Shown here piece by piece: positions 1-60,869 of a stretch of DNA of 60,869 bases (the stretch's first letter is position 1; each line of letters begins with the position of its first letter). Under the pieces are notes generated by a model. It saw only the letters and a program-made list of their open reading frames with translations, ran no database searches and was not told the origin of the DNA. The stretch is from positions 1 through 60,869 of the forward strand of contig JAGHUI010000005.1 of the NCBI GenBank assembly GCA_018064885.1, given 5' to 3'. A program made the position numbers and the translations under genes. The DNA is from Candidatus Minthosoma equi (lineage in GTDB: Bacteria > Bacteroidota > Bacteroidia > Bacteroidales > Bacteroidaceae).

Positions 1-276
1 ATTGCCTGCGGTGTCAATGCCAGCCAGACTCGCGCGGTGATCGATGCTCTCATCAACCGTATGGTGGCGTTCATGCAGGTGGGCCACTCTATCCGTCTGG
101 GCGACTTTGGCTCGTTCAAGCCTGTGTTCAACGCTAAGTGCGTGAAGACTGCTGAGGAGGCTACGGCTGACACGGTGACTATCAAGAAGATCCAGTTCCG
201 CCCTGGAAAGGCATTTCGCACCATGCTCAATGACCTTGAGGTGCAGAGCGCGAGCAAGACACTGGATGAGGAGTAG
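1..276 (+). CDS. HU-family DNA-binding protein, C-terminal part (5' end outside window)
   Basis: The frame is open from base 1, so the start lies upstream and about 92 C-terminal residues are visible. The sequence has the HU/IHF pattern: helices (ALINRMVAFMQVGHSIRLGDFG), the beta-arm entry GSFKPVF and a late FRPGKAFR segment matching the HU 'FxPGK' saddle. Family knowledge: Bacteroidetes carry many HU-like paralogues of about 120-160 residues that bind and bend DNA. The acidic tail after the core (SASKTLDEE) is typical of these paralogues. The gene is followed by a GC-rich hairpin and intergenic repeats. Its specific role cannot be told from the fragment. Confidence 0.8.
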   Translation: MACGVNASQTRAVIDALINRMVAFMQVGHSIRLGDFGSFKPVFNAKCVKTAEEATADTVTIKKIQFRPGKAFRTMLNDLEVQSASKTLDEE

Positions 277-282
277 AAGACC

Positions 283-331
283 CTCTCTCCCCACAAGGGG
301 GTATCTCCCCCGTGGAGGGGGAGACCATGCG
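283..331. repeat. GC-rich inverted repeat after the HU gene
   Basis: TCTCCCCC (304-311) pairs with GGGGGAGA (317-324) around a 5-nt loop. It sits inside a C-run/G-run block of the same style as the repeats at 21561-21749 and 23471-23522. There is no T-tract, so intrinsic terminator function is uncertain. It looks like a member of a dispersed intergenic repeat class. Confidence 0.5.
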
Positions 332-465
332 GGACGAGGGCAAGCCTAAATAGGGGCATCCTAAGAGAAAGAAGAACGCTTCGCTGAGTAAGACCATGCG
401 GAGCTCTTCTTCTCTGTTCTTGGCAAGCCAAGCACTTCGCGATAACTTCATCTTTGGATGAGAAA

Positions 466-491
466 AATCTGTGTAATCTGTGAAATCTGTG
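466..491. repeat. Three 9-bp tandem units (AATCTGTG)
   Basis: AATCTGTG occurs at 466-473, 475-482 and 484-491 with a constant 9-nt period, directly before the terminator of the minus-strand GH57 gene. No gene lies in 277-558; this tandem, the GC-rich hairpin and the terminator are its only visible structure. A weaker dyad (AGAGAAAGAAGA against TCTTCTTCTCT, about 364-417) lies between them. Confidence 0.5.
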
Positions 492-498
492 GGCAAAA

Positions 499-534
499 AA
501 AAAGCCATCCGGATTGAGTTCCGAATGGCTTTTT
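499..534 (-). terminator. Intrinsic terminator of the GH57 gene
   Basis: AAAGCCATCCGG (501-512) pairs with CCGAATGGCTTT (521-532), with one wobble. On the minus strand the stem is followed by a run of Ts. It lies 25 nt past the stop of the GH57 gene. Nearly the same stem recurs at 37131-37164. Confidence 0.85.
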
Positions 535-558
535 GCTGTATAGAAGTGTATGTGTGGA

Positions 559-2037
559 TTACTTCTTCTTTGGAGCTGCTTTCTTGGCTGGAGCCTTCTT
601 TGCTGGTGCTGCCTTTGGTGCTTCTGCTACAGGTGCTTCTGCTGCAGGTGCTGGCTCTGCTTTTGGAGCAGCTTTCTTTGCTGGAGCTTTCTTGGCAGGG
701 GCTGCCTTTGGAGCTGCTGCTTTCTTTGCAGGGGCTTTCTTGGCTGGCTTTTCTGCTTCGAGCTCTGTTGGGTTGTATTTCTCGAGCTTCTTGCGGAGCT
801 TTTCGATTTCCTTGTTCTTTGCTTCGATTTCGTCGCCCTGATTCTTGATCAATGTGATGAGTCCGTCGATTTCTTCATTGTCGGCGCCGCCGTAGAGGTT
901 GTTCACGCGTGCGATGAAGTCGCCAAGGATGTTCATGTAGTTTGTGAAGGCGTCGTATGGGGAGTCGTAGATGCCGCGGTAGAGCATGCCTGGCTTTGTT
1001 GTCATGAAGCGGAAGTTGTTGGATGCCTGGAGGCTGTCCCAGTCTTGCTGGATGCGGCGGTCACCGCATACGCGTACTCGCTCTGCGATGCTGTAGAGCT
1101 TGTTGAATGCTTCGCGCTGCATTACGTTTCCGAGCCAGCATGATGTGTCGCGCTCTTCGTCAACCCATGAGATGTTGTATGGCACTTCGAGTGGGCCTAC
1201 GCTCTCTTCCTTGCAGAGTTCTGATGGGAATGCGAAGCTGATGCCGCGCTCTTCTGCGCACTTTGGAAGTGCTTTGAGGAATTCGAGGATGTTTGTTGAG
1301 AGTGGGTGGAAGATTCCGAATGTGACAAGCTCGCCGAAGAGGTTGATTACGTTTTCGCCTTCAGGTGTGTTGGCAATCCAGTCGATGTACTGGTCGGCGA
1401 AGAGTGGCTGCTTTGAGAAGCGCTCTGTGATGTCCTCTGAGAGGTTGATGTCGCGGAGGATGAGCTTGAGGCGTGGGTCTGTAGCGCAGTGGTAGATGTA
1501 GTGTGGAGACTTCCATCCGAGTACTTGCTTTGCGCCTTCTGTGAGCATTCCCTTGAAGCCGAGGTTTGCGATGATTGAGCCGATCTCGTCGTTGTAGATG
1601 AGTGATGAATTGCGGAATACGGTTGGCTTCTTTCCGAAGAGTTCCTTGATCTTTGCGCTCATGTGGTTTACTTCGTCGATGAAGCTTTCTTCGTTGCCGA
1701 GAGATGCGAGGCCGTGGCTGTATGGCTCGCAGAGGAATTCTACTTTGCCTGTTGAGTTGAGTTCCTGAAGGAGGTCAACGACCTGTGGCGCGTGGAGCTC
1801 GAGCTGCTCAAGTCCGCATCCAGAGAGTGAGAGTGCAACCTTGAAGTTGTCGTTCTCGCGTGCCATCTGGATAAGTGTCTGAAGTGCTGGAACATAACTG
1901 CGTTCAGCTATATCTGTGATTGAGCGCTCGTTCTCGTAGTCGTCATAGTAGTAGTGGTCGCGACCGATGTCGAAGAAACGATAGCGCTTGAGATGTATTA
2001 TTTGGTGAATCTCGAAATAAAGACAAATCTTTTTCAT
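559..2037 (-). CDS. GH57 alpha-amylase-like protein with basic Lys/Ala/Pro tail
   Basis: 492 residues. The first ~400 form a glycoside hydrolase 57 barrel: FEIHQIIHLKRYRFFD near the N-terminus, LSLSGCGLEQLE, VEFLCEPYSHGLASL, and KGMLTEGAKQVLGW, whose Glu sits where the GH57 nucleophile is expected. The usual general-acid motif (MDYETFGEH type) reads INLFGELVTFG here, so Asp is not at its normal place. GH57-like proteins lacking one or both catalytic residues are known, so activity is uncertain. A short coiled coil (about 395-425) leads into a tail of about 65 residues of repeated PAKKA/APKAA units, resembling histone H1. There is no signal peptide, so it is cytoplasmic. It is the last gene of a glycogen operon with the GT4 synthase and debranching enzyme. 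Confidence 0.88.
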   Translation of the reverse strand: MKKICLYFEIHQIIHLKRYRFFDIGRDHYYYDDYENERSITDIAERSYVPALQTLIQMARENDNFKVALSLSGCGLEQLELHAPQVVDLLQELNSTGKVEFLCEPYSHGLASLGNEESFIDEVNHMSAKIKELFGKKPTVFRNSSLIYNDEIGSIIANLGFKGMLTEGAKQVLGWKSPHYIYHCATDPRLKLILRDINLSEDITERFSKQPLFADQYIDWIANTPEGENVINLFGELVTFGIFHPLSTNILEFLKALPKCAEERGISFAFPSELCKEESVGPLEVPYNISWVDEERDTSCWLGNVMQREAFNKLYSIAERVRVCGDRRIQQDWDSLQASNNFRFMTTKPGMLYRGIYDSPYDAFTNYMNILGDFIARVNNLYGGADNEEIDGLITLIKNQGDEIEAKNKEIEKLRKKLEKYNPTELEAEKPAKKAPAKKAAAPKAAPAKKAPAKKAAPKAEPAPAAEAPVAEAPKAAPAKKAPAKKAAPKKK

Positions 2038-2084
2038 GAGTTCGTATTGTTTTTATGTTCTTTATTATTTATGTAATAATTTCT

Positions 2085-3419
2085 TTATCGTCCCTTCATT
2101 GGATCGATTTCTTCACGGATTGCTTCTACGTATTCCCATGATTTATCCATGAAGCCTCCGTTGTTGATGCATTCGTCGTAGAGTCGGCGTATGCGGAGCG
2201 ATACGTTCACCCATGTGATGCCGTCAACTTCTTTGATGCCTTCTTCTGCAAGATACTGGTGGAGTCCTTCGTTTGTGCAAAGTGAGTAGATGGCATCTGC
2301 CATTGCGTTGATGTCCCAGTAGTCCACTTTGATTACGTTTGAAAGGATTTCGCCGCATCCTGACTGCTTGGAGATGATGGATGGCGTTCCGCATTGCATT
2401 GCTTCGAGCGGTGCGATGCCGAATGGCTCGGAAACGGATGGCATTACGAATACGTCGGATGCTTTGTAGCATTCATACACTTGCTTGCCTCTCTGGAAGC
2501 CAGGGAAGTGACAGCGGTCGGCGATGCCTTTGGCTGCTGCAAGATCGACCATTTCCCAGTATTTGTCGCCTGAGCCTGCGAAGCAGAAGCGGATGTTCTT
2601 TGAGCGCTTGCATACGAGGTCGGCAGCTTCGATGAAGTATTCTGGGCCTTTCTGCATGGTGATGCGTCCGAGGAATGTGACGACTTTCTCCTTGCCGTGG
2701 TTGACGCGTGGTATGTCGAGGTATTCCTGTGGAAGTGGATATACGGCATTGTGCATTGCGAAGCACTTGCGTGGGTCTTGGTGGTACTCGCGGATGACGG
2801 TCTGGCGAGTGAGCTCGGACACGCACATGATGCAGTCTGCATGGTCCATACCGTTCTTCTCGATGGAGTAAACTGTTGGGTTCACCTTTCCGCGTGAACG
2901 GTCGAAGTCTGTTGCGTGAACGTGGATGCAGAGTGGCTTTCCGCTTACCATCTTGGCATGAACGCCTGCTGGGTATGTGAGCCAGTCGTGAGCATGGATG
3001 ATGTCGAACTGCTCAGAGCGTGCGAGAACGCCTGTTATGATTGAGAAGTTGTTGATTTCGTCGTGAAGGTTCTCTGGATAGCCGCCTGCAAACTCGAGGC
3101 ATCCCATGTGGTTGACATGCATGTATGAGAAGTCTGCGTAGATGTGGTTGCGCCAGTTGAAGTAGTCTTCTGGTGACATGTATCCAGGAATGTTGTTCTT
3201 GACGTATTCGTAGTCGTGGTCGCGATATACGACTGGAACCTGGTTCATTCCGATGATGCGAAGGAATTTCTCCTCGTCGCCAGTTGGCTTAGGGAGGCAG
3301 AATGTCACATCGGCATCTGGCTGACCTTCAACCATACCCTTTGTGATACCGTAGGAAGCTACAGCAAGTCCGCCGTAAATCTTAGGTGGGAATTCCCAAC
3401 CGAACATTAATACTTTCAT
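2085..3419 (-). CDS. GT4 glycosyltransferase, glycogen/starch synthase type
   Basis: 444 residues with a GT-B fold. The N-terminus MKVLMFGWEFPPKIYGGL is the nucleotide-sugar synthase type glycine-rich start. HAHDWLT and HVHATD follow, then KVVTFLGRITMQKGPEYF opens the C-terminal Rossmann domain. EPFGIAPLE is the GT4 E-x7-E motif. Family inference: transfer of glucose from ADP- or UDP-glucose to growing alpha-glucan, as in other Bacteroidetes that have this gene between a debranching enzyme and a GH57 protein. The start is fixed by a strong AAAGGAGGA 10 nt upstream, which overlaps the end of the preceding gene's intergenic gap. The donor sugar cannot be read from sequence. Confidence 0.85.
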   Translation of the reverse strand: MKVLMFGWEFPPKIYGGLAVASYGITKGMVEGQPDADVTFCLPKPTGDEEKFLRIIGMNQVPVVYRDHDYEYVKNNIPGYMSPEDYFNWRNHIYADFSYMHVNHMGCLEFAGGYPENLHDEINNFSIITGVLARSEQFDIIHAHDWLTYPAGVHAKMVSGKPLCIHVHATDFDRSRGKVNPTVYSIEKNGMDHADCIMCVSELTRQTVIREYHQDPRKCFAMHNAVYPLPQEYLDIPRVNHGKEKVVTFLGRITMQKGPEYFIEAADLVCKRSKNIRFCFAGSGDKYWEMVDLAAAKGIADRCHFPGFQRGKQVYECYKASDVFVMPSVSEPFGIAPLEAMQCGTPSIISKQSGCGEILSNVIKVDYWDINAMADAIYSLCTNEGLHQYLAEEGIKEVDGITWVNVSLRIRRLYDECINNGGFMDKSWEYVEAIREEIDPMKGR

Positions 3420-3429
3420 ATATCTTCTG

Positions 3430-3438
3430 TCCTCCTTT
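3430..3438 (-). promoter_or_regulatory. Strong Shine-Dalgarno for the GT4 gene
   Basis: AAAGGAGGA on the minus strand, 10 nt before the ATG at 3419. Most genes here have no such site, so this suggests strong translation of the glycogen synthase-like gene. Confidence 0.7.
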
Positions 3439-3439
3439 A

Positions 3440-5383
3440 TTAGTAGTTATAGAATTTTGAGAGTGTCTTCTGCACACGGAGCACTGCTGCTACGTTCATA
3501 GCGAATGAGAGTGCGCCACGGCCAGAGAATGGTGGGTTGCCATCGAAGAGTTCTGGGAGTGTGCCGATGCAGTGGTAGCTCATCTCTTCTTCAAGACCTA
3601 CGAAGCAGCGGTCAATCCATGAGAGACCTGACTTTTTGTAAACCTTGAGGCATGTTTCGAGGTAGAAGCCTGAGAGCCATGGCCATACGGTGCCCTGATG
3701 GTAGGCTGCGTCGCGCTGCTGATGATTGCCTGCGTAGATTGGGTTGTAGCCGCCTGACTTTGGAGAGAGTGAGCGGATGCCCTTTGGAGTGAGGAGCTCT
3801 TTTGTGCAGATGTCGAACACTTTCTTTTTCTCTGTAGTAGATAGTGGACTGTATTCGAGTGATGTTGCGATGAGCATGTTTGGACGAACGGACCAAGAGA
3901 TGAAGCCGTTGTCAACGTAGTCGAGGAGGTAGCCGTGCTGGTTGAGGAATACTTCCTTGAAGGATGGGCCTGTCTTGTCGGCAAGCTTTGAGCAAGCGTC
4001 TGCTTCGTTGTTGCGGTTCTGCATCATGAGAAGCTCTGCGTTGAACATGAGCGCGTTGTACCAGAGTGCGTTGATCTCAACAACGTAGCCTGAGCGAGGA
4101 ACGACAGGGTAGCCGTTGAGCTCTGAGTTCATCCATGTCACAGCATGCTCGCGGCCTTCTGTGGAGACGAGTCCGTTGTCCTCCAGCACGAGGTTGTTGT
4201 GCTTGCCTGACTTTATGAAATTAACGATGTCGTTAACAATGTTTCCGTATTTCTTGACAGCTTCCTCGGCAGAAACGAGTCGTGAGTACTGCTGTATGCA
4301 CCATACTGCCCAGAGAAGCACGTCAGGCTTGTCCATCTCGTAGATCTTCACGCTGAGCTCTCTGCCTTCGATAATGTCGTAGATTGCTTTCTTTGCTGTC
4401 TCCATGACTTTCTCGAAGTAAGAAACCTCGTCGATGGCGAGTGTGAGTCCTGGGAGAGAAATGAACATGTCGCGAGCGCGGCACTTGAACCATGGGTAGC
4501 CTGCGAGGATGTATGTTTCGTTATCTACTTCGTGGTGGAACTGGTGGGCTGCGTTCTTCAGGCACTGAGTGAAGCTTGTGCGTGGCACGTGCACCTCATA
4601 CTCATGGTCGAAGAGTTTCTTGAGCTGGTTTGACTTGATTTCGCTGACACCAGCAGAGAAGACGATGCTTTCGCCCTTCTTGATGTTGAACTCGAAATAG
4701 CCTGGAACGTAGAGGTCTTCGTTGAAGTCATAGCCGAGTTCCTGCTCCTTCTGATACTCGATGCCTCGGTACCAGTTAGGCTCGAAAACAAACTCGTTCT
4801 TCTTGTTCACCTGCATGAAGAGCTCTGGATAGCCAGGGTACATGCGAGTCTTGATTCCATTGTCCACTACCTGATACTCGCGGCTTGCGCCTGCATTCTC
4901 ATGTGTGCATACGCCAACGTTGCGGAAGGCAAGGAATGGACGAAGACGAAGGGTTGTCACTGAGTGAGCGTCGAGAAGTGTGTAGCGGATAAGGATGCGG
5001 TTCTCAAAATGCTGGAACACCTTTTCCTTCTTCAAGATCACACCACCCACACGGTAGATTGTCGTTGGCAGTACATCCCATTCGCAGGAACGGATGTACT
5101 TGTGTCCGTTAGGACTGTACACGCCGCCTGAGTATCTGTGAACTCCAAGGTTGAACTGAGCGCCATGCTGAACGACAGTCTCGTCAAGTGACGAAAGAAG
5201 CACATGGTTCTCGTCATCGAGTTCTGGTACAGGAACCACCAACAAACCGTGATATTTACGCGTATTGCAGTCAACAATAGACGAGCAAGAGTACGCACCT
5301 GATCTATTCGTGCGGAGCACTTCCTTAGGGAGCGATTCCTGCAGGTTGGTCATCAGGGTTTTGTCAAATCGTAAATAACTCAT
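3440..5383 (-). CDS. Glycogen debranching enzyme (amylo-alpha-1,6-glucosidase)
   Basis: 647 residues, the usual length for the Bacteroidetes/archaeal-type enzyme. The N-terminal domain (about 1-240) begins with the family signature LRTNRSGAYSCSSIVDCNTRKYHGLL. The C-terminal (alpha/alpha)6 barrel (about 270-640) contains GYPWFKCRARDMFISLPGL and YHQGTVWPWLSGFY. It hydrolyses alpha-1,6 branch points of glycogen in the cytoplasm. It is the first gene of a three-gene minus-strand operon whose next start is 20 nt downstream, and it is preceded by a well-formed promoter at 5465-5496. The gene is divergent from a Crp/Fnr regulator, which could control it. Confidence 0.93.
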   Translation of the reverse strand: MSYLRFDKTLMTNLQESLPKEVLRTNRSGAYSCSSIVDCNTRKYHGLLVVPVPELDDENHVLLSSLDETVVQHGAQFNLGVHRYSGGVYSPNGHKYIRSCEWDVLPTTIYRVGGVILKKEKVFQHFENRILIRYTLLDAHSVTTLRLRPFLAFRNVGVCTHENAGASREYQVVDNGIKTRMYPGYPELFMQVNKKNEFVFEPNWYRGIEYQKEQELGYDFNEDLYVPGYFEFNIKKGESIVFSAGVSEIKSNQLKKLFDHEYEVHVPRTSFTQCLKNAAHQFHHEVDNETYILAGYPWFKCRARDMFISLPGLTLAIDEVSYFEKVMETAKKAIYDIIEGRELSVKIYEMDKPDVLLWAVWCIQQYSRLVSAEEAVKKYGNIVNDIVNFIKSGKHNNLVLEDNGLVSTEGREHAVTWMNSELNGYPVVPRSGYVVEINALWYNALMFNAELLMMQNRNNEADACSKLADKTGPSFKEVFLNQHGYLLDYVDNGFISWSVRPNMLIATSLEYSPLSTTEKKKVFDICTKELLTPKGIRSLSPKSGGYNPIYAGNHQQRDAAYHQGTVWPWLSGFYLETCLKVYKKSGLSWIDRCFVGLEEEMSYHCIGTLPELFDGNPPFSGRGALSFAMNVAAVLRVQKTLSKFYNY

Positions 5384-5464
5384 AGTTGTATTTTTAGGTA
5401 TTAAATCGTTATCTATTTATATATAAATTAATGTATAGATTTAGATTGAGTTTAGTTTAATGTT

Positions 5465-5496
5465 CAAATTTAGAGATTTTTTTCTGCTTGGACAAA
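5465..5496 (-). promoter_or_regulatory. Promoter of the glycogen operon
   Basis: Read on the minus strand: TTTG (5496-5493), 20-nt spacer, TAAATTTG (5472-5465). This matches the Bacteroidetes primary sigma consensus TTTG-N19/21-TAnnTTTG and implies a leader of about 75 nt before the debranching enzyme gene. Confidence 0.8.
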
Positions 5497-5541
5497 GTTT
5501 ATTTAATGTTTTTTCAAAAAAAAGCAAATTTCTTTAGTCCG

Positions 5542-5558
5542 ACATGTCCAAAACATGT
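5542..5558. promoter_or_regulatory. Candidate operator between glycogen operon and Crp/Fnr gene
   Basis: ACATGT-CCAAA-ACATGT: two copies of a palindromic hexamer 11 nt apart, giving an overall dyad. It lies between the two divergent promoters, upstream of both -33 elements. This is a plausible site for the adjacent Crp/Fnr protein; binding is inference only. Confidence 0.4.
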
Positions 5559-5584
5559 TTAATAGCAGAAAATTTCGTGATTTG

Positions 5585-5616
5585 TTTGTGTAATTATCAA
5601 CTAAAGCGTACCTTTG
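5585..5616 (+). promoter_or_regulatory. Promoter of the Crp/Fnr gene
   Basis: TTTG (5585-5588), 20-nt spacer, TACCTTTG (5609-5616): a full match to the Bacteroidetes consensus. The leader to the ATG at 5640 would be only about 17-20 nt. Confidence 0.8.
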
Positions 5617-5639
5617 CATAACAAACGGTTTTTAAGGTA

Positions 5640-6344
5640 ATGAGAAAGAAAGAGCTTATAATATTTGAGGATGCTATCAGCAAGCTTCATTCCATCATGG
5701 AACTGCTTACGGAAGCGCAGCAGGAGGAGCTTAAGGACTGCATAACCATCCAGCATTTCAAGAAGAATGAGGTGCTTTATCGTGATGGCGAATTGCCTCA
5801 GATGTTCCATTGTCTCATCAGTGGAAAAGTGAAGGTTTACAAGGATGGCATTAACGGAAAAACTCAGATTATTCGCGTGATAAAGCCTGTGGAGTTTTTC
5901 GGCTACAGAGCATACTTCGCAAACCAGAATTACGTTACCTCAGCTTCTGCATTTGAAACCAGTACCGTTTGTTTCATTCCTATAGAGTATATTGAGAAAT
6001 GGATGATGGAGAACAACCGCTTTGCTATGTTCTTCATCAAGCTTCTATGTGTCGAGCTTGGCAATAGCGACCAGCGCACAGTCAACCTGACTCAGAAGCA
6101 TATCCGCGGACGTCTTGCCGAGGCTTTGATCTTCCTTCGCGACAATTACGGACTGGAGGAAGACGGTGCCACTCTTTCCATTTATCTTTCAAGAGAAGAT
6201 CTTGCGAATATGTCTAACATGACTACATCAAATGCTATCCGCACTTTGTCGGCTTTTGCGCAAGAAAAAATAATCGCCATCGATGGTAAGAAAATCAAAA
6301 TCATCGATGGCGAAATGCTGGAAAAAATCAATAAGATAGGATAA
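5640..6344 (+). CDS. Crp/Fnr family transcriptional regulator
   Basis: 234 residues. A cyclic-nucleotide-binding-like beta barrel lies at about 20-135 (FKKNEVLYRDGELPQMFHCLISGKVKVYKDG), then a dimerisation helix and a C-terminal winged helix with the recognition helix at about 182-200 (LSREDLANMSNMTTSNAIR). No Cys cluster of the Fnr type is present, so it is probably not an Fe-S oxygen sensor. The ligand is unknown. It has its own consensus promoter and is divergent from the glycogen operon, suggesting but not proving that it regulates carbon storage. Its stop lies 2 nt from the stop of convergent clpB. Confidence 0.88.
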   Translation: MRKKELIIFEDAISKLHSIMELLTEAQQEELKDCITIQHFKKNEVLYRDGELPQMFHCLISGKVKVYKDGINGKTQIIRVIKPVEFFGYRAYFANQNYVTSASAFETSTVCFIPIEYIEKWMMENNRFAMFFIKLLCVELGNSDQRTVNLTQKHIRGRLAEALIFLRDNYGLEEDGATLSIYLSREDLANMSNMTTSNAIRTLSAFAQEKIIAIDGKKIKIIDGEMLEKINKIG

Positions 6345-6346
6345 TC

Positions 6347-8440
6347 TTAAATGTTGTTCTTGAAGACAATCTTGTAGTCTTCAACATCAGCAACGATTGG
6401 GACTTCACGATTGATGTCTGCAGAGATTATCTTCTTGCTCAAGGCATTGAGAAGATGGTCTTGTATGGCACGCTTTACTGGTCGTGCGCCAAAGTCAGGA
6501 TCGTAGCCTACATCTGCTATGAAGGATATTGCTGCGTCTGTCACTTGCAGAGTGATTCCGTTATTGGCAATAAGCTTTATTACATTGTCAACCTGCAACT
6601 TAACAATCTGCTTTATCTCTTCTTCTGAAAGCTGAACGAATGTGATTACATCGTCGATACGGTTGAGGAACTCTGGACGGAAGATCTTCAAGAGGTCGTC
6701 ACGCTTGGCATTGCTTGTCATGATGATGATGGTGTTCTTGAAGTTGACCACCCTACCCTTGTTGTCGGTCAATCGGCCGTCGTCAAGCACCTGAAGAAGT
6801 GTGTTGAACACGTCAGGATGAGCCTTTTCAATTTCATCGAACAAGACGACTGAGTATGGCTTTCGGCGAACAGCTTCAGTCAACTGTCCTCCTTCCTCAT
6901 AACCGATGTATCCAGGAGGCGCACCGATGAGTCGGGTGACGCTGAATTTCTCTTGGTATTCGCTCATGTCGATACGAGTCATCATGGTCTCATCGTCGAA
7001 GAGATAGTCGGCAAGCGCCTTGGCAAGCTCTGTCTTACCAACACCTGTTGTTCCGAGGAAAATGAACGAACCGATTGGGCGCTTTGGGTCTTGCAATCCT
7101 GCTCTGCTTCGGCGAACAGCATCGCTTACGGCTCTGATTGCATCGTCTTGACCAATGACGCGCTTGTGCAGTTCCTCTTCAAGATTGATAAGCTTCTCTC
7201 TTTCAGATGTCTGCATTTTGCTGACAGGGATGCCTGTCCAGCGGCTGACAACGTCTGCAATGTCTTCTGCTTCGACCTCTTCCTTGACCATTGCTGCTCC
7301 ATTCTGCGCTTCAGCAAGCTTGGATTGAACGATTTTTATGTCTTCTTCCAATCTTTGAAGCTTTCCGTAGCGAATCTCTGCTACACGGCCATAGTTGCCT
7401 TCACGCTCAGCCTTTTCAGCCTCATACTTAAGCTGCTCAATCTGAAGCTTGTCGCTTTGTATCTGGTTGAGAAGAGCTTTCTCTCCTTCCCACTTTTCGC
7501 GCTGTTTTGCTTCGTCTTCTTTGAGAGCATCGATGATTTTGTTGAGCTCTGCAAGCTTCTCCTTGTCACCCTCACGCTTGATAGCTTCTCTCTCAATCTC
7601 AAGCTGCTTGAGGTGGCGTGAGAGCTCGTCAAGTTCTTCAGGTACAGAGTCACGTTCCATGCGAAGCTTAGCAGCAGCCTCGTCCATAAGGTCTATGGCC
7701 TTGTCTGGAAGGAAACGATCGGTGATGTAACGGTTGGACAATTCAACGGCAGCAATGATGGCTTCGTCCTTGATGCGCACCTTGTGATGGTTCTCGTACC
7801 TCTCCTTCAAGCCACGGAGGATGCTGATGCTGTTGGGAACATCAGGCTCGTCAACCATCACCGTCTGGAATCGGCGTTCAAGTGCTTTGTCCTTCTCGAA
7901 GTACTTCTGGTACTCGTCGAGAGTTGTTGCTCCAATGCTGCGGAGTTCGCCACGAGCAAGCGCTGGTTTGAGGATGTTGGCAGCATCCATTGCGCCGCTT
8001 GTTTGTCCTGCTCCTACAAGAGTGTGGATTTCGTCTATGAAAAGAATGATTTCGCCCTGGCTTTCTGTTACAGCTTTCACTACAGCTTTTAGTCTCTCCT
8101 CGAATTCTCCCTGATATTTAGCACCTGCAATGAGAGCTCCCATATCAAGAGAATAGAGCTGCTTGTTCTTAAGATTCTCTGGCACATCACCACGGACAAT
8201 TCTACGTGCAAGACCTTCAACTATGGCTGTCTTACCTGTACCTGGCTCACCGATAAGAACTGGATTGTTCTTCGTGCGTCGGCTGAGAATCTGCAGTATT
8301 CTTCGAATCTCTTCATCTCTGCCGATCACGGGATCAAGCTTACCATTCTTTGCACGTTCTACGAGGTTCGTTGCATACTTTTCAAGAACCTCCTTAGCAG
8401 TTTCCTGCTGATTGTTCTGATTGTAATTGTTTGTATTCAT
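6347..8440 (-). CDS. clpB: ClpB-type AAA+ disaggregase lacking the N-terminal domain
   Basis: 697 residues against about 860 for full ClpB. It opens at the linker before AAA-1 ([27 protein letters not shown]). AAA-1 has Walker [10 protein letters not shown] and Walker [10 protein letters not shown]. The coiled-coil M-domain (about 245-375) is intact, which separates ClpB from ClpA/ClpC. AAA-2 has [24 protein letters not shown] and the sensor-2 region GARPVKRAI. The segment between the TSN of sensor 1 and [10 protein letters not shown] is about 10 residues, roughly 20 shorter than in E. coli ClpB. The start is firm: AAAGGAGA sits 7 nt upstream and only 68 nt separate it from the next gene, so no N-domain is hidden upstream. 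It resembles the short ClpB isoform some bacteria make by internal initiation, here as the sole product. Confidence 0.93.
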
Positions 8441-8447
8441 GTTTTAA

Positions 8448-8455
8448 TCTCCTTT
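8448..8455 (-). promoter_or_regulatory. Shine-Dalgarno that decides the clpB start
   Basis: AAAGGAGA on the minus strand, 7 nt before the ATG at 8440. It supports translation of a ClpB that begins directly at AAA-1. Confidence 0.75.
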
Positions 8456-8508
8456 CGCTAAAGGATTGAAGCAAACAGAGTTCCAAACAGCTACAATCGG
8501 TCATATTG

Positions 8509-9876
8509 TCAGTTTTCTTTATTATTTTCGTCTTCTTCTGTGACATTTTGTCTCCCAAAGAGCATATCATAGTATGCAATTTGCACAAATATATTGTTTT
8601 CTGAACCATATTGTCCAAGAGTAAAGAAGTCGAGTTCATTGATAATATAGTCGCCAATAGGAGAAAGACTTCCATAATTGTAATCGCCATTGGCATCGGC
8701 AACGTATGCTACAGCTGGACACGCATGAACATGATAGTCATAACCGATTTCTTCAGTCATTACATTCTGTCCTGCTGTTGGTTCTCCAATGAGGATTACA
8801 TTGTCTTCGCCCATAGTTGTCTGCAAAGAGTGTATAAGCCATTCTGCTGCTCCTTGTGTGTATTTAGATGTTATAATGTACACGCGAGAGAGACCAAGGT
8901 TGCCTTTAGAAGAATTGTATAGAAGAGACACATTCTTGGACTTGTATCGCTCGTTCCAGAATGTCTTGACAAATGGAGTATTGCGGTATTCTGGCGCTAC
9001 GATATAGCTTGCAAGCCGCTGCGCCATAGTGAGGTTGCCATCGTTGCAAAGACTGAGGTCGAGTATCAGTTCCTTAATGTTCTTTTGCATGAGCGTATGC
9101 ATTACAGAATCAAGCTGTTCTATGTATTCTGTGCCTTTGTATTTTCCTGCTCCTTTCTCGTATGGAGCTTCAACAAGTCGGTTGCACTTCAAATAACCTA
9201 CTTCTGCATCAGTTCCTGGCAAACAGATTGGATAATTAGGATTATTATAAATAAGGAACGCTTTATCCTCAACGTAGCGAGATGCAGGCAATGGAAGCTT
9301 GAGAGTCTCTTCCCAATAATACTCATCAGTTTCTTCGTTGATAGAGAGATGGCAGATTTCAAGATCACGTGCAGGACCTTTCTGAAGCCTTGCGATGTTG
9401 TTGCTTGACAATTTGTAGGAATTGTATGAGTAGATGTAATCGCCGCGTCTCAATCCAGCTTCGTGGGCAGGGCTGCCATCATAGACTGTTATAATTCTTG
9501 CATACTGGCGAGTTGTTCTTCCTGTAGGATCTGTTACGAGGACGAAGTCCATGCCATAGGAATCGTAATGATTGTAATAGCCACGCTGATGGATGTCCGT
9601 ATTAAGCGTATCAATCAGAACATACGACCACTTGTCGTTCTGCTTCGATCTGCCTGCAAGCTTTGCCATGAAATCGGCTGGAGCTGCAAAGAAATCCTTC
9701 CATGCAGGTTCGTATGATGCAAGTGAATCAGCCCAAAGATACTTATCGCTCATTAAGTCGAGCATCCATTGGTTGTGCTGAGTTTTTTCCTCATACTGAT
9801 ATGTGCGATCCTCGCCACACGATGTGAAAGATAAGGCAATAGTGAGAACTGCTATTATAGAATATAAATGTTTCAT
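8509..9876 (-). CDS. S41 peptidase-like lipoprotein, probably inactive
   Basis: 455 residues. Residues 1-20 are a lipoprotein signal ending in the lipobox FTSC. A PDZ domain lies at about 125-185 (GSPAHEAGLRRGDYIY) and an S41 (C-terminal processing peptidase/tricorn-like) core at about 215-430, including LILDLSLCNDGNLT. The family's catalytic Ser in TASASE is Gly342 here (TQGAAEW), and the Lys of the GKN segment is Gln370 (GEPTAGQN). Both dyad residues are therefore missing, although the fold motifs remain. Family knowledge says S41 enzymes use a Ser-Lys dyad, so I infer a binding or scaffold role at the outer membrane or periplasm. Downstream neighbour is clpB (68 nt). Confidence 0.8.
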   Translation of the reverse strand: MKHLYSIIAVLTIALSFTSCGEDRTYQYEEKTQHNQWMLDLMSDKYLWADSLASYEPAWKDFFAAPADFMAKLAGRSKQNDKWSYVLIDTLNTDIHQRGYYNHYDSYGMDFVLVTDPTGRTTRQYARIITVYDGSPAHEAGLRRGDYIYSYNSYKLSSNNIARLQKGPARDLEICHLSINEETDEYYWEETLKLPLPASRYVEDKAFLIYNNPNYPICLPGTDAEVGYLKCNRLVEAPYEKGAGKYKGTEYIEQLDSVMHTLMQKNIKELILDLSLCNDGNLTMAQRLASYIVAPEYRNTPFVKTFWNERYKSKNVSLLYNSSKGNLGLSRVYIITSKYTQGAAEWLIHSLQTTMGEDNVILIGEPTAGQNVMTEEIGYDYHVHACPAVAYVADANGDYNYGSLSPIGDYIINELDFFTLGQYGSENNIFVQIAYYDMLFGRQNVTEEDENNKEN

Positions 9877-9950
9877 ACTGTCAAATTGTTTTTAAGTTTC
9901 TTAGCAAGCATAGCGCTTCACAATAACGGGAGTTAATTTCATGAAGTTAG

Positions 9951-11285
9951 TTAACTTTGTTTCTTTTTTCCGTATTCAGCATCAACCTTTATGAATGCGC
10001 TGACAAGTACTGTTACAAGGCAGCACCCCATTACCCAAAGGAAGAAAGAAGGATAGCCAATTGTATCGCATAGCTTTCCTGCTATCATGCCTGGAAGCAT
10101 CATTCCAAGCGCCATGATGCCTGTGCAAAGTGCGTATATTGATGTGGAGTTTTCTCCACGAGCAAAATACACAAGATAGAGCATGTATGCTGTGAATCCA
10201 AATCCGTAGCCGAACTGCTCGATGAATACACATGAGTTTATTACATAGAGATTTTGGCATTGGCTGTAACTCAGATAGATATAAACTGCATCTGGAAGTG
10301 ATATGGATAGCACCATTGGCCATAACCAACGTTTGAGGCCATGGGCAGCAACGGCAAATCCGCCAAGTATTCCGCCTATTGTCAAGCCAATCACACCGAC
10401 GGTTCCATAGACAAAGCCTACTGTCTCTGTGCTCAATGCAAGTCCTCCCTTGTCGATAGGATCAAGCATGAAAGGTGTTGCCATTTTTCCGAGCTGCGCC
10501 TCTGGGAAACGGAACAAGAGCATGAAGAGAAGAGCGCAGACAATCTGAGGTTTTGAGAAGAATATCTTAACGGTATTCACGAACTCAACCATAGTGCCTT
10601 TCAGCACTTCTGCAAATGGCTTGCCCTCGGTTTTTGCCTTATTCTCAAAAGAACCCAATACCATGAAATGCCAAATGACGAAAATGGCAAACAGGATAGC
10701 CAGTACCCCGAGCACAAGGCTCCAGCATGAAGCGATCTGCTCTTCAAGTGACGGAATGAGTTTCTTTCCATCAAACGAAGGCGCACCTGCTGTAAGCCAG
10801 CCGAACAGCATCACAAGACCGCCCTGAACAAGGATATTTCCTACACGGTAGAATGTGTTTCGTATTCCTACATATAACGCTTGCTGATGGCTATTGAGAG
10901 CTAGAATGTAGAATCCGTCAGCGGCAATGTCGTGAGTTGCGCTTGAGAATGCCATTACCCAGAAGAAAGCCAATGACCATTGCACCCATGCGTCGGTGTT
11001 GAGCGAGAATGCCACACCTGCAAGTGCTCCTGCTATGAGCGTCTGCATACAGACGATCCACCATTTCTTTGTTCGGAGAGCATCGACAATAGGACTCCAC
11101 AATGGCTTTATTACCCAAGGAAGATAAAGCCACGATGTGTAGAGGGCAAGATCTGTGTTTGACATTCCCATATTCTTGAATATGAGAGTGCTTAATGTCA
11201 TCACGACTGCGTATGGTATAGCCTCGGCGATGTAGAGCGTTGGCACCCAAGCGTATGGTTTATTCTTTATTATCGACATTTGCAA
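9951..11285 (-). CDS. AmpG-like MFS permease (copy 2 of tandem pair)
   Basis: 444 residues, about 12 membrane segments. The opening AWVPTLYIAEAIPYAVVMTLS and LYTSWLYLPWVIKPLWSPIVDALRTKKWW are hallmarks of the AmpG/PAT branch of the major facilitator superfamily, which imports anhydro-muropeptides in Gram-negatives. It overlaps the upstream paralogue by 26 nt, so the two are translated together. A second in-frame Met two codons in (MQMSI) could be the true start. Substrate is not known from sequence; the SpoIID-like protein and glycosyltransferase in the same operon make a cell-wall sugar or muropeptide likely. The following S41 gene is 74 nt away and may be co-transcribed. Confidence 0.8.
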   Translation of the reverse strand: MQMSIIKNKPYAWVPTLYIAEAIPYAVVMTLSTLIFKNMGMSNTDLALYTSWLYLPWVIKPLWSPIVDALRTKKWWIVCMQTLIAGALAGVAFSLNTDAWVQWSLAFFWVMAFSSATHDIAADGFYILALNSHQQALYVGIRNTFYRVGNILVQGGLVMLFGWLTAGAPSFDGKKLIPSLEEQIASCWSLVLGVLAILFAIFVIWHFMVLGSFENKAKTEGKPFAEVLKGTMVEFVNTVKIFFSKPQIVCALLFMLLFRFPEAQLGKMATPFMLDPIDKGGLALSTETVGFVYGTVGVIGLTIGGILGGFAVAAHGLKRWLWPMVLSISLPDAVYIYLSYSQCQNLYVINSCVFIEQFGYGFGFTAYMLYLVYFARGENSTSIYALCTGIMALGMMLPGMIAGKLCDTIGYPSFFLWVMGCCLVTVLVSAFIKVDAEYGKKKQS

Positions 11286-12564
11286 GTTCGTTATTAGTTA
11301 ATACTTTTTGTGTCTTGCAGCACAGCAGCACAAGCCAAATAATTGGCGCCATACATGTCAGGACAAGGAAATAAGTGTCGTATGTGAGTAATTGACTGAG
11401 CCATCCTGATGCCATAAGAGGAACGATCATCGCTCCTGCTATCATTGGCACATAAAGATAATTGATAGTGTTGCGGTATCTGTTGCCAGAAATGAAATGC
11501 ACGAAGACGAGGCACACATTAAGTCCGAATCCGAAACAGAACTGAGCAAGCGACGTCATACAGCAAAGGGCAACAATGTTGCCTACAAGCGGATTCTGCG
11601 ACATTAGCATGTAGAACAATGGCGAGAGTGTCAGCACAATAACCATTGGCCAGAACGTCTTCATTTCGCCAAGCTTCTCGTTAAGCAATCTGCCTAATCC
11701 TATTCCCAAAGAAAATGCAACAACGCCTATTGTTCCCTGAGCAAAGCCGACATCCTGAACGGAGCAGTCAAGTCCTCCGTTTGTGGCAGGAGCCATGAGG
11801 AAGAACACTCTTGTGTTGAACAGCAATGCCTGAGGAAGCAAGAGTATTATAATGCTGAAAATCACACGAGCAACATTAGGTTTCTCCTTTATTCTCTCTA
11901 TCACATGCATCTCGTTCTTGAAAGCGCCAATGAGAGATTCATAACGGTATGGATTGTGAATCCTTGGGTTTTGAAGCGTGATGAAGTTGAGCAATAGGAA
12001 CAGCAAGAAACCTCCTGCAACGAGAGAGCTTTCCATTGCCCAAGCCTTCTGATAGCTGCGGAAAAACACCTCGAAAAAACCAGCAATGATAATCAGCACG
12101 CCGTATGTGACAATGAGAGTCATTTGAGAGGACAGCATCTTTGTCTTGTTATATAGTTCTTGCTGGCGTGGGTAAAGCATTCTGTTATAGTACATTCTTG
12201 CGATGAGCTCATGCCATGCACACAAGAGCGACAGGACGAACATGAATATAAAAAGTCCCCAATCACGTACTCTGAACTCTGTAAGATAGACTGCTATTCC
12301 CATGAGGCACAAGAATATCATACCTTCAGCAATGTGGATGTGTCGCTTGAAGAAACCGGCATTTCTCACCTTTGAACGAAGGTATGATTTCATCACCCAT
12401 GGCAAGAAAAGCAAGCCGCTGTATATGGAAGCCATAGTCTCGTCGCTTCCGAACTGCAAGAACATGAGCAGGGCAACATAAGTCACAACGGCAAAGGGTA
12501 TTTCCTCTGCCGCACAAAGATTCGGAATCCAAATCCATGGACTATGTCGCTTCTTGCTTACCAT
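11260..12564 (-). CDS. AmpG-like MFS permease (copy 1 of tandem pair)
   Basis: 434 residues, about 12 membrane segments, clearly paralogous to the downstream copy: WIPNLCAAEEIPFAVVTYVALLMF and SIYSGLLFLPWVMKSYLRSKV align with its N-terminus. The charged PLWSPIVDALRTKKWW loop of copy 2 reads SYLRSKVRNAGFFKRH here, so the pair has diverged in the first cytoplasmic loop. That fits different substrates or a heteromeric pair, though both are inference. It overlaps the SpoIID-like gene by 7 nt upstream and copy 2 by 26 nt downstream. Confidence 0.78.
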   Translation of the reverse strand: MVSKKRHSPWIWIPNLCAAEEIPFAVVTYVALLMFLQFGSDETMASIYSGLLFLPWVMKSYLRSKVRNAGFFKRHIHIAEGMIFLCLMGIAVYLTEFRVRDWGLFIFMFVLSLLCAWHELIARMYYNRMLYPRQQELYNKTKMLSSQMTLIVTYGVLIIIAGFFEVFFRSYQKAWAMESSLVAGGFLLFLLLNFITLQNPRIHNPYRYESLIGAFKNEMHVIERIKEKPNVARVIFSIIILLLPQALLFNTRVFFLMAPATNGGLDCSVQDVGFAQGTIGVVAFSLGIGLGRLLNEKLGEMKTFWPMVIVLTLSPLFYMLMSQNPLVGNIVALCCMTSLAQFCFGFGLNVCLVFVHFISGNRYRNTINYLYVPMIAGAMIVPLMASGWLSQLLTYDTYFLVLTCMAPIIWLVLLCCKTQKVLTNNELANVDNKE

Positions 12565-13745
12565 CGTGTTTCTATGTTTGCGTTAGGATAATAGTGAGAT
12601 AAGATTTCGCGATAAGGAATGCCTTGGTCGCCCATAACAGCTGCACCAATCTGGCAGAGTCCTACACCATGTCCCCACCCTTTTCCATGAAGAATGAAAC
12701 CGTCGTCAGTCTTTTCAACCTCAAATGCAGATGAATAGAGATGACTCTCTGAAAGCCATTTCCTTATCTCAAGCTCTTTGCCAACTGTAACCGTTCGTTT
12801 TTCTCCAACAATCTTCAGCATTACGATTCTGTCAGATGCTCCGCGTTCAACAGGAATAAGCTCTTGTATCTTTCCGAAGTCAATGCCAGATTTTCTCTTT
12901 ATCAACTCGCTCAGTTCATCAGCTTCATAAGTGACATTCCAACGATAGAAATCCGTTGTTTCCTGGTCGTAATTGTTCAGCACTTGCGAAAGAATCCTCT
13001 TATCACGAGTGTTGCAATAAGGATCTGGTTTTGCAATCAAATATGGATGCTTTATGTTCTCCCAGCAATACTGGAATTCCTCCATCATGCCGCCGCAGCA
13101 CTTGGAGAAACGTGCATCACATATTATATTATTATATGTAAGAACCTGTCCTCGTGTTTCTTTAATTGCTTCGACAACATTAGGGTTTGACTGTCGTGTT
13201 ATTCCCTGATAGCGCTGGCAATGGTCATCAGCACAAACATGAAAAGCATTATGCGCTTCACTATCGTACCAACGGACAATAGTGCCTTCGTTAAGTATCT
13301 CATGATTGGCAGAAGCAGCCTTTCCTTCCTTTGAAGCTTTTGCTTTCTCTATCATAGAAAGCACCCAGCTGCGTGAAATAACAGCATGAGCCTTAAGCAG
13401 TTCAATAGAAGCATTGGCACTCATCTCGCTGCTTATCACGCTTGTGAGATAGGTTTCTATAGGGACAATATTTACGGCTCTTATCATTCCTTCTTCTTCA
13501 ATAAGCTTCAAAGCACCGCGAAATGTCTGGTCTTCATTTCTTTCCCAATGAAAACCAATGCCGATAACAACATCTTTAAGTGTGAAAGAGCAATTCTCGT
13601 CCTTTGGGAGGAATACACTTCCGATGTCTTGCAGGGTCATCGTCCTCTCTCCCTCAAACTCTTTGCCTTCTTTTGTGTAGGTTCCCTTGAAAATGACCTT
13701 GAGTTCCTTCGCCCTCACTATGCCAACATCAACACTCTGTTCCAT
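12558..13745 (-). CDS. SpoIID/LytB-domain protein without signal peptide
   Basis: 395 residues. The SpoIID core lies at about 85-390: NIVPIETYLTSVISSEMSAN followed by LLKAHAVISRSW. The Glu in SSEM aligns with the catalytic Glu of SpoIID, a lytic transglycosylase acting on peptidoglycan strands. FSKCCGGMME and GWGHGVGLCQIGA are also family hallmarks. The N-terminus (MEQSVDVGIVRAKELKVIF) is hydrophilic and has no signal peptide or membrane segment, so the protein appears cytoplasmic, which is unusual for a cell-wall lytic enzyme. The start is set by AAGGAGA and a TAATG overlap with the upstream gene. With two AmpG-like permeases it may act on imported muropeptides. Confidence 0.85.
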   Translation of the reverse strand: MEQSVDVGIVRAKELKVIFKGTYTKEGKEFEGERTMTLQDIGSVFLPKDENCSFTLKDVVIGIGFHWERNEDQTFRGALKLIEEEGMIRAVNIVPIETYLTSVISSEMSANASIELLKAHAVISRSWVLSMIEKAKASKEGKAASANHEILNEGTIVRWYDSEAHNAFHVCADDHCQRYQGITRQSNPNVVEAIKETRGQVLTYNNIICDARFSKCCGGMMEEFQYCWENIKHPYLIAKPDPYCNTRDKRILSQVLNNYDQETTDFYRWNVTYEADELSELIKRKSGIDFGKIQELIPVERGASDRIVMLKIVGEKRTVTVGKELEIRKWLSESHLYSSAFEVEKTDDGFILHGKGWGHGVGLCQIGAAVMGDQGIPYREILSHYYPNANIETRW

Positions 13746-16246
13746 TAAATCTCCTTGCCGAGCTTGAATTTCATAATCATTTTCATCTCATCTTCAGAAG
13801 ATATTGCACATTCGCGAATGATGCTTGCTGCAATATCGCCATTCATCTTCTTGAAATCTTCCTCACGAGGCGTAATGATAAGACCGCCCATGTCAAGCGA
13901 GCCAGGACTTACGATTATCTGCTCTTCGCCTTCCTTGAAATAGCAATCTGGGCGATGCTTTGCACGAGGGAAGATGACAGAAACTATTCTCTGTGACTTG
14001 TCGTATGATGATATAGTTGTCCATGCCATGATGTTCATCATTGGCTCGTAGCTGCCTTCTGGAACTGGAAGAGCATCGTAAATCTTCTTGAACAGATATT
14101 CGTTTGTTTCTGGGGTGCGAGTAATGATAACCACTCCCGGACAAACGTATTCTCTCAAAGAGAAAATGCCGGTATTGTCGCTAAGTGGCTCTTGCGAAAT
14201 GAACTCCATACATTCCTCGTTTGTGATTGGCCAAATGCGAGAGAGTTTTCCACTATAAAACTCATTGAAATCTCTTTCAAAAGGAACGACACCACGGCTG
14301 CCTGCCTGGAAATGCATGTGATCTGGTGCGCTTGCTCCGCATAGAGGACCATTGTAGAACACCATCTTATCCTTCAGAATCTCAGCTATCTGCATCATGT
14401 CAATATAAGTGTCCTTGATTGCCTGTGGCTTGTGGTGGCGTGAAGGAATAGTGAAATGATGTGGAAGTATTGGGAAAGGATTTACCAGCAGGTGGTATTT
14501 GCTCAGTATTGGATAGTTGATCTGTTCCTCTGGACGGTTTATGTCGCAAAGGAAGCAAGGACGATGCTTTATGGTCTTTTCATCAATCTTAGCTCCTGTT
14601 GAAACTATACGGGCAGGATTGAACTGAGCGGATAGCTTGATTCCATGGACAAGGAAGTCGCTTGTGACGACATTCTCCAGCTGTTCGTATCTTTCCTTGG
14701 CTTCTGGCCAAACCTTAAGCTGTTCTTCGATGAGGTTGTCTGCATCTTCATTGGCAATGCCGCACTTCCAGTATTCGTTAAGGCTTCTGCGGTCAAGAAT
14801 CTCCATCGTGCGTAGGCTGTCCTTGTAGATGTTATTCCTGTTCACCTTCTCTGGGCTTAAGGCAGCATCGCTGTTTCCTTCCCAACGACGGCAGAGATAA
14901 AGTTCGTCATAGATGCGTCCAATCTTGTATTTTCTGCTGAATGCAAGTCCTACGGCATAATCCTCGCCATAGCTTGTATTTGGCATTCCTATGGAGCGTA
15001 GAAGTGGAGTGAAGAATGCACGCGGAGCACCAAGTCCATTGATTCTGAGTGCATTATTGCGTCCGTTTTCTTCCGTCCATTCTCTATGGTCAATAAGTCC
15101 TGGAGGCAAAGTCTCAAGCTGGAAGTTGCACATGCGGTAAGAACCGATCACCATACCGCAATGCTCCTCGTAGAATTTATCAACAATTCTCTGCAAAGTA
15201 TCAGGACCGCTGTAGAGGTCGTCGCTATCAAGCTGAACAGCAAAACGTCCGCATCGAGAATCGTTGAAAGCAAGGCTCCAGCATCCGCCAATTCCGAGAT
15301 CTTTGCGCTCCGGAATTATGTGAACCACGCGGCTGTCTGCGTCTGCAAGCTTCTTAATTGCCTCTGTGGTTCCGTCTGTTGAAAGATTGTCAACAACAAG
15401 CACGTTGAACTCGAAGTTTGTCTTCTGTGAAAGAGCGCTCTTGATGGCGTCTTCAATTGTCTTCACGCGGTTGCGGACAGGAATGATTACAGATGCTTCT
15501 TTTTCAAAATCAGAGCGTTCAACATTCACATTCATCACGCTCTCTGGGTCAATGTATGCGCCAATCTCCTTGAGGTGATTGGTGAACACAAGCTCTTTTT
15601 CTATCTGTGCCTCACGGTTGCGAGGATCAACATAGTCAAACTGCTTCTCGCCACTCTTTCTCAGGTCAATCTCCTCTTCTGTGTAAAGGTTTTCACGAAG
15701 ATGGAAGAGCGCTGCGCTGCGCTTTCTTCTGAGGCAATAAAGCTGGAAATCGTACCATCCAGCGTATTTGTAGTCTGCATCAGGGTTAGATGCGAAATAT
15801 GACTGAAGGCTTGATGCAGAAACGAGAGTGACGGAACCGAAATCGAAGTCGTCACGAACGCTACCGTAGTAAAAATCCATTGTTGGACATGCTACAGTCT
15901 CACCATTCTTCACAGCAAGATGGTCTGAATAGAGAATAGAGCTGTTCACGCTATTCGCTACAGAATACATTCTCTTGATAGCCTTGTATCCGAATGTGAT
16001 TGATGTTTTCTTTGAAATCACCAAAGCATACTGCGATTCAAGATGCTGAATTGCCTGCTTGGCGCAGAAAGATTTATGCATCGATTCGCAACGGATAGCC
16101 TTGCAATCTAAAAATGGACTTGGCTCATCACCATTCATCAGCACATATATATTATTCACCAATGGTTCCTCTCTGAGCTGCTTGAGAGTTGCCAATGTTG
16201 TTTCGGTATCCGCAAATGCAACGAAACAATCGATTCCTTTATTCAT
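13745..16246 (-). CDS. GT2 glycosyltransferase fused to a DUF4922/HIT-like domain
   Basis: 833 residues, three parts. Residues 1-240: a degenerate GT-A-like region. Residues about 249-470: a GT2 domain, opening ASVIIPVRNRVKTIEDAI, with VLVVDNLSTDGT and the metal-binding DSDD near 339. Residues about 540-830: a DUF4922-type domain with CFLC near 563 and APDHMHFQ near 642. That H-x-H-x-Q pattern is the HIT/GalT-superfamily active-site signature seen in GDP-hexose phosphorylases and Ap4A phosphorylase. Inference: the C-terminal part cleaves or makes a nucleotide sugar and the GT2 part uses one. It is first in an overlapping operon with a SpoIID-like protein and two AmpG-like permeases. It has no signal peptide; the reaction is unknown. 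Confidence 0.8.
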   Translation of the reverse strand: MNKGIDCFVAFADTETTLATLKQLREEPLVNNIYVLMNGDEPSPFLDCKAIRCESMHKSFCAKQAIQHLESQYALVISKKTSITFGYKAIKRMYSVANSVNSSILYSDHLAVKNGETVACPTMDFYYGSVRDDFDFGSVTLVSASSLQSYFASNPDADYKYAGWYDFQLYCLRRKRSAALFHLRENLYTEEEIDLRKSGEKQFDYVDPRNREAQIEKELVFTNHLKEIGAYIDPESVMNVNVERSDFEKEASVIIPVRNRVKTIEDAIKSALSQKTNFEFNVLVVDNLSTDGTTEAIKKLADADSRVVHIIPERKDLGIGGCWSLAFNDSRCGRFAVQLDSDDLYSGPDTLQRIVDKFYEEHCGMVIGSYRMCNFQLETLPPGLIDHREWTEENGRNNALRINGLGAPRAFFTPLLRSIGMPNTSYGEDYAVGLAFSRKYKIGRIYDELYLCRRWEGNSDAALSPEKVNRNNIYKDSLRTMEILDRRSLNEYWKCGIANEDADNLIEEQLKVWPEAKERYEQLENVVTSDFLVHGIKLSAQFNPARIVSTGAKIDEKTIKHRPCFLCDINRPEEQINYPILSKYHLLVNPFPILPHHFTIPSRHHKPQAIKDTYIDMMQIAEILKDKMVFYNGPLCGASAPDHMHFQAGSRGVVPFERDFNEFYSGKLSRIWPITNEECMEFISQEPLSDNTGIFSLREYVCPGVVIITRTPETNEYLFKKIYDALPVPEGSYEPMMNIMAWTTISSYDKSQRIVSVIFPRAKHRPDCYFKEGEEQIIVSPGSLDMGGLIITPREEDFKKMNGDIAASIIRECAISSEDEMKMIMKFKLGKEI
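13750..13756 (-). promoter_or_regulatory. Shine-Dalgarno inside the 3' end of the GT2-HIT gene
   Basis: AAGGAGA on the minus strand, 4 nt before the SpoIID-like ATG. The stop and start overlap as TAATG, indicating translational coupling. Confidence 0.65.
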
Positions 16247-16335
16247 ATTGTCGGTATTTATTTATTTTATTTGCAAATATAGACCAAATTGTTCAAATAA
16301 AAAATGTTTTCATGTCTTTTTTTAATCTTTTTGCC

Positions 16336-16343
16336 TAACTTTG
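16336..16343 (+). promoter_or_regulatory. -7 element of the yhhQ promoter
   Basis: TAACTTTG, an exact match to TAnnTTTG. No good TTTG lies 19-21 nt upstream, so the -33 part is degenerate. Transcription would start near 16349, just ahead of the hairpin repeats at 16359-16454. Confidence 0.6.
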
Positions 16344-16358
16344 CACTCGAATTTAATT

Positions 16359-16454
16359 CCGAGTGCTTGAACACCTCGTAAAAAACAAGCTCCGAGTGCT
16401 TGACTACCTCAACAAAACAAGCGTGTCTCTTGACAACCACGTACAAAAACAAGT
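16359..16454 (+). repeat. Three tandem ~32-bp hairpin repeats in the yhhQ leader
   Basis: Units at 16359-16391, 16392-16422 and 16423-16454. Units 1 and 2 share CCGAGTGCTTGA and end in ACAAGC; unit 3 is more diverged. Each can fold a small stem (GCTTG 16365-16369 with CAAGC 16386-16390; GCTTG 16398-16402 with CAAGC 16418-16422; CTTG 16429-16432 with CAAG 16450-16453) with an A-rich loop. The array ends 6 nt before the yhhQ start, so it occupies nearly the whole leader. Confidence 0.7.
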
Positions 16455-16460
16455 AAACAA

Positions 16461-17189
16461 ATGAAAGTAAAAAAGCAAGTGAGTGTTTCCTTCATGTTGG
16501 CAGGAATACTCTTCTGTGTATGCCTCGTGGCATCAAATCTTCTTGAAACCAAACTTTTCCACGTATGGGGTCCAATTTCCCTTACTTGCGGTTTCATCGT
16601 GTTCCCAATCTCTTACATTCTCAATGACGTCATTGCCGAAGTGTGGGGCTATCGCAAAGCCCGTCTCATCATCTGGCTTGGCTTCCTGATGAACTTCTTT
16701 GTCGTTGCCGTTGGAGGACTGGCGTGTGTGCTTCCTCCAATTGAGTCAGGCTCCGATCAAGCCTTCAAAGAAATCTTCTCATTCACTCCTTACGTCACCG
16801 TTGCAAGTCTTCTAGCTTTTATTGCAGGAAGCTTCCTCAATGCGCTTATTATGAGTAAGATGAAAATGGCAAATAGAGGTAAGGGACAATTCAATTTCTT
16901 CTTCTCTCTGAGAGCAATTGCCAGCACTCTTGTAGGCGAGAGTGTTGACTCCCTAATCTTCTTTCCATTGGCATTTTATCTCTTCCCTCTTCTCTTTGAT
17001 GGAGAGCCAAAGGTGCCTGTAGAAGTGATGATAAATCTTATGGTGACTCAGGTCGTAGCAAAGACTCTTTACGAAATCATCGTTCTTCCTTTGACACTCA
17101 AAGTTGTCAAGTTTGTGAAGAAAATAGAGGACACCGATGTGTATGATGTTGACATAAGTTACAACGCTTTCAAGATAGGCGAGATTTAG
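16461..17189 (+). CDS. yhhQ: Queuosine precursor transporter (YhhQ/VUT family)
   Basis: 242 residues with about six membrane segments. Family signatures: SNLLETKLFHVWGPISLTCGFIVFPISYILNDVIAEVWGYRKAR near the N-terminus and RAIASTLVGESVDSLIFFPLAF in the middle. YhhQ proteins import 7-cyano-7-deazaguanine (preQ0) or preQ1 across the inner membrane. Next to queF this makes a queuosine salvage pair. In related genomes queC normally stands between them; here the 177-nt gap holds only repeats. The leader carries three tandem hairpins. Confidence 0.9.
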   Translation: MKVKKQVSVSFMLAGILFCVCLVASNLLETKLFHVWGPISLTCGFIVFPISYILNDVIAEVWGYRKARLIIWLGFLMNFFVVAVGGLACVLPPIESGSDQAFKEIFSFTPYVTVASLLAFIAGSFLNALIMSKMKMANRGKGQFNFFFSLRAIASTLVGESVDSLIFFPLAFYLFPLLFDGEPKVPVEVMINLMVTQVVAKTLYEIIVLPLTLKVVKFVKKIEDTDVYDVDISYNAFKIGEI

Positions 17190-17201
17190 CTTACAGCATT
17201 A

Positions 17202-17348
17202 CCTCGTAATCATTGCGAGCTTATACTCGGTAAGCTCGCGAGCTTTTCCTCGTATTTGTGTTGAGCTTTTGCTCGTATATGAAAATATGATTACCTCGTA
17301 AGTAAAATTTTAATTGCCTCGTAACTGAAATGCGGATTACGAGGCAAT
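17202..17348. repeat. Intergenic repeat block between yhhQ and queF (CCTCGTAA family)
   Basis: The gap holds CCTCGTAA at 17202-17209, 17294-17301 and 17317-17324, and its complement TTACGAGG at 17337-17344. A further CCTCGTAA is at 16374-16381 in the yhhQ leader. The palindrome AGCTCGCGAGCT (17233-17244) is followed after 4 nt by a 22-nt string (17249-17270) that recurs exactly, reverse-complemented, at 36878-36899 beside another AGCTCGCGAGCT (36904-36915). ATTGCCTCGTAA (17313-17324) and TTACGAGGCAAT (17337-17348) form a perfect 12-bp stem ending 18 nt before the queF start. Confidence 0.8.
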
Positions 17349-17366
17349 ACATTTAAGCATTACAAT

Positions 17367-17831
17367 ATGGATACAAACAGAAGCAACGAAGGTTTGCAAG
17401 CATTAGGTAAGAAAACAGAATACAGACAGGACTACGCTCCTGAAGTTTTGGAAGCTTTTCAGAATAAGCATCCTGAAAATGACTATTGGGTGAGATTCAA
17501 CTGTCCTGAGTTCACAAGCCTCTGCCCTATCACTGGTCAGCCAGACTTTGCAGAGATTCGCATCTCATATCTTCCAGATATGAAGATGGTAGAGAGCAAA
17601 TCGCTCAAGCTTTACCTCTTTTCCTTCCGCAATCATGGCGATTTTCATGAGGACTGCGTGAACAAGATCATGAAGGATCTCATCAAGCTTATGGATCCGA
17701 AATACATCGAAGTTACCGGCATTTTCACTCCTCGCGGCGGCATCAGCATCTATCCTTTTGCTAATTACGGACGACCAGGCACGAAATATGAGGAAATGGC
17801 ACATTACCGTCTGATGAATCACGATTTATAA
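17367..17831 (+). CDS. queF: NADPH-dependent 7-cyano-7-deazaguanine (preQ0) reductase
   Basis: 154 residues, the short single-domain (B. subtilis-like) type of about 150-165. The catalytic Cys53 lies in [13 protein letters not shown] with its Asp60. The family motif [16 protein letters not shown] and [14 protein letters not shown] are intact. The enzyme reduces the nitrile of preQ0 to the aminomethyl of preQ1 on the way to queuosine in tRNA. With yhhQ directly upstream the likely source of preQ0 is uptake. A perfect 12-bp hairpin ends 18 nt before the start and may influence expression. Confidence 0.97.
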
Positions 17832-17870
17832 TATGTCATACATTAAAAATCTTAAAAAAAAAGTAATTTA

Positions 17871-17902
17871 TTTGTGTGTTTGGTGGAATAAGAGTAACTT
17901 TG
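17871..17902 (+). promoter_or_regulatory. Promoter of the DUF5686 gene
   Basis: TTTG (17871-17874), 20-nt spacer, TAACTTTG (17895-17902): a full Bacteroidetes consensus, giving a leader of about 60 nt. Confidence 0.85.
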
Positions 17903-17966
17903 TTGGCGTTTTAGCTTAGTAAAGATAACAAACAAGTACTAAAAGGCAAAGTGAGGTTCCACAATA

Positions 17967-20504
17967 ATGACGCAACGTTGTTTTATAATATCAATATTCT
18001 TTGCCTTAGCGATTATAGCTAAGGCACAGTTTTATGGCATTGTAGTTGATGCAGCTACAGGTGATCCTATTGAGTATGCTGCAGCGAAATATATTGGTAC
18101 CAATATAGGTGCATCTTCTGATGTAAATGGAAAGTTTCAAGTACAAATTATTCCCAATAATAAGAAACTTGAAATAACATGTGTTGGGTATAAACCAACG
18201 GTCGTAACTGTAAACCATGCTTATAAAGAGGTTCACTCTGTTATAAAACTCTATTCTGACGATGTTTTATTAAGCGAGGTTGTTGTAAAAAAAACAAAAA
18301 TAAAATACAAGAGAAAAGATAATCCTGCAGTAGAGTTGATGCGAAAAGTTATTGCCAATAAGCATCTTAGCGACATCAACGACAGAGCTTTCTACCATTT
18401 AGAGAAATACGAAAAACTAACTTTCTCATACAACGACGTGGAAAACAGTCCTATAGCAGAGATATGTCCTGAAACAGGTAAACTCATACTGCCAATCATG
18501 GTGGATGAGACGGTGAAGGAGGAGAACTACCGCAAGAGCACAAACTCCAAGAAGACTATCGTCAATGCAAGGCGCAGCGATGGCTTTCAGTCGCTGCTGG
18601 CTTCGGGAGACATGCTTGCAGGGTATGTGAAGGATATCTTCACAGATGTGGACATCTATAAAGATAATGTGCGAATCCTGCAACACCCATTCATCAGTCC
18701 TATCTCTACATCGGAAGCTATCAGTTTCTATCATTTCTACATACAGGACACAATAATGGTGGATGGAGAGAAATGCATAGATCTGGTGTTCGTGCCTAAC
18801 AACACACAAGATTTTGGCTTTGCAGGACACCTGTTTGTGACTGATGATGACAAAACACAAGTGAAGCGAGCCATTCTCAACATCCCGAACAATTCTGGCG
18901 TGAATTACGTCACCAATATGCTTGTCATTCAAGACTTTGTCACTTTGCCTACAGGAGAGAGGGTGCTAAAGACAGATGATATGCTGGTCGAGCTTAGCGG
19001 CTTCTTCGGTGCCTTAGATCTGGTGTGTCAACGCTACACAACCTACAGCAATTACAGCTTTGATGCCATCACCGACAAAAAGATGTTCAAATCCACGCTG
19101 ACCGAATACACAATGCCTGACGCTGAAAGAAAAGACACTACGTATTGGGCATCGGTTCGCACTAAGCAGCTGTCATCAACCGAGAGAAATCTGTCACGTA
19201 CAGTAGAGAATGTATCAGAGAAAATAGGTCCTGTAGGCAAGTTCCTCATGGCAGCACTCATGGAGAATTCCATTGAACTCACTCAACGTCCAAACAAGCT
19301 GGATCTCATGCCTTTCAACACCATAATCTCGCAAAATGAGATAGATGGATGGCGCATTAAGCTGCCTCTTCAAACTACGGCAAACCTGAATCCTCAACTC
19401 TTCTTTAGAGGATACGCTGCCTATGGCACTAAGGATAAGAAACTCAAGTACATGGCAGAGGGTGAATACTCGTTCATCAAGAAGAAATACATGGCGCATG
19501 AGTTCCCTCGCCACTCCATCAGCGTAAGCTACATGTTCGACGACATTTCGCCAATAGACAAATATAGGGGAACTTCAAAAGACGATGTGCTTAACTCATT
19601 CAAGGTGAGCAAGGAAGACCAGATGATGTATGCCAACGACTTTAAGATTCGCTACCTGCGCGAGACACGCAACAATGTTTCGTTCTCTCTTGAGCTTGAC
19701 CACACAAAGCTCTCTCCTGCTGGTCAGCTTATCTATCAGCATAATGTGGACGGGACACTTCTCTCGTCGATTAAAACCACTGACGCGAAAGTGGGCTTGC
19801 GATTCGCTCCTCGCGAGTCATTCATAAACAACAAGCAGAAGCGAATGCCTGTAAATGATGAGGCGCCAGTATTCAAGATTGACCACACAATGGGTATGGA
19901 TGGAGTGCTTGGAGGTCAGTACAGCTACAACATGACAGAAGCAAGCGTGTCGAAAAAGGTATGGCTCCCTGCTGCCTTAGGACGTGTTGAGATTTTCGTC
20001 AAGGGAGGTTACCAATGGAATAAAGTGCCATTCCCTATGCTCTTTGTCCCAGCTTCAAACCTGTCCTATTTCGGTCAGTCAAACAGCAAGGCATTCAACA
20101 TGTTGCGCAACATGGAATTTCTTAACGATAAATACGCATCGCTCTTCTTGTTCTGGAATTTCAATGGCAAACTGCTTAATCGCATTCCTCTGATAAGCAA
20201 GATGAAGCTTCGTGAAGTGGTAGGATTCAAGATGCTCTACGGAGGACTCTCGGACAAGAACAACCCGTTTGTAAACACTGACGACAACGACCTGCTTCGC
20301 TTCCCTATGCGAGACGGGCACTACACCACTTTCGTTATGGGCAAGAAGCCATACATGGAAGCGTCTATTGGATTATGCAACATTTTCAAGGTTCTCACTA
20401 TCCAATACGTTCGTCGCCTCAGCTACACAGACATGGCTCCAATACCTGGCGAAAGTAAAACAAAGAAGAATGGAGTTAGATTTTCAATCGATTTGAATTT
20501 CTAA
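17967..20504 (+). CDS. DUF5686 outer-membrane protein with carboxypeptidase-regulatory-like plug
   Basis: 845 residues. Signal peptide at 1-20 (ISIFFALAIIAKAQ), then a CarboxypepD_reg-like beta-sandwich at about 22-105 (GIVVDAATGDPIEYAAAKYIGTNIG...LEITCVGYK), as in TonB-dependent receptors. The remainder matches DUF5686, a Bacteroidetes family predicted to form an outer-membrane beta barrel, and ends in the aromatic terminal strand FSIDLNF expected for barrel insertion. Function is unknown. The first ~460 nt are visibly more AT-rich than the rest, which may mark a recombination joint. It is a single gene with its own promoter. Confidence 0.8.
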   Translation: MTQRCFIISIFFALAIIAKAQFYGIVVDAATGDPIEYAAAKYIGTNIGASSDVNGKFQVQIIPNNKKLEITCVGYKPTVVTVNHAYKEVHSVIKLYSDDVLLSEVVVKKTKIKYKRKDNPAVELMRKVIANKHLSDINDRAFYHLEKYEKLTFSYNDVENSPIAEICPETGKLILPIMVDETVKEENYRKSTNSKKTIVNARRSDGFQSLLASGDMLAGYVKDIFTDVDIYKDNVRILQHPFISPISTSEAISFYHFYIQDTIMVDGEKCIDLVFVPNNTQDFGFAGHLFVTDDDKTQVKRAILNIPNNSGVNYVTNMLVIQDFVTLPTGERVLKTDDMLVELSGFFGALDLVCQRYTTYSNYSFDAITDKKMFKSTLTEYTMPDAERKDTTYWASVRTKQLSSTERNLSRTVENVSEKIGPVGKFLMAALMENSIELTQRPNKLDLMPFNTIISQNEIDGWRIKLPLQTTANLNPQLFFRGYAAYGTKDKKLKYMAEGEYSFIKKKYMAHEFPRHSISVSYMFDDISPIDKYRGTSKDDVLNSFKVSKEDQMMYANDFKIRYLRETRNNVSFSLELDHTKLSPAGQLIYQHNVDGTLLSSIKTTDAKVGLRFAPRESFINNKQKRMPVNDEAPVFKIDHTMGMDGVLGGQYSYNMTEASVSKKVWLPAALGRVEIFVKGGYQWNKVPFPMLFVPASNLSYFGQSNSKAFNMLRNMEFLNDKYASLFLFWNFNGKLLNRIPLISKMKLREVVGFKMLYGGLSDKNNPFVNTDDNDLLRFPMRDGHYTTFVMGKKPYMEASIGLCNIFKVLTIQYVRRLSYTDMAPIPGESKTKKNGVRFSIDLNF

Positions 20505-20614
20505 CAGACAGCATCTTTTCGCAAATTATGCTATTTATCGTTAAAACGCTCCAATCATAGTGCTCTTTTTGATGGTTTTCAGCGTTTGTTGATTCATTTA
20601 GTTAAAATTTTCAC

Positions 20615-20622
20615 TATCTTTG
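20615..20622 (+). promoter_or_regulatory. -7 element abutting the phoH start
   Basis: TATCTTTG matches TAnnTTTG and ends only 4 nt before the ATG at 20627. The nearest TTTG (20585-20588) is 26 nt away, longer than consensus. If used, the transcript would be leaderless or nearly so. Confidence 0.5.
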
Positions 20623-20626
20623 CATC

Positions 20627-21640
20627 ATGATAGAAAAGCATATAGTTCTTGAGGACATTGATCTCGTTACATTCTATGGCGTGAACAATGTCCATTTGCA
20701 GATGATAAAGGCGCTCTACCCAAAGCTGCGCATCGTGGCTCGTGGCAACATCATCAAGGTGATGGGCGACGAGGAGGAGATGTGCGCCTTTGAGGAGAAC
20801 ATCGAGAAGATGCATAAGCATTGCGCAAAGTACAATTCCATGTCGGAGGAAACAATCCTCAGAATCATTAAGGGCGAAGCTGCTGCAAGCCAGTCAACGG
20901 ATAACGCGGCTATCTGCTATTCCGTTATGGGCAAGCCTATTGCACCTCGCTCGGACAACCAGAAACTGCTTGTTGAATCTTATTTCGAGAACGACATGCT
21001 TTTCGCCATTGGTCCTGCCGGCTCGGGCAAGACATACGTCAGCATCGCTCTTGCCGTTCGTGCATTGAAGAATAAGGAGGTGAGGAAAATCATCCTTTCC
21101 CGTCCTGCTGTTGAAGCTGGCGAAAAACTTGGCTTCCTTCCAGGCGACATGAAGGATAAGATTGATCCTTATCTTCAGCCTCTCTACGATGCTCTTCAGG
21201 ACATGATTCCAGCACAGAAGCTTACAGAATATATGGAGCAGAACGTCATTCAGATTGCTCCTCTTGCCTTCATGCGAGGAAGAACGCTGAACGATGCTGT
21301 TGTTATTCTCGATGAAGCGCAGAACACTACAACTCAGCAGATTAAGATGTTTCTGACTCGTATGGGCATGAACACGAAGATGATCATCACAGGCGATATG
21401 ACTCAGATTGACCTTCCCCACTCTGTCCGCTCTGGCTTGAAGGAAGCGTGCGAGGTGCTGAAAGGTGTTAAGGGCATTGGCTTCATCGAAATGAACGAGA
21501 ATGACATTGTTCGCCATCGCCTTGTGACAAGAATTGTGAATGCATATAACAAATATGAGAAGACCCTCCCCCAGCCCCTCCCTTTCAAGGAGGGGAGTAG
21601 ATACCAGAGGATGGAATCTCCAAAAGCGAATCTGAATTAA
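20627..21640 (+). CDS. phoH: PhoH-like ATPase
   Basis: 337 residues. An N-terminal KH-like region (about 1-90) leads into the PhoH P-loop domain (about 105-310): Walker A IGPAGSGKTY, SRPAVEAGEKLGFLPGDM, Walker B AVVILDEAQNTT and TGDMTQIDLP. PhoH proteins are cytoplasmic ATPases with probable RNA-related roles. From about residue 312 the frame runs into a 40-nt intergenic repeat (21561-21600), giving the low-similarity tail KTLPQPLPFKEG and some 16 further residues. The native C-terminus was probably just before it. A leaderless transcript is possible. Confidence 0.92.
   Translation: MIEKHIVLEDIDLVTFYGVNNVHLQMIKALYPKLRIVARGNIIKVMGDEEEMCAFEENIEKMHKHCAKYNSMSEETILRIIKGEAAASQSTDNAAICYSVMGKPIAPRSDNQKLLVESYFENDMLFAIGPAGSGKTYVSIALAVRALKNKEVRKIILSRPAVEAGEKLGFLPGDMKDKIDPYLQPLYDALQDMIPAQKLTEYMEQNVIQIAPLAFMRGRTLNDAVVILDEAQNTTTQQIKMFLTRMGMNTKMIITGDMTQIDLPHSVRSGLKEACEVLKGVKGIGFIEMNENDIVRHRLVTRIVNAYNKYEKTLPQPLPFKEGSRYQRMESPKANLN
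21561..21600 (-). repeat. GC-rich 40-nt repeat, left copy, inside the phoH 3' end
   Basis: Runs AGACCCTCCCCC to GGGGAGTAG and is 36/40 identical to the reverse complement of 21710-21749. It contains an internal CTCC/GGAG dyad. It is translated as the extra tail of PhoH. Confidence 0.8.
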
Positions 21641-21709
21641 AATAGATAAAAACAAACAATTGATAATAACGAATAAATAATAATAGTAGAATTACCCCAA
21701 CAAATCATT

Positions 21710-21749
21710 CTACTCCCCTCCTTGAAAGGGAGGGGTCGGGGGTAGGTCT
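21710..21749 (+). repeat. GC-rich 40-nt repeat, right copy, before purC
   Basis: Inverted partner of 21561-21600, 109 nt away. It ends 3 nt before the purC ATG, so it forms the immediate leader. The pair could fold into one long stem on a phoH-purC transcript. The 109-nt AT-rich spacer (21601-21709) holds only the phoH stop and no other gene. Confidence 0.8.
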
Positions 21750-21752
21750 TTT

Positions 21753-22700
21753 ATGAAAGCTTTAATAAAAACTGATTACAACTTCCCTGGACAGACAGGA
21801 GTTTATCGCGGTAAGACTCGCGACTGTTATTTCATTGGCGACGATCTCATGGTAATGATTGCCAGCGACCGTATCTCAGCATTCGACGTTGTGCTCCCTA
21901 AGGGCATTCCTTTCAAGGGACAGGTTCTCAATCAGATTGCTGCTAAGTTCCTTGATGCTACAACTGACATTTGCCCTAACTGGAAGCTTGCTTGTCCAGA
22001 TCCACAGGTGACTATCGGTTACAAGTGTGAAGGTTTCCGCGTTGAGATGATCATCCGCGGCATCCTCACAGGCTCTGCATGGCGCGACTACAAGAATGGA
22101 TGTCGTGAGATTTGCGGCGTGAAGCTTCCTGAGGGAATGCGCGAGAACGAGCGTTTCCCAGAGCCAATCATCACACCTACTACTAAGGCAGATGAAGGTC
22201 ACGACCTCAACATCTCTAAGGAAGAAATCATTGCTCAGGGTATCGTTTCTAAGGAAGACTATGAAGTGATGGAAGACTACACTCGCAAGCTCTTCGCTCG
22301 TGGTCAGGAAATCGCTGCAAAGCAGGGACTTATCCTTGTTGATACAAAGTATGAGTTCGGCAAGCGCGATGGCAAGGTTTACCTTATCGATGAGGTTCAC
22401 ACTCCTGACTCTTCACGCTACTTCTATGCAGAAGGCTATGAGGAGAAGTTCGCAAAGGGTGAGCCACAGAAGCAGCTCTCTAAGGAGTTCGTCCGCCAGT
22501 GGCTTATCGACCACAACTTCATGAATCAGCCTGGTCAGACAATGCCAGAGATTACTGACGAATATGCTGAGTCAGTTTCTGATCGTTACATCGAGCTTTA
22601 TGAGGGTATCATCGGCGAGAAGTTCAACAAGTCTGAGGCTTGCGATGATATTGCTGCTCGTATTGAAAAGCGCGTAAACGACTACCTCGCTACAAGATAA
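21753..22700 (+). CDS. purC: SAICAR synthase (phosphoribosylaminoimidazole-succinocarboxamide synthase)
   Basis: 315 residues, the longer form usual in Bacteroidetes. Signature stretches: [39 protein letters not shown] at the N-terminus, [17 protein letters not shown], and [14 protein letters not shown] near the C-terminus. It joins aspartate to CAIR with ATP in purine synthesis. The stop overlaps the next ATG (TAATG), coupling it to ubiE. A GC-rich repeat abuts its start. Confidence 0.97.
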
Positions 22701-23443
22701 TGTATAAGCAAGAGCAGATAAAGCCATACGGAGAGGAAGGCAGCAAGCGTCAGCAAGTGGAGCGCATGTTCGACAACATTGCCCACAGCTATGACACTCT
22801 GAATCATACCCTTTCCTTTGGTGTAGATAAGATATGGCGCAACAATGCCATTGATTTCCTGCTTAAGAATCGCACAAGCACGGATAGCGTTCTCGACATT
22901 GCTACAGGCACTGGCGACTTCGCTATCCTTGCTCATAAGAAGCTTCATCCTTCTCGCATTGTCGGTTGCGACATCAGCGAGGGAATGATGAACATTGGAA
23001 GGGAAAAGGTGCAGAAGCTCGGGCTTGCAGATAAGATAGCATTCCAGAATGAGGACTGCTCGCAGATGTCGTTCAAAGACAATGAGTTTGATGCTGTCAT
23101 CTCAGCCTTTGCTCTTCGCAACTTCCAGAATCTCGACCAATGTCTGAAGGAGATGCATCGTGTGCTCAACAATGGAGGTCATCTTTCTGTTGTTGATCTC
23201 TGCACTCCCGTATCTTTTCCGATGAAGCAGCTCTTCTATATATATAAAAAGGTAATTATGCCTACATTCGGCAAACTGCTTTCAAAAGACGCTACAGCCT
23301 ACAGTTACTTGCCTGAGACGATGGATGCTGTTCCGCAAGCAGAACGCATGCAGAGTATCATCAGTCAGGCTGGTTTCAATAATGTGAATTTCAAGCGGCT
23401 TGCCTTTGGCATGTGCATACTTTATACAGCAGAGAAGCTGTGA
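22700..23443 (+). CDS. ubiE: Demethylmenaquinone methyltransferase (UbiE/MenG)
   Basis: 247 residues. SAM-binding motif I is [14 protein letters not shown]; other family motifs are [12 protein letters not shown]-like [18 protein letters not shown] and [18 protein letters not shown]. UbiE family proteins methylate demethylmenaquinone, the last step of menaquinone synthesis, which fits an anaerobe using menaquinone. Its start codon shares bases with the purC stop. Confidence 0.94.
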
Positions 23444-23470
23444 GCAGCTTATAACTTAACTTAAAACCAG

Positions 23471-23522
23471 ACACCCACCCCGAATGGTGTCCCTCCCCTA
23501 TGGTGGGAGGTTAGGAAGGGGC
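23471..23522. repeat. GC-rich inverted repeats between ubiE and aroE
   Basis: ACACC...GGTGT (23471-23490) and CCTCCC (23492-23497) with GGGAGG (23505-23510) form two adjacent small stems ending a few nt before aroE. Composition and placement match the repeats at 283-331 and 21561-21749. Confidence 0.5.
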
Positions 23523-23527
23523 TTTAT

Positions 23528-24271
23528 ATGGACAAATACGGACTTATAGGTTATCCACTCGGACATTCCTTCTCACGCAATTTCTTCAGCGATAAGTTTG
23601 AGGCTGAAAACATTGATGCCAAGTATCTCAACTTTGAGATTCCAAGCATTGAGGAGTTCCCATACATCATTTCAGACAACCCAGAACTGAGAGGACTGAA
23701 TGTGACAATTCCTTACAAGCAGAAAGTGATGAACTATTTGGATGACATCAGCGAGGAAGCTCGTGCTATAGGTGCTGTAAATGTTGTTAAAGTTGAACAC
23801 ATAGGCAAGAATGTCACGCTTAAAGGCTATAATAGCGATGTCATCGGATTTGTGCAGAGCATTGAGCCATTGCTCCGTCCTCATCACAAGAAAGCTCTCA
23901 TTCTTGGCACAGGCGGTGCATCAAAAGCTATTCATTATGGACTTACAGAGAAGTTAGGCATTGAAACAACATTCGTTTCAAGATACGATCGTCCTGACTG
24001 CGTGACCTACGAAGCAATTACTCCAGATGTCATAAAGGAATATGAGGTTATTGTAAATTGCACACCTAAGGGCATGTATCCGCACAATGATGAATGTCCT
24101 AACCTTCCATACGAATCAATGACAGAGAATAATCTTCTTTACGACCTTGTCTATAATCCTGATGAGACTCTCTTCATGAAGAAAGGTGCAGAAAGAGGTG
24201 CTATCGTAAAGAATGGTCTTGAAATGCTGTTCCTTCAGGCACTTGCATCTTGGGAGTTCTGGAATAATTAA
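23528..24271 (+). CDS. aroE: Shikimate dehydrogenase
   Basis: 247 residues. The N-terminal substrate domain starts YGLIGYPLGHSFSRNFF and includes GLNVTIPYKQKVMNYLDD (catalytic Lys). The nucleotide-binding loop is LILGTGGASKAI, and the end has KNGLEMLFLQALASWEFW. It reduces 3-dehydroshikimate to shikimate with NADPH in aromatic amino acid synthesis. Slightly short (E. coli 272) but complete. Its stop overlaps by 3 nt the stop of the convergent helicase gene. Confidence 0.95.
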   Translation: MDKYGLIGYPLGHSFSRNFFSDKFEAENIDAKYLNFEIPSIEEFPYIISDNPELRGLNVTIPYKQKVMNYLDDISEEARAIGAVNVVKVEHIGKNVTLKGYNSDVIGFVQSIEPLLRPHHKKALILGTGGASKAIHYGLTEKLGIETTFVSRYDRPDCVTYEAITPDVIKEYEVIVNCTPKGMYPHNDECPNLPYESMTENNLLYDLVYNPDETLFMKKGAERGAIVKNGLEMLFLQALASWEFWNN

Positions 24272-26307
24272 TTATTTTTTTTGTTCTTTTTCAGCCGTTC
24301 TGCGATGGTCCATTGCAGAGCGGCATTTTCTTCATCTCCCATGGCAGAGAAGATGTCGCCTAACAGCTGATGAGCGCTGATATTCTCTGGCTTCATGCTT
24401 ATGCAGCGATTGAGGTCGTTGAAAGCCTGTTCGTATTCCTGCATCTTGAAGAATATCTTTCCTCGGGTATAGACGGACTTGAAATGTGTCGGTACGATGT
24501 CAAGCGCAAGGTTTATCTCATGAAGTGCATCGCGAAGCTTGCCTTTGTCCAAGAGCACCCTACCCTTTGCTATGTATGCTTCAAGGTAGCGAGGGTTCAT
24601 CCTGATTGCCTTGTCGAAGTTTGTGATTGCTGCCTGTGGCTCGTGCATCTTCACGCACTCCTCGCCTAATGCATAGTACTCCTTGGCATAGTCGTTGAGC
24701 ACAAACTGCATTTCCTTGACTTCCATATCTTTATCCTTAAGCTGCTGTTTGAGACTCTCTATCTCAGCCTTAAGGATATTTATCTTGTTCAATCGGCGGC
24801 GCAAGTATCTCTTTGCATAATCTTTCTCTATGTCATAGCGGGCATGAATGGCTATGAAGAAGTGGTCAAGGCATGAGCCGAAATCACCTTCGTCAAAGGC
24901 CTTGGCGGCATCTGCATACTCAATGTCTGCCTTTGCTCTCTTCAGCGCAATGTCCATATTTCGCTGACTGTTGAACTGCTGGGAGAATGCCACAATGTTT
25001 GGGTTGACAAAGACGTCAGATTGCATCACCTCTCGCTTCAGTTGCAAGCCTTCTAACGAACGGCAACGGCTGAGGGCAACGTAGGTCTGGCCTGCTGCAA
25101 ACACTCCTCCTGTGAAATCAATAGCAACCTTATTGAAGGTCAAGCCTTGACTCTTGTGTATTGTTATTGCCCAGGCAAGACGTACAGGGAATTGTGTGAA
25201 TGTTCCAAGTTCTTCTTCCTCAATCTTCTTTTCTTTTTCATTATATGTGTAACGGACATTCGCCCACATTGCTCGCTCTACATCATAGTCATTTCCATCA
25301 TCCGTATGTATATAAAGATATTTGCCTTCAGCATCCATGCCGACGATCATGCCGATGGTTCCGTTCACCCATCGCTTGTCCTGGTCGTTCTTGATGAAGA
25401 TGATCTGCGCTCCTACTTTCAACTCTAATTCCATCAGCGTTGGAAGCATGGACTCGGGAAAATCGCCTTTTATCTCTCCTTTGTATCTTACCGCATCGCC
25501 TTCAAGATCTGCAAGGTTCTTTTGGTTTATATGGTCAACGACATCGCGACGTGCTGCAAGCGTCACAAAGAGTCCTTCTCCATCGGAAATGTCCTGGTCA
25601 ACGCATGTGTTCAGCAATTGCAAGTCCTGGCTTGATGCTGTGTTTGTCCGGATATGGTCAAGCACATTTACAAAGACATTGTCGTTCTGGCGATACACCT
25701 TTGTAAGCTCTATTGATACCAATTGTATTTCTCGGAACACACGGGCTGAGAAGAAATGGGGAGTCTCGTAGAAGCGTTGCAGAATATCCCTCTCATCGCG
25801 TGTGACGACAGGCTCTAACTGGAAAACATCACCAACGAAAAGCATTTGTTTTCCTCCGAAAGGAAGGCGAGAGCAACCAGAATATGTGCGAAGGATTCTA
25901 TCGATGAAATCAATGATGTCTGCTCTGACCATTGAGATCTCATCAATAATGATAAGCTCCACTTGTTTCAGAAGCTTCACTTGTTCCTTGTTGTATTTCA
26001 AGAACTCGCGGATTCTTCGCCCTTGAAAACGGGAATCGTCTGGCACAAGCGGATGAAACGGCAAATGGAAGAAGCTGTGAAGAGTGCTTCCGCCTGCGTT
26101 GATAGCAGCAATGCCAGTTGGCGCAAGCACAACGTGTTTCTTCTTTGTCGTGCTGCAAATGTATTTCAAGAATGTAGATTTTCCTGTTCCTGCTTTACCT
26201 GTTAGAAATAATGACTGGTTGGTAAATTGGACATGATTTAGTGCATCCTTGAATTGCTGGTTGCTGGTGTCAATGTTGCTATCAATGTGGCTGTTACTCA
26301 TCGGCAC
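24268..26307 (-). CDS. PIF1/RecD-like helicase with C-terminal TPR repeats
   Basis: 679 residues. The helicase core is at about 12-450: Walker A TGKAGTGKSTFL, Walker B LIIIDEISMVRADI, FVGDVFQLEPVV, and the late AITIHKSQGLTFNKV with YVALSRC, all typical of PIF1/RecD superfamily 1B. A coiled coil (about 520-550) leads to TPR units at about 555-670 (AITNFDKAIRMNPRYLEAYIAKG and following). It may be a 5'-3' DNA helicase with a protein-binding tail; partner unknown. It overlaps PBP1A by 14 nt and ends the lpx-miaA-PBP1A operon. The last residues (KKNKKNN) come from a poly-T stretch on the plus strand. Confidence 0.88.
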   Translation of the reverse strand: MPMSNSHIDSNIDTSNQQFKDALNHVQFTNQSLFLTGKAGTGKSTFLKYICSTTKKKHVVLAPTGIAAINAGGSTLHSFFHLPFHPLVPDDSRFQGRRIREFLKYNKEQVKLLKQVELIIIDEISMVRADIIDFIDRILRTYSGCSRLPFGGKQMLFVGDVFQLEPVVTRDERDILQRFYETPHFFSARVFREIQLVSIELTKVYRQNDNVFVNVLDHIRTNTASSQDLQLLNTCVDQDISDGEGLFVTLAARRDVVDHINQKNLADLEGDAVRYKGEIKGDFPESMLPTLMELELKVGAQIIFIKNDQDKRWVNGTIGMIVGMDAEGKYLYIHTDDGNDYDVERAMWANVRYTYNEKEKKIEEEELGTFTQFPVRLAWAITIHKSQGLTFNKVAIDFTGGVFAAGQTYVALSRCRSLEGLQLKREVMQSDVFVNPNIVAFSQQFNSQRNMDIALKRAKADIEYADAAKAFDEGDFGSCLDHFFIAIHARYDIEKDYAKRYLRRRLNKINILKAEIESLKQQLKDKDMEVKEMQFVLNDYAKEYYALGEECVKMHEPQAAITNFDKAIRMNPRYLEAYIAKGRVLLDKGKLRDALHEINLALDIVPTHFKSVYTRGKIFFKMQEYEQAFNDLNRCISMKPENISAHQLLGDIFSAMGDEENAALQWTIAERLKKNKKNN

Positions 26308-28747
26308 TTACTTCTGTTGCTGTGGTGTTTACTGCTGGTGAAGACTCATCAGATGGGGTGAAGTTGTCCTCTCCTGCTCCATCATAGTCTTCGTCTTCTG
26401 AATTATCACGTCTGACAGGAACATAATTTATGCCGCCTTGGTAGTTCTTTGTTGGTATTTCTTCCTTTGCTTTAGGGAATTTTGCGCGATAATGCTTGAA
26501 AGCTGGATCTGCAACAACCTTGCCCAAGAAATCTCCAACAATAGGAAGCGCTGTTCTTGAGCCTTGGCCCAGAGCACCAGTACGGAAGTGTATGCTTCGG
26601 TATTCTCCTCCTACCCATGAGCCAACGACAAGATTAGGAGAGCATCCAACGAACCATGCATCGGAATGGTTGGATGAAGTTCCGGTCTTGCCTCCAATCT
26701 CGAAATCATTGTTCCAGCCAATATATGATCTTACAGAAGAGGATGTTCCACCTCCATAAACACCATACCAAAGCAATTGCTGCATATAGAATGCTGTCTT
26801 GTAGCGCATTGCCTCTTTTGCCTGAGGCTCATCCTTGTCGCAATCGTAAATCACATGCCCATCTCTATCAATTACTTTTGTGACAAGGATAGGTTTTCGC
26901 TGCTTGCCATCGTTCATAACGCAGCTGTAAGCATTGACAAGTTCCAGAAGATTAACGTCTGAAGAGCCCAATGCCAAGGCTGGAGTTGCATCAAGAGGAC
27001 TTTCAATGCCCATCTTATGTGCAATTGAAACCACGTTGTCAATGCCTGTATCCTGTCCAAGACGAACAGCAATGGTATTTACAGATTGAGCGAATGCTGC
27101 TTTTAGAGACATGTTTGCACCAGAACAGCGGCCATCAGCATTGTGAGGTGACCACAGCTTGGTCTGTCCTGGGTTCTTCTCATCTTCCACACGCATAGAG
27201 AATGGCTGGTCACGATATGCTGTAACAGGTGTTATCTCGTCATCATTCTCAAAGGCAGAAGCATAGACGAAGAGCTTGAATGTAGAGCCTGGCTGGCGCA
27301 TTGCTGTTACTTTGTCGTACTTCCATGAGTTGAAATCAACATCGCCTACCCAAGCGCGGACATAGCTTGTCTGAGGTTCCATAGCTACCATACCGCAATG
27401 CATGAAGCGAACCATGTAACGAATGGAGTCCATTGTGGACATTTCCTTCTCTACTAAATGCTTTGGGTTGTTATAATCGAAGACCTTGACGGTGTGAGGA
27501 AGGTTGAGATAATAGTCTATTGAGTCAGCATTATCATCATACTTCTTGCTAAGATATTTGTATGCTTCGCTGCGTTTAGCAATATCTTCAATGAAATTCT
27601 TGATTTCTATGCCATGCTCATCACGCCATGGAGCCATTGATCCCCAGTGGCTGTTGAAACGCTGCTGGATAATGCGCATCTGCTTCTGTGCTGCTTCCTC
27701 TGCATATTTCTGCATTCGGGTGTCGATGGTTGTGTAAATTTTCAAACCATCAGAATAGAGATCAATGTTATTCTCCTTGCACCAATCTGAGAGATAGTCC
27801 TTGATTGCCTCGCGGAAATACTGGGCAGAACCATCGTATGAATTCTCAACATTATAGATAAGATTGATAGGTATCTTCTGCAGAGAATCACATTCGTGCT
27901 TTGTTATGTTTCCATGAGTGTACATATTGTTAAGAACAACATTGCGTCGCTCAAAACTGTTCTGTGGATTAACCTTAGGATTATATGTTGTTGTGGCTTT
28001 GAGAAGGCCAACAAGAACGGCTGCCTGCTCTGCAGTAAGATTCTGCGGAGTTGTCTTGAAATATGTCTTTGCTGCGGTCTTTATGCCGAATGCATTGCTT
28101 CCGAAGTCAACAGTATTGAGATAAAGAGTGAGAATGTCCTGTTTGCTATACATGTTCTCAATCTTTATGGCAGTAATCCATTCCTTTGACTTCTGAATGA
28201 GAATGCTGAGTCCAGGAACCTTTCCTAAAAGTCCGGTTGAATATTGAGAGCGAATCTTAAATAGATTCTTTACCAACTGCTGAGTGATCGTGCTTGCACC
28301 TCGTGGATTGCCCTGAGCAATATCCTTTGCGGCAGCAAAAAGCCCTTGGTAGTCAATGCCATGATGCAAGTAGAAACGCTCGTCCTCTGTTGAGATGAGA
28401 GCGTCAATAACATAAGGAGAGATCTCTTCAAACTTTACCGGCGAACGGTTCTCATTGAAGAATTTGCCAACAACAACGCTGTCGGCAGAATAGATATATG
28501 AAGCCTCGTTGGTGATTGGATTCTGAATGACATCCATCGTTGGCGAGACGCCAAAGAGACCAAGGAAGTTGCAATCTACAGCTCCTAAATAGAGAAAGAA
28601 GAAAACGAAAAACGAAGCAATAGGTGTGAATACTCTTTGATACCACTTTCCTCTGTATTGCCACATGTACCATTTCCACGCTATCTTTACTGTGCGCCAA
28701 ATGGAAGTAAACACTTTACTGAATAATGATTTCATTTTCAATAGCAA
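26294..28747 (-). CDS. Class A penicillin-binding protein (PBP1A-like)
   Basis: 817 residues. Short cytoplasmic tail, one membrane segment (about 40-62), then a GT51 transglycosylase domain with [12 protein letters not shown] and [14 protein letters not shown]. The transpeptidase domain has the active-site PGSTFKLF near 484, the SVN motif (AQSVNTIA) and [13 protein letters not shown]. The C-terminal ~45 residues are acidic and disordered. It polymerises and crosslinks peptidoglycan at the inner membrane. The start at 28747 overlaps miaA by 32 nt; a second Met four codons in (28735) is also possible. Confidence 0.95.
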
Positions 28748-29636
28748 TTATCATTTCCTTTGTGCTCATAGCATCGGCATTTAGCCAATGTATATCTTCA
28801 TCATGCTTATACCAAGTCATCTGTTTCTTGGCATAAACTCTTGTGTTCTTCTTTATTCGTTCAACAGCCATCTGCAATTCCCATTCTCCGTCAAGAACCT
28901 TGAACAGCTCCTTGTAGCCTACTGTATTAAGCGAATTTAATTCTTTTTTATCGTAAACTCTTTTGACTTCGTCCATCAAGCCATCATTCATCATCTGGTC
29001 AACACGCTTATTGATTCTTGAGAACAAATTTTCTCTCTCGCGTTGCAAGCCAAATTTCATGATACGAAATGGTCTTTCTTTAGTGATGTTTTTACGAAAA
29101 GATGTGTATGTCTTTCCTGTCATGTAACAGATTTCAAGAGCATGCACTACCCTTTTGTGATTCTTCTTATCAACTATGTCGTAATACTCAGGATCCAGCA
29201 ATTTAAGCTCTGATAAAAGTACATCTAATCCTTCTTCTTCAAATCTGCGTTTCAGATGTTCTCTTGTTTCATCATCAACAGTAGGTATGTCGTCAATGCC
29301 TTTTGTTACAGCATCAATATACATCATGCTTCCTCCTGATAGAACAACAACATCTTGCTTCTTAAAGAGATCATCTAACAAAGATAACACATCTTTCTCA
29401 TATTCAGCAGCACTATAATATTCATCAAGGTTGAGAGTGTGAACAAAATAATGCTTTACTCTTGCAAGTTCTTCTGTTGTTGGAGCTGCTGTTCCGATTT
29501 CAATGTCTTTGTATATCTGACGTGAATCGGCATTGATAACAGGAGATTGGAAATGCTCTGCAAGCTGAAGGGTCAGCTCCGTCTTTCCAACTCCTGTAGG
29601 ACCTAGTATTACTATAAGAGTCTTAGAACTCATCAC
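28716..29636 (-). CDS. miaA: tRNA dimethylallyltransferase
   Basis: 306 residues. P-loop [32 protein letters not shown] and [18 protein letters not shown] are diagnostic; the C-terminal [18 protein letters not shown] is the tRNA-binding end. It adds a dimethylallyl group to A37 of tRNAs reading UNN codons. It overlaps both neighbours (14 nt with the upstream gene, 32 nt with PBP1A), so it is deeply embedded in the envelope operon. Confidence 0.97.
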
Positions 29637-30162
29637 TAATGTCGTAACCCTCTAAGTCAATTTCATCAGTACTTATTTCTGTACCATACATGTCTTCATC
29701 GTCAAAAATTGATGATTCTTCGACGATAGGATTGCGGGCAAACATTTCATCGAAATCAAGAACTTGCACAGGAGGTGTGCCTTTAGAGCGTGAGATAACA
29801 CCTTCATCAAGCGACTTTCCTGTTTGAATCTCTGATAGCTCAATAAAGAACACGCGGTCAGCAAGAGGGTCAAAAGTGTAAAGCATGTGCTGTTTTTCAT
29901 CCTCAAGGAACTCGCTGAGCTCAGTCTCTGCCATGATGTAACTGTCTTCGTATGAATCAGTATCCATCTCCTGAAGAGTGATTTCCTGACCCTTCTCCCA
30001 ACCATTCTCGCAGATTGTGAACGATGTCATTTGGTCATCATTGTAATCACATGCTTTGAGAATAAGCTTATGGAGCTCCAAAAACTTTGCATCGGCATCA
30101 ATCTTGATTTCTCTCATGAAGCCTTCTGCTTCGTCTGAGATAATAGTAAATCGGTAAACCAT
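29623..30162 (-). CDS. pRiA4b ORF-3-like conserved protein
   Basis: 179 residues. The N-terminal ~110 match the plasmid pRiA4b ORF-3-like fold: [43 protein letters not shown], and [19 protein letters not shown]. The C-terminal ~55 residues are strongly acidic ([20 protein letters not shown]), probably disordered. Databases sometimes label such proteins as a transposon passenger, but nothing mobile surrounds it here. Bacteroidetes appear to keep it between lpxA and miaA. Function unknown; the 14-nt overlap with miaA suggests coupled expression. Confidence 0.75.
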
Positions 30163-30193
30163 GGTATGTGATGAGATTTATCTGTGAAAAGAG

Positions 30194-30967
30194 TTATCGA
30201 ACGATACCTCTCTTTGATGCACTAACAAAATCAATGATGTACTCAATTTCCTTGCTCATTGGCACTTCTGCCTTAATCTGCTCAATTGCCTCAGCAACAG
30301 TAAGATTACAGTTGTAGATGAGACGATAAGCATGGTGAATGTTGTCAATGATTTCATTGCTGAAACCACGACGGCGAAGACCAACGATGTTCAATCCTGC
30401 ATAAGCAACAGGTTCCTTTCCAGCCATGATGAATGGAGGAATATCCTTGCTTGTGCGTGTTCCACCCTGAACCATTACATAACCACCGATACGGCAGAAC
30501 TGATGAACAAGAACTACTGCAGAAATAATGGCATTGTCATCAACGATAACCTCACCGGCAAGCTTTGTGGAGTTACCCATGATGATGCCGCTTCCGAATT
30601 CGCAGTCATGAGCAATGTGAGCATTCTCCATAATGAGGTTGTTGCTTCCAACAACAGTCTTTCCCTTGCTTGCAGTTCCACGATGGATGGTTACATTCTC
30701 GCGAATCTTGTTATTGTCGCCAATTTCAACAGTAGTGTCCTCGCCACGGAATTTCAAGTCTTGAGGAATGGCGCCAATCACAGCACCAGGGAAGAGAGTG
30801 TTGCCGTTGCCCATGCGAGTGCCGCTGAGCAAGGTAACACTATTCATGAGTATATTGTTATCACCAATTACAACATTCTTGTCAATGAAGCAGAATGGAC
30901 CGATTTCACAATTCTCGCCAATCTTTGCTTCTGGATCAATGAATGCTAAAGGACTAATCTTTGCCAT
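30194..30967 (-). CDS. lpxA: UDP-N-acetylglucosamine O-acyltransferase
   Basis: 257 residues of left-handed beta-helix hexapeptide repeats (IGENCEIGPFCFIDKNVVIGDNN and on), with the catalytic His in AHIAHDCEFG and the C-terminal helical domain from FIMAGKEPVAYAGLNIVGLRRRGF. It starts lipid A synthesis by acylating UDP-GlcNAc. It begins 5 nt after the LpxC/FabZ stop. Confidence 0.96.
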   Translation of the reverse strand: MAKISPLAFIDPEAKIGENCEIGPFCFIDKNVVIGDNNILMNSVTLLSGTRMGNGNTLFPGAVIGAIPQDLKFRGEDTTVEIGDNNKIRENVTIHRGTASKGKTVVGSNNLIMENAHIAHDCEFGSGIIMGNSTKLAGEVIVDDNAIISAVVLVHQFCRIGGYVMVQGGTRTSKDIPPFIMAGKEPVAYAGLNIVGLRRRGFSNEIIDNIHHAYRLIYNCNLTVAEAIEQIKAEVPMSKEIEYIIDFVSASKRGIVR

Positions 30968-30972
30968 ATAAA

Positions 30973-32355
30973 TTATTTGTTCTTAATGATTTGAGCTGTA
31001 AATTCTGCTTCAGCAGCAACTGTCTCGCCTACGAAAACAAGGCCTGTCATTGTTGCAATGCCTCGGCGAAGAGGACCTGCCATCTTTACCTTGAAAATGA
31101 GAGTATCGCCTGGCACAACCTTACGACGGAACTTCACATTATCAATCTTCATGAAGTATGTTGACCAGCGTTCAGGTTCTTCAACATTGTTTAACACAAG
31201 AAGACCGCCTGTCTGTGCCATTGCTTCTACAATGAGAACGCCAGGCATAACTGGCTCCTGTGGGAAGTGGCCTGTGAAGAAAGGCTCGTTGCTTGTAACA
31301 TTCTTAACACCAACTATTTCAGTTTCGTCAACAGAGATGATTTTGTCAACGAGCTGCATTGGATAGCGGTGAGGAAGGAGCTCGCGAATACGGTTTACAT
31401 CCATGAGAGGAGCCTCATTTGGATTATAAACAGGACACTGAACCTCATGCTTCTTGATGTCCTTCTTTATTGCGCGCGCGAACTTATTATTTATTGTGTG
31501 ACCAGGTTTGGTTGCTATTACACGACCAAGAATAGGTTTGCCAACAAGAGCGAGGTCACCGATGATATCAAGAAGTTTGTGACGTGCTGTCTCATTGTTC
31601 CAAGTCAAAGGCTTATGATTGATATAGCCAAGCTTAGTTGCATCCATGTGAGGAATTCCAAGAGTATCAGCAAGCTTGTCATAGCGATCCTGTGGAAGCT
31701 CTTTCTCATAAATAACAATAGCGTTATCTAAATCACCACCCTTGATAAGGCCAAGGTTGAGAAGTGGCTCAATTTCTCTTACGAAAACGAAAGTGCGAGC
31801 AGATGCAATTTCTGCAGCAAAGTCATCAAGGTTTTCCAGGTTTGCGAACTGATTGTCGAGGATTTGAGAGTCGAATGCAATTTGTGCATTTACGCAGAAT
31901 TTGTTATCTGGGATAAGGATAAGATGCTCACCGTTCTCTCCTGTCACTTCCATCTTTTCCTTAACGATATAATAATCTTTTTTTGCGTCCTGTTCCTTAA
32001 GTCCAGTCTTTTGGATCTCCTCGATAAAAGGCAATGCGCTGCCATCAAGAATAGGCATTTCTGGACCATCAAGCTGAATGAGGCAGTTATCAATGCCGCT
32101 TGCATAAAGAGCTGCCATAGCGTGCTCAATAGTGGAAATCTTTATGTCACCCTTTACGAGTACAGTGCCACGCTGAGTGTCACCAACATATTCTGCATTA
32201 CAGTCAATGATTGGCTGTCCTTCAATATCTGTTCTCTGAATCTTGTAACCGTGATTCTCTTCAGCAGGATTGAAAACTGCTGTGATAAACTGTCCTGTGT
32301 GAAGACCTTTGCCCTTGAGGGTGAAGCTTTCTTTCAGGGTTTGTTGCTTTTGCAT
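30973..32355 (-). CDS. lpxC/fabZ: Bifunctional LpxC deacetylase / FabZ dehydratase
   Basis: 460 residues. LpxC occupies about 1-300: zinc His in EHAMAALYASGIDN, LDGPEMPILDGSALPF, and HKLLDIIGDLAL with the other metal ligands. FabZ follows from about 315: LLPHRYPMQLVDKI, the active-site GHFPQEPVMPGVLIVEAMAQ and the hot-dog fold end. The fusion is a hallmark of Bacteroidetes. One half commits UDP-3-O-acyl-GlcNAc to lipid A; the other dehydrates 3-hydroxyacyl-ACP, competing for the same acyl pool. It sits between lpxD and lpxA. Confidence 0.97.
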   Translation of the reverse strand: MQKQQTLKESFTLKGKGLHTGQFITAVFNPAEENHGYKIQRTDIEGQPIIDCNAEYVGDTQRGTVLVKGDIKISTIEHAMAALYASGIDNCLIQLDGPEMPILDGSALPFIEEIQKTGLKEQDAKKDYYIVKEKMEVTGENGEHLILIPDNKFCVNAQIAFDSQILDNQFANLENLDDFAAEIASARTFVFVREIEPLLNLGLIKGGDLDNAIVIYEKELPQDRYDKLADTLGIPHMDATKLGYINHKPLTWNNETARHKLLDIIGDLALVGKPILGRVIATKPGHTINNKFARAIKKDIKKHEVQCPVYNPNEAPLMDVNRIRELLPHRYPMQLVDKIISVDETEIVGVKNVTSNEPFFTGHFPQEPVMPGVLIVEAMAQTGGLLVLNNVEEPERWSTYFMKIDNVKFRRKVVPGDTLIFKVKMAGPLRRGIATMTGLVFVGETVAAEAEFTAQIIKNK

Positions 32356-32421
32356 ATCCTTTTAAGTAACAAAGACGACAACGCATACCTTAACAAAGAT
32401 ATCCATTATCGTCTTCAATTA

Positions 32422-33465
32422 TTATTGTTTGTTTTTTAGTTCTTCTATTTCTTTTTTCAACAGCTGAATATCCTTCATTATTTCAGGCAACTGTCGAACG
32501 CCGACCTGAGATTTCTGCCAGTCTTTATGGATCTGAGAAGGATAACCCATGAGCTGCACATTGCCTTTTCTCGCAATGTTACCGCCAGTGAGACCGCATT
32601 TTGCACCAAACATTGTCTTGTCTCCCACAACTAGGTGACCAGCAATGCCTACCTGTCCGCCAAGCATACACCACTCGCCAATCTTAGAGCTTCCTGCAAT
32701 ACCAGCCTGAGCACTCATCACTGTATTCTTTCCGACTTCAACATTGTGAGCAACCTGACAAAGGTTATCAATCTTCACGCCTTTGCGAACGATAGTGCTT
32801 CCCATTGTTGAACGGTCAACACAAGTGTTTGCGCCAATTTCAACATTATCCTCAATTGTTACAATGCCTATCTGAGGAATCTTGTCATACCCTTCTGGTG
32901 TTGGCGCAAAGCCAAAGCCGTCGGCACCAATGACGCATCCTGCATGGAGAACGCAGTTGTTTCCAACTTTGCATCCATGATAAATCACAGCATTGCTGTA
33001 AATCTCAGTGTTAGCGCCAATCTTAGCACCTCTGCCGATTGTTACGTGAGGATGAATCACACAACCTTCACCTATTTCAACGTCTTCAGCAATTGCGACG
33101 AAAGGACCAATGTAGCAATTCTCTCCAATCTTCGCACTTTTGTCAATGAATGCTAGAGAATCTATGCCCACACGCTTCTGCTGCATGCTCTGATAAAGCT
33201 GGAGAAGCTTAGCCACACTCTCGTATGCATTTGGCACGCGAACGAGAGTTGCTTTGATTTCCTTGCTTGGCTGGAAATCATTGTTCACAAGCACAATGCT
33301 TGACTTTGTTTCATATATATAATGTTCGTACTGAGGATTTGCTAGGAACGAAAGTGCGCCTTCAACACCCTCCTCAATTTTTGCGAATGTTGAAATTGTT
33401 GCTTCAGGATTTCCCTCTACTGTTCCACCAGTAAAACCTGCTATTTGTTGAGCGGTAAATACCAT
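32422..33465 (-). CDS. lpxD: UDP-3-O-(3-hydroxyacyl)glucosamine N-acyltransferase
   Basis: 347 residues. The N-terminal uridine-binding domain (about 1-100, with [24 protein letters not shown]) precedes hexapeptide repeats, including the catalytic His in [10 protein letters not shown] and the [15 protein letters not shown] stretch. It adds the second acyl chain in lipid A synthesis. It is the first gene of the minus-strand operon running to 24268. A CAAATTTA (-7 element on the minus strand) lies 30 nt upstream of the start. Confidence 0.96.
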
Positions 33466-33494
33466 TTCTTTCTTTTTTATTGCTTATTAGATTG

Positions 33495-33502
33495 CAAATT
33501 TA
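33495..33502 (-). promoter_or_regulatory. -7 element upstream of lpxD
   Basis: TAAATTTG on the minus strand, 30 nt before the lpxD ATG. No clear TTTG at the -33 position. Confidence 0.5.
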
Positions 33503-33545
33503 CGAAAGAATTTCGACATATAGACCTATTATAATAAAAAATCAC

Positions 33546-33553
33546 TACCTTTG
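33546..33553 (+). promoter_or_regulatory. -7 element upstream of purM
   Basis: TACCTTTG matches TAnnTTTG, 41 nt before the purM ATG. The -33 element is not evident. Confidence 0.55.
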
Positions 33554-33594
33554 CATCATAAAAACTTACAAATCGGATAAAATTCTCTAATAAT

Positions 33595-34770
33595 ATGGCA
33601 ATCGACAACAAACAGAGGTACATGATGCGAGGCGTGAGCGCTGCAAAAGAAGACGTTCATAATGCTATCAAGAACATCGACAAAGGTATCTTCCCACAAG
33701 CGTTTTGTAAGATCATTCCAGACATCCTCGGAGGTGATCCAGAGTATTGTAACATTATGCATGCAGATGGAGCTGGCACAAAGTCCAGTCTTGCCTACAT
33801 GTATTGGAAAGAGACAGGCGACATTTCCGTATGGAAAGGCATAGCTCAAGATGCTCTTATAATGAATACCGACGATCTTCTTTGCGTTGGTGCTGTTGAC
33901 AACATTCTTGTAAGTTCTACAATTGGCAGAAACAAGATGCTCATTCCTGGTGAAGTTATTTCTGCTATCATCAATGGCACAGATGAACTTCTTCAGCAGA
34001 TGCGCGACATGGGCATCGGCATCTACGCTACAGGTGGTGAGACAGCAGACGTGGGCGACCTTGTGCGTACCATCATTGTTGATTCTACTGTCACTTGTCG
34101 CATGAAGCGCTCTGATGTCATCAACAATGCCAACATCCGTCCAGGTGATGTCATCGTTGGTCTTTCATCTTGTGGACAAGCAACTTACGAGAAGGAATAC
34201 AATGGTGGCATGGGTTCAAATGGACTTACATCTGCTCGTCACGATGTGTTCTCCAAGTATCTTGCAGAGAAGTATCCTGAATCATTTGATAAGGCAGTAC
34301 CAGAAGAGCTTGTTTATTCTGGTTCATATAAGCTTACTGATGAGGTTGAGGGCTCACCTATCAACGCAGGAAAGCTCGTCCTCTCCCCTACTCGCACATA
34401 CGCTCCAGTCGTTAAGCGTCTGCTCGACGAGCTCCGTCCAAAGATTCATGGCATGGTGCATTGCACAGGCGGCGCACAGACCAAGGTTCTCCATTTCGTA
34501 AGCGACAACTGTCGTGTCATCAAGGATAACATGTTCCCTGTTCCTCCACTCTTCAAGGCAATCATCAAGGAATCAGGCACCGACTACGCCGAGGCATACA
34601 AGGTGTTCAATATGGGCCATCGTCTTGAAGTATATCTCGCACCAGAGGATGCTCAGAAAGTCATCGAGATCAGCAAGTCATTCAATATTGATGCTCAGAT
34701 CATTGGCCGCATTGAAGAAGGAAAGAAATCACTCACAATTAAATCAGAATTCGGAGAATTCAATTACTAA
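33595..34770 (+). CDS. purM: Phosphoribosylformylglycinamidine cyclo-ligase (AIR synthase)
   Basis: 391 residues, longer than E. coli PurM (345) as is usual in Bacteroidetes. Signatures: MHADGAGTKSSLAYMYWKETGD, IAQDALIMNTDDLLCVGA and GGETADVGDLVRT in the N-terminal domain; the C-terminal domain has HGMVHCTGGAQTKVLHF. It closes the imidazole ring of purines using ATP. The stop overlaps the prfA start (TAATG). Confidence 0.93.
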   Translation: MAIDNKQRYMMRGVSAAKEDVHNAIKNIDKGIFPQAFCKIIPDILGGDPEYCNIMHADGAGTKSSLAYMYWKETGDISVWKGIAQDALIMNTDDLLCVGAVDNILVSSTIGRNKMLIPGEVISAIINGTDELLQQMRDMGIGIYATGGETADVGDLVRTIIVDSTVTCRMKRSDVINNANIRPGDVIVGLSSCGQATYEKEYNGGMGSNGLTSARHDVFSKYLAEKYPESFDKAVPEELVYSGSYKLTDEVEGSPINAGKLVLSPTRTYAPVVKRLLDELRPKIHGMVHCTGGAQTKVLHFVSDNCRVIKDNMFPVPPLFKAIIKESGTDYAEAYKVFNMGHRLEVYLAPEDAQKVIEISKSFNIDAQIIGRIEEGKKSLTIKSEFGEFNY

Positions 34771-35882
34771 TGGCAGCCAGTTCTACATTACTTGAAAAGC
34801 TTGAAGGTCTTGTATCGCGCTTTGAGGAGGTATCAACTCTCATTACCGACCCAAACGTGATTGCTGACCAGAAGCGATACGTAGCACTCACTAAGGACTA
34901 CAAGAACCTTGAGGACATAATGAAGGCTCGCAAGGAATACATTGATTGTATCAATGGACTTGAGGAAGCTAAGGAAATGCTCACAATGGAGGATGATCCA
35001 GAGATGAAGGAGATGGCTCGCGAGGAGATTGCTGCTAATGAGAAACGCATTCCTGAACTCGAAGAAGAAATCAAACTTCTTCTCATACCTGCTGACCCTG
35101 AAGACTCAAAGAATGTCACACTCGAAATTCGTGGCGGTACTGGTGGTGACGAAGCGGCACTCTTCGCTGGCGACCTTTTCCGCATGTACTCAAAATATTG
35201 CGAAATGAAAGGCTGGCACATAACCATATCTTCATTCTCTGAAGGTGCAAGTGGCGGCTACAAGGAGATTATTGCAAACATCACTGGTGAGAATGTATAT
35301 GGCACGATGAAATATGAGTCAGGCGTTCACCGCGTTCAGCGAGTTCCTGTTACGGAAACTCAAGGCCGTGTTCATACGTCAGCATCTACAGTTGCTGTTC
35401 TCCCAGAGGCTGAGCCATTCGATGTTCAGATCAACGAAGGCGAAGTGAAGTGGGATACATTCCGTTCACAGGGCGCAGGAGGTCAGAACGTCAACAAGGT
35501 TGAATCAGGTGTTCGTGCTCGCTATATGTGGAAGAATCCAAACACAGGCGAGACGGAGGAAATCCTTATCGAATGTACTGAAACACGTGACCAGCCAAAG
35601 AACAAGGAACGCGCTCTCGCACGTCTTCGTACATATATTTATGATAAAGAGCACCAGAAGTACATCGATGACATTGCTTCACGTCGTAAGACACTTGTTT
35701 CTACAGGTGACCGTTCAGCAAAGATTCGAACTTACAACTATCCGCAAGGTCGTATTACAGACCATCGTATAAACTATACAATCTATAATCTTGGTGCCTT
35801 CATGGATGGTGACATCCAGGACTGTATTGACCACCTCATCGTGGCAGAAAATGCAGAGCGACTGAAGGAGGCAGAGTTGTAG
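34770..35882 (+). CDS. prfA: Peptide chain release factor 1
   Basis: 370 residues. The catalytic GGQ lies in FRSQGAGGQNVNKVESGVRA. The acidic N-terminal coiled-coil domain and the GGTGGDEAALFAGDLFRMY opening of domain 2 are typical of RF1, which reads UAA and UAG. It is translationally coupled to purM by a TAATG overlap. Confidence 0.97.
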   Translation: MAASSTLLEKLEGLVSRFEEVSTLITDPNVIADQKRYVALTKDYKNLEDIMKARKEYIDCINGLEEAKEMLTMEDDPEMKEMAREEIAANEKRIPELEEEIKLLLIPADPEDSKNVTLEIRGGTGGDEAALFAGDLFRMYSKYCEMKGWHITISSFSEGASGGYKEIIANITGENVYGTMKYESGVHRVQRVPVTETQGRVHTSASTVAVLPEAEPFDVQINEGEVKWDTFRSQGAGGQNVNKVESGVRARYMWKNPNTGETEEILIECTETRDQPKNKERALARLRTYIYDKEHQKYIDDIASRRKTLVSTGDRSAKIRTYNYPQGRITDHRINYTIYNLGAFMDGDIQDCIDHLIVAENAERLKEAEL

Positions 35883-35888
35883 TCAATT

Positions 35889-35930
35889 CATAACTCATAA
35901 CTTATAACTCATAATTTATAACTTATAATT
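35889..35930. repeat. Six tandem copies of a 7-mer between prfA and pyrF
   Basis: Exactly six YATAAYT units (42 nt) in a row, starting CATAACT and ending TATAATT. It fills most of the 58-nt gap. It may vary in copy number between strains. Confidence 0.75.
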
Positions 35931-35940
35931 CTCACTAATT

Positions 35941-36759
35941 ATGACTCGTCAAGAACTCATTAACGAGATAAAGGCAAAGAAGACATTCCTTTGCGTAGGT
36001 CTCGATACAGATACAAAGAAAATTCCAGAGCATCTTCTCAAGGAAGAGGATCCAATCTTCGCATTCAACAAGGCAATAATCGATGCCACAGCACCATACT
36101 GCGTGTCATACAAGCCAAATCTCGCTTTCTACGAGGCGTTTGGCGTGAAAGGCATCATTGCGTTTGAAAAGACCATCAAGTACCTTAAGGACAACTATCC
36201 ACATCATTTCATCATCGCTGATGCTAAGCGCGGTGACATTGGCAACACAAGCAAGATGTATGCTCGTACATTCTTCGGGGAGTATGACGTTGATGCTTTG
36301 ACTGTAGCGCCTTACATGGGAGAGGATTCTGTAACTCCATTCCTTGATGGCTATGACGGCAAGTGGGTTATCCTCCTTGCACTCACAAGCAATAAGGGTT
36401 CATTTGACTTTCAGCAGACGGCAGATGCCGATGGTGAGCGTCTTTTCGAGAAAGTACTCAAGAAGAGCCAGGAATGGGGCAATGAAGAGAACATGATGTA
36501 TGTTGTCGGCGCAACTCGTGGAGAGATGTTCAAAGACATACGTAAGATTGCTCCTAACAGTTTCCTTCTTGTTCCTGGTATTGGCGCTCAGGGCGGTTCA
36601 CTCGAAGATGTGTGCAAGTACGGTATGCTTAAGGATGATTGCGGTCTCCTTGTCAACTCTTCTCGTGCTATCATATATGCTGATCACACAGAGAACTTCG
36701 CTGCTGTAGCTGCTCAGGAGGCAAAGAAGGTTGCTGATCAGATGGCAGCTCTTCTCTAA
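35941..36759 (+). CDS. pyrF: Orotidine 5'-phosphate decarboxylase (subfamily 2)
   Basis: 272 residues, the long subfamily. [17 protein letters not shown] opens the barrel; the catalytic Lys/Asp cluster is in [31 protein letters not shown] and NSSRAIIYA bind phosphate. It decarboxylates OMP to UMP. It is the last gene of the purM-prfA-pyrF group; the following 442 nt have no gene. Confidence 0.96.
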
Positions 36760-36776
36760 CACAACCCCATAATCCT

Positions 36777-37077
36777 TCCGAGATAAGATTCTGCTGCTAA
36801 TCTGCTAATTTGCATATATAGAAAGCAAATTAGCAGATTAGCAGAAATCTCGCGACTTATCCATTAGCATTACCTCGAAAAGCTCAACACAAATACGAGC
36901 ATAAGCTCGCGAGCTTTTCGAGGAAAAGCTCAGCACAAAATCGAGCAATTATTCCGACCAAAACACCGGAAATATAAAGACCAATTTATACGAAATTCCT
37001 GCGAGATTTTGCCTAATTGCCTAATTGCATATCTATATATGCGAATTAGGCAATTAGTCAAGACATCTTATCTCGGA
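36777..37077. repeat. Nested inverted-repeat element (about 300 bp)
   Basis: The gene-free stretch 36760-37201 is mostly this block. Outer arms: TCCGAGATAAGAT (36777-36789) and its exact complement (37065-37077). Inside on the left is a perfect 20-bp stem (36794-36813 with 36825-36844, 11-nt loop). On the right is a similar stem (37013-37032 with 37037-37057, one bulge). A further pair is AAATCTCGC (about 36845) with GCGAGATTT (about 37002). At the centre CCTCGAAAAGCTC (36873-36885) pairs with GAGCTTTTCGAGG (36911-36923). The centre also carries the AGCTCGCGAGCT core and the 22-nt string shared with 17233-17270. No ORF of note lies inside. Confidence 0.85.
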
Positions 37078-37130
37078 GCGTACCGAAAACCTCGAAAAAA
37101 TCTTGTTTTCATAATTTTATATTTTACAGA

Positions 37131-37164
37131 AAAAGCCATTCGAGAAAGTTCCCGAATGGCTTAT
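37131..37164 (-). terminator. Intrinsic terminator of the beta-galactosidase gene
   Basis: AAGCCATTCG (37133-37142) pairs with CGAATGGCTT (37153-37162). On the minus strand the stem is followed by a T-run. It is nearly the same stem as the terminator at 499-534. Confidence 0.8.
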
Positions 37165-37201
37165 TATATACCCGTAAAGGGTATGCATTCTTATTGCTTT
37201 T

Positions 37202-40200
37202 TTACTTTACAGCAGAAATGATGTAAGTATATTTGAAGTTCTTTGCATTCATCTGATACTCGTTGCGTGGCCATGCACCCCAAGAGTTGACACAACCGAT
37301 ACCCATTGAGCGAGCAGAAATGTGAACATCGTTGAATGGCTCCTCAACAAGGTCGCCAGAGTGGAACTGCTTCTTGTCACGTGTTGGCTGCAGATCCTTC
37401 ACTGTGTAAGGAAGTGCCTGACATTCGAGTGGCTCAACGCCTTCGAAGAGAAGTCCCTTGCCAGCATTGTTAGTCATCTTCCAGTAGCGTACTCCGCTCT
37501 TTGTACCAGACTCCTGTGGTCGTGGATATTCAGCCCAGTACTGGTCAGCCACCTTCTGCTTCCAGATGCCTATGAGAGTTGAATTGTTGCGGTCGATGTA
37601 GCTTTCGCCAGGACCTTCACCATAGTATTCGATATTGTCATACTGCTTCTGGAGCTGGAGGTTCATGCCGAAGCGAAGCATCTGAGGAACATCCTTAGCA
37701 TCTTCGTTCTGAGCAATCTCCTGAGTAACGATAAGCTTGCCAGCAGGAGTCATTGTGTAAGTGAGCTTGAGAGTTGAAGCAACATTCTTCATCTCATACT
37801 CTGCCTTAACCACATAGTTTGTATTAGTTTCGTCGGTAGAATAAGTGAATGTTTTCACACGACGAGGAGTGGCATTCTGCCATACAGCGAGACGATTGTG
37901 CATCTGAGCGCCGTAGTCGTTGTCTGTTGGTGCTCGCCAGAAGCTTGGCTCAATTTCTGCATCGTCCTGAGTGATCTGTGTGCCATCTACATCGAGGTGA
38001 GAGATGTAACCTGTGCTCTTGTCGAATGTTGCTTTGAGACCACCAGCTTCAACAGTGAGATACACCTGACGGTCATCGACTGTGACTGAAGGTGCTGCAG
38101 TCTTCTTAGCCTTCTTGTCAACTGTCTGTGCTGCTACTTCCTCTGCCTTAGGATAGTTGTATGGAGTAAGTTCAAACTCTTCGTGTGCAATTACTTCTCC
38201 CTTCTTCTGAAGTTTTGTGTCTTCATCAAGAATATATTCTACACGAAGAATAACCTCCTTACCATTTGTATTGATTTCACCAGCCATAGCTTTTGCTATT
38301 TCTTCAATAGTAACAAGCTGTGTACCTTGAGGAACGATGCGCATGCGACCTACATTTATATCGCCATTGGCTACAGACTTACCATCAGCAAGAATAGTAT
38401 ATTTCATTGTTACGCCCCAAATTGGAGTGAAGAAGTTTTCGTTGCGGATTTCAAGTGCACCAGTCTTGAGGTCCTTGATAGTTGTCCAGATGTTCTGGTA
38501 GCAATACTTGATCTCGTAAGCATGTGGATGTGGATGACGGTTCGCGCTGATCATACCGTTCATGTTGAAGTTGTTGTCAGACGCAGGATAACGTCCGAAG
38601 TCACCGCCGTATGCCATGATTTCCTTACCTGTAATCTTTGACTTAGAACGGAGTCCCTGGTCAACATAATCCCAAACATAACCGCCCTGATACTTAGGAT
38701 ACTTGCGGATGAGATCCCAGTACTCCTTCAATCCACCGCCAGAGTTACCCATTGTGTGACAGTACTCACATTGGATGAGTGGCTTCTGGTACTTGTCGTT
38801 CTCGCAATAGTTAATGTTTCCATCGTATCCTTCATACATAGGACAATAGATGTCAGACGCACGACCTTCACGATGTGCTTGCTCATACTGACATGGACGG
38901 CTTGGGTCATATGCCTTCACCCAATCGTATGCATCCTCGAAGTTCTTGCCATAACCTGACTCATTGCCGAGTGACCATACGATGATGGCTGGGTGATTCT
39001 TGAGAACGCGGAGGTTATGCTCCTGACGCTCAGTGTGCATGTCGTGGAAACGAGGATCCTTTGAAAGAGATTCCTTGCCATAGCCCATACCGTGAGACTC
39101 AATGTTTGACTCAGCTGTGAGGTAGATACCATATTCGTCACAAAGCTGATACCAGCGTGGGTCATCTGGATAGTGGCAAGTACGAACAGCATTCACGTTC
39201 AACTGCTTCATCACCTTGATGTCTTCAATCATGCGGTCAACACTAACCACATAACCACCATCAGGGTCAAGCTCGTGACGGTCAGCACCCTTGATGAGAA
39301 TTGGCTGTCCGTTGACAAGAAGCTGAGCGTTCTTGATTTCCACCTTACGGAAACCTACTCGCTGTGGAATAACTTCAAGAATGTTGTTGCCATCATATAA
39401 ATATGTATATAATGTGTAGAGAGAAGGTGTCTCTGCTGTCCACTTTTCTGGGTTTGGATAATTGATTTCCAATGATGCTGTACCGTCCTTCTGAATGCCA
39501 GCAGGAAGGAGTGTCTTTGGAGTCACATCGACGCCTGATGGATCTACGAGCTTTGCGACAACTCGCTTGCCAGCTGCTGTTGGTGCAGTAATCTTGATGT
39601 TGAGCTGTCCGTCAGCATAGTTGTTTGTGAGGTCAGGAGTGATGAAGATATCCTCAATGTGAGCCTTTGGACGTGCATAGAGGTATGATTCACGAGCAAT
39701 ACCAGAGAGACGCCAGAAGTCTTGGTCTTCGTTCCAAGAGCCGTCGCACCAGCGCATCACCTGCATTGCGATGAGGTTTTCCTTGCCAGGGACAATGAAC
39801 TTTGTGAGGTCAAACTCTGCAGCAACCTTTGAATCCTCAGAATAGCCTACATACTTGCCATTGACATAAACTTCCACGTTTGATGTTGCAGAACCGATGT
39901 GCATATAAATGCTCTGGCCTTTCCAATCTGCTGGAATAGAGAATGTCTTGCGGTATGCGCCAACATGATTTCCCTTGTCCTGGACAGTAGGAGGAACCCC
40001 TACCCAATCGCTACGCCAGGCATAGTGGTTGTTCACATAGATAGCGTCGCCGTAGCCATTGAGTTCCCACATTCCAGGAACAGGCATTGTGCCCCATTTG
40101 GAATCATCCACCTTTGCAGAATAGTAATCAGAAAGACGCTGATTGGCGCTTTCCACCCAATAAAATTTCCATGTTCCATCAAGAGAAAGGAAACGTGATG

Positions 40201-40396
40201 ACTTAGCTTTTGCATTGGCACGAGGACCTTTGTCAGCCTGTGCAAGTGTTTCATTCTCGAAAGCGAAGAAATCAGCACGATCCGTCAATCTATTAATAGC
40301 ATTGACGTTCGGATCCTGCCATGCCGGTGTCTTCTGAGCCGATGCAGAAAGCGTTCCGATGGCTAAGGCAGAAAAGATGATAGATTTTAGTTTCAT
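37202..40396 (-). CDS. Secreted GH2 beta-galactosidase
   Basis: 1064 residues, the LacZ length. Signal peptide 1-20 (IIFSALAIGTLSASAQ) places it in the periplasm or on the surface. Domains in order: sugar-binding jelly roll, immunoglobulin-like, GH2 TIM barrel (acid/base Glu in VWSLGNESGYG; nucleophile Glu in LIQCEYCHTMGNSGG), a second Ig-like and the C-terminal small-chain domain (about 760-1064). Motifs VRTCHYPDDPRWY and GGYVWDYVDQGL are LacZ-like. It releases terminal beta-galactose from oligosaccharides. Single gene; a -7 box (40489-40496, minus) lies 93 nt upstream. Substrate (lactose, pectic galactan, host glycans) is unknown. Confidence 0.93.
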   Translation of the reverse strand: MKLKSIIFSALAIGTLSASAQKTPAWQDPNVNAINRLTDRADFFAFENETLAQADKGPRANAKAKSSRFLSLDGTWKFYWVESANQRLSDYYSAKVDDSKWGTMPVPGMWELNGYGDAIYVNNHYAWRSDWVGVPPTVQDKGNHVGAYRKTFSIPADWKGQSIYMHIGSATSNVEVYVNGKYVGYSEDSKVAAEFDLTKFIVPGKENLIAMQVMRWCDGSWNEDQDFWRLSGIARESYLYARPKAHIEDIFITPDLTNNYADGQLNIKITAPTAAGKRVVAKLVDPSGVDVTPKTLLPAGIQKDGTASLEINYPNPEKWTAETPSLYTLYTYLYDGNNILEVIPQRVGFRKVEIKNAQLLVNGQPILIKGADRHELDPDGGYVVSVDRMIEDIKVMKQLNVNAVRTCHYPDDPRWYQLCDEYGIYLTAESNIESHGMGYGKESLSKDPRFHDMHTERQEHNLRVLKNHPAIIVWSLGNESGYGKNFEDAYDWVKAYDPSRPCQYEQAHREGRASDIYCPMYEGYDGNINYCENDKYQKPLIQCEYCHTMGNSGGGLKEYWDLIRKYPKYQGGYVWDYVDQGLRSKSKITGKEIMAYGGDFGRYPASDNNFNMNGMISANRHPHPHAYEIKYCYQNIWTTIKDLKTGALEIRNENFFTPIWGVTMKYTILADGKSVANGDINVGRMRIVPQGTQLVTIEEIAKAMAGEINTNGKEVILRVEYILDEDTKLQKKGEVIAHEEFELTPYNYPKAEEVAAQTVDKKAKKTAAPSVTVDDRQVYLTVEAGGLKATFDKSTGYISHLDVDGTQITQDDAEIEPSFWRAPTDNDYGAQMHNRLAVWQNATPRRVKTFTYSTDETNTNYVVKAEYEMKNVASTLKLTYTMTPAGKLIVTQEIAQNEDAKDVPQMLRFGMNLQLQKQYDNIEYYGEGPGESYIDRNNSTLIGIWKQKVADQYWAEYPRPQESGTKSGVRYWKMTNNAGKGLLFEGVEPLECQALPYTVKDLQPTRDKKQFHSGDLVEEPFNDVHISARSMGIGCVNSWGAWPRNEYQMNAKNFKYTYIISAVK

Positions 40397-40488
40397 AAAT
40401 GTTTTTGGTTTTATTTAGTATTTAATTTTCTTTTTCAATTAAGGCACTTTTGTTGTAAATAAAACGACTAAATGTCTTGCATTGTTTG

Positions 40489-40496
40489 CAAAGTTA
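40489..40496 (-). promoter_or_regulatory. -7 element of the beta-galactosidase gene
   Basis: TAACTTTG on the minus strand. The 20-nt-upstream TTTG is not conserved. Confidence 0.5.
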
Positions 40497-40567
40497 TATA
40501 ATTATTTTGCATTATTGTATATAATATCAAAAAAAAATGCTCTAAGTCAATTTTTTCCTTTTTTTGT

Positions 40568-40598
40568 TTTGCCTTATTGTGAGAAATTAGTAACTTTG
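40568..40598 (+). promoter_or_regulatory. Promoter of the methylmalonyl-CoA mutase operon
   Basis: TTTG (40568-40571), 19-nt spacer, TAACTTTG (40591-40598): full consensus, giving a leader of about 90 nt. I see no B12 box in that leader. Confidence 0.8.
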
Positions 40599-40693
40599 TA
40601 TGTTAATTCATGAGAAAGACAACACGAAATACACATTATTAAAAATAATGCAGTAGTTTGATTTCAATTCATAACATTTATAAATGATATTTT

Positions 40694-42547
40694 ATGGCTA
40701 TTAACAAAGAAAAACTCTTCTCTGAGTTCCAGGCCCCTACCACTGAAGAGTGGTTGGCAAAGATTGAGGTGGACCTCAAGGGCGCGGACTTCAACAAGAA
40801 GATGGTTTGGAGAACCAACGAAGGCTTCAACGTTCAGCCTTTCTATCGCCGCGAGGATAATGAAAACCTCAAGGCAGTGAACTCTCTCCCTGGCGAATTC
40901 CCATTCGTCCGTGGTAACAAAAAGGACAACAACCTTTGGTATGTTCGCCAGGACATTAGCGTTGAATGTCCTAAGGCTGCAAATGAGAAGGCTCTTGACG
41001 TTCTCAACAAGGGTGTTAACTCTCTTGGTTTCGATTTCGCTCCAGAGAAGGTCAGCAAAGAATTCATCGCAGAGCTCTTGAACGGCATCCTTCCACAGTA
41101 CATCGAACTTAACTTCACTACATGCCTCTGCAAGTCTGCAGAGCTTGCAAAGATTCTCGTTGAGTACTTCAAGGAGAACAACTATCCACTTGATCAGATT
41201 GAAGGCTCAATTAACTTCGATCCAATTGCAAAGATTCTCACTAAGGGTAAGGATAAGTCAGCAATGATCGCTGAAGGCAAGGCTCTTATTGAGGCTCTTG
41301 CAGAGCTTCCTAAGTTCAAGTGTATCAATGTAAATTCTGTAGCTCTTAACAACTGCGGTGCTTACATCTATCAGGAACTTGGCTACGCTCTCGCTTGGGG
41401 TGCTGAGTATCTTGAACAGCTCACAGCTGCTGGCGTTGATGCTACAGAAGTTGCTAAGCGCATTAAGTTCAACATGGGCGTTAGCGACAACTACTTCATG
41501 GAAATAGCTAAGTTCCGTGCTGCTCGTATGCTCTGGGCACAGATTGTTAAGCAGTATGAGCCAAAGTGCGACTGCGCTTGCAAGATGCACGTTTGCGCTT
41601 ACACTTCTGAATACAATCAGACAATCTTTGATTCATACGTTAACCTCCTCCGCTCACAGACAGAGGCTATGTCTGCTGCAATCGCAAATGTTGACTCTAT
41701 TGTTGTCGTACCATTCGACAAGCAGTATGAGACTCCAACAGACTTTGCTGAGCGTATTGCTCGCAACCAGCAGTTGCTCTTGAAGGAAGAGGCACACTTC
41801 GATAAGCTTGTTGACGTTGCTGGTGGCTCTTACACTATTGAGCACCTCACAGATGCTATCGCTCAGGAAGGCTGGAAGCTCTTCCTCGCTGTTGAGAACG
41901 CTGGCGGTTTCCTCGCAGAATCTCTCAACAGTAACATCCAGAATGCTGTCAATGCATCTAACAAGAAGCGTCACGAAGACACAGCTAAGCGTAAGGAGTT
42001 CATCCTTGGTACTAACCAGTTCCCTAACTTCACAGAGGTTTCTGAAGGTAAGCGCCCTGTTGCTCCTTGCTGCACATGCCAGGAAACTCCAGAAGGCGGC
42101 ATCCAGACTCTCTGCACTAACCGTATGGCTTCTGACTTCGAGAACCTCCGTTTTGCTACAGAAGGTGCTAAGAAGCAGCCAATCGCATTCATGCTCACTA
42201 TCGGTAATCTTGCTATGCGTCAGGCACGTGCACAGTTCTCTTGCAACTTCCTTGCTGCTGCTGGTTACAAGGTGATGGACAACCTTGGCTTCAAGACTGT
42301 AGAAGAAGGTGTTGATGCAGCTCTCGCAGCTGGTGCTGACATTGTGGTAATCTGTTCTTCTGATGACGAATATGCAGAGTACGCTATCCCTGCTTATCAG
42401 TACCTTAATGGTCGCGCAATGTTCGTTGTAGCCGGTGCACCTGCTTGTTCAGAAGACCTTAAGGCTGCAGGTATTGAGAACTTCATTAATGTTAAGTCTA
42501 ACCAGCTCAATACTCTCAAGGAGTACAATGCTAAACTCGGTATCTAA
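40694..42547 (+). CDS. mutA: Methylmalonyl-CoA mutase small subunit
   Basis: 617 residues. The N-terminal barrel-like domain has [35 protein letters not shown], a common mutase opening. The C-terminal B12-binding-like domain (about 480-617) lacks the cobalamin DxHxxG motif, as expected for the non-catalytic subunit. With MutB it interconverts succinyl-CoA and (R)-methylmalonyl-CoA in propionate formation. It ends 2 nt before mutB. Codon use is strongly biased, suggesting high expression. No chaperone meaB/argK gene follows. Confidence 0.95.
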
Positions 42548-42549
42548 TT

Positions 42550-44715
42550 ATGGCAAGAAAAGATTTTAATTCAATTGACATATATGCTGGCATTGCTGAG
42601 AAGAATGGTCAGCAGTGGCAGAAAGAGAATGGCATCAGCGCTAACTGGCGTACTCCAGAGCAGATTGACATTCAGCCAGTATATACAAAGGAAGACCTCG
42701 AAGGCATGGAGCACCTTGACTTCGCTGCAGGTATCCCTCCTTATCTCCGTGGTCCTTACTCAATGATGTACCCATTCCGTCCTTGGACAATCCGTCAGTA
42801 CGCAGGTTTCTCTACAGCTGAGGAGTCTAACGCATTCTATCGCCGTAATTTGGCTTCAGGACAGAAGGGTCTCTCTGTAGCATTCGACCTCCCTACTCAC
42901 CGTGGCTACGACCCAGACAATGCTCGTGTAGTTGGCGACGTTGGTAAGGCAGGTGTGTCTATCTGCTCACTCGAGAACATGAAGGTTCTCTTCGCTGGTA
43001 TTCCATTGAACAAGATGTCCGTTTCTATGACAATGAACGGTGGTGTGCTCCCAGTTCTTGCATTCTACATCAATGCAGGTCTTGAGCAGGGTGCTAAGCT
43101 TGAGGAGATGGCTGGTACTATCCAGAACGATATCCTTAAAGAGTTCATGGTTCGTAACACATATATTTACCCACCTGCATTCTCTATGAAGATCATCGCT
43201 GATATCTTCGAGTTCACTTCACAGAAGATGCCTAAGTTCAACTCAATCTCTATTTCTGGCTACCACATGCAGGAGGCTGGTGCAACAGCAGACATCGAGT
43301 TGGCTTACACACTCGCCGACGGTATGGACTACCTCCGCACAGGTGTGAATGCAGGTATCGACATCGACGCCTTCGCTCCTCGTCTCTCATTCTTCTGGGC
43401 TATCGGCATGAACCACTTCATGGAGATCGCTAAGATGCGTGCAGGTCGTCTTCTCTGGGCTAAGATCACTAAGTCGTTTGGTGCTAAGAACCCTAAGTCT
43501 ATGGCTCTTCGTACTCACTCACAGACATCAGGTTGGTCACTCACAGAGCAGGATCCATTCAACAACGTAGGCCGTGCTTGTATCGAGGCTATGGCTGCCG
43601 TTCTCGGTCACACTCAGTCACTTCATACAAACGCTCTTGACGAGGCAATCGCCCTCCCAACAGATTTCTCTGCACGTATCGCTCGTAACACTCAGATTTA
43701 CATCCAGAACGAGACTAAGGTCTGCAAGCAGATCGACCCATGGGCAGGTTCTTATTACGTAGAGACTCTCACAAATGAGCTCGTACACAAGGCATGGGAG
43801 CACATCCAGGAAATTGAGAAACTCGGCGGTATGGCTAAGGCTATCGAGACAGGTCTTCCTAAGATGCGTATCGAAGAGGCAGCTGCACGTACTCAGGCTC
43901 GTATTGACTCTGGCAACCAGACTATCGTTGGTACAAACAAGTATCGTCTTGCTCAGGAAGATCCATTGGATATCCTCGAAGTTGATAATACAGCAGTACG
44001 CCTCCAGCAGGAAGAGAACCTCAAAGTGCTCAAGGCAAACCGTGACGAAGCTGCTTGTCAGGCTGCTCTCGCTGAAATCACTAAGTGTGTTCAGGAGTTC
44101 CAGGACGGCAAGAAGTCAGAGAATAACCTCCTCGACCTCGCTGTCAAGGCTGCAGGTCTCCGTTGTACTCTCGGTGAGATTTCAGACGCTTGCGAGGCAG
44201 TCGTAGGTCGTTATAAGGCAATCATTAGAACAATCAGCAACGTGTATAGTTCAGAATCAAAGGGTGATCAGGCATTCCAGGATGCTTGCGCCTCAACAGA
44301 AAAGTTTGCACAGGCAAATGGTCGCCGTCCTCGTATCATGATCGCTAAGATGGGTCAGGATGGTCACGACCGTGGTGCTAAGGTTTGTGCTACAGGTTAT
44401 GCAGACTGTGGTTTCGACGTGGATATGGGTCCTCTCTTCCAGACTCCAGAAGAAGCTGCTCGTCAGGCTGTAGAGAATGACGTTGACGTACTCGGTGCTT
44501 CTTCACTTGCTGCAGGTCACAAGACTCTTATGCCTGCTGTTATCGAAGAACTCAAGAAGCTCGGTCGTGAGGATATCCTCGTAATCGGTGGTGGTGTAAT
44601 CCCAGCACAGGATTATGACTATCTCTACAAGGCAGGTGTCGCTGCGATCTTCGGCCCTGGTACTTCTGTTGCTAAGGCAGCATGCGAGATTATGAAGATT
44701 TTGAACGAGGATTAA
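42550..44715 (+). CDS. mutB: Methylmalonyl-CoA mutase large (catalytic) subunit
   Basis: 721 residues. The substrate barrel includes [24 protein letters not shown] and [34 protein letters not shown] follows. The C-terminal cobalamin domain has [12 protein letters not shown] (the DxHxxG His coordinates cobalt), [12 protein letters not shown] and VIGGGVIP. It requires adenosylcobalamin. Highly expressed codon style; the terminator is at 44766-44800. Confidence 0.97.
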
Positions 44716-44731
44716 TATTCCATTAAATTAT

Positions 44732-44753
44732 CTATGTGACATTTGTCGCATAG
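44732..44753. other. Short hairpin after mutB
   Basis: CTATGTGACA (44732-44741) pairs with TGTCGCATAG (44744-44753), one wobble, almost no loop. It stands 16 nt past the mutB stop and could protect the 3' end or slow transcription ahead of the terminator. Confidence 0.45.
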
Positions 44754-44765
44754 CAAAATACATCA

Positions 44766-44800
44766 AAGAGGCATAAGTTTCACGACTTATGTCTCTTTTC
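44766..44800 (+). terminator. Intrinsic terminator of the mutAB operon
   Basis: AGAGGCATAAGT (44767-44778) pairs with ACTTATGTCTCTT (from 44785), then TTTCTT. It separates mutAB from the DUF6057 operon. Confidence 0.8.
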
Positions 44801-44834
44801 TTATTTCTTATAGGTAAATATTATTAAAATTTTG

Positions 44835-44842
44835 TAACTTTG
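44835..44842 (+). promoter_or_regulatory. -7 element of the DUF6057 operon
   Basis: TAACTTTG, 49 nt before the start at 44892. The -33 region lacks a clear TTTG. Confidence 0.55.
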
Positions 44843-44891
44843 CATTATAATACTCATATTTAAATTTAAAAGAAATAAAGTAATAAACATA

Positions 44892-46856
44892 ATGGGAAAA
44901 AATACTTTCAAGAAACAGCCATCTGCAACAACGGCAAAGAAACCGTCTTTTGTTAGCAATGCACCAAAGCCTGAAAAGAAGAAAAAGAAGCCTTTTGTAA
45001 TATCTAAAGTTTTTTCTATTGTTTTGGCATGCATTTCTCTTCTATCATTTGGTGCATTAAATGCATATTACTTGATTGAAGAAAACTCGGATTTGCTTTT
45101 TACAGCCCAAAGCAAAGGATTCTTCTCTACCGATGATACATTCTTTGATCAATGCATAACTCAGCCAGGCGGTATCATCAATTATATTGCTGCATATCTC
45201 ACTCAAATGCTGTATCACCCAGCCCTAGGTGCTTCTATTTTGATAGCAATGTGGATGATCACTATAATCATTAGCAAATTTGCTTTCAAAGTCAAAACTA
45301 TGTGGATGGCTGTTCTCACAATCCCTGCAGTATGTTTACTTGTCGGAATTATTGATGTTCAGTACTGGGTGTTTTATCTTAAGCAGGAAGGATATTGGTT
45401 CTATGGAACAGTAGGTTTTCTTATCTGTATGTTGCTTGTGTTGCTTTCAAGAATTGCCAGCAATACGGTAACAAAATCCATTATAGTCGCTGCAATCGCG
45501 CTTACTTATCCTGCTTTTGGATGGTATTCTTTACTTGCTGCTATTTATAGTACTGTTAATTATTTACTTCAAGATAAAAAAACTAATACGAATATAATCA
45601 ACAAGATACTCCCATTAATAGTAATGTTTGTATTTGTATTTGCAGTACCTTATGCATCATATTATTTCTATCCAAGCGAATCTTTCATTGAAATGTGGGC
45701 ATGCGGATTTCCTTATTTCACAAGTGACACAGTAATAAGCATAATACCAGAGATTCCTTACTTCATTCTTGCCGCAATTCCTCTTATTTTCCCATTTATT
45801 TCCAAAGTTAAAGAAGCTGTTAATGGCATGGCTTTTGTTGTTATTTTAGCAACTGTAGCTATTGTCGGCGGTTCTGCATACTGGATTTCAAACAGCAACT
45901 TTGAGGATTACAACTATCATGCAGAAATGCGCATGCACAAGGCAGCAGAAGAGATGGATTGGGATAAAGTGCTCGACGAAATGAGCAATAATCCTGGTGA
46001 CGCATCACGTCAAATGGTTCTCTTGAAGAATGTTGCTTTGATGTATAAAGGCGAGATGGGTTCAAAAATGTTTAAGTACAATAACATGGGCGACAATCCA
46101 GCCAACACATACGATTCATTAAGAATTCACATGGCTCAAACTGCAGCTCCACTCATTTACTACTATCATGGCAAGACAAACTTCTCTATCCGTTGGTGTA
46201 TTGAGAACAGCGTAGAGTGTGGTTATGATTTTGAAAATTTGATGATGCTCACACGTTGTGCTATTCTTGGCAACGAAATGGATTGTGCAAAGAAATATAT
46301 CAATATACTTAAGACTTCTCTCTTTTACAAAGATTGGGCAGAGAAACTTGAACCAATTACTGAAAATCCTGAACTGATCAAAGAGTATCATGAGTTTGAC
46401 AACATTCGTGAGCTTAGAGATCATATGGGTAGCGTTCTTGATGGCGACAATGGTCTTTGCGAGATGTATCTGCTCAATTATTTTGCAAATACAATGAATA
46501 AGGATAGCAAGTATTTACAGGAATTGACACTCAACTATTCTATGGTTCAGAAGGATATAAAACTTTTCTGGCCACGCTTCTTCTTATATGCAAGCATGCA
46601 TCCGGGCGAAGATATGCCTGTTCACTACCAAGAAGCTGCTTTGCTTTATGGAAATCTTGAACCTGGTAATGTGGATATAAGCAAGATGCCATTTGATCAA
46701 TATGTAAAAGATCGTTATGCTAATTTCCAGCAAGTATCTCAATCACTTCTTGCTTCTGGAATGGAGGTTGCTGATGTGGGACAGTCTATGAAGACATCTT
46801 TTGGAGATACGTTCTTCTGGTTCTATTTCTTCTGTAGAGACATTCATTCTTATTAA
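44892..46856 (+). CDS. DUF6057-like membrane protein with soluble C-terminal domain (paralogue A)
   Basis: 654 residues. A basic, Lys/Pro-rich N-terminus (about 1-38) precedes about nine membrane segments (about 40-330), with LTQMLYHPALGASILIAMWM among the conserved stretches. The C-terminal ~310 residues are soluble and alpha-helical: HKAAEEMDWDKVLDEMSNN, LLKNVALM, then LAAPLIYYYHG-like and AKKYINILKTSLFYKDWAEK, arranged like degenerate TPR units. It ends in an aromatic-rich stretch (DTFFWFYFFCRDIHSY). The gene at 48460 is a clear shorter paralogue. Function unknown. First gene of a four-gene operon with a CxxCH lipoprotein and an S9 peptidase; the family name is from memory. Confidence 0.75.
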   Translation: MGKNTFKKQPSATTAKKPSFVSNAPKPEKKKKKPFVISKVFSIVLACISLLSFGALNAYYLIEENSDLLFTAQSKGFFSTDDTFFDQCITQPGGIINYIAAYLTQMLYHPALGASILIAMWMITIIISKFAFKVKTMWMAVLTIPAVCLLVGIIDVQYWVFYLKQEGYWFYGTVGFLICMLLVLLSRIASNTVTKSIIVAAIALTYPAFGWYSLLAAIYSTVNYLLQDKKTNTNIINKILPLIVMFVFVFAVPYASYYFYPSESFIEMWACGFPYFTSDTVISIIPEIPYFILAAIPLIFPFISKVKEAVNGMAFVVILATVAIVGGSAYWISNSNFEDYNYHAEMRMHKAAEEMDWDKVLDEMSNNPGDASRQMVLLKNVALMYKGEMGSKMFKYNNMGDNPANTYDSLRIHMAQTAAPLIYYYHGKTNFSIRWCIENSVECGYDFENLMMLTRCAILGNEMDCAKKYINILKTSLFYKDWAEKLEPITENPELIKEYHEFDNIRELRDHMGSVLDGDNGLCEMYLLNYFANTMNKDSKYLQELTLNYSMVQKDIKLFWPRFFLYASMHPGEDMPVHYQEAALLYGNLEPGNVDISKMPFDQYVKDRYANFQQVSQSLLASGMEVADVGQSMKTSFGDTFFWFYFFCRDIHSY

Positions 46857-46918
46857 CATTCAGAAGATTGAGCATAAAATATAGAATAATATACATTTAC
46901 ATCGAAATTTCTTGAACA

Positions 46919-48427
46919 ATGAAAATACTAAATATTCTTTCCACTATTGCTTTGGCTGCTTTACTCTTTGCATGCACATCTCATCCTTCTGTACCAAATG
47001 GTGCTCAGAAAGAAGCTCGTTTGCCAAAGATTTACCCTGATTATACTGATGTTACTATCCCTTCAAACATCTGTCCTTTGAATTTTGCCGTTCAAGAAGG
47101 AGCTGCTGAAGTTGTCGCTCGTTTTTCCTATCCAGGAGGTGAGCAGACATACGGTAAGGGTTCAAATGTTCTTATTGACGAAAGTGAATGGAAAGATATC
47201 CTTGCAGCAAGCAAGGGCAAATCTATTACTGTTGATGTTTTTGCAAATATCAATGGCTCTTGGAAGCAGTTCAACTCCTTCAAAATAAATGTTGCTGAGG
47301 AGGAAATAGATCAATACATCTCATATCGTCTCATCCAGCCATCATATGTGGCATACGAAAGTCTTACCATCAGTCAGCGTGACCTTACAAGTTTTGAAGA
47401 AAAGGTTATCTATAACAACATGTCTGTCAGCACAGAAGAGATGGGACAGTGTATAAACTGTCATTCATACCAGAACTATAAAACTGACCACATGCTTTTC
47501 CATATGCGTCAAGCACATGGAGGCACAATGATTGTCAATGATGGAAAACTAACAAAGGTTGACCTGAAGACTGATGAAACTATTAGCGCAGGTGTTTATC
47601 CAGCATGGCACCCAACAAAAAATTTCATTGCGTTCTCTACAAACAAGACAGGTCAGTCATTCCATACTAAAGATCTAGCAAAGATTGAAGTGCAGGATAC
47701 AGAGAGTGATCTCATTCTTTATGATGTAGATAAGAACGAAGTAAGCATTATTTCTGAACTTGATGATGAACTCGAGGTGTTCCCTACTTGGAGTCCTGAT
47801 GGTAAGAAACTGTATTTCTGTTCTGCCCATTTTGAATATCACAATGACAGCATTGCTAAGGAGACTGAAATGATCAATCGTTTCAAGGAGGTTAAGTACG
47901 ATCTTTATTGCGCTGACTTCAATCCTGATACAAAACAATTTAGCAATATGGAGAAGATTTATTGCGCTTCTGATACAGCAATCAATAAGAGTGCAACACT
48001 TCCACGAGTTAGTCCTGACGGACGCTATTTGTTGTTTGCTATCGCTGAGTTCGGATGCTTCCATGTATGGCATAATGATGCAGACATCATGCTCCTTGAC
48101 TTAAAGACAAAAGAAGTAAAAGCTTTGGATAATGTAAATAGCAACCGTTCAGAAAGCTACCCTACATGGTCAAGCAATGGACGCTGGATTATGGTGGATT
48201 CAAGACGTGATGACGGAAACTACACTCGACCATACATTGCATATTTTGATAAGAACGGAAAAACTCATAAAGCATTTGAACTTCCTCAGAAAGATCCAAA
48301 TTTTTATACATTCTTTGTTCGTTCATACAATCGTCCTGAATTCATGATTGAAGAAGTTAAGGTATCACCAAAAGAATTCACTTCAAAGGCTCTTGAAGAA
48401 CCGATAAAGGCAAAGTATGTAAAGTAA
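46919..48427 (+). CDS. TolB-like beta-propeller lipoprotein with a CxxCH haem-c motif
   Basis: 502 residues. Lipoprotein signal 1-19 (ALLFAC lipobox). An Ig-like N-terminal region is followed by C178-I-N-C181-H182, the classical covalent haem-attachment motif, in SVSTEEMGQCINCHSYQNY, then MLFHMRQAHGG with a Met and His as possible sixth ligand. From about 210 on, PD40/WD40-like blades repeat (AWHPTKNFIAFST, PTWSPDGKKLYFCSA, PRVSPDGRYLLFA, PTWSSNGRWIMVDS), as in TolB. So a mono-haem cytochrome may be fused to a propeller at the outer membrane or periplasm. It lies between two DUF6057 paralogues (62 and 32 nt gaps). Electron transfer or substrate sensing is inference. Confidence 0.78.
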   Translation: MKILNILSTIALAALLFACTSHPSVPNGAQKEARLPKIYPDYTDVTIPSNICPLNFAVQEGAAEVVARFSYPGGEQTYGKGSNVLIDESEWKDILAASKGKSITVDVFANINGSWKQFNSFKINVAEEEIDQYISYRLIQPSYVAYESLTISQRDLTSFEEKVIYNNMSVSTEEMGQCINCHSYQNYKTDHMLFHMRQAHGGTMIVNDGKLTKVDLKTDETISAGVYPAWHPTKNFIAFSTNKTGQSFHTKDLAKIEVQDTESDLILYDVDKNEVSIISELDDELEVFPTWSPDGKKLYFCSAHFEYHNDSIAKETEMINRFKEVKYDLYCADFNPDTKQFSNMEKIYCASDTAINKSATLPRVSPDGRYLLFAIAEFGCFHVWHNDADIMLLDLKTKEVKALDNVNSNRSESYPTWSSNGRWIMVDSRRDDGNYTRPYIAYFDKNGKTHKAFELPQKDPNFYTFFVRSYNRPEFMIEEVKVSPKEFTSKALEEPIKAKYVK

Positions 48428-48459
48428 TAATGTGAAGATGATTTGTAGTTGTTGAATCA

Positions 48460-49995
48460 ATGAAGCTAAACAAGTTACTACCACATATTTATGCTCTAAT
48501 CCTATTCATCACAGCAATGATTATGTTGCCTGTGATGAATAGTGATTATTTGTTTACCATTCAAGATAATAGTATCTTCATAAATGGACACACATTTATG
48601 AAAGATATGTTGGCTTATGAAGGTGGTTGGCTATTATGGGTTTCATGCTACCTTACTCAGTTCTTCTACCATCCATGGATAGGAAGTATTATACTCATTA
48701 TTATATGGATATTGAGTTATTATCTTCTATTGATTACTACAAGAATGTTCAAAAATAAATGGTGTTTTATTCTATTATTGCCATTTATATTTTTTCTTTA
48801 CAGCATCTTAAGTTACGGATATTGGATATATTACGTAAAGATACAAGGATACGTTTTCTACAATTCACTACTGTTCTTTATTTGTGTTGTATTAACATTG
48901 ATTATATGTGAGGCATTACGTCTCGTAAAGGTCAAGAAATTCAACATTATTACAGGAGCAATACTCTCATTGTGTTGTGTCATCTTTCACCTTTGCGGAA
49001 CCCTTTGGAATATAAGCAAAGCTAATGAGTTTAGCATAACAATGAGTGACGACAATTTTCATCACGAGCTCAGCATGTATAGAGCTATTGATGAAGGAAG
49101 ATATGAGGATGTTATAGAAGAAGCAAAGAACTTGAATAATGACCAACCAACCAACTTAATGGTCTTATTCAAGAATATTGCTTTAATGCATACAGACAGA
49201 TTGCCAGAAATGTTTCAAATAAATAATTGTGGCATTACTCCAAAAACAGACGATTCTTTGAAGATAAGAATTTCTCAGTTGGCAGCTCCGCTTATCTATT
49301 ATCAGTTCGGACAGATGAACTATGCATATCGCTGGGCAATGGAAAACTCAGTCAAGCATGGATTGAGCTTCAGAAATGTAAAGATAATGGCTTTAGCATC
49401 AATCTTTAATCAAGACTTTGCTGTTGCGGCAAAATATATAAACATTCTCAAACAGAGTGTCTATTATAGAGATTGGGCTTTCCTGCATGAACGCTGGATT
49501 CAGAGCAGCACAGACTTTATCCAAAGTCAAGAATATCAAACAATAGCACCACTGCTTAATGATGATATTAATGAATTAGATACTGATAATGGATTTTGTG
49601 AAAGATGGATTCTCGACCATTTCAGCAATATCTTAAATCCAACATCAGAGAAGTTAGAGGATTTGCTTATTTGCTCATCTTTATGGTCAACGGATGAATA
49701 TGCATTCTGTGTTCATTTCCACGATTACTATCAGAGACATAAAGACGAACATATTCCTGCTCTTTATCAAGAAGGAGCGTTGCTGCTTGGAAATGCACCA
49801 GAATCTCCAATTACATTATATAATTTCCCATTTGATGAAGAAATATCAATGAATTTCAATCAGTTTGTGATGGATTATAATGATTATAACAGCTCTGGAG
49901 CAGACAAACAGAAAATGATGAATCTGCTGAAAGAGCGGTATAGCGATACATTCTGGTTTTATTATTATTTTTACAATGATTTTAATATTTACTAA
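48460..49995 (+). CDS. DUF6057-like membrane protein (short paralogue B)
   Basis: 511 residues, visibly AT-rich codons. About five or six membrane segments in the first ~190 residues (for example LTQFFYHPWIGSIILIIIWIL, aligned to paralogue A), without its basic N-terminal tail and with fewer membrane helices. The soluble part keeps LMVLFKNIALMH, LAAPLIYYQFGQMNYAYRWAMENS and AAKYINILKQSVYYRDWAF at matching places, and the same aromatic end (DTFWFYYYFYNDFNIY). The two may form a heterodimer or be specialised duplicates. Function unknown. It is followed 11 nt later by the S9 peptidase. Confidence 0.72.
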   Translation: MKLNKLLPHIYALILFITAMIMLPVMNSDYLFTIQDNSIFINGHTFMKDMLAYEGGWLLWVSCYLTQFFYHPWIGSIILIIIWILSYYLLLITTRMFKNKWCFILLLPFIFFLYSILSYGYWIYYVKIQGYVFYNSLLFFICVVLTLIICEALRLVKVKKFNIITGAILSLCCVIFHLCGTLWNISKANEFSITMSDDNFHHELSMYRAIDEGRYEDVIEEAKNLNNDQPTNLMVLFKNIALMHTDRLPEMFQINNCGITPKTDDSLKIRISQLAAPLIYYQFGQMNYAYRWAMENSVKHGLSFRNVKIMALASIFNQDFAVAAKYINILKQSVYYRDWAFLHERWIQSSTDFIQSQEYQTIAPLLNDDINELDTDNGFCERWILDHFSNILNPTSEKLEDLLICSSLWSTDEYAFCVHFHDYYQRHKDEHIPALYQEGALLLGNAPESPITLYNFPFDEEISMNFNQFVMDYNDYNSSGADKQKMMNLLKERYSDTFWFYYYFYNDFNIY

Positions 49996-50006
49996 TTAGC
50001 TACAAT

Positions 50007-52145
50007 ATGAAAACATTACTAACACTTTCATTTCTTGCTGCATCTCTGTCAATGAATGCACAGGGAACAGTTCAAGATTACAAAAATGCTTTTGGCACAA
50101 GAGCTCTGTTTGCAAACAAAATGACAAACGGAAATGTTAGTGCTCATCCTAATCGTGAAGGCAATTTCAATTACTCTGTATTTAATGGCGAGAATAGCAC
50201 AATATGGTATGAAGTGAATTCAAAGACCGGCGAAAAAAAAGTCATTGCTGATCCAACTAAACGCACTACATTTAATTCAAGAAATCGCCGTCAAGGTGGG
50301 GATTCTCATCACTGGATGGAGGTTCGTGATGAGAAAGATGGAAGAGCAGAATCACCTGTTAATAAGAATATGAGTATTATTCATAAAAACAATAATCTCT
50401 ATCTTCACAACAGAGAAACAAAAGAAGATAATCAATTGACCACAGATGGTGTTGACACATGCTACTACTCTTCATGGGGATCATGGTCTGAAGATGGAAA
50501 GTATTATGCTACAGTACTTATTAAACCAGCTCCAAAACATTATGTAACATACACTCTTTCTTCTCCAACTGATCAAGTACAGCCAAAATATTCTAACCAA
50601 GAATATGCAAAGCCTGGTGATTCCTTGAATTACCGCATTCCTGTTGTTGTAGATGTGGAAGGAAAGAAAACCATCTATCCGAAGTCAACAGCTCTTTTTG
50701 CTTCTCAATATAGCGTTGATGCACCTCGCTGGGATGAAGGAGGAAAGACTCTTACTTTTGAATTCAATGAACGTGGTCATAAGACATACCGTGTTCTTGA
50801 AATGGATCTACAAGGTAATGTGCGCACTCTTATAGAAGAGAAGAATGATAAGTATGTAGCTTATTCCCGCAATCTCCGTCGCGACCTTGATGCTCAGCAT
50901 ATTCTTTGGAAGAGTGATCGCGATGGACATGCACATCTGTATATTTACAATAGAAAGAATGGCAAACTCACACAAGTTACAAAGGGTGATTATTGGGTTC
51001 GCGGTGTTCAGCATGCCGAAATTGACGAGAAAGGTAAAGGATACATAATCTTCTCTGCTAATGGAATGAATTGCAAGAATATGGGAGTTGTTGCATCAAG
51101 TTTTGATGGTAAGATAGCAGCAGAAGATCCATATAATGTTCATTATTACCGCATTAATCTCGATGGTAAGAACCTTGTCTGTCTCACACCAGCTCGTGGC
51201 AATCATAGCATCACCTTGAATGAAGATCGCACTTCGCTCATTGACGTTTATTCTTCAATTGATCAGGCTCCTATTACTGAACTTCGTTCCGCTATAGACG
51301 GTAAACTTATCAGCACACTTGAAACAGCGAATACTGATAAGCTTACTGCTACAGGTTGGAGTGCCCCTGAAGTGTTTGTTGCTCCAGGTCGTGATGGAAA
51401 GACAGATATGTGGGGCATAATTCAGCGCCCACGTAATTTTGATCCGAACAAGAAATATCCTGTAATTGAATATATTTACTCAGGTCCAGGCGATCAGTAT
51501 GTTCCTAAGTCATTCACTCCATGGTTGTGGAATCTTGCAGATCTTGCAGAACTTGGATTTATCGTTGTTCAGCTTGATGCTATGACAACATCATTCCGTT
51601 CGCTTGATTTTGAACAAGTATGTTATAAGAATTTGAAAGACAGCGGTTTCCCGGATCGTATAGAATGGATTAAGGCTGCAGCAAAGAAATATCCTTATAT
51701 GGACATTGACCGTATGGGTATTTACGGTTGTTCTGCTGGTGGACAAGAAGCCCTCGGTGCCCTACTCTTCCATCCTGAATTCTACAAAGCAGGTTATGCT
51801 GCATGCGGTTGCCATGATAACCGTATGGATAAGATTTGGTGGAATGAACAATGGATGGGTTATCCAATTGATAAGTCATACGAAGAATGTTCTAATGTTG
51901 TTAATGCAAAGAATTTGAAAGGAAAGCTTATGCTCGTTGTAGGTGAGATGGATGATAATGTTGATCCTTCATCAAGTTATCAGGTTGTCAATGCCTTGCA
52001 GAAAGCAAACAAAGACTTTGAATTCATACTTATTCCAGGTGCTCATCACACAATGGGAGAAACTTATGGAGAGCACAAACGATATGATTTCTTTGTGAAG
52101 AACCTGCTTGGTGTTGAACCACCTGCTTGGTCTTCTTTCGAATAA
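50007..52145 (+). CDS. Secreted S9 (prolyl oligopeptidase/DPP IV-like) peptidase
   Basis: 712 residues. Signal peptide 1-19 (LSFLAASLSMNAQG). A beta-propeller domain (about 40-440) precedes the alpha/beta-hydrolase domain (about 450-712): Ser576 in GIYGCSAGGQEALG, Asp in VVGEMDDNVDP, His in IPGAHHTMGETYG. The nucleophile motif is GCSAGG rather than the GWSYGG of classical DPP IV, so its specificity may differ. Likely periplasmic peptide cleavage. It is the fourth gene of the DUF6057 operon, ending at a strong terminator (52157-52188), so it is a real member of the unit. Confidence 0.88.
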   Translation: MKTLLTLSFLAASLSMNAQGTVQDYKNAFGTRALFANKMTNGNVSAHPNREGNFNYSVFNGENSTIWYEVNSKTGEKKVIADPTKRTTFNSRNRRQGGDSHHWMEVRDEKDGRAESPVNKNMSIIHKNNNLYLHNRETKEDNQLTTDGVDTCYYSSWGSWSEDGKYYATVLIKPAPKHYVTYTLSSPTDQVQPKYSNQEYAKPGDSLNYRIPVVVDVEGKKTIYPKSTALFASQYSVDAPRWDEGGKTLTFEFNERGHKTYRVLEMDLQGNVRTLIEEKNDKYVAYSRNLRRDLDAQHILWKSDRDGHAHLYIYNRKNGKLTQVTKGDYWVRGVQHAEIDEKGKGYIIFSANGMNCKNMGVVASSFDGKIAAEDPYNVHYYRINLDGKNLVCLTPARGNHSITLNEDRTSLIDVYSSIDQAPITELRSAIDGKLISTLETANTDKLTATGWSAPEVFVAPGRDGKTDMWGIIQRPRNFDPNKKYPVIEYIYSGPGDQYVPKSFTPWLWNLADLAELGFIVVQLDAMTTSFRSLDFEQVCYKNLKDSGFPDRIEWIKAAAKKYPYMDIDRMGIYGCSAGGQEALGALLFHPEFYKAGYAACGCHDNRMDKIWWNEQWMGYPIDKSYEECSNVVNAKNLKGKLMLVVGEMDDNVDPSSSYQVVNALQKANKDFEFILIPGAHHTMGETYGEHKRYDFFVKNLLGVEPPAWSSFE

Positions 52146-52156
52146 TACATTTAAGT

Positions 52157-52188
52157 TCCGTGTGGTAAAAAAGCCACACGGACTTTTT
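52157..52188 (+). terminator. Intrinsic terminator of the DUF6057/S9 operon
   Basis: CCGTGTGG (52158-52165) pairs with CCACACGG (52174-52181), followed by ACTTTTT. It defines the right edge of the operon. Confidence 0.88.
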
Positions 52189-52198
52189 CATACACAAT

Positions 52199-53617
52199 AT
52201 GCAACAAGAAAATAGGACAAAAGAATTAGGCACAGCACCTATAGGATCGCTCTTAGCAAAATATGCTATTCCAGCAGTTCTTGCTATGGCAGCATCATCA
52301 CTCTATAACATGGTTGACCGAGCTTTCATTGGTCATATTCCTGATGTGGGAACACTTTCTCTTGGTGGTTTAGCTGTCACATTTCCAGTAATGAACCTCT
52401 CTGCTGCTTTCGGAGCAATGGTAGGAGTAGGAGCAAGTACACACATGTCTATTAAATTAGGACAAAAAGATTACAAGACAGCAGAACAGACACTTGGCAA
52501 TCTTGTGAGTCTCAATATAATCATTGGAATTGTGATTGGAGTGTTAGGAATGGTATTCATACGTCCTTTGCTCATGTTCTTTGGTGCAAGCGAGAACACA
52601 TACCCTTATGCCTACGAATATATGTTCTATATTCTTTTGGGAAATGTCATCACTCATCTTTATCTTGGTTTCAATGCTGCGCTTCGTTCCACTGGACATC
52701 CTCATGTTGCTATGATTGCAACTTTTGCAACTGTAGTTATAAACTGTGTACTTGATCCTCTATTTATCTTCACATTCAACATGGGTATCAGAGGAGCTGC
52801 TATTGCAACCGTCCTTGCTCAGCTTGTAGCTTTAATTTTTGTTGCCATCAAGCTTAGCAACAAAAAAGATCTGCTTCATCTTCATGCAGGAATATATGGA
52901 TTGAAGAAAAGCATTGTCAAGCATATCTTCTCGATTGGTCTTTCTCCATTCTGTATGCAGCTATGCGCATGTCTTGTTGTCATATTGATCAACAAAGGAT
53001 TAACTAAACACGGTGGAGACCTTGCCATTGCTGCTTATGGTATAGTAAATAGCATTACATTCCTGTTTGTAATGATTGTTCTAGGAGTATGTCAAGGCAT
53101 GCAGCCTATTGCAGGATTCAATTATGGTGCACAACAATTCAATCGTGTTGATGAGGTTCTGAAGAAATCCATTTTATTGGCTACATGTATTATGTGCTGT
53201 TCGTTCATTCTTTGTGAATTTTTCCCAGAATATCCTGTTATGCTTTTCACTCAAGATTCAGAGCTTAGCGAACTTACAATTAACGGTATGCGATTGATTG
53301 TGTCTATGTCTCCTGTTGTTGGATTTCAAATCGTTACGGGTAATTTCTTCCAATCAATAGGAATGGCAAAGAAAAGCATATTCCTTAGTGTTAGCAGACA
53401 GCTCATATTCCTAGTTCCTTTTCTTTTGTTTTTACCAGAGATTTGGGGAACAAATGGTGTATGGATAAGCATAGCAGCATCCGATGCAATAGCTTCAATC
53501 ACAGCAGCAATACTCCTTTGGACATACTATCATGGCTCAGGTAGTAAGCATGCTCCATCAATACGTCAGAAAAGTTCATTACATAGAGTGTTCTTCCACA
53601 ACAGAGTAACACCATAA
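52199..53617 (+). CDS. MATE-family efflux transporter
   Basis: 472 residues, 12 predicted membrane segments in two halves. Starts [31 protein letters not shown], the MATE opening of the MepA/DinF-like branch, with [28 protein letters not shown]. It extrudes cations or drugs using Na+ or H+; substrate unknown. The C-terminal ~20 residues ([23 protein letters not shown]) are basic and do not look membrane-related. Confidence 0.9.
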
Positions 53618-53631
53618 GATATAATAACATC

Positions 53632-54372
53632 ATGAGATATTTTATAAATTTATCATACGATGGCAAGAACTATCACGGTTGGCAAATTCAGCCAGGAGCA
53701 ATTACCGTACAAGAGGTTCTTAACAAATCGCTTACAACACTATTGCGTGATCAAATAGAAGTTGTAGGAGCAGGAAGAACCGATGCAGGAGTGAATGCAA
53801 GTATGATGATAGCACATTTTGATGGCAATGATTCTAAAGTTTTAGAAGATTTGGTTCAATTAAAGTATCGTCTCAACAAATTACTTCCTCCTGATATTGC
53901 TATTCATGATATTTACCCTGTGTCTGATGATGCTCATGCGCGTTTCTCTGCAAAATCAAGAACATATCATTATTATGTGACAACAGAGAAGTCACCTTTT
54001 GAACCATACACATACCGCTATCCTCAAAAGCTTGATTTTCACAAGATGAACGAAGCATGCAAAGTGCTTTTTGAGTATATTGATTTTACATCTTTCTCAA
54101 AGCTTCATACAGATGTCAAGACCAATAATTGCATAATCATGGAAGCAAAATGGGAACAGATATCTCCAATAAAATGGCAATTCACAATAACTGCAGATCG
54201 TTTCCTTCGCAATATGGTTCGTGCTATTGTTGGAACATTGATAGATGTAGGTAGAGGTGCTATTTCTATTGATGATTTTCGCAAAATTATAGAAAAGAAA
54301 GACCGTTGTTCTGCTGGCACAAGTGTACCCGGAAATGCATTATTCTTAGCAAACGTGAAATACGATTTTTAA
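53632..54372 (+). CDS. truA: tRNA pseudouridine synthase A
   Basis: 246 residues. The catalytic Asp lies in [37 protein letters not shown] at the start and [17 protein letters not shown] near the end are typical. It makes pseudouridine at positions 38-40 of tRNAs. It begins 14 nt after the MATE gene, so the two are probably co-transcribed. Confidence 0.96.
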
Positions 54373-54404
54373 GAAATTATAAATGGTAATTACAAAATGA
54401 AATT

Positions 54405-55322
54405 ATGTGGTTAATTCTCGCCTTTTTATCAGCTTGTCTTTTAGGATTTTATGATGTTTTCAAGAAACAAAGTCTGAAAGCAAATGCAGTCATACCAGTA
54501 CTGCTCTTAAATACACTTTTTTCCTCTCTTATTTTCCTTCCGTTCATTATTCTTAGCAAGAACGGCACAATATCAGAGGATTCTATTTTCTTCACACATT
54601 CATACGGATGGGAAGAACATAAATACATTCTTCTCAAGTCTGTTATAGTATTGAGCAGCTGGTTGTTTGCCTATTTCGGGCTTAAGCACCTTCCTATCAC
54701 AATTGTAGGTCCTATCAATGCAACCCGTCCTGTAATGGTTCTCATCGGAGCGTTAACATTCTTTTCTGAAAGACTTAATGTCTGGCAATGGCTTGGTGTT
54801 ATCATTGCAATGGTGGGATTGTATATGCTATCCAGATCGAGCAAGAAAGAAGGCATAGATTTCAAACATAATAAATGGATTATCTTTGTTGTACTCGCAA
54901 ATATCCTTGGTGCTATTTCAGGACTCTACGATAAGTTCCTCATGGCATCGCCAGAGAATCATGGAGTAGGTCTTGATAAAATGGCTGTACAGTCATGGTA
55001 TAATATCTACCAATTCTTCATGATGCTTGCTATGCTTATCTTGCTTTGGTGGCCAACACGTAAGAAAACAACTCCATTCCATTGGCATTGGTGCATACCT
55101 CTTATCAGCATTTTCCTTTCTGCTGCCGACTTTGCCTATTTCTATGCTCTTGGACTTGATGGGGCAATGATTAGTATTGTTTCAATGGTTCGTCGCGGAT
55201 CTGTTCTTGTCAGTTTCTTGTTCGGTGCAATGGTGTTCAGAGAGAAAAATTTGAAATCAAAATTGGTTGATTTAGCACTTGTATTACTATCTATGCTTTT
55301 CTTGTTTATTGGAAGCCGATAA
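54405..55322 (+). CDS. EamA/DMT-superfamily transporter
   Basis: 305 residues, 10 membrane segments in two EamA halves (about 1-140 and 155-303). VGPINATRPVMVLIGALTFFSERLNVWQWLGVIIAMVGLYML and the second-half VSMVRRGSVLVSFLFGAMVFREKN are the usual repeated motifs. Substrate unknown; metabolite or amino acid export is common in the family. Follows truA after 32 nt. No convincing terminator follows before the arabinose locus. Confidence 0.87.
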   Translation: MWLILAFLSACLLGFYDVFKKQSLKANAVIPVLLLNTLFSSLIFLPFIILSKNGTISEDSIFFTHSYGWEEHKYILLKSVIVLSSWLFAYFGLKHLPITIVGPINATRPVMVLIGALTFFSERLNVWQWLGVIIAMVGLYMLSRSSKKEGIDFKHNKWIIFVVLANILGAISGLYDKFLMASPENHGVGLDKMAVQSWYNIYQFFMMLAMLILLWWPTRKKTTPFHWHWCIPLISIFLSAADFAYFYALGLDGAMISIVSMVRRGSVLVSFLFGAMVFREKNLKSKLVDLALVLLSMLFLFIGSR

Positions 55323-55404
55323 AGTGCATATTTGCTGATTTTTTTATAAGAATTATTGATAATAGCTTCTAAAAAAGCCTTTGATAAAGCCAAATGAGGC
55401 ATTT

Positions 55405-55420
55405 TATGTTATACAACATA
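55405..55420. promoter_or_regulatory. Candidate operator upstream of the arabinose locus
   Basis: TATGTT-ATAC-AACATA, a 16-bp dyad, 78 nt before the mutarotase start and about 33 nt before the -7-like GAACTTTG at 55453-55460. Bacteroides L-arabinose genes are controlled by an AraR repressor, so this is a reasonable candidate site. No araR gene is in the window. Confidence 0.4.
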
Positions 55421-55452
55421 TTTTAGAACCTTTTTATGTAATAAAAAATAGC

Positions 55453-55460
55453 GAACTTTG
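55453..55460 (+). promoter_or_regulatory. Degenerate -7 element of the galM promoter
   Basis: GAACTTTG differs from TAnnTTTG at the first base and has no clear -33 partner. It is 37 nt before the galM start; a weak promoter needing activation is possible. Confidence 0.4.
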
Positions 55461-55497
55461 ACAAACATTTAATTTTATATAAATTTAAAACCTATTT

Positions 55498-56688
55498 ATG
55501 AAAAATCTTAAGACTATTTTGTGCGGAAGTGCTGCAGCTGTAGCACTCCTTTGTGCATGTACTGGTGGACAGCAGGTCACAGCTCCTGAGCTTACTGCTT
55601 CAGGTCTCAATCCTGCAGCATTCGACACCATCATCAACAACGACACAGTTAAGCTTTACACGCTTAAGAATGCAAGCGGAACCATGGAAGTTTGCATCAC
55701 AAACTATGGTGGTCGTGTTGTTTCACTCGCTGTTCCTGATAAGGATGGCAAGATGACAGATGTTGTTCTTGGTTACGACAACATTCATGAGTATGCTGAC
55801 ACAAAGAACACTCCAAGTGACTACGGATCATCTGTAGGTCGTTATGCAAACCGTATTGCAGGTGCGAAGTTCACTCTTAACGGAGAAGAATACAACCTTA
55901 CTGCAAATGATGGTCCTAACTGTCTTCACGGTGGCGGCGCAACAGGCTGGATGAATAAGGTTTACAAGGCAGAGCAGATTGGTGACAATGTCTTGAAGCT
56001 CACAATTGTTGCAGAAGACGGTGAAAATGGTTTCCCTGGCACAATCACAGCAACTACAACATACACTGTTACTGACGATAACACTCTTGACATGGTTTGG
56101 GAAGCTACTACAGACAAGGAGACAATCATCAACCAGACAAACCACAACTATTACAACCTCAATGGTGATTTCAACAATGTAGGTACAGACATGGAGCTCT
56201 GGATCAATGCTGACAACTTCACTCCATCTGATACACTCTACATTCCAACAGGTGAAATCAAGCCAGTTGCAGGCACTCCATTCGATTTCACAACTCCTCA
56301 TGCAATTGCTGATGCTATCGGCGCTGACTTCGATCAGATTCAGAACGCTCGCGGCGGTATCGACCACAACTTCTGCTTGAACACATACAAAGATGGCAAG
56401 GGTGACGACACAACTCCATGTGCTTCTCTCTATTCTAAGAAGACAGGAATCTTCATGGAGATGTTTACTAACGAGCCAGGTGTTCAGTGCTACACAGGTA
56501 ATTTCCAGGGCGTTGACGGTGAACTTGAGATAGCTCACAAGGCAGGTAAGTATCCTCAGTATGTAAGTGTTTGTCTCGAGAGCCAGAAATATCCTAACTC
56601 TCCAAACCAGCCAGAGTGGGTACAGCCAACTCTCAAGCCAGGAGAAAAGTACTACAGCCACGCTGCTTACAAGTTCTCTACTAAGTAA
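55498..56688 (+). CDS. galM: Aldose 1-epimerase (mutarotase) lipoprotein
   Basis: 396 residues. Lipoprotein signal with lipobox LLCAC near residue 20, so it is exported. GalM core: NYGGRVVSLAVPDKDG, GRYANRIAGAKFTLNG, catalytic His in NQTNHNYYNLNG, and the Glu in VCLESQKYPNSPNQPEW. It interconverts alpha and beta anomers of sugars outside the cytoplasm, readying them for the symporter encoded next. First gene of the arabinose locus, with the SSS symporter 58 nt downstream. Confidence 0.93.
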   Translation: MKNLKTILCGSAAAVALLCACTGGQQVTAPELTASGLNPAAFDTIINNDTVKLYTLKNASGTMEVCITNYGGRVVSLAVPDKDGKMTDVVLGYDNIHEYADTKNTPSDYGSSVGRYANRIAGAKFTLNGEEYNLTANDGPNCLHGGGATGWMNKVYKAEQIGDNVLKLTIVAEDGENGFPGTITATTTYTVTDDNTLDMVWEATTDKETIINQTNHNYYNLNGDFNNVGTDMELWINADNFTPSDTLYIPTGEIKPVAGTPFDFTTPHAIADAIGADFDQIQNARGGIDHNFCLNTYKDGKGDDTTPCASLYSKKTGIFMEMFTNEPGVQCYTGNFQGVDGELEIAHKAGKYPQYVSVCLESQKYPNSPNQPEWVQPTLKPGEKYYSHAAYKFSTK

Positions 56689-56746
56689 TCCTAATATGAC
56701 TCATTGAAAAATAAATTCTTTAACTAAATAAAACAAACAAAAAACA

Positions 56747-58690
56747 ATGAATGATTTCGCTTCAAGAATCGCAGAATCTGGTTTCCAGACCGTCGATTTC
56801 GTGATTTTGGTAGTTTACATCATCCTTCTTGTTGGCCTCGGAATGTTCCTCAGCCGCAGCAAGGATGGTAAGGAGAAGAGCGCAAGCGACTACTTCCTCG
56901 CTGGTAACACACTTACTTGGTGGGCTGTAGGTGCATCTCTTATCGCTGCCAACATCAGTGCTGAGCAGTTCATCGGTATGTCTGGTACTGGCTATGCTGA
57001 TGGTATTGCAATTGCTGCTTACGAGGTAATGGCAGCTGTTACACTTATCGTAATTGGTAAGTTCCTTCTTCCAGTCATGATTGAACGTAAGATTTTCACT
57101 ATTCCACAGTTCCTTCGCGAGCGTTACAATGATGGTGTAGGTCTTGCATTCTCAATCCTTTGGCTTTTCCTTTATGTTTTCGTTAACCTTACTTCTGTAG
57201 CATGGCTCGGTGCTCTTGCTGTTGAGCAGATTCTTAACCTTCAGGGTGCAATGCTCGATCTCGGCTTCGCTGTAGTCAGCATGCGTATGGTTATCGTATT
57301 CAGCTTGTTCATCATTGCAGGTATTTATTCTATCTATGGTGGTCTTGCATCTGTTGCATGGACAGACGTTATGCAGGTAACATTCCTCGTTGGTGGTGGT
57401 CTTATCACAGCATACGTTGCCCTCGTTACAATTGGTGATCAGATGGGCACTTCTGCATTTGGCGCTCTTGGTCAAATCTACAGTGAGCTTACTACAGGTG
57501 CTAATGCTACCGACCCACATTTCCATCTCATTATCCAGCAATCAAGTGATGCTGATGCATTCAATAACGTACCTGGTATTGCTGCAGTAGTTGGTGGTGT
57601 TTGGCTTACAAACCTTGGTTATTGGGGCTTCAACCAGTACATTATCCAGAAGGGTCTTGCAGCAAAGAGCATCGACGAGGCAAAGAAGGGTCTTGTATTC
57701 GCAGGTTTCCTCAAGATTGTTATCCCATTCATCGTAGTACTTCCAGGTATCTGTGCTTACTACATCTTCCAGCATCATCCAGAGTACATTGAGCAGATGA
57801 AGCTTCAGGGTACAATCAACGTTTCTGACGATGCTTACCCATGGCTCATCCGTAACTTCACTCCAACAGGTATCAAAGGCCTTTCATTTGCAGCTCTCGC
57901 AGCAGCAATCATCTCATCTCTTGCTTCTATGTTCAACAGTACTTCTACCCTCTTCACAATGGATATTTATAAGAAGTACATTAACAAGACAGCATCAGAC
58001 AAGAAGCTTGTAAATGTAGGTCGTCTTACTTCTATCTGTGCTCTCCTTATTGCTCTCGTTGCTACTCAGCCACTTCTCGGCAGCCTCGACCAGGCATTCC
58101 AGTACATTCAGGAGTACTCAGGTTTCATTTACCCAGGTATCATCACAGTATTCGGTCTTGGTCTTCTTTGGAAGCGTGCTTCTTCAAACGCAGCAGTTTG
58201 GACAGCAATTATCACTATCCCACTCGGCGTTATCTTCAAGATGTTCCTTGGCGATGTTCCATTCCAGTTCCGTGCAGGTTACATCTTCATCATCGTATTC
58301 TGCTTCTTCGTTACTCTTTCTCTTATAGACAAGAAGTACATCAAGTGCGAGCAGCCTTCTGTTGCAGATCAGAACGCAATGATGAAATGGGGTAAGATTC
58401 TTGGTTTCACAGGTATCATATTCATTGTAGCTGCTATTGCAGTTCTTGTTATGGGTGATAGTACAGAAATTACAGCTTATCTCAATGACATAGGCTTCCA
58501 GGCATTCATCTTCTTTGGCGTTCTCGTTGGTGGAAATGGTGTATGGCTCTATTCTGACTCTAAGGACACTAAGCAGGATCCAAAGGCTCTCCCAATCGAC
58601 CTCAGTTTGTTCAATACAACTAAGGGTTATGCAATGGGTGCTATCGGCATCTGCGTCATCACAATGATCCTTTATATTCTTCTCTGGTAA
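56747..58690 (+). CDS. Sodium/sugar symporter (SSS/SGLT family)
   Basis: 647 residues, about 14 membrane segments. LGMFLSRSKDGKEKSASDYFLAGNTLTWWAVGASLIAANISAEQFIGMSGTGY is the SGLT opening; AALAAAIISSLASMFNSTSTLFTMDIYKKY carries the Na+-site region. Na+-driven uptake of a monosaccharide. In the same locus as AraD/AraA the likely substrate is L-arabinose, by inference. A strong terminator (58705-58742) follows. Confidence 0.93.
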   Translation: MNDFASRIAESGFQTVDFVILVVYIILLVGLGMFLSRSKDGKEKSASDYFLAGNTLTWWAVGASLIAANISAEQFIGMSGTGYADGIAIAAYEVMAAVTLIVIGKFLLPVMIERKIFTIPQFLRERYNDGVGLAFSILWLFLYVFVNLTSVAWLGALAVEQILNLQGAMLDLGFAVVSMRMVIVFSLFIIAGIYSIYGGLASVAWTDVMQVTFLVGGGLITAYVALVTIGDQMGTSAFGALGQIYSELTTGANATDPHFHLIIQQSSDADAFNNVPGIAAVVGGVWLTNLGYWGFNQYIIQKGLAAKSIDEAKKGLVFAGFLKIVIPFIVVLPGICAYYIFQHHPEYIEQMKLQGTINVSDDAYPWLIRNFTPTGIKGLSFAALAAAIISSLASMFNSTSTLFTMDIYKKYINKTASDKKLVNVGRLTSICALLIALVATQPLLGSLDQAFQYIQEYSGFIYPGIITVFGLGLLWKRASSNAAVWTAIITIPLGVIFKMFLGDVPFQFRAGYIFIIVFCFFVTLSLIDKKYIKCEQPSVADQNAMMKWGKILGFTGIIFIVAAIAVLVMGDSTEITAYLNDIGFQAFIFFGVLVGGNGVWLYSDSKDTKQDPKALPIDLSLFNTTKGYAMGAIGICVITMILYILLW

Positions 58691-58704
58691 TACAGATACA
58701 ATCA

Positions 58705-58742
58705 AGCTACCCGACTTCAATGTCGTTGTCGGGTAGCTTTTA
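58705..58742 (+). terminator. Intrinsic terminator after the symporter
   Basis: AGCTACCCGAC (58705-58715) pairs exactly with GTCGGGTAGCT (58728-58738), then TTTT. It splits the arabinose locus: galM-symporter before, DUF2007-araD-araA after. Confidence 0.85.
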
Positions 58743-58762
58743 CACATTATATATAATATAGG

Positions 58763-59011
58763 ATGGATAAGACAGTAAAACTCATATCATGCGAAAACAG
58801 TTTCAAAGCCAACGTCATCAAAGGAAGGCTTGAATCTGAAGGTGTTTCTTGCATGCTTAAGAATGAGAATTTCAATTTTCTTTATGGAGGTTTGCTTAAT
58901 AGCAGTTCCTCTGGGGTTGATGTTGTGGTGCTTGAAGAGGATTTTGAACGTGCTGTGTCTATTCTAAACGAACCTGAAGAGGATTTAGATGTTGATGAAG
59001 AAAAATCTTAA
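58763..59011 (+). CDS. DUF2007 small protein
   Basis: 82 residues. KLISCENSFKANVIKGRLESEGVSCMLKNENFNFLYGG and VDVVVLEEDFERAVSILNE match the DUF2007 (putative signal-transducing) fold, a small ferredoxin-like unit that in longer proteins sits beside membrane or zinc domains. Function unknown. The acidic C-terminal tail is EEDLDVDEEKS. It lies between the symporter terminator and araD, with no obvious link to arabinose. Confidence 0.75.
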   Translation: MDKTVKLISCENSFKANVIKGRLESEGVSCMLKNENFNFLYGGLLNSSSSGVDVVVLEEDFERAVSILNEPEEDLDVDEEKS

Positions 59012-59198
59012 ATAAAAGAACTACACATTCAAACATTCAATTATTCCGTAAGTAAAAAAATAAAGACAGAGTAATTAGATGCAGAATTACTGTACAATGC
59101 GTTTGTGCAGAATTAAAGAAGAAAATAACTATCACCTCTATATTTATAAGGCGAAACGATATAAACAAAATAAATCTCACTATAAAAAAAGAAAATCT

Positions 59199-59909
59199 AT
59201 GTTAGAAGAACTTAAAGAAAAAGTATTCAAGGCTAACCTTGATTTGGTTAAGCAAGGACTCGTTATTTTCACTTGGGGTAACGTGTCTGGTATCGACCGT
59301 GAAAAAGGTCTTGTTGTTATCAAGCCATCTGGTGTAAGCTACGATGACATGAAAGCATCAGATATGGTTGTTGTTGATCTCAACACCGGCAAGGTTGTTG
59401 AAGGTGATCTCAATCCATCATCAGACACACCAACACACCTCGTGCTCTATCGTGCATTCCCTAACATTCAGGGTGTTGTTCACACTCACTCTACATACGC
59501 TACTGCATTTGCACAGGCAGGTCAGGACATTCCAAACATTGGAACAACTCATGCTGACTACTTCTACAAGGCAATCCCTTGCACACGCGATATGACAAAG
59601 GAAGAAGTTGAGGGCGAATACGAACTCGAAACTGGTAATGTAATCGTTGACGAGATTCTCAACATCCGCAAGATCAACCCAGATCACACTCCTGCAGTTC
59701 TCGTAAAGAACCACGGACCATTCTCTTGGGGCACATCTCCAGACAATGCGGTTTACAACGCAAAGGTTATGGAACAGGTTGCAAAGATGGCATTCATCTC
59801 ATTCTCTGTCAACCCACTCACTACAATGAATCCACTCCTCGTAGAGAAGCACTACAACCGCAAGCACGGTCCTAATGCTTATTACGGACAAAAGGGACAG
59901 AAGCACTAA
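59199..59909 (+). CDS. araD: L-ribulose-5-phosphate 4-epimerase
   Basis: 236 residues (E. coli 231). I chose the ATG at 59199 because [22 protein letters not shown] aligns with family starts; an in-frame ATG at 59079 would add 40 unrelated, Lys/Tyr-rich residues. Zinc-site histidines are in [11 protein letters not shown] and the later [10 protein letters not shown]; also [10 protein letters not shown] and [10 protein letters not shown]. It converts L-ribulose-5-P to D-xylulose-5-P. About 58 nt before araA. Confidence 0.95.
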
Positions 59910-59967
59910 TGCTTAACTGACTAAAACTGATAATAAACAAAATACTAACAAATAACTAATCAAAAGT

Positions 59968-60869
59968 ATGAAAGCATTTGAAAACATTGAACTTTGGTGG
60001 GTTACTGGTGCTCAGTTGCTCTACGGAGGCGAAACAGTAAAAATCGTTGATGGACACTCTCAGGAGATGGTTGAAGGTCTCAACAACTCTGGCATCATCC
60101 CAATCAAGGTAGTATATAAGGGTACAGCAAACTCTTCTAATGAAGTTGAAGCTGTAATGAAGGCAGCAAACAATGACGAGAAGTGCGTTGGTGTTATCAC
60201 TTGGATGCACACATTCTCTCCTGCTAAGATGTGGATCAAGGGTCTTCAGGCTCTCCAGAAGCCACTCCTCCATTTCCACACTCAGTACAACGCTGAGATT
60301 CCTTGGGACACAATGGACATGGACTTCATGAACCTCAACCAGTCTGCTCACGGTGACATTGAGTTCGGTCACATCTGCACTCGCATGCGTGTTCCTCGCA
60401 AGGTTGTAGTAGGTTACTGGAAGAGCGAAGAGGCTCAGAAGCAGATTGCTATATGGGCTCGCGTTGCTGCTGGTGTTGCTGATGCTCACAATGTACGCTG
60501 CTTGATGTTCGGTATGAACATGAACAATGTTGCCGTAACAGACGGTGACCGCGTTGAGTTCGAACAGCGCTTCGGCTATCACGTTGACTACTACCCTGTT
60601 TCTTCACTCATGGACTACTTCAAGAAGGTTACAGACGCTGAGGTTGACGCTCTCGTTGAGACTTACAAGAAGGAATACACTATCAAGATTGACGAGTCAG
60701 GCGAAGAGGTTTACTGGGAGAAGGTTCGCAACGCTGCTAAGGCAGAGCTTGCTATCCGTGCCGTATTGAAGGACGAGGGTGCAACTGCATTCACTACTAA
60801 CTTCGACGACCTTGGCGATGCTGACATCGACGATCCAAACTTCTGTGGCTTCGACCAGATTCCAGGTCT
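59968..60869 (+). CDS. araA: L-arabinose isomerase (3' end outside window)
   Basis: The frame is open to the window end: about 300 of ~500 residues. MKAFENIELWWVTGAQLLYGGETV and KCVGVITWMHTFSPAKMWIKGLQ, LLHFHTQYNAEIPWDTMDMDFMNLNQSAHGD are AraA signatures. It isomerises L-arabinose to L-ribulose with Mn2+. A ribulokinase gene presumably lies beyond the window. Confidence 0.97.
   Translation, partial: MKAFENIELWWVTGAQLLYGGETVKIVDGHSQEMVEGLNNSGIIPIKVVYKGTANSSNEVEAVMKAANNDEKCVGVITWMHTFSPAKMWIKGLQALQKPLLHFHTQYNAEIPWDTMDMDFMNLNQSAHGDIEFGHICTRMRVPRKVVVGYWKSEEAQKQIAIWARVAAGVADAHNVRCLMFGMNMNNVAVTDGDRVEFEQRFGYHVDYYPVSSLMDYFKKVTDAEVDALVETYKKEYTIKIDESGEEVYWEKVRNAAKAELAIRAVLKDEGATAFTTNFDDLGDADIDDPNFCGFDQIPG

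Follow-up and report, generated by a model that had tools for sequence, protein, structure and literature searches.

Do four consecutive genes of a Candidatus Minthosoma equi contig form a single envelope system, and which of them belong together? The genes, referred to here as A, B, C and D, lie in the window, by which we mean the whole stretch of DNA analysed (60,869 nt, plus strand; Bacteroidales, assembly GCA_018064885.1, contig JAGHUI010000005.1). The initial annotation suggested a complex in which a membrane pair is coupled to a redox or binding propeller and to peptide cleavage. The features of the locus are as follows.

44765 to 44798, plus strand: predicted intrinsic terminator closing the upstream gene and marking the left end of the unit (stem of 15 pairs; fold z −7.5 over 44716-44810)
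44835 to 44842, plus strand: TAACTTTG, possible −7 promoter box, assigned by position only
44892 to 46856, plus strand: gene A, DUF6057 membrane protein, 654 aa (Pfam, ORF, AlphaFold model)
46919 to 48427, plus strand: gene B, lipoprotein (Cys19) with an N-terminal beta domain and a TolB-like propeller, 502 aa
47450 to 47464, plus strand: CINCH motif of haem-attachment type, residues 178-182 of B, invariant among relatives
48460 to 49995, plus strand: gene C, shortened DUF6057 paralogue, 511 aa (Pfam, alignment to A)
50007 to 52145, plus strand: gene D, S9-family serine hydrolase with a signal peptide-like start, 712 aa (Pfam, alignment)
52157 to 52182, plus strand: predicted intrinsic terminator marking the right end of the unit (stem of 10 pairs; z −6.5 over 52146-52198)

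The four genes point in the same direction and, by their ORF coordinates, are separated by 62, 32 and 11 nt. None of the seven terminator-like sites found by the terminator scan falls into these gaps. The layout proposed in the initial annotation, one unit with these gaps and a terminator after it, was recovered, with predicted terminators on both sides. The sequence TAACTTTG at 44835 matches what we take to be the Bacteroidetes −7 box. The window contains 40 copies of TANNTTTG, no more than shuffled sequence does (mean 42.1), so the support for TAACTTTG as a promoter comes from its position only; the proposed box stood as to place, not as to enrichment of the motif.

Genes A and C both belong to DUF6057 (PF19529), scoring 273.8 and 212.9 bits, respectively, against a gathering cut-off of 29.8, which upholds their description as paralogues. 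Pfam gives the family no function. The initial annotation had known of no described pathway of this kind, and the literature searched contains no paper naming DUF6057 or PF19529; papers dealing with c-type cytochromes, propellers, PULs, CcsBA or TolB-like lipoproteins of Bacteroidetes or Prevotella and with hydrazine synthase (among them PMC10663686, PMC6299221 and PMC3655542) added little. The AlphaFold model of A (pLDDT 93.1, pTM 0.90) is helical almost throughout: the membrane part leads into a helical domain, and the C-terminal half is a run of short helices. This half is probably TPR-like and probably lies in the periplasm. A sequence search of the PDB with A gave as its best match Stress-induced-phosphoprotein 1, a weak TPR match (E 1.4). 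Among 41 DUF6057 members no His or Cys of the membrane part is conserved at 70%, which makes the family unlike an electron-transfer partner; the absence of a membrane-part His conserved at that level also ruled out a haem-b quinol oxidase.

Some features of A resemble those of a membrane enzyme or transporter of the GT-C glycosyltransferase type, with a long helical loop between helices 1 and 2 and a helical C-terminal domain, to which B would be a binding or regulatory subunit. In the model three helices (66-74, 82-88 and 94-108) are inserted between helices 39-64 and 110-132, a helical domain comes after the membrane part, and the PGG...LTQFFY loop motif ranks with the best-conserved stretches of the membrane region. 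In GT-C glycosyltransferases an acidic residue of the first periplasmic loop is conserved. One Asp and one Glu of the DUF6057 loop reach half of the 41 members, but no acidic loop residue reaches 70% in this set and none reaches half in a set of 67; moreover, DUF6057 is the sole Pfam family matched by more than two of the 41. Even with the neighbours of paralogous pairs described below in its favour, we regard this reading as improbable.

Gene B matches PD40 (58.1 bits), and its propeller superposes on that of TolB. It is not a TolB orthologue: it scores 44 bits where the curated cut-off of the TolB model (TIGR02800) is 343. In the rows of the structure alignment it is 14-17% identical to TolB of the Tol-Pal system, from which it differs in being a lipoprotein with a C-x-N-C-H motif and a DUF6057 neighbour. 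A structural match to a hydrazine synthase chain (5c2v_A, 14% identity) is a likeness of fold that shows no function; the haems of that subunit are located outside its propeller. The absence of a chain from the VIA-align listing is not evidence of absence. With Foldseek alone, the top-ranking hits of B were acylaminoacyl-peptidases (TM-scores 0.25-0.38).

The N-terminus of B forms a helix in the model (residues 2-18) and is followed by the lipobox Cys, which is present in 95 of 96 aligned B proteins; these two features provide for the export expected of a c-type protein. Acidic residues after the lipobox Cys act as a surface-export signal. None of the 95 relatives with a lipobox has more than two such residues in the five positions after the Cys, so B carries no surface-export signal. 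The envelope location of B and its description as a TolB-like lipoprotein with a haem-type motif are thus in line with what the initial annotation had claimed.

Which of the four genes belong together was addressed by comparing loci. Where loci were picked by B, a DUF6057 gene adjoins it in 38 of 42 copies, the remaining four being at a sequence edge, and in a second set in 22 of 22. Where they were picked by DUF6057, B lies alongside in 30 of 34, and four ORFs (L056, L057, L060 and L063) have no B within reach. A and B co-diverge (r 0.96), exceeding the value from re-pairing copies within genomes. Of 121 genomes sampled from the family to which the window belongs, 109 have DUF6057 above the cut-off. 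The four-gene order was found in 7 of 40 loci encoding B relatives, in one of which D runs into the contig end; this recurrence points to an arrangement that is not accidental. The initial annotation would have been contradicted by homologues rarely found together, and on this point it splits: A and B are nearly always together, whereas C with D occurs in these seven of the 40 loci and the window. The conserved unit is the DUF6057-propeller pair, not the quartet, and A-B is a widespread, apparently undescribed two-gene envelope module.

Neighbours of paralogous A-B pairs include SusD-like proteins, TonB plug proteins and glycoside hydrolases. Two neighbour sets, together comprising 158 of 219 neighbours, with long proteins trimmed to 420 aa, were examined: SusD-like neighbours number 9 of 79 in one (a raw count), and SusD-like families are not among the 25 families listed of 82 in the other.

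The position of A directly upstream of B and their co-divergence would also suit a DUF6057 protein that acts as a maturation factor or chaperone, presenting apo-B to the synthase or keeping B until it is lipidated. TPR proteins of the CcmI/NrfG type serve other cytochromes, and the short-helix C-terminal half of A with its weak TPR match is of a suitable kind. However, some DUF6057 genes occur without B, and a chaperone would have no need of a large membrane region carrying a conserved loop; we hold this role to be rather unlikely.

The motif of B is strictly conserved: C-x-N-C-H is present in all 97 B ORFs longer than 300 aa, and C178, N180, C181 and H182 in all 96 aligned proteins. In the confident AlphaFold model of B, residues 179-185 form a beta strand with 188-196 as hairpin partner (block pLDDT 72 for residues 171-180 and 94 for 181-190). 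A haem-binding CxxCH usually lies in a helical turn with the axial ligand opposite, and the hairpin geometry, as modelled without haem, counts against a haem at this site. It is compatible with a structural metal or thiol site, similar to a zinc knuckle, that would be completed by one of His195, His231, His249 and His385; each of these is present in 85-92 of the 96 proteins, and all four together in 74. The A-B pair would then be a non-redox binding or assembly complex. Consistent with such a site, the 18 Pfam families that 33 B members match at E 0.1 include none of cytochromes. What is invariant is nevertheless C-x-N-C-H and not merely C-x-x-C, and genes for haem attachment accompany B in the manner described below; we consider the metal or thiol site a possible explanation, of less than even probability.

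A haem-attachment gene (PF01578) was found in 44 of 45 genomes with B; in the 45th (G010) the gene is cut by the contig end. PF01578, which takes in System I proteins as well (the controls include E. coli), has a high base rate, being present in 114 of 146 genomes scored as lacking B. The association gave a Fisher p of 0.0012 with G010 taken as a miss and 0.00013 with G010 taken as present, in genomes that are related to each other. The threshold for counting B was E 1e-30, and the order search scored at most ten first-look candidates per genome, so B may be missed in some; when seven genomes lacking B were re-searched at E 1e-6, one weak match appeared (G020, 29 bits).

Other clients of the haem-attachment machinery were assessed in 45 family genomes chosen from the 121 according to DUF6057: 10 lacked it, 8 gave a weak result and 27 had it. 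The CCP search covered 34 of these genomes and the DHOR search 37. Most family genomes with B have another client: NrfA was found in 4 of 27, CCP in 4 of the 23 searched and DHOR in 21 of 27. The window's own long fused CcsBA gene adjoins a DHOR gene, and the long fused CcsBA genes inspected in G000, G012, G107, G006 and G074, and the cut one of G010, adjoin a gene for this di-haem protein. The early notion of B as sole client of the fused CcsBA was therefore given up, and only three genomes (G003, G015 and G019) bear on the question of B as sole client: in these B is the sole one of four client types searched, and PF01578 is present in each, which speaks against a metal or thiol site.

B resembles the c-type cytochromes of System II, which CcsBA matures, in being exported and bearing CxxCH. 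In the few loci inspected for ResB and the WWD motif, the PF01578 genes carry WWD, except for the cut gene of G010. Unlike these cytochromes, B matches no cytochrome family and has its motif in a modelled hairpin. The redox role proposed earlier is favoured by the unvarying motif and by the presence of haem-attachment genes in the same genomes, and disfavoured by the model geometry.

Gene C is a shortened duplicate and not an equal partner of A. Aligned to A it lacks residues 4-41, 197-232, 241-290 and 303-320. The C proteins form one clade, the branching of which matches that of A: C is the product of a tandem duplication of A, after which it lost membrane helices. The paralogue pair is real, and C retains the soluble half.

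Gene D matches Peptidase_S9 (147.2 bits) and DPPIV_N (100.7 bits), the same combination as in the S9 peptidases 2d5l and 5yp1 of dipeptidyl aminopeptidase IV type, with which its Ser, Asp and His regions align. GCSAGG starts at residue 574; Ser576 is present in nine of nine members, and Asp649/650/653 and His681 are kept in the eight of nine that reach these positions. Together with the signal peptide-like start, this bears out the secreted S9 enzyme of the initial annotation. In dipeptidyl peptidase IV a Glu-Glu motif binds the peptide N-terminus. Residues 60-276 of D contain no EE; the single one within 60-300 is at 277, and YYSSW is found near that place. Dipeptidyl-aminopeptidase specificity is thus not supported, and we rejected the assignment of D to dipeptidyl peptidase IV (S9B) as established. 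In the seven quartet loci B is 63-71% identical in the best tblastn segment. In L018 and L077 D is the gene immediately behind B. C and D are a clade-limited extension, and most A-B pairs lack both. Coupling to peptide cleavage may apply to the quartet of the window, where D is present; it is not general among A-B loci.

This restricted distribution would also be expected if only A and B were functional, C being a decaying duplicate and D a passenger sharing the promoter. However, both C and D have intact reading frames wherever the quartet is complete, the D proteins of six quartets (L022 left out) share 73-80% identity with that of the window, and C follows the branching of A; we find this reading unlikely.

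The explanation that we favour, to which we give an even chance, is a complex of the cell envelope: B, a probably c-type TolB-like propeller, would be held there by the helical domain of A. A would be an inner-membrane protein with an all-helical, probably TPR-like C-terminal half in the periplasm. B would be exported unfolded, receive a single covalent haem from a CcsBA-type synthase, and be held, as a lipoprotein facing the periplasm, by direct contact with the helical domain of A; the complex might serve in electron transfer or sensing. Paralogous A-B pairs would be specific partners. In the lineage of the window, the C copy of A, which kept the soluble half and lost several membrane helices, would probably be a second docking arm, and addition of the soluble periplasmic S9 hydrolase D might link peptide trimming to the complex.

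More speculatively, and doubtful in our estimate, the B proteins may constitute a new class of c-type cytochromes, with a single haem on C-x-N-C-H in the beta hairpin of a TolB-like propeller and with a DUF6057 membrane receptor of its own for each B. Such pairs would have multiplied, copies being placed, as interchangeable redox units of the envelope, next to genes for nutrient acquisition (SusC/SusD-like loci, glycoside hydrolases, an S9 peptidase). Few periplasmic cytochromes are known from these anaerobes; if the proposal is true, they would have an extra one. A near-obligate partner with an invariant haem-type motif makes two dark families one testable system and provides the haem-attachment genes of gut Bacteroidales with a likely further client.

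The window contains the four open reading frames of the proposed operon at the coordinates given in the initial annotation, and the gaps between them measure 62, 32 and 11 nt, as stated there:

44892-46856, + strand: gene A, DUF6057 (PF19529) protein
46919-48427, + strand: gene B, propeller lipoprotein with the motif CINCH
48460-49995, + strand: gene C, DUF6057 paralogue of A
50007-52145, + strand: gene D, S9 hydrolase

Pfam matched DUF6057 to A with 273.8 bits and to C with 212.9 bits (cut-off 29.8), B as a PD40 propeller protein and D as Peptidase_S9 plus DPPIV_N. Terminator hairpins bracket the four genes (15 pairs upstream, 10 pairs downstream), and the terminator scan revealed none in the gaps between them. 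The -7 box before A is suitably placed, although the window shows no enrichment of its pattern. Further upstream, at 40694-44715, two ORFs resemble methylmalonyl-CoA mutase genes, one for the small subunit and one for the large. D, which has the catalytic Ser576, an Asp649/650/653 region and His681, is predicted to be a secreted S9 hydrolase. Dipeptidyl peptidases IV use a Glu-Glu pair, which is missing from D.

Forty loci were retrieved by scanning GTDB genomes with B. A DUF6057 gene lay directly upstream of B on the same strand for 38 of the 42 B ORFs; the other four were at contig ends (L018, where a DUF6057 fragment is present, L044 and L047) or, in the case of the second B of L030, at the margin of the fetched sequence. 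In the loci selected with DUF6057 (L054-L077), B was within 1 kb of 30 of the 34 DUF6057 genes, for three of these on the opposite strand only, and absent from that distance for four (in L056, L057, L060 and L063). Twenty further loci came from 18 genomes belonging to other families of the order and, for two of them, from G010, a genome of the window's family; all 22 of their B genes adjoined a DUF6057 match. The order A-B-C-D was seen in 7/40 B loci (L015, L016, L017, L019, L020, L021 and L022; in L016 D is truncated by the end of the contig). The L014 locus breaks off inside C, in L018 D directly follows B, and no D was in reach in the rest of the 40. The near-constant adjacency of A and B thus marks the pair as the unit and the quartet as a local extension. 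The initial annotation had pointed to a real and interesting unit, of which the A-B core holds and the four-gene extent applies locally only.

The distance matrices of A and B correlated with r = 0.962 (84 pairs). Random reassignment of partners between paralogues within a genome, applied to the 10 genomes or loci carrying at least two pairs, never gave r above 0.936 in 1000 trials; because such shuffles preserve species history, the correlation goes beyond species history alone. The window's own genome has four further B genes and several further DUF6057 genes, partly as their neighbours.

The confident model of A (pLDDT 93.1, pTM 0.90) is essentially all-helical. Its membrane helices extend as far as residue 335, three helices separate the first two long ones, and short helices follow from 340 to 647. 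Columns conserved in at least 90% of 67 members fall mostly in the C-terminal half (A382, G427, A466, Y469, L473, A483, F559, E581; elsewhere M1 and, in the membrane half, F78 and G113), and this clustering places a putative contact site for B there. A maximum-likelihood tree built from 59 DUF6057 proteins groups the quartets' eight A proteins into one clade and their eight C proteins into a second, adjacent one (joint support 100/99); the A side also includes one protein from L065. In the alignment with A, C is missing residues 197-320 except two short pieces; several membrane helices are lost and the soluble half is kept. Hydropathy gave five membrane segments for C, so that with the N-terminus inside the soluble half would be periplasmic. 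B-paired DUF6057 proteins of 504-512 aa in another clade (L045 613-2127, L046 3782-5299, L053 8437-9975) suggest a second, independent shortening.

Neighbours of the pairs in L054-L077 included SusD-like (9/79), TonB plug (6) and glycoside hydrolase genes; in L014-L053 there were other families instead, among them Glyco_hydro_43 (6/79) and AhpC-TSA/redoxin (4). A small DUF4369-like lipoprotein gene directly precedes A in seven loci, where it may be a third member of the module:

L058, 9191-9760
L062, 6345-6908
L064, 6423-7076
L066, 12053-12634
L089, 3365-3955
L092, 5413-6012
L052, 10287-10952

The DUF6057 genes without B in L057 (6958-8127) and L060 (9863-11680) each directly follow a glycogen branching enzyme-like gene, named so by reading the sequence (two CBM_48/Alpha-amylase neighbours were counted), and possibly form a separate solitary subfamily.

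CxxCH is present in 97/97 B ORFs over 300 aa; C178, N180, C181 and H182 are invariant in 96/96 aligned B proteins, and the lipobox Cys is present in 95/96. Acidic residues after the lipid Cys are the rule for surface export. More than two in the five following positions occurred in 0/95 B proteins with the lipobox Cys, so B probably faces the periplasm.

PF01578, a haem-attachment family not specific to System II, was over the cut-off in 19/19 genomes with B versus 102/130 without (order set, 149 genomes), and in 26/27 versus 12/18 in the family set (45 genomes). In G010, the sole exception, a DHOR gene is followed by a CcsBA-like ORF running into the contig end. Other searched haem-protein clients were NrfA (11/45 family genomes), CCP_MauG (5/34) and DHOR (25/37). 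Three genomes (G003, G015, G019) carry B and PF01578 without these clients and with no CxxCH ORF near the PF01578 genes, and none of six genomes lacking both B and the searched clients had PF01578 over the cut-off (p 0.012), a comparison of small numbers of related genomes in which unsearched client families are possible. In the AlphaFold model of B (mean pLDDT 91.3; stretch 171-180 less certain, 72) the motif opens a beta hairpin, whereas known CxxCH haem sites are usually helical turns. This placement speaks for the main rival, a metal or thiol site at the motif, and lowers our confidence in haem, which we still predict for B at somewhat better than even chances.

In the window's genome, L101 (contig C38, 3672-10485) contains adjoining genes for a fused CcsBA, a di-haem DHOR protein, an imelysin-like lipoprotein and a 488-aa protein with no Pfam match. 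CcsBA adjoins DHOR again in L103, L106, L107, L108 and, as a cut gene, in L111. Acidic residues follow the lipid Cys of the DHOR lipoprotein, unlike in B. A second haem-attachment gene of this genome, in L102 (contig C70, 7578-8744), encodes a compact 388-aa ResB-CcsA fusion; no CxxCH ORF of at least 90 aa lay within the fetched stretch.

No paper naming a two-gene A-B envelope module was found in the literature searched. The core of the unit is such a module; it is likely redox in nature, and its role in the cell is one that we infer.
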